Origin: Halichondria panicea
Lineage: Eukaryota; Porifera; Demospongiae; Suberitida; Halichondriidae
DNA: 64,000 nt
Direction: 5' to 3'
NCBI RefSeq assembly: GCF_963675165.1
Contig: NC_087389.1
Coordinates: 4,214,830 to 4,278,829, forward strand
The notes under the pieces are model-generated. The model saw nothing but the letters and a program-made list of their open reading frames with translations. It made no database searches and had not been told where the DNA came from. This document shows, one piece after another, positions 1 through 64,000 of the stretch. Position 1 is the stretch's first letter. Every line of letters starts with the position of its first letter. Both the position numbers and the translations under genes were made by a program.

Positions 1-2
1 CT

Positions 3-3000
3 GGACAGGCGCAGAAAGCCTATGCTGCAATGCCTACAGACGAAGCAATCGACTACGAAACAGTGAAAAAAACGATTTTGATACGATACGATATCACGAA
101 AGAAAGTTATCGACATCGATTCCGAACCGCAACACGAAAAACGGGCGAGAGCAGTCGAGAACTGGCTACTCGACTCAATGACCTGGCGAGCAAATGGCTG
201 CAGGAATGTAAAACCGTAGACGAAGTTCGAGATTTAATTGTAATGGAACAAGTGATCGATATGTTACCGTTGGAGGTACGGATTTTTGTCAAAGAAAGAC
301 AACCCGGCACGAGCGCTGAAGCAGCAAAACTTGCTGACGACTATTGGCAAGCGAGGAAACCATCACTCGGAAGACGAATGGGACCACAAGCTGGTCTAAA
401 ATTTTGCCATACATGTGGGAAGCAAGGACATCTGTCGAAAGACTGTAGAAACAAAACACCGGGGAAACCCGACTGGAAACCCCAAAACAGTGGAGTCAAG
501 AAAGACCTCAAAGACCTCAAAGACATAGAATGTTTTAATTGCCACAAGAAAGGCCACTACTCCTCGAACTGTCCCGAGCGAGCAGGAGCACTGTTCTGTA
601 CAGAGAGGCGAATAGATTACCAAGGACAATCGAATACAAAGAAAACAGAAGTCCAAGCCAAACCTAGTGTCGTAAAAACTGGCTCAGTTGAAGGAAAGAA
701 AGTGGATAATATCCTATTAGACACAGGATGCTCAAGAACTCTCATTCGAAAGGACCTAGTTCCTCAGCATAAGCTACTACACGGAGAAGTAGTTGCAATT
801 CGTTGTGCACACGGAGATACAGTACTGTACCCCCTAGCAGAAGTCGATTTGGAGGTGGAGGGATACCTAATTCATGTGGAAGCAGCCATCTCGGATACAC
901 TCCCTATGCCCGTACTCCTGGGCACAGATGTACCCGAACTCACGGCGATACTTAGAGGTGATCCAACCACGAAGAAAGTGGTGCCTCAGCAGGCATTGGC
1001 CGTGGTGACGAGAGCAAGTGCCATAAAGCAGCGAGAAGAAGAGGAAATGACTGCCCAAAAAGAAAAAGAGTCGGGCGCCCATTCAAAAACACTTGGAGTT
1101 GAGATGCAATTGCCAGTCAAGGAAACTGTAGACAGCGAGAGTGAGTCAGAAGTACAAAACTTGGAAATTATTGACAACGAGAACTTAAGTGACGTGCCCT
1201 TTCAAGATTTGGAGGATGAACTGTTTATCCCAAGTCGAAACAGAGAGACGCTCACAAGAAAGGAGAAACGCCAACAGCGAGCAAAACATTTCGAAAAATG
1301 CAAAAATATGCAGTCGGAATTGCACCCATTGGACATTTCACTTTCTAAATTCAAAGAATTGCAGCAAAAGGATGATACCTTAAAACAGTGTGTCGAGGCA
1401 GCTGAAGGCAGCCCATCAACAGCAGGGGTAGGGTTCTATCAAAATGATGGCCTACTCTATCGCAGGTGGATACCCCCCAAACAAGGGGCGGACGGAGTGG
1501 AAGTGGAGCAACTGGTACTCCCAAGGCATTGCCGAGAAGAAGTACTGAAATTGGCCCACAGCGTACCTTTAGCAGGCCACATGGGCAAAGAGAAGACTGC
1601 AAGGAGAATTCTGCAACGATTTTACTGGCCTACCTTATATCAAGATGTAGCCAAGTACTGCAAAGGATGTCTCACATGCCAAAAATCTACACAAAGCAGA
1701 ACCAAACGAGCACCGCTCATCCCACTCCCAACTATTCAGGAGCCCTTCAAGAGAATAGCGATGGACATTGTTGGTCCACTCCCAAGAAGCAATTCGGGCA
1801 AACGCTATATTCTGGTTATATGTGATTACGCGACCCGATACCCTGAGGCTATACCACTCAAAAGCATCGATGCCCCACACATAGCCGAACAGCTGATGAC
1901 ACTGTTCTCACGAGTTGGAATACCAGAGGAAATACTGACTGACCAAGGAAGTAATTTTACTTCAACACTTCTAACGGAGATTTATCGGATGCTCCATGTA
2001 CACCCCATTCGTACCACACCATACCATCCCCAAACTGATGGCCTAGTAGAAAGATTTAATCAAACTTTGAAAAGAATGCTCAGAAAGGCAACAAAGGATG
2101 AAGGAAAAGACTGGGACAAAGTAATCCCATATTTACTATTTGCATATCGTGAAGTACCACAATCGTCCACAGGCTTTTCTCCATTCGAGCTACTGTATGG
2201 CCGAAGTGTTCGCGGACCACTCGATATCGTCCGAGAAGCTTGGCAGACTGACAAATGCGATAGTGTGAGCATAATCTCCTACATCATGAAGATGCGAGAT
2301 CGACTCGAACGAGCGACACAAGTGGTAAAAGTGAATCTGGATATAGCAAAACAGATTCAAAAGACGTGGTATGACCAAAATTCCCGACAAAGAGAATTCC
2401 ACCAAGGGGATCAAGTATTAGTACTATTGCCAACATCTAGCAACAAGTTGCTCGCCCAATGGCAAGGACCGTATGAAGTGGTCAAACCAATTGGCAAGGT
2501 GGACTACCTGATCCACATGTACGATCGACGGAAAAAAAGAAGAATATTTCACGTTAACATGTTGAAACAGTGGTATGTACCCACCAATACTGGCTATATA
2601 GCAGAAGAAATTGAAGCTGATTATGTGGATGAAGATATACCTACGTGGACAGACGATAACAGTACCCAAATACCGATTGACAAGCGGGTTGACACCCCTC
2701 AGAGAGCCCAATTGCAGAGTCTACTGGACAAATACCAAGATGTATTCAAAAACCAACCAGGACGCACTTCGTTAACGGAACACAGAATAATCACTGGAGA
2801 TGCTCGTCCCATTCGTTTACCACCTTACAGGATACCACATGCTCACAGAGATGCAGTCAGAGAAGAAATTGGCGAGATGCTCGAGCAAGGTATCATAGAA
2901 CCATCCTCAAGTGCTTATGGTTCCCCAATTGTGTTGGTGACCAAAAAAGACAAATCGCTAAGAATTTGTGTGGACTATCGGAAACTCAATTGTCAATCAC

Positions 3001-4076
3001 AAGCCGATGCCTATCCCATGCCCAGGATAGATGATCTAATTGACGGACTTGGACGGTCACACTATATCTCAACTCTGGACCTCACTAAAGGTTACTGGCA
3101 AGTACCTGTCGCTGTTGAAGATCGACCCAAAACGGCTTTTGTCACACCGTTTGGTTTGTTTCAATTCAAGGTGATGCCATTTGGACTACAAGGTGCCCCA
3201 GCGACTTTCCAAAGATTGATGGATCGTGTGATAGCTGGTCTCAGTGATTTCACAGCAACTTATCTTGATGATGTGATAATATTCAGCGAAACGTGGGAGA
3301 AGCACCTGGAACACGTTCGAACTACTCTCCAACGACTCAGGAAAGCAGGATTAACAGTCAAAGCAAAGAAGTCACAGTTTGGAGCAAAGTACTGTACGTA
3401 CCTCGGACATATAGTAGGTGGTGGAGTGGTCCAGCCAGGCTCAACAAAAGTACAAGCAGTACGAGAATTCCCAGTACCAGTTACTAAGAAGCAGGTCCGA
3501 ACCTTTCTGGGACTATCGGGTTACTACAGGCGTTTTATCCCTCAGTATGCCGATATAGCTTCACCTTTGACCGATTTGACAAGGAAGGCTGCACCCAGCG
3601 ACGTTATCTGGACTGACACTTGTGAGCAAGCTTTCCAAAAGCTAAAGACTCTGTTGTCAACCTCACCGATCCTTGCAAGCCCAGATTTTACTCAACAGTT
3701 TATTTTGCAAACAGATGCTTCGGACAGGGGAATTGGCGCAGTACTCAGCCAGCTAGATGGAACTGGAATGGATCGCCCAGTGGCATACTATAGCAAGAAA
3801 CTCTTACCTCGTGAAGAACGGTACTCAGTGATCGAAAAAGAATGCCTGGCAATTAAAGCAGGAGTAGCCGCATTCCAAGTGTACTTACTTGGCCGACCAT
3901 TTACAATACAAACCGATCATCGCGCTCTCATGTGGTTGAATCAGCTGAAAGATAAGAACTCAAGACTCACACGATGGAGCTTGTCTCTACAGCCCTACAG
4001 ATTTGAAGTAGTGCATCGAAAGGGAGTCGACAACAGTAATGCAGATGCACTGTCTCGTGCGCCAAACCCTATTTGA
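3..4076 (+). CDS. Ty3/gypsy-type Gag-Pol polyprotein, integrase before RT (5' end outside window)
   Basis: This is one open frame encoding retrotransposon Gag and Pol. It is open from base 3, and the first Met is at 30, so the true start lies upstream. Residues below count from that Met. A SCAN-like capsid region covers about 20-105 (KWLQ, DLIVMEQ, MLP). Two CCHC zinc knuckles lie near 126 and 167. An aspartic protease motif (LLDTGCS) is near 229. An HHCC zinc finger (about 509-555) and DDE integrase core follow, with LTDQGSNF near 637 and TDGLVERFNQ after it. A GPY/F-type module (WQGPYEVV) comes next. Reverse transcriptase (YLDDV near 1078) and RNase H (QTDASD near 1227) come last. Integrase upstream of RT is the Gmr1 arrangement, not the usual gypsy order. 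There is no internal stop, so the copy looks young. A downstream LTR supports an LTR element. Confidence 0.93.
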   Translation, partial: GQAQKAYAAMPTDEAIDYETVKKTILIRYDITKESYRHRFRTATRKTGESSRELATRLNDLASKWLQECKTVDEVRDLIVMEQVIDMLPLEVRIFVKERQPGTSAEAAKLADDYWQARKPSLGRRMGPQAGLKFCHTCGKQGHLSKDCRNKTPGKPDWKPQNSGVKKDLKDLKDIECFNCHKKGHYSSNCPERAGALFCTERRIDYQGQSNTKKTEVQAKPSVVKTGSVEGKKVDNILLDTGCSRTLIRKDLVPQHKLLHGEVVAIRCAHGDTVLYPLAEVDLEVEGYLIHVEAAISDTLPMPVLLGTDVPELTAILRGDPTTKKVVPQQALAVVTRASAIKQREEEEMTAQKEKESGAHSKTLGVEMQLPVKETVDSESESEVQNLEIIDNENLSDVPFQDLEDELFIPSRNRETLTRKEKRQQRAKHFEKCKNMQSELHPLDISLSKFKELQQKDDTLKQCVEAAEGSPSTAGVGFYQNDGLLYRRWIPPKQGADGVEVEQLVLPRHCREEVLKLAHSVPLAGHMGKEKTARRILQRFYWPTLYQDVAKYCKGCLTCQKSTQSRTKRAPLIPLPTIQEPFKRIAMDIVGPLPRSNSGKRYILVICDYATRYPEAIPLKSIDAPHIAEQLMTLFSRVGIPEEILTDQGSNFTSTLLTEIYRMLHVHPIRTTPYHPQTDGLVERFNQTLKRMLRKATKDEGKDWDKVIPYLLFAYREVPQSSTGFSPFELLYGRSVRGPLDIVREAWQTDKCDSVSIISYIMKMRDRLERATQVVKVNLDIAKQIQKTWYDQNSRQREFHQGDQVLVLLPTSSNKLLAQWQGPYEVVKPIGKVDYLIHMYDRRKKRRIFHVNMLKQWYVPTNTGYIAEEIEADYVDEDIPTWTDDNSTQIPIDKRVDTPQRAQLQSLLDKYQDVFKNQPGRTSLTEHRIITGDARPIRLPPYRIPHAHRDAVREEIGEMLEQGIIEPSSSAYGSPIVLVTKKDKSLRICVDYRKLNCQSQADAYPMPRIDDLIDGLGRSHYISTLDLTKGYWQVPVAVEDRPKTAFVTPFGLFQFKVMPFGLQGAPATFQRLMDRVIAGLSDFTATYLDDVIIFSETWEKHLEHVRTTLQRLRKAGLTVKAKKSQFGAKYCTYLGHIVGGGVVQPGSTKVQAVREFPVPVTKKQVRTFLGLSGYYRRFIPQYADIASPLTDLTRKAAPSDVIWTDTCEQAFQKLKTLLSTSPILASPDFTQQFILQTDASDRGIGAVLSQLDGTGMDRPVAYYSKKLLPREERYSVIEKECLAIKAGVAAFQVYLLGRPFTIQTDHRALMWLNQLKDKNSRLTRWSLSLQPYRFEVVHRKGVDNSNADALSRAPNPI

Positions 4077-4099
4077 CGCTGGAGAACGGTGGAGGAATG

Positions 4100-4409
4100 T
4101 GATGGACTAATGAGAAAAAAATCTGATTTTAAGTATGTACAGATGTAATGGAATGTACAGATATAATGGAATGTACATATCTATATTTATAGACTCTATT
4201 TTTAGACTGTGGATCTCAGATAAGTCTGAGTCACATGTGTTTTTTTGTCAGTTCTCTCAATTTATTGATTTTATTAAAATGATCATGAGAGTTCTCAACC
4301 GATAGACACTTAAAATATAGGCTGTTGCTAGTCTAGCCTATCAGTCTATCACAGATACTCAAGGCTATAGAGTGCTGTATCGGTTGGTTGTTAGTCGAAC
4401 CCCCCATCA
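4100..4409 (+). mobile_element. 3' long terminal repeat of the gypsy/Gmr1-like element
   Basis: A purine-rich tract (4081-4097) follows the stop codon of the polyprotein and would serve as the plus-strand primer. The next sequence begins TGATGG at 4100, and a matching CCATCA ends at 4409, giving a 6-bp terminal inverted repeat about 310 bp apart. Inside are 18-bp near-repeats (TGTACAGATGTAATGGAA type, about 4136-4175), a TATA-like stretch near 4190 and an AT-rich region with poly(A)-like words near 4270. The 5' LTR is outside the window, so identity between the LTRs cannot be tested. The start could also be 4098 (TGTGATGG). Confidence 0.7.
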
Positions 4410-5466
4410 TTGATACGCTATTAAACCCTCCTCAAATGTCGTGTGCTATTACCTTTAATTGCTATCATATTCTTGTGTAGATTTCAAAGGCCCCTACAAA
4501 TATTTGAAGGAACATACGTAACTCACTCTACTGTATAATCTGCCAGCCCATTCCATGTGTCTAGACAGTGTACAGATAAATAATAATAAAACGTATAATT
4601 ATACGATATCTTTCTGTGTGGTAGGTGCATTTACTTAATTACACTCAATTAATAATTACACTCAATTAACACTAGTGATTAGCGTGGTGTTGTGTCACTG
4701 GAAACACAATCTTACCAACTATATGTGATGGTGTTTGCTCAGTCTTATGCCTAATAGCTTGTGGGTGGGTGTGTGTTTGGTAGAGGTCATTAGTTCCTCT
4801 ACACCAGCCAAGAATAACATTTGTAAGAAACATTTGTAAGAAATATGGCCCTATCCGTATTGTATAGTGTGATGGTGTTTGCTCAGTCTTATGCCTAATA
4901 GCTTGTGGGTGGGTGGGTGTGTGTGTGTTTGGTAGATGGTCATTAGTTCCTCTACACCAGCCAAGAATAACATTTGTAAAGAAACAATCTGTATTGCTGA
5001 AACAACTGATACAATGTGTGTAACAATTAACGGTGAAACTTTGCAAAAACTTTTGCCTGCATAAGGATGTACAGTAGTGGCTTTTCCATATTAGTAGAAT
5101 GTTCTTGTGTGTGAAATAGGAAAGAGAATCAATCCCACATTTTCAGAAGTGCTCATTTGATAGCCACACATCCGAGCCCAACACAAATACACGTATCATA
5201 CTGATTAAAACTGCCTGTATGGAATGATGTGTCCATTGTTAGTCAATACCAATGTTGGGAAAAATAGAAAGTGTTTTCTTCTGTCTGTCGGTGTGTAATA
5301 TACTCATAGATCGATGTGTATATACTCATAGATTGCAATCAATAGTATACAATACATGCAGGGTAGGTCTATATTGAGTGACTTGCAGTGCATATTACAT
5401 ATTGTCCCCATTCTTGCCTTAATTATTTGTAACTCCTCACAATGAAACCCCCCCTCTTCTCCACAG
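4410..5466. other. Intergenic or intronic DNA upstream of the phosducin-like exons
   Basis: I see no coding exon here on either strand. The stretch is AT-rich, with palindromic words (TAATTATACG, ATTAATAATTA) and the direct repeat listed separately. The missing first exon of the phosducin-like gene could be hidden here, but no acidic YYYSS-type N-terminal exon of the family was found. Confidence 0.5.
4722..4985. repeat. Two-copy direct repeat of about 115 bp
   Basis: The stretch at about 4722-4832 recurs at about 4868-4980. Both copies carry GTGATGGTGTTTGCTCAG, a GT-rich middle (GGTGGGTGTGTG) and CACCAGCCAAGAATAACATT. They differ by a few bases and by the length of the GT run. The spanning minus-strand frame is repeat-derived and shows no protein features. 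Confidence 0.8.
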
Positions 5467-7088
5467 ACGGGCCCCAAGGGCGTACTCACCGACTACTACC
5501 GCACTCAACAGTCAGAGCGCCGGAAGGAGATTCTGGCAAAGAATAAGAGACAAGAAATCATTGAGAAACATTCGGCAACTGTCATGAGTCATGTGAGTGT
5601 GGGCAGGTCATGTAATGTGTATATAGTGTATAATAATAATGTTAGGGATAATTTTATCTCTGGCCCCACACGTATGTTATGTATACATGTGTCCTGTATC
5701 GTCTATCGTTCCTCTTTGTTTTGTTTATTCACCTCCTCGGTATATTGTCACCCACAGCTGTGTGGGCTCACCACTGATGTACACACAAAACCGTTCACCT
5801 TTTATAACTTCATTGTAGTGTTCATGAGCATCTCGCTTCCTACGTGCCTATCATTGTACACCTCCACCACCCCACACACACACCCACACCCCCACCCACA
5901 CCCACACACAGTCTGAGGAGACTGCCCTGAAACAGGGAGAGAGTGAAGAGAGAGCCATGACTAACTTGGCGATGGCATTGGAAGGTGGTGCTCTACATGA
6001 GGACCCGTTCCTGCAAGATTACCGAGCCAAGAGAATGGAACAGATGAAAAATGAGGTCAAAAAAGGTGGAAGAAGGTTAGTGTTCTTTGGTGCCAGAACA
6101 AGACATACCGTAGGAACGTATTGATGTTTATGAATGAGATATTGCAGTGCTCTAAATATGATACTGTTCAAATGCAAGCCTATTTGTGTACACAATAAAT
6201 TGAGGTCATAGCAATGACTTCTGTAACTAGGGCACTTAACTCTAGGTGGTCATGCCGACATATGCTGTACACAGTATCACACACCCACACACACACGCCC
6301 ACTCACACATTCTCACTCACAGGCAACGATTCGGCAACCTGGTCGAAGTGAGAGGTGACAAATACGACCACTACATTGAGAACTCTCCACCTCAAACTTT
6401 TGTCATCATGCACATCTACGATGAGGTACATACACATACACGTCTGCTAAATGTACCTGCAGTGAAACTGTCTATTGTGGTCACCCTGTAAAGCTTATAA
6501 TGGACCCCAAAGTCTTCATAGCACGTGCTTCAATCTGATCATCTCTATAAATTATACAAATTGACAGGTTTTACCATACACCCAAGATTCAACTACATAC
6601 TTAGCAACACATACTAATTAGTAAAGAGGAAGCTTGCCTAATGCAGCCACTGTACATGTAGGTTTGCTAAGGGTGACTGCATGCGTAGACAGGTTTCACT
6701 GTATGTTGAACTTGATTGAGGAAGAAGTGATATTAAACTAGAGGTTGGATTTTCCAATCATTATGGCCATCATTATAATTATACATCGCTGTTGTTAAAG
6801 GAACCTTAACCCTGAAATACGTGTCTAGCGCAGGTGTAGAACTTTACATGTACCCATGTACTACTCCTGATAATTATGTTTGTGCTTTCTAGTTTGTGTC
6901 AGTGTGCTTGTACCTGAACCAGCGACTTACTCAGATGGCAAAGCTCTATCCTACAGTGAGTTCACACATTAAGTTGCTACACATTGAACCCGTAATGTGT
7001 ATGGACTCCTGAAAGACACATTTAGCACCTGTGTGTGTGTCGTGTGTGTGTGTGTGTGTGCGTGTGTGTGTGCGTGTGTGCGTGTGTG

Positions 7089-7120
<32 letters not shown>

Positions 7121-8451
7121 TGCTAGCATTGAGTTGAGACGTTATGAATGTGTTACTTGTCAAACCACCTCACTTGTTTGTAATCATTTCAGGCTCGATT
7201 TTGCCGGGTTCAAGCAGGACAGGTCGGAGTCAGTCCTGCATTTGTAAGTATTTTATGTGACAATTATATGTACAGCTGTATGCTAGTACTTGTACATGTA
7301 AGTGAAATCATTACGCCAAACTACGTAGCATGTACGATCTGTAATGTATGCATGTGTTCTGTCTAGTGAATTTACCTCCTCCTCCCACACACACCCTGAC
7401 AGATCAGCAAAGGACTGCCTGCTCTGCTGGTGTACAGAGGAGGTGATCTGGTGGGCAACCTCCTCCGAATAACTGATCAACTTGGAGAAGGCTACTCCAA
7501 TGAAGATTTGGAAGCATTTTTGCACGAGTATGTCTTTATGTTCTTGCTCATAATTATTTCTATACTGTGCAACCGTTAATGTAATGATCCTTTACCAACC
7601 ATTGGCAGTGTGTACCCAGAGGATGTCGGACACCACTTGACCTTTCTAAATTTTAAAAGGCCATAATTAGCAGAAAGGTCAAGTGGTGTCTGTCCTCTGG
7701 TGTGTACCCAGGGGGCCGGACAAGGGTAAATCGTTACATGAATTCTTAGCGTCATTCCAAACTTCTCCAATAGAGCCAATTTTGGGTTTAAGTGACTGAA
7801 AATCGGCCTACATGTAGGAAGGAGCTAGGCTTTGCAAATCGTTGCACCACAGTTGAAGCTATCCTTGAGATTGTAAGCAGTTCCGATAGGTTTGTGAGCT
7901 ACTAGTAGTTATACAGACTGGATGTCTATAGCTAAGAGAGATTCTACTGTCTATGACTCTCATCAGTTTGTAGCGTCACAATTAAAACAAGCAGGCTGGG
8001 CGAGGCAAGCTGCTTTCAATATAATACTGGGAAGCTACACTCCTATTTTCTGTCTTCTCTGAATAATTAGTAACGAGTAATGTAGACAAATTTCCTCAGT
8101 AATATTAATAATTATGTGTGCTCTGGTTGTGTATCTATACTGTATATACAACTGTTAATGTAATGATGGTTTAACAAGAGGAGGATAGTCAGGGTCAATT
8201 AAAATCTGCTTCCAGAGGACTTCCAATCGTCTAATTCTTCCTTTGGTACCTCCAATCCTATTGTGGGTGAACAAACCCTATATAGCTGTGATACTCACTT
8301 CATATACATGCACTAAACAACTTACATCAACCGTGTTTTCCGCAGGAAAAATTGCCTCCCCCCTGAGTCGGAGAAAGAAGAAGGAGCTCTACTGCCAAAG
8401 AACATTCTAGGAATATCGAAGAAACGACTCTCTAGCTCTGACTCGGACTAG
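5467..8451 (+). CDS. PDCL: Phosducin-like protein (thioredoxin-fold G-beta-gamma/CCT regulator), first exon missing
   Basis: Seven exons give 245 residues: 5467-5592, 5912-6075, 6323-6425, 6893-6955, 7193-7243, 7403-7527 and 8346-8451 (stop TAG at 8449). Together they are 738 nt, in frame throughout. The product follows the phosducin-like family from TGPKGV through the DPFLQDYRAKRM helix to the thioredoxin-like domain (VIMHIYDE, LPALLVYRGGDLVGNLLRITDQLG), and ends with an acidic SSSDSD tail. Family members bind G-protein beta-gamma and help the CCT chaperonin assemble it in the cytosol. Vertebrate PDCL is about 300 residues, so an N-terminal exon of roughly 50-60 residues is missing upstream, with an LTR retrotransposon in between. 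PDCL fits better than PDCL2/3 because of the conserved TGPKGV start and the spacing. Confidence 0.88.
7030..7123. repeat. (TG)n microsatellite with CGTG interruptions
   Basis: This is a TG/CG dinucleotide run in the intron between the fourth and fifth visible exons of the phosducin-like gene. The long C-V-C-V frames it generates are not genes. Confidence 0.9.
7617..7699. repeat. Inverted repeat in a phosducin-like intron
   Basis: The left arm (7617-7647, containing ACACCACTTGACCTTTCT) pairs with the right arm (7672-7699, AGAAAGGTCAAGTGGTGT). The loop is about 24 bases. The flanks also share GTGTACCCAG in direct orientation (7610 and 7703). This looks like a small foldback element or a partly duplicated, inverted segment. 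Confidence 0.75.
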
Positions 8452-8699
8452 CTAGCAATTTTTAGCCGTTTATGTTCGTGCTCGTCTGCTCAGTCCACCA
8501 CTGTAATCTGTAGTCTCACAAACGAAAATTTCTTCTATACAATCCCTTAATTTATTGATAGTGTCACTCCGTGTGTGTGTGTTGCAATTCATTTTATGGT
8601 GGAACTTTTTGTGTTGAGAACATGGAAATAACGAATCTTACATAATAAGATTGATATACATAATATGGCGAGAAGTGCATAATTATGGTTATCATGGGT

Positions 8700-9535
8700 A
8701 TATGTAGGATACATATAAACATACGGTCAGCTACGGTGGAAAACCCACGTACTCTCGTTGAATGCACGAGCACCTCTGATCTTGCCAGTGTATGTATATA
8801 GTAGAAAATCAATCCATATAGCCATGAAACCTTTAAAAACAGACAGTGCACGTGTGACTGTACTCACACCACCCTTTGGAAAACTGTCCATTCCAAATGT
8901 AATGAACAATAATCGATGTGTCTTCCTTGCGAAGTATCTTCAGCTGTTAAAGTGACCTTCCTCTTGATATTGAGTGCCATATAGAATCCGTTCGAATGTG
9001 AACATTTCCATATATACTTTTCTGAACTTCGTTCACCTTTCCTAACACAAGCTGAAAAAATATCGTAACAAGTTCACCTTCTGCATGTCTGAGAAAAAGT
9101 AGCGATGAAAGCCTGCATGGAGAGGATCTAGGGATATGGCCGTGTTCATCTACATCGAAGAGCTGTGTCCAATTCAAGCCGTATCTCAATTTCGCCTTCA
9201 AGCATGGAGTTAGAATCATAATTATTGTCACTGTCTCGTTATTTTGAGGCATGAAAAAACCATCGTATATAGCTTGCACTCAAACATATGGGCTCCTGAA
9301 TTTTTTGTTCCCATCGGATATGCTCATGCACATCTGTCTTCCCTCCTGAAATGTTCCTACCGTTTAGTATAAGATTCAATGCGACACTTGAATCAATGCT
9401 CATATCATGTCGTATACTGAACTTGAAGTTGGTGGTTCCAATATTAAAGTTCTTGTTGCAACAATGAACACTATATAGTATTCCGATAAGAAAGATCGAT
9501 CTCCTTCTGTGCAAGTACCCAGACATCATGCAGAT
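8700..9535 (-). pseudogene. Fucosyltransferase-like copy A, decayed
   Basis: This is a relic of the gene family intact at 10082-11704. The N-terminal part (about 9239-9535) keeps the signal-anchor and the MSIDSS motif. The C-terminal part (about 8700-8990) keeps the ATWIDF-like, LVHS and GFST blocks. The middle is mostly gone: around 9180 the sequence passes from the region before the HIRTG block straight to the TPCLKA region, a loss of about 200 codons. Frameshifts break the rest. It is the most diverged copy of the array. Confidence 0.8.
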
Positions 9536-10081
9536 CATTGTTCTTCAGAACAGACATATACATTTATATACATTTGCATAGACACACTCACTATCATTAT
9601 AAGTATAAATCTGCATGATGTATATAATTATGTAGTTCCTATATAGCTAGCAACTCAGACTTGTCAGCATAATTAATTTTAAAGTAACGTTAACTATCAG
9701 AAGCCATGCATGCAAGCTTCTGAATGTGTGGTGCAGGTTATACACTGGTACATGTAAAAGCAATGCAGCACAGAAACCAAGAATGTCATAATAATTATGG
9801 AAATATGGATAGTGCAGATGACTGTTTCAAGTTGTTCTTCATGCAGGGGCATTGTGCAGGCCACTTTTTTATTGCATCCTTTTAGTCTACATGAGTGTCA
9901 TTATACGCCCTTTTTATACTCTGAAATAGCTGTGATCCTCACCTCGTTAATCACATAGAAACAACGATACCTATATAAAGCACGACAATTAAGACTACAA
10001 TTCATAACGTAAAAAATAACACAGGTATAATGAAATATAGATGCATGGATTGCATGATTTGTTATCAGTTATACGTCACCG

Positions 10082-11704
10082 CTATGGTGTTTTTGAACAC
10101 TTCGGTGTGTAGTATTGTCTTGATACTGGGCAAAACATACCAGCTATAGTAGAAAATCCACTTATTGAATGCACGAGCACCTCTGATCTTGCCAGTAGCA
10201 GAAAATCAATCCACGTAGCCATGAAACCATCAACACCAGACAGTGTACTCACATCACCAGCTCCCTCCTTGAATGGAATGGCCACGTGTTGTAGTGTCAT
10301 GTTTAAAGACTTTACTCGATTGCTGTATTGTTTGGTCGCTAACAGTTTGACCTGGTAAGAATCTGTTGCTAAATATAGAGGAATTTTATTGGAAGACTTG
10401 TCTGACAAACGTAATGAGCAGTTAATTGTACTATACCATGTGTCTTCTTTGCGAAATATTTTCATTTTGTTAAAGTGACCATTTTCTTGATATTCAGTTC
10501 CATAAAATCCGGTTCGGATGTGAACACCGATATAGGATACATTAAATAATCCCATATTTTTCTGAGCTTCGTTTACCTTTCTTAACACATTTTGTGAGAA
10601 ACTGAATAAATATCGTAATAATTCACCTTGAACAAAAGAATGAGGCACTCTGTGCTTTTTGGAATTAAGCATTTTTAGCAATGAAAGTCTGGAGAGGATA
10701 TTGTGCTCGTCACAACGAAACAGTTGAGTTAGGCCTTTAGTAAAGGGTACAGGTAATGCAGTGCTAATTATAATGTGTTGCTGATCATCACTGTTTACAT
10801 CATTCATAAAACGAACACACTCTTTCCTTCCAATAAGTTTCTTTATAACATGTTTGTCGTTTATGATTTCTTGCTTGAAATTCCATTGAAGTTGATTTGG
10901 AGCAAGATGGCGAAACGTTTTCATACCAATTTCATCCCAGTCCAAAAACAGCACTCTGTTCGATGCTATAGCTAATAGTAGAACTTGCTGTATCCGATAA
11001 AACTGGTCCCCGATACCATGACATTGAACAGGATTGTTGCACACATAGCTTAATGTTCTTATGTTGGAATCTCCACTCTTCATTTTTTCTATCTGCTGGC
11101 TGTGAAATAGTGCATACTTCTGAAGTGATTTTTTGAAGGTGTTATAATTAACATTGGTGTGCCTACTTTTCGCAGCCTTCAAGCATGGAGTCAGACTGAT
11201 ATTGTCACTGTGGTTCTTTTGGGGCATGAGAGAACCACCATCATAGTTAGATCTAGCACTCAAATTTTCATGGCTCGTCTGTTCAGAAGGAATGCTTCTT
11301 TTTTCCCCGCCTAATATGCTCACCTCTATCCTCTCTTCTGAATTTTCACCACTATCTTTTGTAAGTAGATTATCTTCTCCACCAACAGAATAGTGCTGAT
11401 TGTTGAAATTCTCCTGGGAAATAAATGGTTCATTTGCATCTGTTGTATCGACTGTCGCAATCTCATCCACACCATGGAATGCCGCAATTTCAACAGCACT
11501 CTTATCTCTCTCCAGTGAATGTGGCTCTTTCTTTGAGAAGTCTATACTGCTTAGCACGAGACTTACACTTGAATCAATGCTCATAGCATGTCGTAGACTG
11601 AACTTGAATTTTGTTCCGATAAGTTGTTTATAACTCGTTACAATAGTCAACACCAGTATTCCGATGAGAACAATGAATCGCCTTCTGTACATGTACCTAG
11701 GCAT
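10082..11704 (-). CDS. Fucosyltransferase-like type II membrane protein, copy B (intact)
   Basis: The gene is a single exon of 540 residues. Residues about 10-27 form a signal anchor after a short basic tail (MPRYMYRRR), which predicts a Golgi type II enzyme. A Ser/Asn-rich stem of about 150 residues follows. The catalytic part has CHGIGDQFYRIQQVLLLA and NRVLFLDWDE near 240-275, VHIRTG near 393-398, PLYLATDS near 443 and a C-terminal FMATWIDFLLLARSEVLVHS block near 494. That order of motifs resembles the fucosyltransferase superfamily that has a basic HxR site for GDP-fucose (GT11/GT23/GT37/O-FUT type). The exact family is an inference. Copies C, D and E lie upstream in the same orientation, and copy A downstream. 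A GC-rich promoter segment is shared with the other copies. Confidence 0.75.
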   Translation of the reverse strand: MPRYMYRRRFIVLIGILVLTIVTSYKQLIGTKFKFSLRHAMSIDSSVSLVLSSIDFSKKEPHSLERDKSAVEIAAFHGVDEIATVDTTDANEPFISQENFNNQHYSVGGEDNLLTKDSGENSEERIEVSILGGEKRSIPSEQTSHENLSARSNYDGGSLMPQKNHSDNISLTPCLKAAKSRHTNVNYNTFKKSLQKYALFHSQQIEKMKSGDSNIRTLSYVCNNPVQCHGIGDQFYRIQQVLLLAIASNRVLFLDWDEIGMKTFRHLAPNQLQWNFKQEIINDKHVIKKLIGRKECVRFMNDVNSDDQQHIIISTALPVPFTKGLTQLFRCDEHNILSRLSLLKMLNSKKHRVPHSFVQGELLRYLFSFSQNVLRKVNEAQKNMGLFNVSYIGVHIRTGFYGTEYQENGHFNKMKIFRKEDTWYSTINCSLRLSDKSSNKIPLYLATDSYQVKLLATKQYSNRVKSLNMTLQHVAIPFKEGAGDVSTLSGVDGFMATWIDFLLLARSEVLVHSISGFSTIAGMFCPVSRQYYTPKCSKTP

Positions 11705-11908
11705 CCTGCAGAGAGATTACTTGTACCATGCATGCAGCATAGACATTACACATTTCATTACACTGGCAACTCTATAAGTACTTCCTAGTCCATAGCAACT
11801 CAGGCTTGCAGCAAATGATGAATGTTTACAATCAGAAGCCAAGCTTTCCTGTGTTTTGACACCTTGCCACACCGTGTGTGGGGGTATAAAATTATTGTGC
11901 TGAATAAA

Positions 11909-11924
11909 GGGGGCGGGGCGGGGC
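11909..11924. promoter_or_regulatory. GC-box cluster in the duplicated bidirectional promoter
   Basis: GGGGGCGGGGCGGGGC lies about 205 bp upstream of copy B and about 70 bp before the fossil receptor exon on the other strand. The equivalent GC-rich box recurs at about 16641-16651 (copy D) and 18665-18677 (copy E and the intact receptor). In these copies it follows CTGAATAAAGG. Position and conservation suggest a shared promoter element. Transcription factor identity is not known. Confidence 0.45.
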
Positions 11925-11992
11925 TGCTCATAAGAAGTGTTTTGAGACATAGACATAGCATGCTGTCTGTGTCCTGAGAGTGCCAGTGTACA

Positions 11993-12031
11993 ATGTGGAT
12001 AGTGGTGACTGTTTTGTTTTTGTTAGCCATT
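11993..12031 (+). pseudogene. Fossil signal-peptide exon of the L-domain receptor (unit B)
   Basis: The sequence from ATG at 11993 reads MWIVVTVLFLLAI and runs into GTAAGACT. It matches exon 1 of the receptor at 18741-18795 (MWRVVTVLSLLAI...), including the intron start, but lacks the last few codons. No later receptor exons follow. It sits opposite copy B exactly as the true exon sits opposite copy E. Confidence 0.75.
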
Positions 12032-12487
12032 GTAAGACTGCTTGGTTTGTATATACCGTATAACGCGGGTATATATATTTTGAGGGTATACATGTCTAAT
12101 GTATACCACACCATGACATTATATAACTATGTATTTCCTAAGTTATTTTCATGAAAATTGCAATTGTCCAACATATTATAATTATGGTGTAAAGCGTATG
12201 TAAACAAATCTAGTGTCTAAATAATTATAGTCTATAGTAAATTATGATGATGGACCATTTACTGAATGAAGCCATGCAGCGTGCATGCAATGTCATATTA
12301 TAAAATAGTGTGACCTGTATTGCATTTTTATCCCTTTTTTTAGGAGCGTCATTATATCTACACCATTTTTTACTCCTCCATTATTATATTTTGTTAATCA
12401 CATGGAAACCACGATACTATATCCCTATAAAGACTACGATTCATATAACGTAAACTGGGTATAATTATAGCATGGATGTGTGCATAA

Positions 12488-14050
12488 TTATATTTGTCCT
12501 GCGATGGTGTTTTGGAACACTTTAGTGTGTAGTATTGTCTTGATACTGGGCAAAACATACCAGCTATGCATGAGCACCTCTGATCTTACCAGTAGCCGAA
12601 AATCAATCCATGTAGCCATGAAACCATCAACACCAGACAGTGTACTCACATCACCAGCTCTCTCCTTGAATGGAATGGCCACGTGTTGTAGTGTCATGTT
12701 TAAAGACTTTACTCGATTGCCATATTGTTTGGTTGCTAACAGTTTGACCTGGTAGGAATCTGCATGTTGCTAAATATAGAGGAATTTTATCAGGAGACTT
12801 GTCTGACAAACGTAACGAGCAGTTTAGCGTACTGTCGGTACTATGTGTTTTCCTTTTGAAATATCTTCATCCTGTTAAAGTTCCCTATAGATTTTCTTGA
12901 TATTGAGTTCCATAAAATTCGGTTAATAAGGTTCGAATGTGAACGCCGATATAGGATACATTAAAAATTCTCATGCTTTTCTGAGCTTTGTTCACCTTTT
13001 TTAACACATCTTGTGAAAATCGTAATAATTCACCTTGAACAAAAGAATGAGGCACTCTGTGCTTTTTGGAAGTAAGTATTTTTACCAATAAAAGTCTGGA
13101 GAGGATATTGTGCTCGTCACAACGAAACAGTTGGGTTAGGCCTTTAGTAAAGAGTACAGGTAATGCATGCAGTGCTGATTATAATGTGTTGCTGATTATC
13201 ACTGTTTACGTCATTCATAAACTGAACACACTAGCTCTTTCCTTCCAATAAGTTTCTTTATAACATGTATGTCGTTTATAATTTCTTGCTTGAAACTCCA
13301 TTGAATTCGATTTGGAGCAAGATGGCAAAACGTTTTCATACCAATTTCATCCCAGTCCGAAAACAGTACTCTGTTCGATGCTATAATTATAGCCAATAGT
13401 AGAACTTGCTGTATCCGATAAAACTGGTCCCTAATACCATGACATTGAACAGAATTGTTGCACACGTAACTTAATGTTCTTATGCTGGAATCTCCACTCT
13501 TCATTTTTTCTATCTGCTGGCTGTGAAATAGTGCATACGTCTGAAGTTATTTTTTGAAGGTGTTATAATTAACATTGGTGTGCCCGCCTTTCGCAGCCTT
13601 CAAGCATGGGGTTAGACTGATATTGTCACTGTGGTTCTGTTGAGGCATAAGAGAACCACCATCATGCATAGTTAGCACTCAAATTGTCATGGCTCGTCTG
13701 TTCAGAAGGAACGCTTCTTTTCTCCCCACCTAGTATGCTCACCTCTATCCTCTCTTCTGAATTTTCCCCACTATCACCAACAGAATAGTGCTGATTGTTG
13801 AAATTCTCCTGGGAAATAAATTGTTCATTTGCATCTGTTGTATCGACTCTGTTGCAATCTCATCCACACCATGGAATGCCGCAATTTCAACAGCACTCTT
13901 ATCGCTCTCCAATGAATGTGGCTCTTTCTTTGAGAAGTCTATACTGCTTAGTATGAGACTTACACTTGAATCAATGCTAACTTGGTACAATAGTCAACAC
14001 ACCAATATTCCGATGAGAATGATCAATCGCCTTCTGTGCATGTACCTATA
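12488..14050 (-). pseudogene. Fucosyltransferase-like copy C, frameshifted
   Basis: The copy is nearly full length and close to copies B and D. It is broken by several small insertions and deletions: +4 at about 12760 (TCTGCATGTT), +4 at 13165 (AATGCATGCAG), +4 at 13230 (CACTAGCTCT), +6 at 13381 (CTATAATTATAG) and +4 at 13664 (CATCATGCATAG), plus deletions near 12570 and 13015. The signal-anchor start is also damaged. Fragments of the family motifs are found in different frames (GIRDQFYRIQQVLLL, YIGVHIRT, ATWIDF). Confidence 0.85.
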
Positions 14051-14641
14051 GGCATCCTGCAGAAAGATTATTTGTACCGTGCATGCAGCATAGACATTAC
14101 ACATTTCATTATACACTGGCAACTCTATAAGTACTTCCTAGTCCATATAGCAACTCAGGCTTGCAGCAAATGGTTTACAATCAGAAGCCAAGCTTTTCTG
14201 TGGTTGCTGCTGCCACATCGTTTATTGTTATTTGGTCTTGTTCGTCATTTTTAGTATTTTATGAGCATGCGCAGTGAGCTAGTGAAGCTCGCAACCATTA
14301 TAGGAAACATGCATGGAAGAAGATACGAATTGTTGTCTTGCACTGAAAATCAGAGTCATGTGAAATTCGCCTCCTCGGCGGCCTGCGGGAGGCTATAACC
14401 CCCCCATGTTTTGTCCCTTGCATGTACCTATATAATTACTATTATAGCAACTCATGCAGGCTTGCTATCAAATTAATGACTAAAATGTTAATATACAATC
14501 ATGTATATGCAGTCAGAAGCCACGCAAGCTTTCCTGTGTGGTGTGAGTTCAGTGTACAACTAATTATGCCTCGAACACTAGTTATGATGGTGGGCCATTA
14601 CAGTAACTGAATGAAGCCAGCGTGCATGTAATGTCAAATAG

Positions 14642-14690
14642 TGTGGAGAGAGTGGTGACTGTTTTGTTCTCACTGCCTTATGCCACCGGC
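14642..14690 (+). pseudogene. Fossil receptor exon 1 (unit C)
   Basis: GTGGAGAGAGTGGTGACTG and the following TTTTGTTCTC...GCCTTATGCC match exon 1 of the receptor (TGGAGAGTAGTGACTGTTTTG, GCCTTATCAGC). The ATG is lost and no GT donor is kept. The preceding GAATGAAGCCAGCGTGCA also matches the leader at 18723. A similar fossil lies at 16679-16720 in unit D. Confidence 0.6.
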
Positions 14691-14825
14691 CTATATTTTT
14701 TTAGGAGCGTCATTATATATGCACCCTTTTTTACTCCTCCATTGTTAGTCACATGGAAACAATAATTCACCGAAAGACTACGATTCATAATCATAACGTA
14801 AAACTGGGTAGCACGGATGTGTGCA

Positions 14826-16451
14826 TTATTTGTCCTGTGATGGTGTTTTGGAACACTTTGGTATGTAGTATTGTCTTGATACTGGGCAAAACATACCAGC
14901 TATAGTGGAAAACCCACTTACTGAATGCACGAGCACCTCTGATCTTGCCAGTAGCAGAAAATCAATCCACGTAGCCATGAAACCATCAACACCAGACAGT
15001 GTACTCACATCACTAGCTCCCTCCTTGAATGGAATGGCCACGTGTTGTAGTGTCATGTTTAAAGACTTTACTCGATTGCCATATTGTTTGGTTGCTAACT
15101 GTTTGACCTGATAGGAATCTGTTGCTAAATATAGAGGAATTTTATCAGGAGACTTGTCTGACAAACGTAATGAGCAGTTTAGCGTACTGTACCATGTGTC
15201 TTCCTTTCGAAATATCTTCATCTTAAAGATACGTGGATCTATACCTAAATTTTCTTGATATTGAGTTCCATAAAATCCGGTTCGAATATGAACGCCGATA
15301 TAGGATACATTAAAAATGCTCATGCTTTTCTGAGCTTCGTTCACTTTTCTTAAAACATCTTGTGAGAAACTGAATAAATATCGTATTAATTCACCTTGAA
15401 AAGAATGAGGCACTTTGTGCTCTTCTGAAATATTACCAAGTATTTTTACCAATGAAAGTCTGGAGAGGATATTGTGCTCGTCACAACGAAACAGTTGAGT
15501 TAGGCCTTTAGTAAAGGGTACACGTAATGCAGTGCTAATTATAATGTGTTGCTGATCATCACTGTTTACATCATTCATAAACTGAACACACTTTTTCATT
15601 CCATTAATATTCTTTATAACATGTTTGGCGTTTATAATTTTTTGCTTGAAATTCCATTGAATTTGATTTGGAGCAAGATGACGAAACGTTTTCATACTAA
15701 TTTCATCCCAGTCCAAAAACAGCACTCTGTTCGATGCTATAGCTAATAGTAGAACTTGCTGTATCTGATAAAACTGGTCCCCGATACCACGACATTGAAC
15801 AGGATTGTTGCACACGTAACTTAATGTTCTTATGTTTGAATCTCCACTCTTTATTTTTTCTATCTGCTGGCTGTGAAATAGTGCATACGTCTGAAGTGAT
15901 TTTTTGAAGGTGTTATAATTAACATTGGTGTGCCTACTTTTCGCAGCCTTCAAGCATGGGGTTAGACTGATATTGTCACTGTGGTTCTGTTGAGGCATAA
16001 GAGAACCACCATCATAGTTATCACTCAAATTGTCATGGCTCGTCTGTTCAGAAGGAATGCTTCTTTTTCCCCCACCTATAATGCTCACCTCTATCCTCCC
16101 TTCTGAATTTTCCCCACTATCTTCTCCACCAACAGAATGGTACTGATTGTTGAAATTCTCTTGTGAAATAAATGGTTCATTTGCATCTGTTGTATCGACT
16201 GTCGCAATCTCATCCACACCATGGATTGCCACAATTTCAACAGCACTCTTATCTCTCTCCAGTGAATGCGGCTCTTTCTTTGAGAAGTCTATACTGCTTA
16301 GTACAAGACTTACACTTGAATCAATGCTCATAGCATGTCGTAGACTGAACTTGACGTTTGTTCCGATAAGTTGCCTATAACTCGTTACAATAGTCAACAC
16401 CAGTATTCCGATGAGAACAATGAATCGCCTTCTGTACATGTACCTAGGCAT
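14826..16451 (-). CDS. Fucosyltransferase-like type II membrane protein, copy D (intact)
   Basis: The gene is a single exon of 541 residues and a close paralogue of copy B. It has the same signal anchor (residues about 10-27), acidic/Ser stem, GIGDQFYQIQQVLLLA block, VHIRTG, PLYLATDS and C-terminal ATWIDFLLLARSEVLVHS. It differs from B by small in-frame changes, for example QENLGIDPRIFKMK in place of QENGHFNKMK after the HIRTG block, and a shorter stem. Catalytic-type blocks are all kept, so it is probably functional. Predicted role is Golgi glycosylation with GDP-fucose as the likely donor (inference). Confidence 0.75.
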   Translation of the reverse strand: MPRYMYRRRFIVLIGILVLTIVTSYRQLIGTNVKFSLRHAMSIDSSVSLVLSSIDFSKKEPHSLERDKSAVEIVAIHGVDEIATVDTTDANEPFISQENFNNQYHSVGGEDSGENSEGRIEVSIIGGGKRSIPSEQTSHDNLSDNYDGGSLMPQQNHSDNISLTPCLKAAKSRHTNVNYNTFKKSLQTYALFHSQQIEKIKSGDSNIRTLSYVCNNPVQCRGIGDQFYQIQQVLLLAIASNRVLFLDWDEISMKTFRHLAPNQIQWNFKQKIINAKHVIKNINGMKKCVQFMNDVNSDDQQHIIISTALRVPFTKGLTQLFRCDEHNILSRLSLVKILGNISEEHKVPHSFQGELIRYLFSFSQDVLRKVNEAQKSMSIFNVSYIGVHIRTGFYGTQYQENLGIDPRIFKMKIFRKEDTWYSTLNCSLRLSDKSPDKIPLYLATDSYQVKQLATKQYGNRVKSLNMTLQHVAIPFKEGASDVSTLSGVDGFMATWIDFLLLARSEVLVHSVSGFSTIAGMFCPVSRQYYIPKCSKTPSQDK

Positions 16452-16678
16452 CCTGCAGAGAGATTACTTGTATACCATGCATGCAGCATAGACATTACAC
16501 ATTTCATTACACTGGCAACTCTATACCTAGTCCATAGCAACTCAGGCTTGCAGCAAATGATTGAATGTTTACAATCAGAAGCCAAGCTTTCCTGTGATTG
16601 CTGACACGTACACCTTGCCACATAGAACAGCTGAATAAAGGAGGCGGGGCTGCTCATGACTCATGAGAATTTTGATAG

Positions 16679-16720
16679 CGTGGAGAGTGGTGACTGTTTT
16701 GTTCTCGCTGCCTTATGCCA
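16679..16720 (+). pseudogene. Fossil receptor exon 1 (unit D)
   Basis: GTGGAGAGTGGTGACTGTTT followed by TGTTCTCGCTGCCTTATGCC matches the receptor signal-peptide exon at 18741 but has no start codon or donor site. It lies upstream of copy D on the opposite strand, as in units B, C and E. Confidence 0.6.
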
Positions 16721-16892
16721 CCTGTATTGCATTTTTATCCTTTTTTTAGGAGTGTCATTATATCTACACCCTTTTTTTACTCCTCCATTATTATATTTTG
16801 TTAATCACATGGAAACAACGATACTATATACCTATAAAGACTACGATTCATATATAACGTAAACCGGGTATATAGCACGGATGTGTGCATAA

Positions 16893-18440
16893 TTTTGTGA
16901 GAAACTGAATAAATATCGTATTAATTCACCTTGAACAAAAGAATGAGGCACTTTGTGCTCTTTTGAAATAATTATTACCAAGTATTTTTACCAATGAAAG
17001 TCTGGAGAGGATATTGTGCTCGTCACAACGAAACAGTTGGGTTAGGCCTTTAGTAAAGGGTACATGTAATGCAGTGCTGATTATAATGTGTTGCTGATCA
17101 TCACTGTTTACATCATTCATAAAACGAACACACTCTTTCCTTCCAATAAGTTTCTTTATAACATGTTTGTCGTTTATAATTTCTTGCTTGAAATTCCATT
17201 GAATTCGGTTTGGAGCAAGATGGCGAAACGTTTTCGTACCAATTTCATCCCAGTCCAAAAACAGCACTCTGTTCGATGCTATAGCTAATAGTAGAACTTG
17301 CTGTATCCGATAAAACTGATCCCCAATACCATGACATTGAACAGGATTGTTGCACACGTAACTCAATGTTCTTATGTTGGAATCTCCACTCTTCATTTTT
17401 TCTATCTGCTGGCTGTGAAACAGTGCATACTTCTGAAGTGATTTTGAAGCTGTTATAATTAACATTGGTGTCCAGGCTGTGCCTGCCTTTCGCAGCCTTC
17501 AAGCATGGAGTTAGACGTACTGATATTGTCACTGTGGTTCTTTTGAGGCATGAGAGAACCACCATCATAGTTTGAACTCAAATGTTCTTTGTTTTCATGG
17601 CTCGTCTGTTTAAAAGTAACGATTCTTTTTCCCCCACCAAATATGCTCACATCTATCTTCCTTGAATTTTCGCCACTATCTTTTGTAAGTAGATTATCTT
17701 CTCCACCAACAGAATGGTGCTGATTGTTGAAATTCTCTTGGGAAATAAATTGTTCATGATCATTTGCTTCTTCTACAGTTCAGTAGATGTGTGTAGATGA
17801 ATGACTGAACTACAACATATCCAAAAATGTTTCCATGGAAACATAAGGTGGTGGGTTTGTGGTGATTAATAGAACAACAGCAAATTGTTATAGTCTAGGA
17901 CCTTAGCTGTACAAGATTACTGTTTTATTACTCTAACCGATTACCCACTATAACAATTTGCTGTTGTTCTATTAATCACCACAAACCCACCACCTTATGT
18001 TTCCATGGAAACATTTTTGGATATGTTGTAGTTCAGTCATTCATCTATACACGGGTATCAACACCATTTCTTAGAAATGCTCCAATCAAAAGATATATTT
18101 ACATTTAAGTACAACTACTCACACATTTGTGGTAATCTACTCTCTAGACTAAATGAACTGTAGATCGTCTGTCTCAATCTCATCCACACCAGAAGGCATT
18201 TGGATTGCCACACTGTCAACAGTACCCTTATCTCTCTCTGGTAATGTGGTTCTTTCTTTGAAGAGTCTACACTGCTTAGTACGAGACTTAATGCCACACT
18301 TGAATCAATACTCATAGCACCTCATAGACTGAACTTAAAGTTTCCAATAAGTTGCCTATAACTCGTTACAATAGTCAACACCAGTATTCCGATGAGAATG
18401 ATCAATCGCCTTCTGTGCATGTACCTAGGCTGAGTAGGCA
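16893..18440 (-). pseudogene. Fucosyltransferase-like copy E, 3'-truncated and interrupted by a hairpin element
   Basis: The N-terminal and central parts are recognisable, from the signal anchor (about 18300-18440) to the VPFTKGLTQLFRCDEHN block. The C-terminal third with HIRTG and ATWIDF is deleted: the 3' flank shared by the other copies (to about 16892) joins directly to the coding block that in copy D lies near 15360. A foldback element at 17791-18052 sits in the stem region. Small insertions (+4 at 17515, +4 at 16970, +6 at 17753) add further breaks. Its promoter faces the intact receptor gene. Confidence 0.85.
17791..18052. mobile_element. Foldback/MITE hairpin inside copy E
   Basis: A left arm (about 17791-17893) and a right arm (17948-18052) are almost perfect reverse complements of about 100 bp. 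They contain TTTCCATGGAAAC and CCACAAACCCACCACC and are separated by about 54 bp. There is no coding capacity. It interrupts the stem region of copy E and is absent at that place in copies B, C and D. Confidence 0.9.
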
Positions 18441-18740
18441 TCCTACACTGCCGCAAAGATAGTACAGTATGTAGATGTACCATGCAGGCAGTTCATTACA
18501 CTGGACACTGAAAACTCTTCCTATCTCTAGCAAATGATTGAAAGCCAAGCTTTTCCTGTGGTATTGTCTACGGCAAGCCATAGGTATCTATGGGCAAGCT
18601 GACATCTTGGGCTTGGGAATAAATTATAAACAATGCGCGCATGTAGCGCGCATGTGCTGAATAAAGGGGGTGGGGCTGTTCAGAGACCCAGCAGGCAGTG
18701 GTCAGCGTACTGTGATTGTTGTGAATGAAGCCAGTGTGCA

Positions 18741-21189
18741 ATGTGGAGAGTAGTGACTGTTTTGTCCTTGTTAGCTATTGCTGCCTTATCAGCAGGTAAG
18801 ACTAGTACTGTGATTCTGGTTTGGTTTGAGGGTGTAGATCTATAGATATCTAAAAAGTACATCGACTGGCTATAATATCAATTTTCTGCTAGCTATAGTA
18901 GATCTATAGAACCATTTTGTCAGAGTCTAGAACATGTAATTAATTGAGCTATTTTTGGTTCATTAAAAGCCAGGCTAAAGCCGAGGGATATACATTTTGA
19001 ATCGAGACTATATACCTCTGCAGGTTGTCCTGGCACTGTTCAATACCTGTCAGGGAGCAACATTGATAACATCAGAGGTTGCACAATAGTAGAGGGTAGT
19101 CTGGTCATTAACCAGATGTCTTTCACTGGGTGAGTCAAGGTGACAGTGTGTGTTTGTGCGTATGTAACTAGATCCTTGAGAGTGAACTACTGGATAGTGT
19201 GCAGTGCATAGTTATTATGTACATAATACACAATCCCTTACAGTGATGCTACTGCAATACCAAGCATACCTCCTATTGCACTCGATCAACTGTCCTACCT
19301 AGCAACTATCGAACAAATCAGTGGTTACTTATACATTCATGACCTTCACAACATCACCAATCTTCGGTTCCTGCAAAATCTGGAAGTAATTAATGGAACT
19401 GAGACCATTGCTCTTATGACTGGGGAATATGCTGTGATAATAGAAAACAATAATTACTTGCAGACACTCGGATTGTCCTCCCTAAAACAAATAAAGAATG
19501 GAGGAATTAGGATAGCTACCAACCCTCAGCTTTGTCTGGTTGACACGCTAACACTGGAGAATTTCATGGCAACTAATAGTCCAGTTCGAACCGGAGGACT
19601 GGGAACGGACTGCTCAGGTACATAACATACATTACGCTATTATAGTTATCAACACATAATTGTAAGACAGCAGATCGCTCAGGGTGTAGTAATTATTATG
19701 AGCCGGACGGTTTCCCAATACAGGAACATTATATAATTACTAGCTACTGATGTCTTATATAGTGTTAAGTCGTATATATAACATAAATTATACAGTACTC
19801 TTAACCAACATTAATTTGTCTGAGCATTGATTCTATAATTATAGCTATTATAATACCTCAAAACCGTCCCTCTACATATATATACAGGCTACACATGTCA
19901 CGAGCAGTGCTCTACAGGGAGAGGCTGTTGGGGCACACTGGCTGACGAGTGTGTCGAGTGTCAGAACTACGACTACTTAGGAACGTGTCTCCAATCATGT
20001 GACCTGTGAGTTTTCATAATGTTAATAGCTATGCATGTACAGATTCTATAATAATAGCTACTGGTAGTCATGACTTCTGAGTTATTGTTTACTTTAGCTA
20101 AAGGTTTGTGAAATAGCTAGATTAGTGCGATTTGCTAGTCTCTTGGGGGTCCAATTATTAAGTCTATTGCATGCGCCTACAATTGTTTGGTGGTTGAGTG
20201 ATAACGATATTCATGAGCTGTGAGAGCACCCCTGGGGAGCATGTAATATGAACCTCTGACCATGATAGGCTGTTGATGTGTATAATGTTTTGTATAGGAT
20301 TTGCTTGGCTTTATGAATGCACCCTCCGCTATTTACTCCATGCAGGAGTGTGTCTTATGCCAACGATTCCACTAATCAGTGTATACCTTTGGCTCTACCA
20401 ACCACTATTGACGTCTCTACCACCATGTCAACCATAGCCTCCACACCAGCACACCCTGATACTACACACCCTCACACACAAACTACTCAACTTGTTACTC
20501 AAGCCACTAACGAATCAACACCAGCAAAAAGCATGCCAACTGACGGTACATTTCCCGAGCACTTGTCCTGGCCCATTATAGTCGGGTCTATTGTCGTGGC
20601 AACTATACTGCTCGCTTCACTGATTGCTGTCTGTTACTGCTGTTATCGTTCAAAAAGCTCTAAAAAAAAGTCGTTACCCATGATAACTACAACAACAACA
20701 TCAGACGTCGAAAGTGACAATACAAGCGATCACTTCAAAATCAGTCTTCGAGATTTGAACTCAAAAAGAATGCGGCAGGATTCCGTTAAATGCCATCCTA
20801 GCGATAATCTCTCTACTACACTGGGTACCTCATACGATCCTGGACCTGAAGGTTCTCCAACTTCAATCACAAGACTACTCAAAGACAACCCAGCTTCGAG
20901 TGAGGCATGTACACAACAGTACAGTAGAAGGTCATCTCCAGAGACAGAATTTAGACAACGTCAAAGCTTGTCGACGATTCCTGGTACGATGCATGGTGGT
21001 ATTTACAGCACCCGGACACCCCCCTCACACCCACACAGATTCTCAGCCACACCCCACACACATAGAGGGTCGTTAAGCTCGGTTCAAGGTGGAACAAGCT
21101 CAAGATCGAGTGGCGTGCCAAGCCGATCGAGCAACATTACTACAGCTAATAACAGTCAACTTGAACTGAGGACATCAACTATAGAGTGA
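18741..21189 (+). CDS. Kinase-less receptor: L domain, furin-like Cys-rich region, membrane span
   Basis: Five exons (18741-18795, 19024-19129, 19244-19617, 19888-20005, 20346-21189) total 1497 nt and encode 498 residues. Residues 1-19 are a signal peptide (MWRVVTVLSLLAIAALSAG). Residues about 20-178 form a receptor L domain of the EGFR/insulin receptor type (CPGTVQYLSG, then LEVINGT and IKNGGIRIATNPQLCLVDT). Residues about 180-217 are furin-like (CHEQCSTGRGCWG, CVECQNY, CLQSC). A Thr/Ser/Pro-rich stalk, a membrane span at about 293-315 (VGSIVVATILLASLIAV) and a 180-residue cytoplasmic tail follow. The tail has no kinase domain and is rich in Ser, Thr and Arg. It shares a 300-bp promoter with copy E. 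A soluble-ligand binding or decoy role is only a guess. Confidence 0.82.
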
Positions 21190-21412
21190 CTAATTAACTC
21201 TGCTTAAGAGAATATACTCAGCAAAGTCTAAAGTATACGACCTTGACATTCACCTCTGTATGAATTTCCCTAATACATTTAAGTTACTTTCATGAATATT
21301 GCAATTGTCCCAATGAGGTGCAAACACAACAATTTGCTAAAGATCAAGCTAGAGGAAACAATGAACAGGATTAAAATGATTTGATGATGGTAAATTTCGG
21401 CAAAACTTCTCT
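21190..21412. other. Short convergent spacer between the receptor and OARD1-like genes
   Basis: This 223-bp stretch separates the 3' ends of two convergent genes. No further gene is visible. No AATAAA is obvious close to either stop codon. Confidence 0.6.
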
Positions 21413-22378
21413 CTATAGATAATAGATAGTTATGTTGATTCTAATTCCAGCAAAGACTTGGACGATCAATGGCTTCACTTTTCCCCAGTCAAGGAGATCT
21501 AGGCCACACCCAATCATTGGCATACAGAGCTCGCTCACTTTGTTGGCCAGGCAGTGTTTCTTCATCGCTTGCAGTGAAAAGTTAAGTGTTTCGTATGTTG
21601 GCTTGTGGAAGTGACGCTGCTTAGTTACCTATGTGTTGGGGGGGGGGGGGTTAGAATAAAAGAATACTGAGCATACTGTTACGTAATGTAATTGCATGCA
21701 CTGATATTATGCTCGTGCTTAACTAGACTAGTGAATGCTTCGCCTAATGAAGGGCAACTCACCAAGTAGTAGATAAATCGCCCATGCTTCTTTAACACAG
21801 CAACCCCACCGGTCTGCACTCCTGTTGTATAGTGTGTTTTGTGTATATAATTATATATAACCTGTATTCAGGATAGGATGTAATTCTCACACCTTGTGCT
21901 TTAAGCTCTGCTACTCCACCAAACTGCGTCTTAAACACTTTAGCCACACCCTTCCCCATGGAAATGTCGGCACTTATACAGTGTGCCAGAGACGAGGAGT
22001 TGGGGCATGAGAACAGGTCACCTTGTACCATTGTCAAAGTGGGGTCTGGAGGGGGGGGGGGGGGGGGGGGGTACCAAGCATGTCATGACACTAGATTGTG
22101 TCATGCACTAGATCTTATTCATACATTGAGCAGTGAATTTAGTCGCTATGAGTAAATTATAGTTAACTCCTTTATGATTACACAATGGAGGACAAAAGAG
22201 GTTTAATACCAGTTGTAGGAGGAGAGTCACCAGTTGAGGTGGGCAGAGGTGGTTCTCCTCCTGACAAGCTTGAGTGCTCAGAGGTACTGGATTGTGATGA
22301 GGATCTTCTGGTGGATCTTTTAGCTGGTGTAGCACTCAGAGGACCTGACTGTACTCTCGATTTCCTTGAGCTTGCCAT
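21413..22378 (-). CDS. OARD1: ADP-ribose glycohydrolase OARD1/TARG1-like macrodomain protein
   Basis: Four exons on the minus strand (22378-22210, 22045-21893, 21821-21763, 21628-21413) total 597 nt and encode 198 residues. The macrodomain starts near residue 60 with [29 protein letters not shown]. It continues through [19 protein letters not shown] and [13 protein letters not shown]. These are the hallmarks of OARD1, which removes ADP-ribose from glutamate/aspartate residues and deacylates O-acetyl-ADP-ribose. The Lys of VTK and the Asp of GCGLD correspond to the catalytic pair known in the human enzyme. Human OARD1 is 152 residues; this protein has an extra Ser/Thr/Arg-rich N-terminus of about 50 residues. 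Two introns end in long C-runs before AG (G-runs on the plus strand at 21638-21651 and 22051-22070). Confidence 0.9.
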
Positions 22379-22571
22379 GATCTTTTACACTGGTGCCTTC
22401 TCAGCAAAAAGCCAAAAGGGGGCGTGGCTGGTTAGAGTCAAAGGCAAAGATTCTATGTCTCAGCGCACTCCAGTAGTCGGGCGCCGCCGCCCTCTACCGT
22501 TGCCCGGAAGGAGGGCGGCGGCGCTCAGCACTACAGAGCTACATGTACTGTACACGTACGTACACGTAGAG
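22379..22571. promoter_or_regulatory. Bidirectional promoter of OARD1-like and PIPOX-like genes with a GC hairpin
   Basis: Only 193 bp separate the two divergent start codons. The segment is GC-richer than its surroundings. It contains a perfect 14-bp inverted repeat: 22481-22494 (GCGCCGCCGCCCTC) and 22511-22524 (GAGGGCGGCGGCGC), with a 16-base spacer. No TATA box is obvious. Shared regulation of the pair is inferred from the layout only. Confidence 0.7.
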
Positions 22572-25500
22572 ATGTCTCAGAGTTATGATGTGATTGTGGT
22601 AGGAGCTGGTGTGGTTGGAAGCTCAACTGCCTACAACTTGGTACAGCATGGAGCAGGTAAAGTGCTTCTCTTGGAACAGGTATGAATAGATCCGTATCGG
22701 TATTTTGTCCTGCTCCTACAGGATTACAATCTACGTATCTAGTCTAGATGCACTCGACTCAGTCACGAAAAATCTAAGCGACATTCCTATTTCTGACGTC
22801 TAGATCTACATATGAATCGCAAACATACACGTCCAATTTTGTGGCTAAGTCTCTGCTATGCTGCCAGTTAAAACGTACACTAAAATTTTGTTACAGTTAG
22901 ATATCTCTCCCCTCCAGTTCTCATCACTGCACACTCGAGGCAGTTCTCACGGTGGGTCCAGAATCACCAGACGTGCCTACAACAAACCGTTCTACGTGCA
23001 CATGATGGACGAGGCGTATCGAATGTGGGACCAGATCGAGAGGGAGGGAAAGACAAAGCTATACACGTGTGTGTGTGTGTGTTCTCTTCTCTGTGTGTAG
23101 GATTAAAAGTACCATTAATTTTAAGAGGTAATATTTCCTTTCGGACTATTCCCACTCATAGTTTGCTTGATGAATAATAATAATATCTCTCTTACAGTAA
23201 TACCGGGATCTTAGTGTTTGGGCCCAGAACTAGCCCAGATTTGAAGAAAACCATAGCGAGTCTGCATATTAATGAAGTGGAGCATGAAGTACTGACAGCA
23301 GAGGAGGTAACTTGGTTGCTACAGTAGATCTATATACTGTACTTTTCGTGATATATCCATTGAGTTTTTGATATGTGCTTTCTTAATGCTTTTATCCATG
23401 CACACGTCTTTTTTCAGTTTCAGTATAATTATGCTTTATACAAAATCTTCTCTCATAGAATCAGCCTTCCAAATTTTCATGTTGACAATGCTTTTCATCC
23501 CCTCAGGCCATGTTGCGGTACCCTCACCAGCTGGACCTGCCGTTTGATCACAAATGTGTGTTTGAGAGAGACGGGGGAACTCTACTAGCCACAAAAGCTG
23601 TCAGTGTTATTCAGGTAGCACTTGAATGTTTCTATTTGCATGCACAGTATGACCTGTCTATAACAGTGCAAAGGAATAATAGTTGTACTGTGATTAATTT
23701 GCCTCTCAGTTCCCCCACGGAGGCTATGTCTGGCCAGCTACTTTTTAGAAACGAGCATCAAACAGTATTTTGCGAGTGCTAATTAAAGTAAGATCGCAAT
23801 GGTACTTGTATTAACAACGACGATCACGATCTTTTGGTAGACTACATGTAGCATGTTTTGCTCATTCTCAAAATTTGTTACTTGCAAAATAGAAATACGG
23901 TATTCTGACAGTTATCGACTCGTAACAATCTTAAGCTCACAAACTGTGTCATGCATACACATCCTACCATTAACGACAATGCTGCTTGAAATAAGCTTGT
24001 GTAAGTCGATTACCCTACCCCCTCCCCATCTCTGCAGAGACTGTTCACTGAGGGTGGTGGTGAGCTACTGGACGGACACAGAGTAAAAGAGATAGCCCCT
24101 GGGCCCATTGTCAGAGTAACCACTAACAATGGAGACTTCACAACCAGGAGACTTGTGGTCACTGCCGGGCCTTGGGCTCCTACCATTATGGCTCAGCTTG
24201 GAGTGAAGCTGCCATTCAAGTTCAGTGTGAGTGCGTATTAGTGGATATTGTGTATAGAAGGTGTTCAGGGATGTCTGGCATGCTTACGTTTGTTTAGAAG
24301 GTGGCTAATTCGCTACACAATTGAGACAGTATTTGTCCGTCCATCTAATTTGATTTGGGAGTATTTTGTATAGATCTTAATTTACATATGTACAAGCTAA
24401 AAGCAGCTACATGTGGGTGTAGTGCAGTACTTCTTTTGAATTGAATCTACTTATGTACTGCAGATAAGAAGGGCGGAGGTGTTCTACTGGAGAGTGGAGC
24501 ATCCGGAGCTCTACTCTGCCGATACCTTCCCATCCGTCATACTGTACGATGACACGCACCACCCGTTCTACGCCATGCCCATCTGTGAATATCCTGGTCT
24601 GGTCAAGGTGAACTGTCAATGAATTATATGTATGGGATTTCACTAATTCTTAGCTCTTCATTAAACCTCTGGAAAGCATTTGAGTTTTCATATAAGGTGC
24701 TTCTACGTCAGCATTCTTGCAGCCAAATGAATCGACCTAGCAAATGTTTCGAAGCCCATTTTTCCAAAAATACGTAGGTATCTATCTCAGTAAATGTGCT
24801 GATATCTATAATGCATGAGTTTTAATGGTGTCCAACAGTCCATGTTGTGATTTAGAAGCCCTAAGGCACATGTAGTACCCTCGCTACGCTCGATATACTA
24901 AATAAAGCAAGGCCTTAATTTGGGGTTCTAACCCATAGACACCTCTAAGAGTATACATACCAGTACATGTACATCATACAGTTTAATTATCTATTACTCT
25001 CATCCCATGCAGATCTGTCCATATGCCACCGTGTGTGTGGATCCTGACAGTAGGGACGAGCAAATCTCTCCTAGGGTCGAGGACATTCAGCCGTATGTTG
25101 CCAAGTACTTTAAGGGCGTGTCTACAACTCCTAGTATCTATGAAGCCTGCATCATTACAGTAAGTATTTTAAATAATTATAGTAGGTGTGCCGGTATTGT
25201 ATGGAGGGCACAATTTTTTTTTTATATGGAGTGTGGCCAATTTAGAAAGTGTCATAATAGAGGGTCCTGAATTTATAATTATGGTTTTTCTTGCGGGCCA
25301 AATTCTATTTTGAGGTTCTTCTGGAGTGACGATCTATGAATTGCAGGACACTGATGTCTACTTGCGAGACTAATTCTTGTTACTTGAGCCAGTATGACTA
25401 CGTGTGCATGCACTAGTACCTTGTGTTGTCCTATTAAGCGTTTTCTTGTTCACAGAAAACACCAGACGAGCATCCTATTATTGACAGACACCCCGGGCAC

Positions 25501-25949
25501 TCCAACATAGTGTTTGGGGCTGGCTTCTCAGGTCAGTAGTTTGCATCACTCCATGCACATAATTATGCATGCCTTTAAAAAGCTATTAGTAACTTTGCAA
25601 ATAAGGGTGCATTTTTAATACATGTATGTATGTATGTACAATAGACTCTCGCTATTCCGGCTCTCTGAAGTACGGCCACCTATATATACGGCCATTTGGT
25701 TTGGCACGGATTGCTAGCTAGATGTTTACTGCACAAAACCCGCCCTGAAATGCAGCCACTCGCTATTCCGTATACTGGCCAGTGCATGCACTAATCTAAG
25801 ACTAAGATCTCTTCCTTGCAGGTCATGGGTTCAAGCTGTCCCCAGTGATGGGCAAGCTGCTGTGCGAGCTAGCTATGGACCTCCCACCATCTCACGACCT
25901 CACACCGTTCAGACTGGACCGGTTCAACAAACACTCGTCAAAACTGTGA
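22572..25949 (+). CDS. PIPOX: Peroxisomal sarcosine oxidase/L-pipecolate oxidase (PIPOX-like)
   Basis: Nine exons (22572-22679, 22918-23066, 23198-23306, 23507-23614, 24038-24226, 24464-24607, 25013-25159, 25456-25531, 25822-25949) total 1158 nt and encode 385 residues, close to the 390 of human PIPOX. The N-terminus has the FAD-binding motif [10 protein letters not shown] (Gly11, Gly13, Gly16). [13 protein letters not shown] follows. Cys315 in YEACIITKTPDEHP aligns with the cysteine that covalently holds FAD in monomeric sarcosine oxidase. The C-terminal [16 protein letters not shown] is typical of the family. The last three residues, SKL, form a perfect peroxisomal targeting signal. The enzyme oxidises sarcosine or pipecolate, producing H2O2. 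AATAAA occurs at 25954, five bases after the stop, so the 3' UTR is very short. Confidence 0.93.
25640..25800. mobile_element. Possible pogo/Tigger-type MITE fragment in the last PIPOX intron
   Basis: TAGACTCTCGCTATTCCGG at about 25644 resembles the ends of pogo/Tigger-type elements, and CACTCGCTATTCCG recurs at about 25758 in direct orientation. No matching inverted end was found, so this is a weak call. Confidence 0.35.
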
Positions 25950-26711
25950 CCTGAATAAACATGCACTTGTAATCACCAGAACACATGATATTTATAATCA
26001 TTTATACTCAGTGTACATGATTTTATACTCTGTGTATTGAGTAGACTCAGTTATAATTTTTATAGTACTCATGTAGGCATGCAAATAATAATTAATGAGT
26101 ATACGAACATAATAATTATTAATGAATTATTTCGATCAGCATTGCATGTACTACGGTATACAGTTAGTACGATAATGATTTATAATTATACGTGATGATA
26201 AATAAAGTATTGCAATGTATCAGTAAGAGCCTCTAGTGAATTCAGCCCAATAACTTATGAAAATTAATGTTTACTTTCTTGATTATTGTTGTTGCAATGA
26301 GCAGTACACTAGTACCTGTAGTGGGGAAAACGCAATTGAGAGTCATACAGTATAATCTACGTCGATCTACTGCATGTATACAGTACAGGTCACACTGTAA
26401 CAAAGGACAACTATAATAATTATTATAATGGAATATTGCATAATTCGGCTGGGACAGTCAAATTATTATTATGGGCATCATTTCCACAAGCACATACATG
26501 TATATAAGTTAACATAACATGAAACTGTTGTCAACACATACAGTACAAAGTGGTCACCCTCTACAATACAGCCATGTTAATGGGCTCATATATTGCAACA
26601 TGTGCGAGTATATAGGCCACCTCTTTATTACAGCTACTGTTGGTCTTCCAAGAGTGACTGCTATATACGTACACAAGCTAGTTCACAGCACAGTAAAACA
26701 CAGATTATAAC
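25950..26711. other. Gene-free spacer between PIPOX-like and AHCYL-like 3' ends
   Basis: The two genes are convergent here. The spacer is very AT-rich, with AATAATTATTAATG-type palindromes near 26090-26125 and AATAAA words at 25954 and 26203. No coding exon is visible on either strand. Confidence 0.7.
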
Positions 26712-37239
<10,528 letters not shown>

Positions 37240-38932
37240 ACTCTGTGTGTGTGGGGGGGGGGTTACGTGTGTGTGGTGTGTGGTGTGTGGGTAGAGGGCT
37301 TCAATGTTTAATACCACAGTACGTATTAAGCTGCAAACGGTGGACCATTTGTACAGCTGTCTCAACATACACACACCGTATTAAATGGGGAGACTTCTCT
37401 AATAACTGAAATATCTCTGATTTATAGTCCTTAACATATTAAATACTCATACAAATGGAGAGTCGTGCTGTCGATACGTGAAATACATACACTCTGGGCC
37501 ATGTTATATAAAATTGTAGCTAGCAGACCTACTACATGTAGATACACCTAATGTACATGGACTCCACACCTTATTTTTCTGTAGTTCAAGAGCAGTTAGT
37601 CTAAGGTTAGACAGATAGTTCTTTTACACCAAGCATGAGTGACACAGCACTTGCACTCTCTACTCCACGTTCTGCTCGGACCACTTGACTCCAAGGCAAA
37701 AAAGGGCGTGGCCTCAAGTCTTAAATTTGTCACTAGACAGATTTTTCTCTAATGGAACGGCAGGATTGAGAATTTTCCCTCTTTGCATGTGTTATTAATG
37801 ACCATAGATATATATAAGAAGGGTATGATTTGACAGATCACATGCACTGAAAGTAGATTTTCTGTATATGGTTGGAAGTATCAAATTGTTTACTTGATGC
37901 ATGAGATCATGCACTGAGTTGTCTCGATAAATTGTAGCTGGCATGCATGGAAGAGATTGTGGCACACTTTAAACCGTAGTTCTTGATATTCGAGTGGCCT
38001 GATGAGATTCCAAATAATGATCTACAAGACATGTTTTGGTTGATCTATGAGTTTACCTAAATATGTTTATTACTATACAGCTGGTTTGTCCGGCCTTTCA
38101 CTTCTATAGATCAGCTGGTCTGTCCTCGCTTACCCGAACAAGTTGCAGTAAATACTTGAAGGTACTGACTGTAGTTCAACGCATTTATATAGTTGTATCA
38201 TGTAAAACCACAGTGCTGCTGACTGTGGAGTGGGCAAGAACATTTATACTTCTAGCTATACAAAAGGAAATACCTGGGTATCATAATTATAATGTAAGCG
38301 AAATATTTTACTGTCTATTTCTACTTTGGGAGGATAGGTTACTGTTGGAGATCAGTGACATGACTCGAATGGTGAGTGTGTCATATCATATACTAATATC
38401 CGCGGCCTCAGCTACTTTCAGTGAGGATGTATCTTGCCATTCACTATAATAATGAACACCACTCAGTAATTACGAGTTGTCGATACAGTGGACATGCAAT
38501 CCTATATAGTGATATCACTGATCTGGACACTCTTGACAGTTCAAGCATCATCATGCGTAGAGCACCACCCCATGGCTAGTGACAAGTGTAGTCTCGTGAT
38601 AGCGGGGTAAAAATGGATATCATGAGACTAAGTGACGCGTGTACTTGTATATAATACTACAGCACAACTCACAGTATAAACCAAACTTAACATACAATCC
38701 CTATAGATTAATTTTAGCATGCAAAATCTATTTGATAATGATAATAACAGCATAAACATCGATCTACATTCAGCAATTAGAATGTATGGTGTTGTTTTCT
38801 GGCATATTGCTGTGGTATGTACAATTAATCTTATTCATTGCATTGTTGTGCTCGTTAGTTATGACGGATGCAATACCACTAAACAGTAGACCTACACTTC
38901 ACTATAAAAAGGCGGACAGAACCTCATCAAGT
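37240..38932. other. Upstream region of AHCYL and spacer before the U2-like gene
   Basis: No convincing exon is seen. A G-run and a GTGTGTGTGG tract lie just upstream of the AHCYL start (37246-37290). The 128-codon open frame at 38063-38449 has no recognisable domain, signal or splice context and is not called. Several palindromic words and TATA stretches occur. Confidence 0.6.
38903..38910 (+). promoter_or_regulatory. TATA box of the U2-like gene
   Basis: TATAAAAA lies 23-30 bases upstream of the predicted 5' end of the RNA at 38933. That is the spacing of a TATA element in an snRNA or Pol II core promoter. No other promoter motif is clear. Confidence 0.55.
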
Positions 38933-39117
38933 ATCGCTTCTGGCCTTTTGGCTAAGATCAAGTAGAAATAACTGTTCTTCGAAGTGTAAAAGCTTCGACG
39001 GGGCTATTGCCCCACGCTTTTACTTCAATTTTTGCAAAATGGGTTGTGGACCGAAGCTTGCTTCACCCTTCCCGCGGGTTGCCCTAGTATTGCACTACTT
39101 CTAGGTGCGGCCCATCC
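38933..39117 (+). ncRNA. U2 spliceosomal snRNA-like gene with a divergent branch-point-recognition segment
   Basis: The 5' end ATCGCTTCTGGCCTTTTGGC plus TAAGATCAAGT is the U2 stem I signature, lacking one base of the usual CTTCTCGG. CTGTTCTT follows, then stem IIa (TCGAAG/CTTCGA), stem IIb (GGGGC/GCCCC), an Sm site (AATTTTTG, 39027-39034), stem III with GAAGCTTGCTTC, and stem IV with the U2B''-type loop CCTAGTATTGCACTACTTCT plus AGG (39083-39105). Length near 185 nt fits U2. The segment that should contain GTAGTA, which pairs with intron branch points, instead reads AAGTAGAAATAACTG (38960-38974). It may be a variant U2, or a pseudogene with well-kept structure. Confidence 0.82.
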
Positions 39118-39199
39118 CCTCGTGGGGACACAATCATTCAAACAAAAAAATTTTGGTTTCTGTACAGAACAACATCCTACAGCCCCCCATACAGCATGC

Positions 39200-39330
39200 A
39201 CAGTTTCAAGTTGTTTCTTCGTTTGTTCAAGAAAATAAGCTAAGAGGCCATATTAACTTCTCCAACAAGATGGCTAAGCTTCCACGGGTCTATGGGCGTG
39301 CACTCCTGGTGTGACATTTTTTCCAAGCAA
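39200..39330 (+). repeat. Short interspersed repeat shared with 45190-45250
   Basis: CTCCAACAAGATGGCTAAGC and GGGTCTATGGGCGTG recur near 45198-45246. The second copy has TA inserted (GGCTATAAGC) and ATGCATGGG in place of ACGGG. No coding features. Confidence 0.6.
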
Positions 39331-39790
39331 AGCTAATAAAGGACCGGAAGTGGGCGTGGGGACGAGGCTAGTTGTGTGCATAGAGTTTTATGAAATTAAT
39401 TATGTAGGAGCACCAAATAAGTATTAGTTATTGCCCAGCACGAGTACAATATATGGCATGTTGCACGAGGGCGCCTGCAATAACTATTATTTGTCAAGCT
39501 TTTCCCGTACTGAATAGAAGAAATGTGTTTTTAGTGTATTCATGAATTCCATAGTAGGTTTTGTTCCCACAACTAATGGGAGGTAGCAGCCTATAAAAGG
39601 GTGGGAGGGTGATGCATTTAAGTCTGCAATCTATGGCACTGGATTGCTTTGATCTGCCCACTCATAGGGCAACAAGTGTGAAATGAAACTAAGCAAATGT
39701 TTGCTGTGATTTCCGTAAGGGTTGTTTATTTCTTCCTTATTATAATTATGTGCACTAGATCCACAAGTTTCACAGAAAGTTACGTTGATA

Positions 39791-41157
39791 ATGGATGAAG
39801 TCAATACAAACAGAAATGATGCATACAATCATGTAGGTATTCGTAATGTGGAGGATGAGATTATTTATGAGACAGTAGAAACTGATCTAGATCTAGTATC
39901 GCTATACATAGTATCCCTCCAAAAGAATGAAGAAGATCTCAATCCAGCAGCAGGCGAAGAAGTGCCAGTAAAGCTTAAGGTATAATTATAAAGACGAAAG
40001 TGCGAGTGAATTGTTATGCTGTTGTTGCCATCTTAGCTCTAGTGATGGCTATCCTTTCTCTGATAGTGGCTTTGGTAGGAGTGAGCTATGTTCCAATAGA
40101 GGTGAAAAATCAACAAGGTCAACTGAGCAGTTCCAGTCAGGAGGTGAAATTCCAAATCAACAACTTGAAGCAGCAAATTCAAATATCGAATGAGCAATGT
40201 AAAAGTCAGATTAGCATGCCCAACTAAACTATGTTAACTACATTACAAGCTCAACTAAACGACTCAAGCCAACAGATTGAAATGCTGCAACTCCAGAACA
40301 TTTCTGAGCAAACGATTATACTATTCCAAGATGTCCGAGAAACTGTTAATGAGCTACATCCAGCTAGCTCTTGCAGTGACATTCCTCAATATAGATCTAA
40401 ACCATCTGGAGAATACTGGATTGTGACTGACAGTACTAGCTCTCCTGTTAAAGTCTTCTGTAACATGGACTGGAACAGCTGTAGCTGCAACACTGCAGGA
40501 GGATGGATGAGAGTATCCAACCTCGACATGACTGACCCTAACCAAAACTGCCCTGATGGATTTAGACTGGTGAACAGGACAACACCACCACTGCGTACTT
40601 GTGGCAGACCTGGACCAGCAGGATGTGTGTCTATACTACCTATCCAACTTATGGGTTGGAGTACTCTCGAGTTTGTGGGAGAGTGATTGGCTACCAAGAT
40701 AAGACTCCAGATGCTTTTGATCCATATTACCACAATAGACCTATTGACGATGCTTACGTTGATGGTGTGAGCCTATAACTCATGGACAATCACCTCGTCA
40801 GCACATCTGGACATTTGCTAGTGCAATCGATGAAATTTGCTCAACTCACAATGTATGTCCTTGCACACGTCCCGACTACCCCTACACTGGAGTTTTACCT
40901 CCCTTCATCGGTCAAGACTACTTTTGTGAAACTGGAAACCGGCAACTCTTTAGTCTCATATCTTCTTCCCTGATGATCCACTCTGGGACGGTCAGGGATG
41001 TGGGAGTACCAGCACTTGCTGCGAGTTCAACAATCCACCGTGGTTCTGCAGGCAACTCCCTCAGCCGACTGCAGACGATGTTGAGTTGAGACTTTGTGCT
41101 GATTTAGTTGATGATGAAGATATGCCTCTTGAAATGGTTGAGATCTATGTGCAGTGA
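39791..41157 (+). pseudogene. Fibrinogen-like type II membrane protein gene, broken by small AT insertions
   Basis: The frame begins with a cytoplasmic acidic segment (MDEVNTNRNDAYNHVG). A membrane span follows (VVAILALVMAILSLIVALVG), then a coiled-coil stalk (QINNLKQQIQISNEQC) and a fibrinogen-like C-terminal region (SSCSDIP, GEYWIV, CGRVIGYQ, HIWTFASAIDE, GQDYFCETGN, FFPDDPLWDGQGCG, CCEFNNPPWFC). The reading frame changes four times: near 39981 (ATAATTAT inserted), about 40633 (AT), about 40780 (TA) and about 40968 (AT). In addition there is one TAA near 40225. Every frame change is explained by an AT-only insertion. It has no introns. The expressed function is lost unless another copy exists. 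Confidence 0.8.
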
Positions 41158-42917
41158 ATTATAGTACTACATTCATCAGTTTATGTAATACAATCAGTTT
41201 ATTGTTTGTTATTGGTTTCTCTGGGCCGAATTGTCCGGAATAAACCATGCATGCATGGGCTAATACTGAAGTGCGTGTTTTTTTTCTAAGTCACGCCTGC
41301 AAGTTTATTTGATGATCCATATAATATACATGTATAAGTTGTGCCGGGTTGGGAAGAAGTAAGCATTTCATCGCAGGTACTGCTAAGTTCATACTGCATG
41401 CATGTATACCATTTGCAGCTAATATATATATATATATACAAGTCATGCAAAATCTATTTAAACACTCACTTCATGCACAATAACTTTCGTAACTCAACAG
41501 TTCATATTATATACGTCAAAAAAATTAATTAAGGCTATAGAATCTCACTCAGTGGACAAACACATGCAGGACATATAATTATATAGTTATTTGTAAGCAC
41601 ACCATATAATTATTGTAGCCCTATAGCTAACAGCTATTAAATGAATATTTTGAAGTGCATGCATGTTGTTCCCAACTCAACTTACGGATCATCAGAGTTG
41701 GCTTACTATATATAACCTTTTCTTTATACTTTATAATATTATACTGATGCAGTTAAATTATGTGCATGCAAGAGTAAGGTGCATTTTTGTAGACCATTCC
41801 AGATTCGAATTGCTGTATATAGCTGGAGGTAATACATTTTCACGGTTTTTGGGGATTGACCTTGAACTTAGAAAATTTGGGAATCAGGGTTACTTCCGGT
41901 ATTGAAAGACCTCTCTACTGTAAGATGTGGTCGCCTCAAAATAACCCTCGGTAATTGTTTTGGCGTTGTAATTTGACTCGACAAAGACGGTAGCCTACGT
42001 CACAACCTATATAGTTGTTGTATATAAGGCCACTGTTAGTTGCATATTTGTTTCAGATCAACCTCCCTCCTCGGTTTTGCTCACCTCCTCAATTAAGTCA
42101 TTATTGCTGATGTCAGCCATTATTTGAGGTCAAAGTCCTTTTGTTTGCTGACATTGCATTATTTTACCATGTGCCATGTGCAAGTTGCATTGTGCACCAA
42201 AAAGCCAGTGCGTAAAAAAAATGTTTTCTATTTTTTTATGTTCAGACTCCGTCCTTTTGTGTATTTTAGTCACTTAAAAAAACAGGATATGACGTCATCA
42301 AATAATGGGATAATGGGTAATGAAGACCTCCCTCCCTCATCAGGTTGAGCTAGTATTCTCATCTGAAACAAGTATGCAACTAACAGTGGCCTAAGCTGTG
42401 AAATCATTGTTAGCAATTAGTATAATAGCCATGGTTACAAAACGTGAGCATTGTTTGCTATATATATATATATATGTAGCACCTTGCATCTGAAGTAGTG
42501 CATGCATGGTTTACAATAGCTATATAATAATAGAGGTGACTCAGAATGCCTTGTATATATAGTGTGGATCGAGTTCTAAAGAAGTCCGTAGATTTGCATG
42601 CCCTCTTTTCTTTCATATACGCCCTTTAATAAGTTGAAGGGAAATGAAGGCACAATAAACCAAACTCGATCTCTATTATCTAGGGCGTACACCTTTGGCT
42701 ACTTTTATATAGTCTCGAGCCCTGGTCGCGCTTTACAGCCTGGACCCAAGACTATACAATCTACCACGCATTTGCATGTAACAGTATTACATTTTTCACA
42801 TTGGCGGAGGAAGCAAATGTTATACATAAACTGACAAAAGTTATATAGACTTCATGACATTAATTTTTATCATTTACGTACTGATTCCTGATTCCTCATT
42901 TAATACAAGGATACTGG
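41158..42917. other. Gene-free AT-rich spacer
   Basis: No exon or RNA gene is recognised. (TA)n runs occur at 41420 and 42460. A piece with GCATGCCCTCTTTTCTTTCA and TACGCCC at about 42597-42625 resembles one end of the MITE at 61243-61487. Confidence 0.6.
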
Positions 42918-44096
42918 CTAGCTAGAGTTATAATTGTCACATGTGAATAGTGGATCTATTTCGAACATGTCTAGTCTGAAATGTCCCACATAAGCAATTT
43001 TGCTATTAGCCGTAGGTACTGCTATTGCAGTTTTTGTGTAGGCAAGAGCGGTATGAACTGAAACAAGAGTTGTCAAATGTGGCCTACAAGCGAATTTAAC
43101 ATTACTTGTGTCCGAGTATTGTTTGACTTTGAGTAACTGTGTTACATTGCCATCTTTAGCACTTGCTTTTGGTTGAGTTAGGCCACAATCTGGAAATAGA
43201 GTCAACCAATGAAATGTAACTGTTGCTTGATTTTCTTTTGGTAGGAATCGGTTTAGATAGTAAAGAACAGAAGTCTTGTTTGGCAAACGGGGGATAAAGA
43301 AGTCGTCAGTATCTAAAAATAGTGCATATTCATATACCCCTTGGTAGCGATACAAGCAATCGTTGTAGATTAGAAATTGAGAATAGTAGTAAATCTGTGT
43401 AGAGTTGAAATAGGTTTTGCGGTAATCCACTTGAAGTCCTTTTCCAATGAAGTCTTTGATAATTTTTTGATTTTCATTGTCATTTAAGAACGTTTCTTCA
43501 ACATACATATGAACTAGATCAACTCCAATAGTTTTTTGATACAATAGCCACTCTTTCAGCCAAGGTGGCTTACCAAAGGCTAGTGTACATACAACCGTTC
43601 TGCTTTTACCGTCTTTTCTTATTGGCGAGTATGTAATTTCAACAGTGACTATAGATATATTGATTGAGTTTGTAGCTGGATGATAAGCGATGAAAGACGT
43701 GCTATTTTCATGGGCTTTAAGATCATAGCAAGTAATCATTATATCCTCATGTGTTAGGTGTCCATAATACCACCAAATATACACAGAGTAAAGAGATTCA
43801 ACTTTATATGCCTCGGCATAAATAGTGTCCACACCACAGCCTAAAATTAGCCCAAACTTGAGTACATTTTTGGAGACCTCTGCAAATATCACAGTAGAGT
43901 TTTTGTAACCATTTCTTGGCCGTGTGTCGACAAATGCTGAGCGAACAACAAAGTCGACCATTGGTGATGTGTTCTTGGGGAAAATACTGAGCTTCCCTAT
44001 ACTGTGCCAGACTAGAATAGCCAAGATGCATGATAGGAACAACAAAATCCCTCCTTTTTTCTTGTACTTGTACAAAATATATAGTAAGCTGAACAT
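42918..44096 (-). CDS. Glycosyltransferase family 92 (DUF23) type II membrane protein
   Basis: A single exon encodes 392 residues. Residues about 16-33 (GILLFLSCILAILVWHSI) are a signal anchor after a Lys-rich tail, as expected for a Golgi type II enzyme. The GT92 core starts with RTVVCTLAFGKPPWLKEWLL and continues QKTIGVDLVHMYVEE. The YALFLDTDDFFIP segment carries a DxD metal/nucleotide-sugar site, and FHWLTLF follows. GT92 enzymes such as nematode GALT-1 add galactose to fucose on N-glycans. That is notable beside a fucosyltransferase-like array, though the link is only an inference. The start at 44096 precedes the anchor, and no earlier in-frame Met is apparent. Confidence 0.88.
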   Translation of the reverse strand: MFSLLYILYKYKKKGGILLFLSCILAILVWHSIGKLSIFPKNTSPMVDFVVRSAFVDTRPRNGYKNSTVIFAEVSKNVLKFGLILGCGVDTIYAEAYKVESLYSVYIWWYYGHLTHEDIMITCYDLKAHENSTSFIAYHPATNSINISIVTVEITYSPIRKDGKSRTVVCTLAFGKPPWLKEWLLYQKTIGVDLVHMYVEETFLNDNENQKIIKDFIGKGLQVDYRKTYFNSTQIYYYSQFLIYNDCLYRYQGVYEYALFLDTDDFFIPRLPNKTSVLYYLNRFLPKENQATVTFHWLTLFPDCGLTQPKASAKDGNVTQLLKVKQYSDTSNVKFACRPHLTTLVSVHTALAYTKTAIAVPTANSKIAYVGHFRLDMFEIDPLFTCDNYNSS

Positions 44097-46389
44097 GATA
44101 AATTTATCCTCTCACGTTCACAGAAAGTAATATACAACAGCTAAGAACGACCACGTACCACATGACCATAATGAACTCATTAATTAACTCGTGCATGAAT
44201 ATCATTGAAGAATCGTATGAGAACATAATTATCATTGAAGAGAGAAAACTATAAGTTTGTGATTGTTGGACATAAATAAATTATGCTATTCAACCAATTT
44301 TTCAACCACCACTTGATAGATACAAGGAAAGGTGTACGAGTGGATACGATTATAGATCTACTAATGTCTTTTCGAGGTACCTCCTTCTGCGGCCAGTCTC
44401 AGCAAGCATTAGCAGTTGTAACTGAACTTCTCCAGAGTTGGCTGATTTGGAACTCCAGTTCGGTGACAGAGGTTCTGAGTTCTGAGTTCTATGGGTGTGT
44501 CAATAGGGTTGCTACGATGCTAAAAGTGAAGATCATTCAAAGCAGTACGTACTGTGCTATATACATCCTCAATCCCATGCAGGGCTAAGTGACTGAAAAT
44601 ATATAGTGTGCTGTAATATTAACAATATAGATTTGCTATAATATTGTAACAATGTTCAATGCGATAATATAGTTCCTTTTAGGATGAAAGATCTCACCGA
44701 CTCCATTTTGCAGTAAAATTTGTTACTGAAAAACCTCGAAGAGATATGCGAATATTAGAACCCATGAACATTTCTGCTGAGGGCTCTGGAGCCAATTAAG
44801 AGCGAAAATTTGCATCCGCGAAAATTTCCCGCTACATGTATACATACGGTAGGTGCATGTATTTCAATGCATTCTTAAAATATAAAGGTCATGCATCCTT
44901 CTTGAGCAATAGCTTGAACTGTAATTATAAGGTGTTAAAGGGTTTATTTTACAAAAGGTAATTTCTCTACTCGGGTGCTGGAGTTTTGAGAGTCCTCATT
45001 ATTGTAAAATTAAAACGAATTCACTTAAATGACAAAAATATTGTGGAATATCAACTTCTTCAAATTCTGCATATAGATCTAGTACAAAAAACATTGTAAT
45101 TGTTCATTAGTTCAAAAAAGTTAAACAAACAGAAAGGAGCCACGCTTGACGGTACTAAGACTCCAAAGCGACGGCAGAAACACAGAAGCTGCATGCTCTC
45201 CAACAAGATGGCTATAAGCCTCCATGCATGGGTCTATGGGCGTGGTTTAGTTTTATCCAAGAAGAGTTTGCAACTGCAGCGAGGGACGTCGAATGCACAA
45301 CGCTTGGACCAAGGAAGCTCCTGAGCATCTGTATAAGAGTCGACGTGTTGCTCAACTAACTCTTTGTGATGGCTGCAAAATTCGGCATAATTATAGACTT
45401 ATAAATCAGATGCACCCTGTATATTCTCCGCTACCAATCCATGGTTACATATCCACTCCATATAATTATTCTCTGCTACCATAGTTATTTATCCCTCGTC
45501 TACGCCTCGGAGTAAACGATAGCGGAGGATGTATTGGTGCATATAATTATATATATCCTCCTCGTATGCATGTGTGGTATATCCTATAATTATATACTTC
45601 TTTTACGGAGTTTAGAAGATGATATAGACACAGTCAACAATTAAAGAATAAAGGTATAGTCCATTAAAAGAAACTGCATGGAGCTGTATGCCTGTAACTA
45701 TAGCTTGACATGCACACACACAATCAGTACTGCGTGTATGTATACTCACAGCCCAGTGCCCCCTTGATTGACTGAGGGTGGACAGGTGTTTAGTTGGTCT
45801 CCTTCATACACACAGCCCAATGCCCCGCCCCCTTGATTGACTGAGGGTGGACAGGTGTTATAGTTGGTCTCCTTCATATACACACAGCCCAATGCCCCCT
45901 TGATTGACTGAGGGTGGACAGGTGTTATAGTTGGTCTCCTTCATATTCAGATCAACAACCAGTTTCAACTTAAGAGGTTATGCATGGTTCCTACGCAACC
46001 ATCGCATTACAAAAGCGCTTATAATTATGTCTATTGTCATAAAATTACGTTCGCTGGGTCCATTTTCTTCAAAACAATATAAAACAACAACTATACTTTT
46101 CCTCAAGACAAAAAAAGAATGTATACTCATGCAATGACACATTGTAATGACTCTCCTATTTTTTATTTCATGAGGTCCCAGTAAGCCACAACACACTATG
46201 CTATGCATGGCCACGAATATATCTCCTGACTGCTTATAATTATAGCTCCTCTTCCATAACTTTAACACTCTATTTTATAAGTGAAGAAAAAGCATGCCCG
46301 AGGCATTTATAGTGTCACGGTGTTTGAACACTTACTATATATAAATTATGTGCATTATACATTATAATGATGACTCTAGAAGATATAAG
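44097..46389. other. Gene-free spacer with repeats
   Basis: No supported gene. The 101-codon open frame at 44283-44588 lacks any recognised feature. A piece at about 44800-44860 (GCGAAAATTTCCCGCTACAT near a GTATACATACGGTA) resembles the ends of the MITE beside AHCYL exon 1. The repeat shared with 39200-39330 and a three-unit tandem repeat are listed separately. Confidence 0.6.
45748..45950. repeat. Three tandem units of 64-72 bp
   Basis: Each unit contains CACAGCCCA, TGCCCCCTTGATTGACTGAG, GGTGGACAGGTGTT and GTTGGTCTCCTTCATA. Units differ by TA insertions (GTGTTTAG versus GTGTTATAG; CATACACAC versus CATATACACAC) and by GCCCC in the second unit. Confidence 0.9.
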
Positions 46390-49300
46390 CTAGTGCCTGT
46401 TTGTAAGTTGAGAAGCAAGTTCCCTAAAGGTTGGTCGATCAGAGGACTTCTCCTTCCAGCATGAGCTCATTATTTGAGTGATATCTGCCGGGCAGTTAGA
46501 GGGACTCTTCAGCTTTACTCCTTTTGTGATTTTTACAGCAACTTGAATATTGATATACTCTTCATAGGGAACATGATCAGGATTAAACATCTCCCATATC
46601 ACAATACCGTAACTCCACACGTCCGAAGCAGTGGAGAATTTGTTCTCTCCCAAACTCTCAGGGGCCATCCATCGAATTGGGCATTTTGAACTTTTCGTTT
46701 GAAAGTAGTAGTTAGCATCTGTTGGGAGCTTTCGAAGCAGCCCAAAATCAGACACTTTACAAGTCATGCAAGTCTCTCCCCTTGAGGCCATTAGTATATT
46801 TCGAGCAGCCAAGTCCTACAGTGAAAGTACCAGAGCATATAATTGAAATTGGTTGGCTAAACCTATACTTACATGCAGTTGTAATGTAGTGGCTTACCCT
46901 GTGAATCAAACCTCTTTCTGAAAGAAATGCCATTCCCTCGGCTATATCAAGCATATATTTGATAAGCTAAGAGAGAAGTTGGGAATTTTTCTACAGTATG
47001 AAAGGTGGCGGGGCAGAGTTAATTTTTTGATATAGCTCTATCTCTATAATATTAAACTTACGCTCAAAAATGATTTTAAGTCTCCGTAAGGTAAATATTC
47101 CATCACAATCTGATCAGCTATGCATGTATTAATTAGACACCAATAAGCAATAAGAAGCAAATGTATATAGCAATGTCTTACCGCCTTCAACAAGCCCATA
47201 CACCTTAACAATATTAGGGTGGTTTATCAGAGGGTCAGCAGAAATAGCCATTTCATTCTCAAAGTTGGCCATGTCCTTTGAATCCTCATACGTCTGTAGA
47301 GTTTTCACAGCTACGTCTACCATCTCACCAGTTAGGTTACGCAGCTTCGCATGATAGATATCTCCGAATTCACCTTATAGTTAAAAATTAATTATAGTGT
47401 TGTTTCATCGAAATAATCTGATTACCATTTGCAATAAGTTTCCACTCGAAGAGATTGCTATCTGGTATGTGGAGTGTTCCCAGCAACTCATGTAGTGGTT
47501 TTGAGGGTCCTATGCAAATGTTTGAATCTTGAGTCCATGCAGTATGTATAATTATACTGTTAGATCCTAAATTAGACTAGCTAGGTCTATATACAGTAAC
47601 ACCTCTGAAAAAATAATACTAAAAGTTGTCCCTTATAGCTACAATTATTAATCTATACACCAATAAAATAATCAGTGGAAAGTTTAGGGCATGCATGGTT
47701 GCTGTCTTATTATTATTATTAGGGCTAGACAGGCAGCGTTCTTTCTAGCTTATCACTGAATAGACTTAGACTGGAAGTACACAGCCACACAGTTGCGTAT
47801 GTCATTCATATATAGAGGTTAGTAGGGCTCTAGCTGAAGCGCTACACTCGTCCCAACACTAGTACTGTATGTTTACTACAGTTATATTATTTTTACCTTT
47901 TTGTTGCTGAGGTAATGCATCCTCATGGGCAGGATAACGATGATTCGGGATTGATGGAAACCGCAACCTATAGTGAATTATGAAAGCTATAAGTGTGAGT
48001 ATATTTTGTAGTTTAGACATAGACTCACATTTTCCTCTCGCCCTCATGGCTGCGTTGTGTGGGTGACGATGACCTGACTCTCATAATCTTATTCTTCTTG
48101 TTACCACTGTACAGACCAGGCATTAGAACTCCTGGACCACCTCTTACTGGTGTTGTCTGCTCATCTTGGATTTGCACTTCAGCAGAGCGTGGTCTACTGG
48201 CAGCAGATTCTTTAATGATTGGTTTTTTGAGTAAAACATGGCTTCTCTCTCGGAAAAACTGTGGCTTTAAAGGTGTGAGTGGTGCCCCGGTAATATTTGC
48301 ATACCTACTATCTATTTCATCATAAAGTTCATCTGGGTGGGTCTGTTGAATTTGCTTTGGTACTACATCATCATAGTCCTCTGATGTATTGCCAAGAACT
48401 TTGCATTCTTGTAGAGATATTTTCTTTGATGAATCAGGCATTTGTATTTGGCTCAAGATGGCTAAGGAATCTCGCTTTTTATCGCTAAAAACAGGCATGG
48501 CACCTTGCATTTGAGGCTTTGCACTTAACACTTTGTATGATGGGTTTGTATTTGTGCAGAATTGTTCGTGATAGTGGGGCTTAAAGTGCTCATAATTACC
48601 CTTTGATGGTTTATGCTTTGGTGGTTTACGCAGTGAAACAGCCTGCCTTGAAAATGCTACCTTTTGTGCTTTCTGGTGCAAAGCTGCATCTGTTTCAGAG
48701 TACAATCGAGGCAGTTCTGCTTCACTCAATCTTGACTGCAAAGGTGTCGGGGGTAAAGGGTGTGACGTTTCTCTTCTCGATCCACGTGGTGGTTCAGAGG
48801 TTAGATCAACAATCTTGTAGGCAAGATCAGGCTGAGATGAATTTATGAATCTCCTTAGAGCAGTGACCCAGCAATTACGGTCTTCCTGCAAATTGAAAAT
48901 AATTATACATAGTCTATTGCATGCATTATATTTGAGTAACAGGAATTCATGCACTCCTGATAGTAACTTATAGCCACCTCTGTATCTGCTTTGAAATACC
49001 AAGCTTTCTTCTCTTTTTTGTGCTCGAAATACACAGCAAAGCGGAACTGTGGTGCCTCATAAACAGGTTCAACAGATATAACACTGTCCAATTTCAGCTC
49101 CTGGACTTTTTTGTCCTAAGCAGGTCCAAAATAGATTCATTGAATGGGTGTTATACATTAATGCAACGCAAAACTCACGGTCAATATTTGATATTTCAGT
49201 TTTCCATCTTCAAGGTGGAGAACACAACGCTTGCTGCATTGATTCTTTTTCTTCCCATGGCATATCTGCATCTCCATCACAAACGATGAGCCACTCTGTG

Positions 49301-50394
49301 ACAGTCAATCGTTAAGGTTGACTCTTCTTACTCAGAATAATAATAATACAGTAAAGACTTACCATGATTTTTGTCATTTGATCACTTCTTCTCCTGGTAC
49401 CTGTAGCACATGGTGAAGGGGGTTGTTGTTCTACGATCGTCACCGACTTCCTTTGCTTCTCTACACGCTCTTTGTAATGGCCCAGGATTTCAGACACTTT
49501 CTGGGATGTTGGTCTACACTCCGGTATGTTATCTAGGCAGAGCTTTACCATTCCAATCAGTTTGGCAGGAATTGCTTTCATCCTTTCTATTTCTTCAAAG
49601 TAAGCAACTCTACGCTCTACTTCACTTCTTGCACAGAGTTTGTTCGGAGGGTGGCTGTTTGGATCGTTGTAATTCGGCCGCAGGAGAGGACTCGGAAATC
49701 GATGGCCAAAAACGAAAAGAGACATGTGACCAAAAGAGAATGTATCGAGGCTGGTGTCGTATATGGCTGGGGTACCAATGGCTTCTGGTGGCATGTACAC
49801 AAGTGTGCCTGGAGTTTGGCTGAGACTTCTCGAAAGAGCTTCTGTGTCGATGATGCGAGAGTTTCCAAGATCTGCAATTTTTGCTTGCTTTGTGGATGTG
49901 AGGAGGATGTTTCGTGCAGTGAGGTCACGATGTATGATGGGTGGTTGATAGGAGTGCAAAAAGACGAGGCCTTTTGCAACATCATAGAGAATAGACAGCC
50001 GTAAAAACAATAAAACATCCTTTGCAGGAATTGTCTCCAATAAATCGTCAAGACTTTTGTCGAGTCGTTCCATTACGAGAACAGGACTAAAGCTATCGTC
50101 AAGAAAAGCAAGGCCATAAAAGTGAACTATGTTTGGGTGATGCATTTGTGACATTAGCTCACACTCAGTGATGAATTTGTCAACGATATGTTGGACACCT
50201 TTGTTTAGCGGATCAAGAAACGTCTCATGTATCTTCTTCCCTGCACAAACTGCTCCGTAAAGCTGGAGCTCAACAACATAACCAAATGCTCCTTTTCCAA
50301 GATGCCTTCCCGTGGATACCACTCCTTGCTTGATGTACGGCTGTAGTCGAGGTATGTCCCTGATTTTCTGCAAATAGCGAATATCTTCACTCAT
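46390..50394 (-). CDS. Tandem-kinase protein: TKL-like kinase, PH domain, tyrosine kinase
   Basis: Ten exons (50394-49363, 49295-49179, 49115-48978, 48885-48029, 47967-47897, 47509-47426, 47373-47182, 47117-47062, 46966-46898, 46815-46390) total 3042 nt and encode 1013 residues. Kinase 1 (about 25-300) has LGKGAFGYV, the Lys in CAGKKI, HRDLTARN, DLG in place of DFG, and MPPEA. A PH domain (about 345-445: VMEMQICHGKKKNQCSKRCV ... KKAWYFKADTEEDRNCWVTAL) follows. A linker carries SH2-ligand-like tyrosines (EDYDDV, ELYDEID). Kinase 2 (about 760-1008) has VAVKTL, HRDLAARN, DFG and PIRWMAPESL, a tyrosine kinase signature; its glycine loop is partial (ANGEFG). Both domains look catalytic. A decayed second copy and a third fragment lie upstream. 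No SH2 or SH3 domain is visible. Confidence 0.82.
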
Positions 50395-50699
50395 TTTGTG
50401 TTTCTGAATTTGAATCGGAAGATCAGTCAATAGCTTCTAGCTTGTGCTGTTGATTGAAACGAGTGGTTTGTTGGATTTGATCCAGGTCAGGAGTGTAGTG
50501 AAGGTAGGAGGTTTTGTACTTGTTTTTGTAGAATAAGTTCTGTAAACAACCCTAACGGATATCACAGCTTGTTTATTTGCTATTACCCGAATTGTTTTTG
50601 TTGTCAGTTCATCTTTAACTGCTAAAACAAGCTGTGAATTGTGTTAATGGTTTACTTAGATTCATAACATTCGTTTCACACTTAATTTGTTTGGCCTGT

Positions 50700-52980
50700 A
50701 GAGTTTCACAGCTACATCTACCATCTCACCATGCAGTTAGATGACGCAGCTTGGCATGATAGACATCTTCGAATTCTCCTTTGTTTAAAAATTACAATAG
50801 TATACAGTGGCTTATCAAAATAATCTGAGTCATTACCATTCGCAATAAGCTCCCATTGCAACTCATGTAGTGGTTTTGATGATCCTGTGCAAATTAACAC
50901 ATTTTAACATACATACATTGTGTATTGTATAGAACTGGGGAGGATGGAACCACTGTTTATTATTCAGACTGCTTTGTTTACTGCATATATACCTGAAGGG
51001 ACCTCTGACCTGTTGTCATGAATTGTGAAAGCTTTGCATGGAGTTCAATTTTACTTATATCAAGTGTGTTAGACTTACATTTTTCCATCACTCTCACAGC
51101 TGCCTTGTGTACGTGAAGGTGACTTGACTCTCATTTTTCTCAGTAGATCTACCACTGTACAGACCAGGCATTTATAGAGTATTTGTGCTGTTGGCTCATC
51201 TTGGATTTTAACTTCAGCAGAACTTGGTCTACTGGCAGCAAACTGGTGATGTTTACATAATTATAGATATCACCTAGATCTATGTGGTTTGCTGCATGCA
51301 TGTGGACATTTAACTTTTGATATAACATTAGCCACATTTAATAGACCTGGTTTCTGTCTCGGAAAAATTTCCGCTTTGATGGTGTGAGTGGTGCCACGGC
51401 AATGTTATAATTTATACCTACTATCAATGTCATCATACAGTTTATTCGGATATATATAATAGGTATGTTGAACTTGCATGACATGCAAAACATTGTCTTG
51501 TTACTACATCATCATAGACCTAGCTCTGATGCAAGCAATTCTAAAGAATTTTGCTCCAGTAACAAGCATATGGATAGAACCTTGCATTTGAGGCTTTGCG
51601 CTTGGCACTTTGTATAATAGATTTGCTATTGTGTAGATTTGTCTTTTATAGTACAGTGGGGCGGGGCGGCTTAAAGTGCTTTGATATTTCGTGGAGGAGT
51701 GAAGCAGCCTGCCTTGAAATTGCTACCCTTTCTGCTTTCTGCGCTTTATATTGCACGCTCGAGGAAAATCTGTTTCAGACCGCAAAAGTGGTAGGGGTAC
51801 AGGTCTAGTTTCTTTGGTTCAACAGTCTCGTGATAATTAAGCACAATTAATTAATGTGACAATGTTTGAAATCTAGAAGGCTGAGATGGATTGATGAATC
51901 CTCCCAGAGCAGTGACGGTGTTCTTGCAAAATTGCATTATTCTATACACTATATACATAGTAGCTTATGAACCACAAATCTTGTAGCATAATTTGATTCT
52001 TTTTCTTCCCATGGCATATATATATATTAAGTGAAGAGGTTTGTTCTATACAAACACCAACTTGACACACACTTTAATGGCTCAGAATTTCAGAAACTTT
52101 CTTGGGTGGTGGTCTACACTCTTATGTTATCTATAGGCGCATGCAGCTTTACCATTCCAATCATTGTGTATTGTATAGAACTGGGGAGGATCTATTTCTT
52201 CAAAGTAAGCAACTCATACGCTCCACTTAATTCACTTCTTGCACACAGTTTGTTCGGAGGATGGCTGTTTGGATCGTTGTAATTTGGTCGCAGGAGAGGA
52301 CTTGGAAATTGATGGCTAGGAACATAAGGAGACATGTGTCCAAAAGAGAATGTATCGAGGCTGGTGTCGTATATGGCTGGGGTACCAATGGCTTCGAGTG
52401 GCATGTACACAAGTTATGCCTGGAGTTTGGCTGAGACTTCTCAAAAGAGCTTCTGTGTCGATGATGCAAGAGTTGCCAAGATTTGCTTGCTTTTTGAGGA
52501 GAATGTTTCGTGCAGTGAGGTCACAATGTATGATTGGTGGCCGAGTGCAAAAAGACAACCTTTTGCAACATCATTCAGGCGTAAAACAATGAAATGTTCT
52601 TTGCCGGAATTGTCTCCAAGAAATCGTCAAGATTTTTGTCCATTATGAGAACAGGACTGAAGTTATCATCAAAAAGAAAAACCATAAAAGTTATATGTGG
52701 GCGTAAAACAATGAAACGTTCTTTGCCGGAATTGTCTCCAAGAAATCGTCAAGACTTTTGTCCATTACGCGAATAGGACTGAAGTTATCGTCAAAAAGAA
52801 AAACCATAAAGTTATATGTTTGGTTGATGCATTTGTGACATTAGCTCACACTCAGCGATGAATTGGTCAACGATATGTTGGACACCTTTGTTTAGCGGGT
52901 CAAGAAATGTCTCATGTATCTTCTTCCCTGCACAAGCTGCTCCGTAAAGCTGGAGCTCAACAACTGCCTTCCAATATTGG
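50700..52980 (-). pseudogene. Collapsed copy of the TKL-PH-TK kinase gene
   Basis: Pieces in gene order match the intact neighbour. Kinase 1 fragments lie at 52192-52980 (VHATRSHW/MPLEAIGTPAIYDTSLDTFS). A PH remnant is near 51995-52020 (the HGKKKN codons). Linker remnants occupy 51100-51930, and the first kinase 2 exon is at 50718-50890 (PLHELQWELIANG). Frameshifts, deletions and lost splice sites are everywhere. A 120-bp duplication is nested at 52574-52810. Confidence 0.85.
52574..52810. repeat. Tandem 120-bp duplication inside the kinase pseudogene
   Basis: The segment from GGCGTAAAACAATGAAATGT to CATAAAAGTTATATG recurs immediately, starting at about 52698. The copies differ at a few bases. 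It covers the codons for the kinase 1 ETIPAKD region. Confidence 0.85.
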
Positions 52981-53414
52981 ACCTGTATCAAGTACCCCTT
53001 ACAATATCATTACACATTCAATCATCTAGATTCATGCAGCATAGTTACTCTTACTTTTACATGTGATTATGGTGTCAAACAAAAGTACACCTAATGCAGG
53101 AAAGTTTGGTCTACTAAGCTATACTGTTAAATTTAACGGGTTGCTGCAATTGAGGGAACTCTTTGATCAGCTGCAGATGACTGCGTACACTGCTGTCCAT
53201 CTCGATTATCTACATAGATCATGTACTTACTCACTCTAAAAAAATGCTGTATGCATGGAAGAAAACCGCTCACTATAGCGATATATTGCTCTTCATGCAT
53301 CCTAAAACTGTAACACTCACATTAGCGGATATCATAGTTTAGTTACATAATGTTACTATAACCACACGTTGTCCCACAAAATAATATCACACTCACTATC
53401 TATATAGCTATATA

Positions 53415-53840
53415 CTAAAATGCATGAATTTTGTGTGCTAGCAAAGTAGCAAGCTGACTAAAGGTTGGTCTATCCATGGGCTTTTCTTTCCAGCAGGATT
53501 GCATTATTATTTCAATTTCTTCCGGGCAGTGTGTGGGGATTTTCAATCTATCCCCACGCGAAATTTTGATGACCGTTTGAACGTTATCGTACTCTTCGAA
53601 TGGTACGCAGTGTGGATTGAAAATTTCCCAGGCGACTATGCCATAGCTCCAGACATCTGAAGCGAATGAGAATTTCTTTTCACCTAAACTCTCTGGTGCC
53701 ATCCAACGAATTGGACATATTCCATTACTTCTCTCGATATAGTAATTCATGTCATCTGGGAGTTGACGGAGTAGACCAAAGTCAGATACTTTGCAATTCT
53801 CACCACCAGAGGCCATTAGTATATGTCTAGCGACCAGATT
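53415..53840 (-). pseudogene. Last exon of a third tyrosine kinase copy
   Basis: The open exon encodes 141 residues matching the last exon of the kinase at 46390-46815 (KVSDFGLLRQLP, CPIRWMAPESLGEKKFSFAS, SYGIVAWEIFNP, SCWKEKPMDRPTF). At its start, where the catalytic loop should read D-L-A-A-R-N, it reads NLVARH: both the catalytic Asp and the metal-binding Asn are replaced. No upstream kinase exons are found before the DIRS-like sequences. It is most likely an orphaned fragment of a truncated copy, although the frame is intact. Confidence 0.75.
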
Positions 53841-54159
53841 CTGCATTTACATTTAATAATTATCGTATTTATCCCATGCCTTTCTACTAAGCATTGTCTA
53901 TGGGTGCCATTTGTGTCAAAATTAATACAAATTATAGGTACATCATAAATGAATACATATATAAATGCAGGTGGTGCATATGATATGCAGGTGCCCCATA
54001 TGCAAAATGCAGTATGTGTCCCATATGTAAATGCAGCATGTGCATATAGCATATGCATATAGCAAATGCAGCACATACACATTTGTATATGTACCTGATA
54101 TATATAAATGCAGTAGCGTCATAATTTAGGCAAAGTAATGCTTCGTTCTCGAGTTATGC

Positions 54160-54350
54160 CAATTAAGTGTTGCTTACTTGCAATGCCATTGCAGCCTTGT
54201 GCGTAGAAAAACTTGTCCATGGTAAGTGTTGCCACTCTATACTTATAGCAGTTAGCTCTGCACTAGAACGCTATAATAGCTATTGGTAGCTGCAAGAGTG
54301 AGAAGAGAGCTCTGCTGCAAAGGCTCTCCTGATGCAGCCATTAATTTTAG
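54160..54350 (-). repeat. Interspersed repeat, copy 2 (inverted relative to 36560-36745)
   Basis: GTTAGCTCTGCACTAGAACG, GCTGCAAGAGTGAGAAGAGA and CAGCCATTAATTTTAGA match the reverse complement of copy 1, with small indels. It lies between the kinase fragment and the DIRS-like remains. Confidence 0.7.
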
Positions 54351-54689
54351 ACTTTGGCATCAATCCTTTTTAACAATTAACATTCTGCGTTCCCGAACCA
54401 AACTCGACCCCAAGGGCATAGGTTTGGCGGTAGGAGCTCGCTTGTCCACACCCCCTGACCGCACCCCAACACTCGGGCTGGCTATCTCAGCGGGGAAAGA
54501 TTAGCTAAACTCCTGTCCTCTTACGAAGGGCGAGTCTTACCGATAACCTGATGGCCCAAAACGAGCCCAAACCAACGGTCACACTATAAAAGATAATTCA
54601 AACAGTAAGAGTATACACGATACTTCAAACAGTAATAGAATACACGACACAAAGGAATAATTACACGAAATTAGGAACAGTAACCAACT

Positions 54690-55150
54690 ATTAAGTCACT
54701 ATATATACGGAGGGAGCGAGCCCAAGTACTTCGCTCACTGGTCTCTCGCCTCGTCCACTTCCGGTCGGACAATGCTGCGGTCGTGGCACTGGTCAATGCA
54801 GGCACTAGCAGAGATGATTCCCTCATGCACCTGATGAGGAGCCTTTGCTTCCTCATGGCAAAATTTATGGTGTCGGCGTCCCACATGCGTCCACAATTCG
54901 CTGGCCGATGCGCTATCTAGGAACAATCGGTTTACCTTTTTCTCCCTTTACCCGCAGGCTCACCCGACGCCCACGGTCATCCCCCGGCACTGGTGGCCCT
55001 GTTGATCTCGCTCAAGCCGGACTGGACGTCACGGCCTTGGACGAACTCTACTTTCACGATGCGCTAGCCCCTAGCACTCAACACACCTATGCATCAGCTC
55101 AATCTCGCTATATTAATTTCTGCCATTTTGTCCTCATATCTCCGTTTCCA
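54690..55150 (+). mobile_element. DIRS-like element, RNase H to tyrosine recombinase N-terminus (dead)
   Basis: Across two frames the plus strand reads HFRSDNAAVVALVNAGTSRD and SLMHLMRSLCFLMAKF (RNase H). A proline-rich linker, LVALLISLKPDWTS, and LAPSTQHTYASAQSRYINFC with PFPVT follow; the last are the start of the core-binding domain of a tyrosine recombinase. A stop and frameshifts break it, and the catalytic half of the recombinase is missing. It faces the Gag-RT half of the same type of element. Confidence 0.75.
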
Positions 55151-55189
55151 GTAACAGATCCCGGGCTCTCCCATGATCCTGATGCGAAT

Positions 55190-57480
55190 TTCCAACCGAA
55201 CCTCCAGACCCAGGAAGGTAATCGTCGACGACGGGCCCTCGCACTTAGACACCTCCAGCAGCGTGCCAGTGAGGGAACAAGTTGCCATGATTACAGCAAA
55301 CTGAGGACTCCGGTGGGCCCATGGTGATGAAGTCGTCAAGGTAGTGGGCGATGTAGCTGACTCCCCGCTGGACCGTTATCCATTGTAGAGCATCCGCTAA
55401 GGCTGTGAAGATCGCTGGGGCCGACCGGAGCCCGAACGGCCGAACCTTGTCCACCAACACTTCACCTTCCATTGAACGCCTAGCAGTCGCCTGTCCACTG
55501 GAACAATCCGATATGCCTGCTGGTCGACTTTTGCCAGCAGGGCTCCTCTCCCCACCTGTAAAATACGATCTACTACACTGTCGGTTGTGATATACGACGT
55601 ACTGCACATGTCCTTGTCGATACCGTCGTTGACGCTAGCATTCTCGGGAGAAGACAGATTCACAATCAGGCACCAGTGGCCTGGTTTTGCCTTTTTGGGG
55701 ATGACCCCAAAGGGGCAGTGGATGCGAGGCACTACATACTTTGAAGCCGTGGTGAATGCCTTGGGTGACATACACTGCCAGTAGGCGGTTGGGATGCTCT
55801 CACATTGCAGGAGTCGTGATTTCCTCTGTCTCGAACAGGGGGAACCATCGCGCCCAGGGCAGTGAGCTTCTGACTGGGACGGCCCTGCACCTGCACAAGA
55901 AGCACACCATAAACAGCCGCACGCCACAACCAGACCACGACCATAGGCTGCCAACTTGAGGTACTCGGGTGAACCCTTGGCAGCCCCGAAGGTGCCGAAC
56001 CCTGAGTCGCCAACTGACGGTGTACTCGAAGCACCTTTGGCGTCCCCGAAGGCCCAAATAAATACACAACTCCCCCCAACACACACAATTAGCAATACAA
56101 CACAAAGCATGCCACAAACTACCCTATACTACACTACTCTACGACACTAGCTAGCCACAATGTTCTAAATTGTTCCTCAAGCAGGACGTCTGCGGGGCTC
56201 TGGGAAATCCCTTTTGCAAGCTGCACAAACATGCAAGTAGATGCAATCGACCCCAAACGGGCAGTCCAACTCTCCCGGTCGATTCCACCGCCGACAGGTC
56301 GACGCCGGAGGGGGCCTCCTCTTAAGAGATCGCTTGCTGCATGGTGGCCGAGAAGAGACGCTTCGAACCTGGTGGGGAGTCCTGAGCCTGAACGGGGCAC
56401 GAGGCCGCGGAGTGATCGAGGGACCGACAAGGACCACACCACGGGGCACTCCCTGCCCAATAAAACAATACGAGTGGAAGCCACCATCCACCTTCGACCA
56501 GTCGGTCCTGCCAGATTCGGCTGCCTCGCCACAGGACTTCCAGTCATACAGTAGCCACAACGGGAACCGATACCATTGTTGACATATAGCTGAGGAGGGA
56601 CGGGGCTCGCTCTGGTGCCTTGGCAATCAGTACTGCCGCATAAATTGCAAAACACTGCACCCAAGTGTTAAAGTCGGGGACGACGCGCATCGAGTCTGCC
56701 ATGTCTGAAGCGTTTGCCACCACAAAGTTACCTTGCAGCAAACCCCTTGGCCAGAGGCAGCTCACTGAAGTCCAGAAAAGCCCCAGATATAATAGTCTCC
56801 ACCACAGATCACTTGAGAGGTGGGATCACCTTGCTGGGCACCACAGCCGATGCCACGAGCGACATGAGAGGGTTGGCCATCGCCGATGCGAGGCAGGCCA
56901 GAGTGCTGACACCTATAGCCCAGGAAGTTGGCATGGACCCTAGGTGCAAAGCTGCAAGGGTTAAATAAAACAACAACAACACGCCCTTAAACTACCATAA
57001 AGTACCGCTTGTCACCCTAAAGAAACGCCCCAACCTGCTTGAGAGTAGGTCTTGCCGACCCTGAGCTCTCTCTAGCCCATTAACCTATGCAGCTGCAGCT
57101 TGAGAGTAGGTCGTCAGACGTAGACCCCGAGCTCTCTAACATATGCAGCTGCAGCTTGAGAGTAGGTACCCCAAACTCCAGCCCCAAGTCAGCCATGCAG
57201 ATTTCAAATTCTCAGAATAGAGAGAGGAGAGAGGCCAGTCGCCCACCAGAGTGGGGGTGTGGGTACAAAAGACATACCGGACGGTAGAGAGGATAGCAGA
57301 GAGCGCAAGACAGGTGGGACTGGGGCGGTTTGTACCAGCATGGCCTGCAGGGTCGCCAGTGCCGTCGGAGCACTCTCCGTTCCTGCAGCCGAACTCGACG
57401 GGCCATCGAGACTGGAGTGATGGGAAGGTCCGCCATGGATCACGAACAGCTCTAACAAAGACGGAAAAGCTCTAGGCACA
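55190..57480 (-). mobile_element. DIRS-like element, Gag and reverse transcriptase (dead)
   Basis: On the minus strand the Gag part (57479 to about 56170) has FNTWVQCFAIYAAVL and ESGRTDWSKVDGGFHSYCF, and ends with a Cys/His cluster (CPFGVDCIYLHVCAACKRDF). The RT part (about 56110-55190) has HCPFGVIPKKAKPGHW, GALLAKVDQQAYRIVPVDRR, VRPFGLRSAPAIFTALADAL, HYLDDFITMGPPESS and GPSSTITFLGLEVRLE. These are DIRS/tyrosine-recombinase retroelement signatures. Several frameshifts show it is inactive. GC content is higher than in the surroundings, which suggests a separate origin. Confidence 0.82.
57060..57165. repeat. Tandem repeat within the DIRS-like element
   Basis: GCAGCTGCAGCTTGAGAGTA plus GGT occurs at about 57090 and 57143, and GCTTGAGAGTAGGT also occurs at 57037. 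GAGCTCTCT accompanies each unit. It lies within the region that should encode Gag. Confidence 0.75.
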
Positions 57481-57849
57481 TTACCTGATCAAATATTTAT
57501 TACTGCCACGAGTAGTCTGCACTACCTAGAGTACCTCACACGCATGCGCTAGGCTGTGTGTCACACTTCCGGCAATGCAGCACCACGGGTCCTAGCCTCG
57601 GTCCCAGGCCGATTTTTTTTAATAGAACGAAGTTGAACGACCTAGCGTTAAATTGGAGACGGATCGGCCTTATGGCACGCCAAGTGTAACAAAAATAAAT
57701 AGCGCTATAGGACGTCATAAAGTAAGGGAAAACGTCATGCATGCAAGACGTGCTGTAATCGTTACAAGACGTGCTGTAACGTTACAAGACGTGCTGTAAT
57801 TTAGTGCGAGGCTCAAGGTCAAAAGGTGACTGGGTGTTCATTAATTAAA
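57481..57849. other. Spacer with three 20-bp tandem units and a MITE end
   Basis: ACAAGACGTGCTGTAA-type units lie in tandem at about 57747-57800. CCTAGCCTCGGTCCCAGGCC at 57592 matches the end of the MITE at 34084. No gene is visible, and this may be the upstream region of the transposase. Confidence 0.6.
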
Positions 57850-59543
57850 ATGGTTGATCAAAGAGCTGGAGCTGGAGATCGAGTGTGGGGATGGGAAACA
57901 TTTCTCCAAGAAATGGAGACTTTCCTTACTACGGTAGATAGAGAAATCGATTATACTCAGTCTACTAGTTATGCCCAGTTCGTTATTGAGAGGTTTGAGG
58001 TTTGTATACATGCTCTATCTTCCCTTCGTGTACAAATTGAAGATGATGGCGATGATGAGACGATTGAAGTTTGCACGGCATTGAAGGAAATAATGGACAG
58101 TTGTGTGTTGCTCAAGACAATGTGGTACACTCGACTTGATGAGTTGGATGCACACACAGACGGAGGCTACCAAGTTCCCCAGGTTGCTAGGAGAGTAGGA
58201 CGTGGCCGTCCCCAGCTATTTATTTGTCAAGACCAGTTGGAATACCTATGTAGTTTAAATTTCACTTGGACTGAGATTAGTAAACTATTGGGTGTCTCTC
58301 GAATGACTATCTATAGAAGAAGAGGGGAGTTCGGCATTCTAGATGTTCATAGTGCTGCAAGAAGTATAAGTGACAGTGATCTACGTACAAAGCTCCAACA
58401 GGTGCGTCGAGAAATGCCAAATATGGGAGAGACACTGGTGATTGGGCGACTACGGTCATTGGGATATGCTGTCACTAGACAAAGGGTGCGTAATGCTATC
58501 CACGCAACCGATCCCCTGAATGCAGCTCTGAGATGGAGAGGAATCCTCACTGCTCGGCGCCCTTACTCTGTTCCCTCGCCCAACTCTCTATGGCACATGG
58601 GTAAGTCATATATAGGTGTTGTGTGACCAGGTTTATGGTTAATGTGTGTCAATTAAGTTTTAGATAAAGGAGCCCAGATGTGTGTACATGCATGTATATA
58701 GGTTGGAGCCTTATTATTATAGTAGTAGCAAGACTTGTGTATACAATACATGCATACTAATCATATCTTGTATTCGTACAGATGGCCACCACGCTTGTGA
58801 GATGGGGCATGGTAACGCACGGGGCTATTGACGGATATAGCAGACTCGTCGTGTTTCTTCGCTGTAGCAATAATAACACTGCCGAAACAGTTTATAATCT
58901 CTTCCTTTCAGCTGTCCAACGGTTTGGACTACCGTCAAGAATGCGATCTGACTACGGTGGTGAAAATTATCGTGTAGCAGCACATATGCTAGAGAGTAGA
59001 GGATATGACCGCAACAGCATGATAACTGGCAGTTCCGTGCACAACCAGCGGATTGAGCGCCTCTGGCGCGATATGCATCGTTGCGTAACAGTGATATTTT
59101 ACAAGTTATTCTATTACCTAGAGCAACATGGTTACTTGGATCCTGATAACATGTTTCATCGGTATTGTTTACAGTACGTCTATCTTCCACGTATCAACCA
59201 GTCACTGAAAGTATTTATGGAGGGTTGGAACTGTCATGGGGTTCAAACGGAACACAATCTAACACCACATCAATTATTTGTGCGGGGAGCACTTCAAATG
59301 CAGAGAAGAGGACTTCAAGCCCTAGACTTTTTCGAACATATTGATGAAATGTATGGTGTAGACGAAGAAATCAGTACGGGTGATGACGATTACACAGTTC
59401 GTATACCCCCAATTGGTCTTGCATTGTCTGATGAGAATATGGCTTTGTTGAAGGAAAGAGTAAATCCTCTGGCAGACAGCGATAATTTTGGGATAGAACT
59501 GTATGTTGAAACACTTACTTTTTTACGTACTTTGATTAACTGA
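57850..59543 (+). pseudogene. Integrase-like (DDE) transposase with one intron, frameshifted
   Basis: Exon 1 (57850-58600) encodes about 250 residues, with a helix-turn-helix (FTWTEISKLLGVSRMTIYRR) and a second winged-helix-like part. The intron has GTAAGT and CAG ends. Exon 2 (58782-59543) encodes an integrase core: MVTHGAIDGYSRLVVFL, RSDYGGEN and HNQRIERLWRD, the last holding the Glu. Splicing gives LWHMDGHH and then a frame that does not continue; two bases appear to be missing near 58793, between DGHH and LVRWGMV. The first catalytic Asp is next to this break. The type resembles integrase-core genes common in cnidarians and fishes, possibly IS3EU-like. No flanking inverted repeats were identified. 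An ATG also exists at 57826. Confidence 0.72.
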
Positions 59544-59613
59544 GATTTGTTAATGAATGTGCAGTGCGTAATGCCAGTAATAATTACAAATTTATATCCA
59601 AGTTGAATGATGG

Positions 59614-59765
59614 TACAGTGCATGGAACCCCTCTATAACGGACACCTTTAATTGGAGAACAAAAAGTTTTGGCCGTTGTTAAGGGGTTGTTTTGTATGCA
59701 AACTTTTGGGACCTGGGTGTCTGGCCGTTATGTCGCAGTTGGCCGTTAAGAGGGGTTCCACTGTA
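59614..59765. mobile_element. MITE with TA target site and about 30-bp inverted ends
   Basis: TA|CAGTGCATGGAACCCCTC on the left matches TA|CAGTGGAACCCCTCTTAA from the right end on the other strand. The element is about 150 bp and encodes nothing. The left end has an extra CATG (CAGTGCATGGAA versus CAGTGGAA). Confidence 0.85.
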
Positions 59766-60255
59766 TATAATTTTTATCATTTATGTTAATGAATGTCTGT
59801 CAGATGCAGGTACACATAATTATATAGACACACTATAAAGAGTATGACTAATATTATAGTAGTACTGCCAATACACAATGTTAGGACGTATATTATTATT
59901 ATACTGGAATAGGTTGCAAGTACGTAGCCACTGTATATACACTTGGTAGATATTGTCATATAGTTTTACAGATGCTGTTTGTTAGTCTGAGTCAAATTTC
60001 TCATTGGCTTGTGGCACCGTCTTCAATTATACCTGAATCCGGATAGAAAAACATTTGCAATGTGAAAAATTGCTACAATCCTATGTACAACCTACTGATT
60101 CATATAGCATTTGAACGTGGAACATTTGTGGAACAATCATAATTATTACATGCATGCTTGCAACATGATAATCATAAGCTCATGCAGATAACTATATAAT
60201 TATATCTTCACTGTGACAAATGCAAGCACATGCATGTACTACTTGCATGCATGTA

Positions 60256-60912
60256 TAGAAGGTCTTGCTAATTTTGCATTCATAAGTTATAGGTGTTATA
60301 TATAACAATTCTCCTGGGACCAAAGCTTGCATGCTTTTTATTGGACCTATATACCTACATCACTCAGTAATACAAAAATCACAGCGATGAATGCTTTACA
60401 ATACAATAACATCGTCATAAAGGTAATAATTATGGCCAAAAAACATTGACAGACATGCATGCAGTGTTATCAATATTGCAAACGTCAATAGCTGTCCATT
60501 CTCCACAAGTACTCGCTTGACAAACAAGCTCGGAACTCAGAAACAAACACTTGGTATGAAGGGTATGTTGAGGATAGAATCAGGGATGGTGCACAGGTGA
60601 GGGCAATGGGTCTACGTGAAGAACCGGTAAGAGCATTAAATTCTAGAGATATTTTCGAAGAGGAACACACCGAGCTGCCAGTAACGAAGCGCAGAAAAGT
60701 TCGCAATTCATCCAGTCCCATATTTCCTATAAATTGACGCAGATAACCTAAAACCCTATTCACATGTATTTTACACATAGTTATGTGGAAGGTCTTGCTA
60801 ATTTGATATGCTATCATTATAATAGCTGTTTTATAACAATTCTGCCTTTATACACATGTATATATACCAACCAAAGCTCACATGCACAGTATTTTGATTT
60901 TATAGGACCTAC
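60256..60912. repeat. Direct repeat of about 110 bp flanking the HECT-like fragment
   Basis: GAAGGTCTTGCTAATTT, TATAACAATTCT, CCAAAGCT and TAGGACCTA/TGGACCTA occur in the same order at 60258-60352 and 60788-60910. The copies are diverged and carry different small palindromic inserts. Confidence 0.65.
60485..60747 (-). pseudogene. HECT-like C-terminal exon fragment
   Basis: The last-exon-like frame reads YLRQFIGNMGLDELRTFLRF followed by VTGSS, then FNALTGSSRRPIALTC and SYQVFVSEFRACLSSEYLWR. This resembles the C-lobe of HECT-type domains found in invertebrate multi-copy and transposon-associated proteins. A TTTTAG acceptor precedes it. The catalytic Cys position would be within PIALTC. No upstream exons are recognised in the window, so it is called a fragment. 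The family assignment is tentative. Confidence 0.4.
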
Positions 60913-61242
60913 TGAGTGTTCTACGTAATTATATAACCAGCGTGCTGTCCACAAACTGTTCTCTTGCAGATGATATAAGGGGTTGTATGGGATAAATATG
61001 TAAGAGTGTATGGATTGGTAAGTGTATAAAAACATGATAGTGACGATCAAAACGGATGCAGTTAAATTGCAAATGGGTTGTTTTCCACAATAATTATCAA
61101 CAATTTGAACGAACACTGGACAGTCTTGATCAAGTTTCTAAAGGATGACGGCTGGCTTTTACCATCCACTCTTATCCAATTTGCTCTAATAGGAACAATT
61201 GTCGTGCAACAATATACATAACAAATTAAAAATTCCGATAAT
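60913..61242. other. Gene-free spacer
   Basis: No exon, RNA gene or clear repeat is seen. The minus-strand 99-codon frame over 60817-61116 has no recognisable features. Confidence 0.5.
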
Positions 61243-61487
61243 TAATAGTATCAAGGGTGTATAAAAGAAGAGAGGGCATGCAACTCCACTATCAGTACAC
61301 GTAGCTAGCAGAGTTCAAACGTGGGCGGAGGAATGTGTGCATTTGCATGCAGTGCTAAAAATAGAAATGTCTATTTTTAGTATTTCATGCACAGTCATGC
61401 ACATTTATCCGCCCACGTTTGAATTCTGCTCTTGGAGTTGCATGCCCTCTCTTCTTTTATACGCCCTTGATAGTATTACGTACATAA
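61243..61487. mobile_element. MITE with nested inverted repeats
   Basis: The outer arms are about 45 bp: AGTATCAAGGGTGTATAAAA at about 61247 and its complement ending ATACGCCCTTGATAGTATT near 61479, both with GGGCATGCAACTCCA. Inner arms carry TTCAAACGTGGGCGGA (about 61315) and TCCGCCCACGTTTGAA (about 61408). The centre holds AAAATAGAAATGTCTATTTT. The whole element can fold into one long hairpin. A related end is at about 42597. Confidence 0.88.
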
Positions 61488-63904
61488 GTACATAACAGCC
61501 AGCTGTATAGGTATAGTCTTCACAGTCATGTAATAACAACTTACCTACAGCTTCTTTTTGCAACTCCGGGCCTATACTCAGTGAGGCTACTGAATCACCC
61601 GGGGAGTATACACATGCACACAGTTATTCTTGCCCGTTGGTATGTGGTTAGGTATATATGCAGTGGTTTATAACTGTGCTACATGCAGAACCTGCTTTTA
61701 CATAGGAATGATATATACGTCATGTATAGGGAATCATATACATGCATGTATAGGGAATCATATATATACAGATCCCTGTGGTTAGGGATGTTGATGCATG
61801 CATGTATGTTTTTCACATGCTTTTCATGTATATATCACTTGTTTACATACGTAAAATCTATTTTCTTGCCATGGCCATACATGCAGCTGCAATTTAAAAC
61901 TTCTTTGTCATTGCAGCATATAGAGCTTGAGTAACGCATTTAGAATGAGTTATATAGACTATATCGATGTTTAGAAAGGACCCTTTTCATCAGAGAGGCA
62001 CCTTCAGGGGCATGCATGCATGATCTCTCTTGAGTAGCCAACATGTATATAGTCTAGATTAAGAATTCATTCTCAACTCTATAACTTATGTATATACTCT
62101 TTGTTCTCAGTATGCCTTTTTATTGCTGTCATATAGCAACTGGCAATAAAATCATTATTGACCAATCACTCGGTTTGTATGGATACACTGAATTCTACCC
62201 TCCGGTATCATGCACCTGGACTAACATCCAGACGCTCCTGCATGTCCAAAGTAATCCCCCATGATGGAACATATATATAGCACTGCAGTAGCTGGTGACG
62301 TTTAACAAGAGTCCAACTGTAATTGCTGAACGAGTTTGAACGTACGTTTGGCCTAATATATATAGCTATACACTGACCAAACCTATATACAAGAGCATGG
62401 TTACATTTACTCCACTTGATACCCCATGCATGCATGCAGGGAGTTGCAACTAACACTATACAAGGATATAAAAATAATATACTGTCACAAAAAGCACATG
62501 CGTGCATGTCTTAACTATATCATGCAGGCATGCATGCATGCATGTATACATTATATACATGCAGAGTATTTTACACCATAATTATATATAATTATAGCGG
62601 GTAAATTTGGCAATTTTCATTTGACGATGTTGCATGGAACAGCGCCCTATATAATATTATATGAACCTTGTGAGTTCGCATACACTCAATGCCTTTAATA
62701 CTGCAAATCTTTGAGCATGCGCAATTAAAAAGGCTGCAGTAACACGCAGCGCGGGAACAAATATCTGGACAGCGATTTAGTAAATCAGGACACCGATTTA
62801 GTAAAGCGTGAGACCGGTACGTGAGACCGCTTTAATTATAGTAGTGGGACACTGATATAGTGAAATAGTGAAGTGCATGACGTGGATTAGACATGCAGTT
62901 TTTACACATGGTGTTTTGACACAAACGACACTCCATAGTATACTACGGCACGGCATTATTAACCACGTGGGATATACTGGGCATTGGCGATTTTTAATTT
63001 TTGGTGACCCTCATGCATGCACCTTCATTCGCCAAATCGACAATTACCCACTATAATTACCCACTATATACAGTATATATGTATACATGTGCACACTTAC
63101 TCAATGATCAGTCTTGGTGCATGCATGCATCAGATAGTGCATTTTGGGGGCATCAGTATAGAGCTCACAAAAGGCTATTGAAGGGTTTTTGAGGTAAGCA
63201 ACTTCATCTGAGTGTCGAGATCTGGGGAAAATAGATGGTCTGTGATTTCCAGCATGAGAAGGTAATTGCTCCAATGTGGGTTATCTTCAGGAACAAATTG
63301 GGCCACCATGCATGAAAGGAAACAGGCGGCTCAGTAACCATGCACGACTGCATGCTGAAGGTAAATGCAAATCAATACCTTTTCTTTTGTTTCAGCTACT
63401 GTGGAAAAACACTGACGACAAGGCGGTCTGTATATGCACTCGCTCCTTCCTTAAGCCTCCCATAAATGAACTAGCAGGATTATCATTGCATGCTAGCAAC
63501 CATTGGTCAACCACTTCAGAGTGCCAAAAACTCTGAGGGGTTCACTCCCATTTATACCCACCACTTCTACTATACTGATTATCATTGACCCTGCATGCCC
63601 CACACTATTCCTACACTATTCGGAATTTCCAATATAATATTGACTGAGTCCTATACACTATTACTTTAATTCATCGTCCTAACACTATATATAATCTGCA
63701 GCTATAATAATTATTGCACGAGAACATAATTATAACATCAAATCTATATAAGGTATATAGGGGTGGGCACGTTATCATACTGGTATAATGATGGGCACAC
63801 TTTCGACAGCACTGCCAAACATGATTCTACAGTTACTGTAGCACAGTGAATCTGCCTATGAGCGTCTCTTTGATGGTAGCTCACTCTTGTGTCCTGTAGT
63901 CCAC
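61488..63904. other. Gene-free region rich in palindromic tetranucleotides
   Basis: No supported gene. There are GCATGCATGCATGCATG runs at 62526 and 62432, and repeated GATTTAGTAAA words at 62774-62804. A possible pair of MITE ends lies at 62596 (ATAGCGGGTAAATTTGGC) and 63030-63058 (CGCCAAATCGACAATTACCC). The 86-codon frame at 63276-63536 is not recognised. Confidence 0.5.
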
Positions 63905-64000
63905 CCTGAAATGGATAAAGCGTGTCTCTCCACCTTTGGTCTTGTACTTTCACATTCGTACATAATGTCAGGAATTCTTCCGATTCGGATTGCCTTCCCT
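63905..64000 (-). CDS. Possible coding exon at the window edge
   Basis: The minus strand reads GKAIRIGRIPDIMYECESTR and then PKVERHALSISG without a stop, ending at a possible donor (CAGG|GTGG). Composition looks coding, but I do not recognise the family and the rest lies outside the window. Confidence 0.25.

Follow-up and report, generated by a model that had tools for sequence, protein, structure and literature searches.

What kind of mutation makes short palindromes in copies of one gene? The question is raised by four FUT8-like gene copies (B to E) in the window, a 64,000-nucleotide stretch of sponge DNA. Recent copies had been claimed in the initial annotation to differ by insertions that create a palindrome and repeat two target bases around the insert. 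Here, W denotes a short run of bases and rc(W) its reverse complement, so that the insertion turns W into W·rc(W)·W; T is the repeated target and F the filler between its two copies. The genes and insertion sites are listed below, the insertions without strand.

10060..11870, minus strand: copy B, a FUT8-like (alpha-1,6-fucosyltransferase-like) gene with an open frame at 10082-11716 (544 aa)
12480..14210, minus strand: copy C, with no frame of at least 120 aa, holding five of the eight insertions initially listed
14826..16620, minus strand: copy D, with an open frame at 14826-16463 (545 aa), carrying mostly the short allele at the sites
16880..18580, minus strand: copy E, broken by an inverted-repeat insertion with arms at 17789-17894 and 17947-18052
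11248..11255: TAGATCTA in copy B, TA-class insertion TA-GATC-TA (alignment and TA filler counts)
12461..12468: ATAATTAT adjoining copy C, insertion of the TA-AT-TA class (paralogue indel calls)
12761..12766: TGCATG in copy C, W·rc(W)·W insertion with W=TG (sequence and alignment of copies B-E)
13164..13171: TGCATGCA in copy C, 4-bp insertion on an existing TGCA, of the form W·rc(W)·W and readable also as a TGCA tandem duplication
13231..13236: CTAGCT in copy C, W·rc(W)·W insertion with W=CT (alignment)
13382..13391: TATAATTATA in copy C, TA-class insertion (alignment)
13663..13668: CATGCA in copy C, W·rc(W)·W insertion with W=CA (alignment)
16968..16975: ATAATTAT in copy E as compared with copy D, insertion of the TA-AT-TA class
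17515..17520: ACGTAC in copy E, W·rc(W)·W insertion with W=AC (alignment)
17754..17762: TCATGATCA in copy E, W·rc(W)·W insertion with a three-base W, TCA (alignment)
50730..50735: W·rc(W)·W insertion with W=CA in a second duplicated gene region, whose paralogue lies in another stretch (L028)
51035..51040: W·rc(W)·W insertion with W=TG in the same second region

The Pfam domain FUT8_N_cat scores 28.9 bits in copy B (cut-off 27.6) and 18.7 bits, under the cut-off, in copy D. All eight window examples were found where the initial annotation had placed them, in the sequence and in our own alignment of copies B-E; six have the form W·rc(W)·W and two belong to the TA class. The further event reported for the repeat at 45198-45246 was called as a 4-bp event near 45230, a palindromic tandem duplication; the one near 59614 is known from reading of the sequence. 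All site calls are based on one assembly, of which the sample covers about 0.2%. Related copies were aligned over 66.7 kb, and duplicated pairs are present in some stretches only, so that the palindromic events come from 4-5 of the 20 stretches; they occur in several separate regions. Microsatellite contexts (11 of 347 rows) were removed before the paralogue tally, and 34 microsatellite-context events as well as 2 common events before the polarised repeat-family tally. Indels longer than 30 or 40 bp, badly matching flanks and same-site duplicates were also excluded.

Outside microsatellites, the pooled paralogue pairs yielded 36 four-base indels, six of which are tandem duplications. Among the 30 non-tandem indels 18 are palindromic, against 8-9% under a null of simulated random deletions or insertions drawn from the genome's own words (p = 2e-10, computed on 18 of all 36 four-base indels, tandem duplications included). 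The form W·rc(W)·W accounts for 14 of these 18 and hence for 14/30 non-tandem indels (null 1-2%). Six parameter sets for pair alignment, with identical contexts merged, gave palindromic fractions of 17/27, 11/14, 12/13, 14/19, 15/22 and 11/12; the proportion was 12/13 for pairs of at least 80% identity, and outside the window the last set (11/12) gave 6/6. The palindromic-insertion pattern is real and reaches beyond the window. The repetition of two target bases around the insert is likewise borne out, since shift lengths t of 0, 1, 2 and 3 were found in 0, 5, 17 and 8 of the 30 non-tandem indels, as compared with about 56, 29, 12 and 4% under the null; 25 of the 30 have a t of 2-3. For t=2 and a T other than TA, F is exactly rc(T) in 10/12 events. 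Four-base events of neither form include ATT-G-ATT, AA-AT-AA, AA-CA-AA and TA-TC-TA, together with gtag in repeat families. The length spectrum peaks at four bases, with 17 four-base indels versus 4 three-base and 4 five-base ones at an identity of at least 80%. A test had been proposed for inserts of 2, 4, 6 and 8 bases: a palindrome excess is present at four and also at six (4/23 palindromic, p = 0.006), but absent at two, where the 25 non-tandem indels include 5 palindromes and no W·rc(W)·W, and the 8-bp indels gave 1/16 (p = 0.18). Deletions of 9 bp show an apparent excess.

The events are insertions, as initially supposed. In three polarised interspersed-repeat families, 10 of 11 derived 4-bp insertions are palindromic and none of two derived 4-bp deletions; the form W·rc(W)·W was flagged in 8/11 insertions (five of them also tandem duplications) and 0/2 deletions. 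Half of the derived palindromic insertions (5/10) duplicate an existing palindrome. Two palindromic insertions are common to 3 and 5 repeat-family copies, which argues against assembly error, although the one in five copies sits among AGCT repeats and may have had more than one origin. Repeat family C is sensitive to the alignment: some of its rows, around consensus positions 293, 384 and 463, probably represent a single event in different placements. In the C10 tandem gene family, of which 8 of the 28 listed places were covered, the sequence is mostly conserved and there is one derived 4-bp insertion, of the form W·rc(W)·W.

The words of the genome carry the same signature. The summed ratio for W·rc(W)·W words is 2.13 in the sample, 2.32 in the window and, with the non-window loci split in half, 2.00 and 2.11, as compared with 0.98 in simulated sequence and 0.67 in E. 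coli; other fillers reach 1.15 and F=reverse(T) 1.16. Each of the 12 non-palindromic dinucleotides T has its F=rc(T) hexamer at 1.7-2.7 times the order-2 expectation. For two-base W with four distinct orientations, W·rc(W)·W was counted 1081 times, the complement filler 573, the reverse filler 589 and the triple direct repeat 881 times. F=rc(T) tops its row of the word matrix for CA and TG only, and other fillers match or beat it elsewhere (CCGCCC 3.3, ACCCAC 2.4, AGAAAG 2.2). With three-base W, the (3,3) class as a whole shows enrichment (3.83 vs 1.43), and where the four orientations are distinct the complement filler is commoner than W·rc(W)·W (239 vs 150). Unequal fold-back words are also enriched, clearly for (4,2) (3.37 vs 1.72) and more mildly for (2,4) (1.55 vs 1.16) and (3,1) (1.53 vs 1.29); in the word counts, (3,2) and (4,1) show no enrichment over other fillers. 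The proposal that the process helps to explain the palindromic words of the non-coding DNA agrees with the counts of ATAATTAT (171 seen, 18 expected), TACATGTA (117 and 16) and CATGCATG (76 and 16). A CAG context after W=CA, apparent in the event list, was dismissed on word counts, G following CATGCA in 23% of cases and CA in 23%.

In the TA class, TA is duplicated on both sides of the filler. Among the 16 kinds of palindromic four-base filler between TA repeats, CATG (117 vs 16.3) and GATC (36 vs 3.4) stand out. CATG agrees with the termini of a resident TA-flanked element, CAGTAGAACC…, and TA[CATG]TA fits a Tc1/mariner-type excision scar. A young repeat flanked by TA, about 303 bp long and ending in CA…TG, gave 1107 candidates at first look; the 40 copies scored, query included, are 98-100% identical over its length. 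The inverted repeat of copy E runs past its GA, and neither for GATC nor for AT, the commonest TA filler, was an element with matching ends proven in the sample. TA is also the most frequent outermost dinucleotide of inverted-repeat pairs (17/81). Palindromic four-base fillers are enriched between AT (2.51) and CG (3.15) repeats too, and slightly between GC and between CA/TG repeats, so that the restriction to TA is incomplete. Transposon scars would account for the TA class only.

We propose, with a probability of just under one half (about 0.48), that two mutational processes add short palindromes: a strand-switching polymerase for the main class and Tc1/mariner-type excision for the TA class. 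A polymerase making a short patch would jump to the complementary strand, copy back the last two, sometimes three, bases, return to the first strand and go on without loss of bases. The outcome would be a micro inverted triplication, W becoming W·rc(W)·W with a gain of 4 or 6 bp. The preferred setting is a displaced flap of 2-3 nt at a nick or Okazaki junction, because this would fix the length and leave no spacer. The TA class would stem from cut-and-paste elements like Tc1/mariner, which enter at TA and on departure leave TA with one or two terminal bases per end, for example TACATGTA. We infer the strand switching, its flap setting, the strand, enzyme and timing, and likewise the origin of the TA class by excision. 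Some observations sit poorly with these steps: the shortest flap should be common, yet a one-base counterpart is absent (0/25 2-bp indels); the enriched (4,2), (2,4) and (3,1) words fall outside what equal-length copying predicts; and a copied flap would have to bend very sharply to be sealed. Loss of FEN1 finds no support as a cause, given an exon in the genome with a 46-aa stretch that matches solved FEN1 at 6e-19; the FEN1 family match crosses five stops, probably an intron. With this exon present, the yeast mutant condition would not be reproduced here. A more tentative extension is that an intrinsic, transposon-independent mutator of this lineage has the 2-3-bp inverted triplication as its chief output and, together with the 9-bp deletions, may reflect a single distinctive step of lagging-strand maturation.

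Alternatively, all events could be excision scars, in which flanks sealed as hairpins open off-centre and leave P-nucleotides between a 2-3-bp target duplication. With one P-nucleotide per side, a 2-bp duplication would read exactly W·rc(W)·W, scars are strongly indicated for the TA class, short and young repeats that end in inverted copies are numerous in the genome, and the unequal fold-back words (4,2), (2,4) and (3,1) show some enrichment. However, a survey of outermost inverted-repeat pairs in 254 kb found equal flanking dinucleotides in 4 of 81 pairs (TG 2, GA 1, TT 1), where the marginals of this small sample predict 4.9, and elements with non-palindromic 2-bp target repeats were accordingly not evident. 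In a scan of 10 of the 16 dinucleotides, CA, TG, CT, GA, TT and AA flank 6-26 pairs each and AC flanks 50, of which 41 begin with GT; TA, AT and GC are palindromes themselves, so that nesting inflates their high counts. The enrichment of unequal lengths is mostly weak, with (4,2) as a clear exception, and (3,2) and (4,1) words are no commoner than other fillers. Tc1/mariner-type scars can form without a hairpin. We consider this explanation doubtful. The interpretation in the initial annotation is partly supported. The two sources that it offered both seem to be at work, on different classes: copying of both strands fits the W·rc(W)·W majority and transposon excision the TA class. Hairpin opening is not supported for the majority.

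Somewhat less probable is the repair of short-overhang breaks by a polymerase-theta-like end-joining in which sequence from close by is copied inverted. Short templated inserts of either orientation are known products of this pathway, and CTT-A-CTT, AGAG-CT-AGAG and AGTG-C-AGTG resemble imperfect fold-backs; but end-joining usually comes with base loss and mixed lengths, and the four-base class described above is clean. Plain slippage or small tandem duplication, palindromic because the genome is rich in palindromes, is very improbable as a general cause: it could cover the six tandem cases among the paralogue indels and the 5/11 derived insertions that are tandem, all five palindromic, but 30/36 four-base indels are non-tandem, tandem duplication of a random 4-mer is palindromic in 11% only, and nulls built from the genome's own words still give 8-9%. 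The initial claim that slippage on a pre-existing repeat is not involved stands for most events. Errors of assembly or sequencing, or artefacts of the alignment, are hardly credible as the source even for a single assembly without reads and with short indels a typical long-read error, given that six alignment settings concur, two insertions are shared by several repeat copies and the word enrichment, found in single sequence, is alignment-free.

In the sampled part of this genome, mutation itself writes short palindromes, as most new 4-bp insertions copy two neighbours forward, in reverse complement and forward again. The rule obeyed here, W to W·rc(W)·W, can be counted in any genome. If the insertions come from an error intrinsic to replication or repair, the rule would make strand switching over two bases easy to measure and would give hairpin-forming and palindromic words, which might otherwise be taken for selected motifs, an origin in mutation. 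Such a mutator would dominate 4-bp insertions, reshape the words of the genome and seed both hairpins and novel palindromic binding sites. The rule is also a warning that motifs in genomes of this kind should be sought against a background model of mutation.

We recognised no report in the open literature (titles, abstracts, passages) of a 2-3-bp W·rc(W)·W class that dominates an indel spectrum, and excerpts from PMC7954356 and PMC7615360 hold nothing at the two-to-three-base scale. Tc1/mariner scars measure 2-4 bp according to a passage of PMC7913693. The TA class resembles such footprints, Stowaway-like ones included, in its TA repeats around a few terminal bases and in a palindromic, AT-rich target (passages of PMC7913693 and PMC1925063); the likeness is limited to this class, here known from sequence, with excision as its presumed source. 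V(D)J P-nucleotides, as excerpted from PMC3528771, are similar in that 1-3 inserted bases inversely repeat the adjoining end. Unlike them, the sponge insertions have no known programmed cutting, are mostly 4 bp long and need a separate explanation for the second W. In flies and primates, about 80-90% of short insertions are ascribed to tandem duplication, simple or complex; some primate inserts are, as here, templated by the reverse strand; in the part of PMC2374710 concerned, these templates peak about 10 bp away, whereas here the adjoining 2-3 bp serve and dominate the 4-bp class. Nascent-strand switching at quasi-palindromes, described in passages of PMC5677150 and including template switches that expand palindromes in rad27/FEN1-deficient yeast, also yields a longer perfect palindrome by insertion. 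That system acts on an existing inverted repeat, while many targets here are plain dinucleotides, although half of the derived palindromic 4-bp insertions (5/10) copy a palindrome already in place. Small inverted triplications (SIT), the DUP/INV/DUP triplications of rad27/FEN1-deficient yeast that also occur in tumours, have medians of 148/160/148 bp, spacers of about 30 bp, 6-bp junctions and a smallest flanking duplicate of 7 bp in the excerpts of PMC13334657. The sponge W of 2-3 bp lies outside this size range, the spacer is absent and a FEN1 exon is present. What the sponge insertions share with SIT is the order duplicate, inverted, duplicate, which in SIT is put down to template switching in Okazaki-fragment maturation (same excerpts of PMC13334657).

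All of the insertions listed for the window by the initial annotation, located in a duplicated FUT8-like gene at 10-18.5 kb, were recovered in our own alignment of its copies A-E. The pattern described there, short insertions that form palindromes with two target bases repeated around them, is real, is seen in several regions of the genome and was for the most part correctly described. Copy E is further interrupted by an inverted-repeat insertion (window 17789-18052; arms of 106 bp, 99% complementary), and a 27-bp tandem array with near-identical central units, open in one minus-strand frame, is found at 31070-31393.

The assembly comprises 131.5 Mb on 39 contigs (17 large), with the 64-kb window located on contig 13; the genes and the repeats appear eukaryotic. 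Nineteen further 10-kb stretches, 17 over 17 contigs and two adjoining the window, were added (254 kb in total), BLAST-detected duplicates within these 254 kb were aligned as paralogue pairs and isolated indels were classed over all equivalent placements. The analysis covers a single assembly, of which the contiguous sample makes up about 0.2%, together with repeat copies from the most similar places listed. In a strict first pass (51 pairs, 27 kb), 13 of 18 four-base indels were palindromic. A relaxed pass (214 pairs, 66.7 kb) left 336 indels once 11 microsatellite ones were removed, including 36 four-base indels, six of which were tandem while 18 of the remaining 30 were palindromic. Null sets made by deleting bases at random, by inserting 4-mers drawn at random from the genome itself or by using 4-mers matched in composition yielded a palindromic share of 8-9%. 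The excess was consistent across six parameter settings and reached 12/13 in the cleanest one (pairs of at least 80% identity), where 17 four-base events were found versus four three-base and four five-base events. A good part of the events is located in the window and the neighbouring stretch; outside the window, 6/6 were palindromic at the strictest setting.

The direction of change was determined in three interspersed-repeat families (22, 22 and 35 copies), each compared with its own consensus over 41.8 kb and 739 substitutions in all. Copies represent 20/39, 20/39 and 33/39 of the further places among the matches listed, these being the most similar, plus sampled copies. Derived four-base insertions were palindromic in 10/11 cases (p = 2.6e-9 against 0.11) and derived four-base deletions in 0/2; for 6- and 8-bp events, the numbers were 3/10 and 0/7, respectively. 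Five of the ten palindromic four-base insertions duplicate an existing palindrome, so that a pre-existing palindrome may promote the event. One insertion is common to three copies and another to five, which points to inherited DNA. Among derived deletions of 5-13 bp in these families (A-C, stretches L037-L109), 9-bp deletions are over-represented (11/32), most with microhomology of 0-1 base; in the pooled pairs, too, 29 indels were 9 bp long, compared with 16 at 8 bp and nine at 7 bp. Nine base pairs is close to the length of an RNA primer. The sole derived four-base insertion in a contig-10 tandem gene family likewise produces two target bases, their reverse complement and the same bases again (W·rcW·W). 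This family (4.27-6.41 Mb), ankyrin-like/kinase-like by eye, has 28 listed places, many with identical scores, and a common 96-bp stretch.

If the product of an event is written T-F-T, with T for the repeated target (length t) and F for the filler, then F exactly equals the reverse complement of T in 10/12 of the four-base events in which t=2 and T is not TA; T is CA, TG, CT, AC or TT. In word counts, the corresponding hexamers are 1.7-2.7-fold enriched for all 12 non-palindromic dinucleotides, with a summed ratio of 2.13 versus 1.15 for other fillers. An order-2 simulation gave 0.98 for this ratio and 50 kb of E. coli gave 0.67; as bacterial DNA that is largely coding, the latter makes a weak control. 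The reverse complement is the top filler for CA and TG only, the favoured W in events and words alike; elsewhere, ACCCAC, CCGCCC and similar runs equal or exceed it. The length rule is less clear in words than in events. Fold-back words (target length, filler length) of the forms (2,2) and (3,3) are enriched, (4,2), (2,4) and (3,1) are enriched to some degree and (3,2) and (4,1) show no enrichment. When W has three bases, the complement control outnumbers the reverse-complement form.

Events with T=TA carry the fillers AT, CG, TC and ATAT, as well as GATC at 11248. Among the 16 palindromic four-base TA fillers, CATG (117 vs 16.3) and GATC (36 vs 3.4) are outliers in word counts. Symmetrical flanks are frequent (GTACATGTAC, 25 vs 1.3; CATAATTATG, 12 vs 0.8), as expected of elements with a preference for palindromic TA targets, which PMC7913693 describes for ZB, a Tc1/mariner element. 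An inverted-repeat element about 303 bp long (CAGTAGAACCTCGATT…), flanked by TA and with CAGTAGAACC… at its ends, gave 1107 first-look candidates. It is found at:

L011:7669-7971, ~303-bp TA-flanked inverted-repeat element
L026:8335-8637, ~303-bp TA-flanked inverted-repeat element

The copies that were scored, the query and 39 others, are 98-100% identical along its length, indicating very recent amplification. An excision scar retaining two bases per end would read TACATGTA. The weakest link of the transposon-scar reading is the source of TA[AT]TA, the most frequent TA form. Enrichment of palindromic fillers extends to those between AT and CG repeats, where words partly overlap, and TA targets therefore do not define the class completely. 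Separately, an integrase-core element (rva_4, 247 bits) is located at window 57862-60759, with an inverted, 99.6% identical second copy in the neighbouring 10 kb (L027:437-3341).

Excision with hairpin opening, suggested initially as a source of the insertions, would require elements with variable 2-bp target duplications; equal flanks occur in 4 of 81 inverted-repeat pairs, versus 4.9 expected.

We read the finding as a probable strand-switch mutation class together with transposon scars of known type. The main class could arise by a double strand switch in which W is synthesised, copied back on the opposite strand and synthesis then returns, a single step in which nothing would be lost. The length of 2-3 bp and the lack of a spacer suggest a short displaced flap as the setting; none of 25 non-tandem 2-bp indels was a one-base form, which counts against the simplest flap version. 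Absence of FEN1 itself is not supported, given a 46-aa stretch at C12:643157 (contig 12) that matches solved FEN1 structures (6e-19). On contig 13 (3752339-3866203), six open frames (588-601 aa), whose scores are equal or almost so, match XPG_I weakly, though above the cut-off, and perhaps represent a recently duplicated nuclease-like family. No description of the strand-switch class at the 2-3-bp scale was found in the literature searched. Palindrome expansion is reported for FEN1-deficient yeast in PMC5677150, and PMC13334657 describes, also in FEN1-deficient yeast, the same order as in the main class, there at a larger scale.
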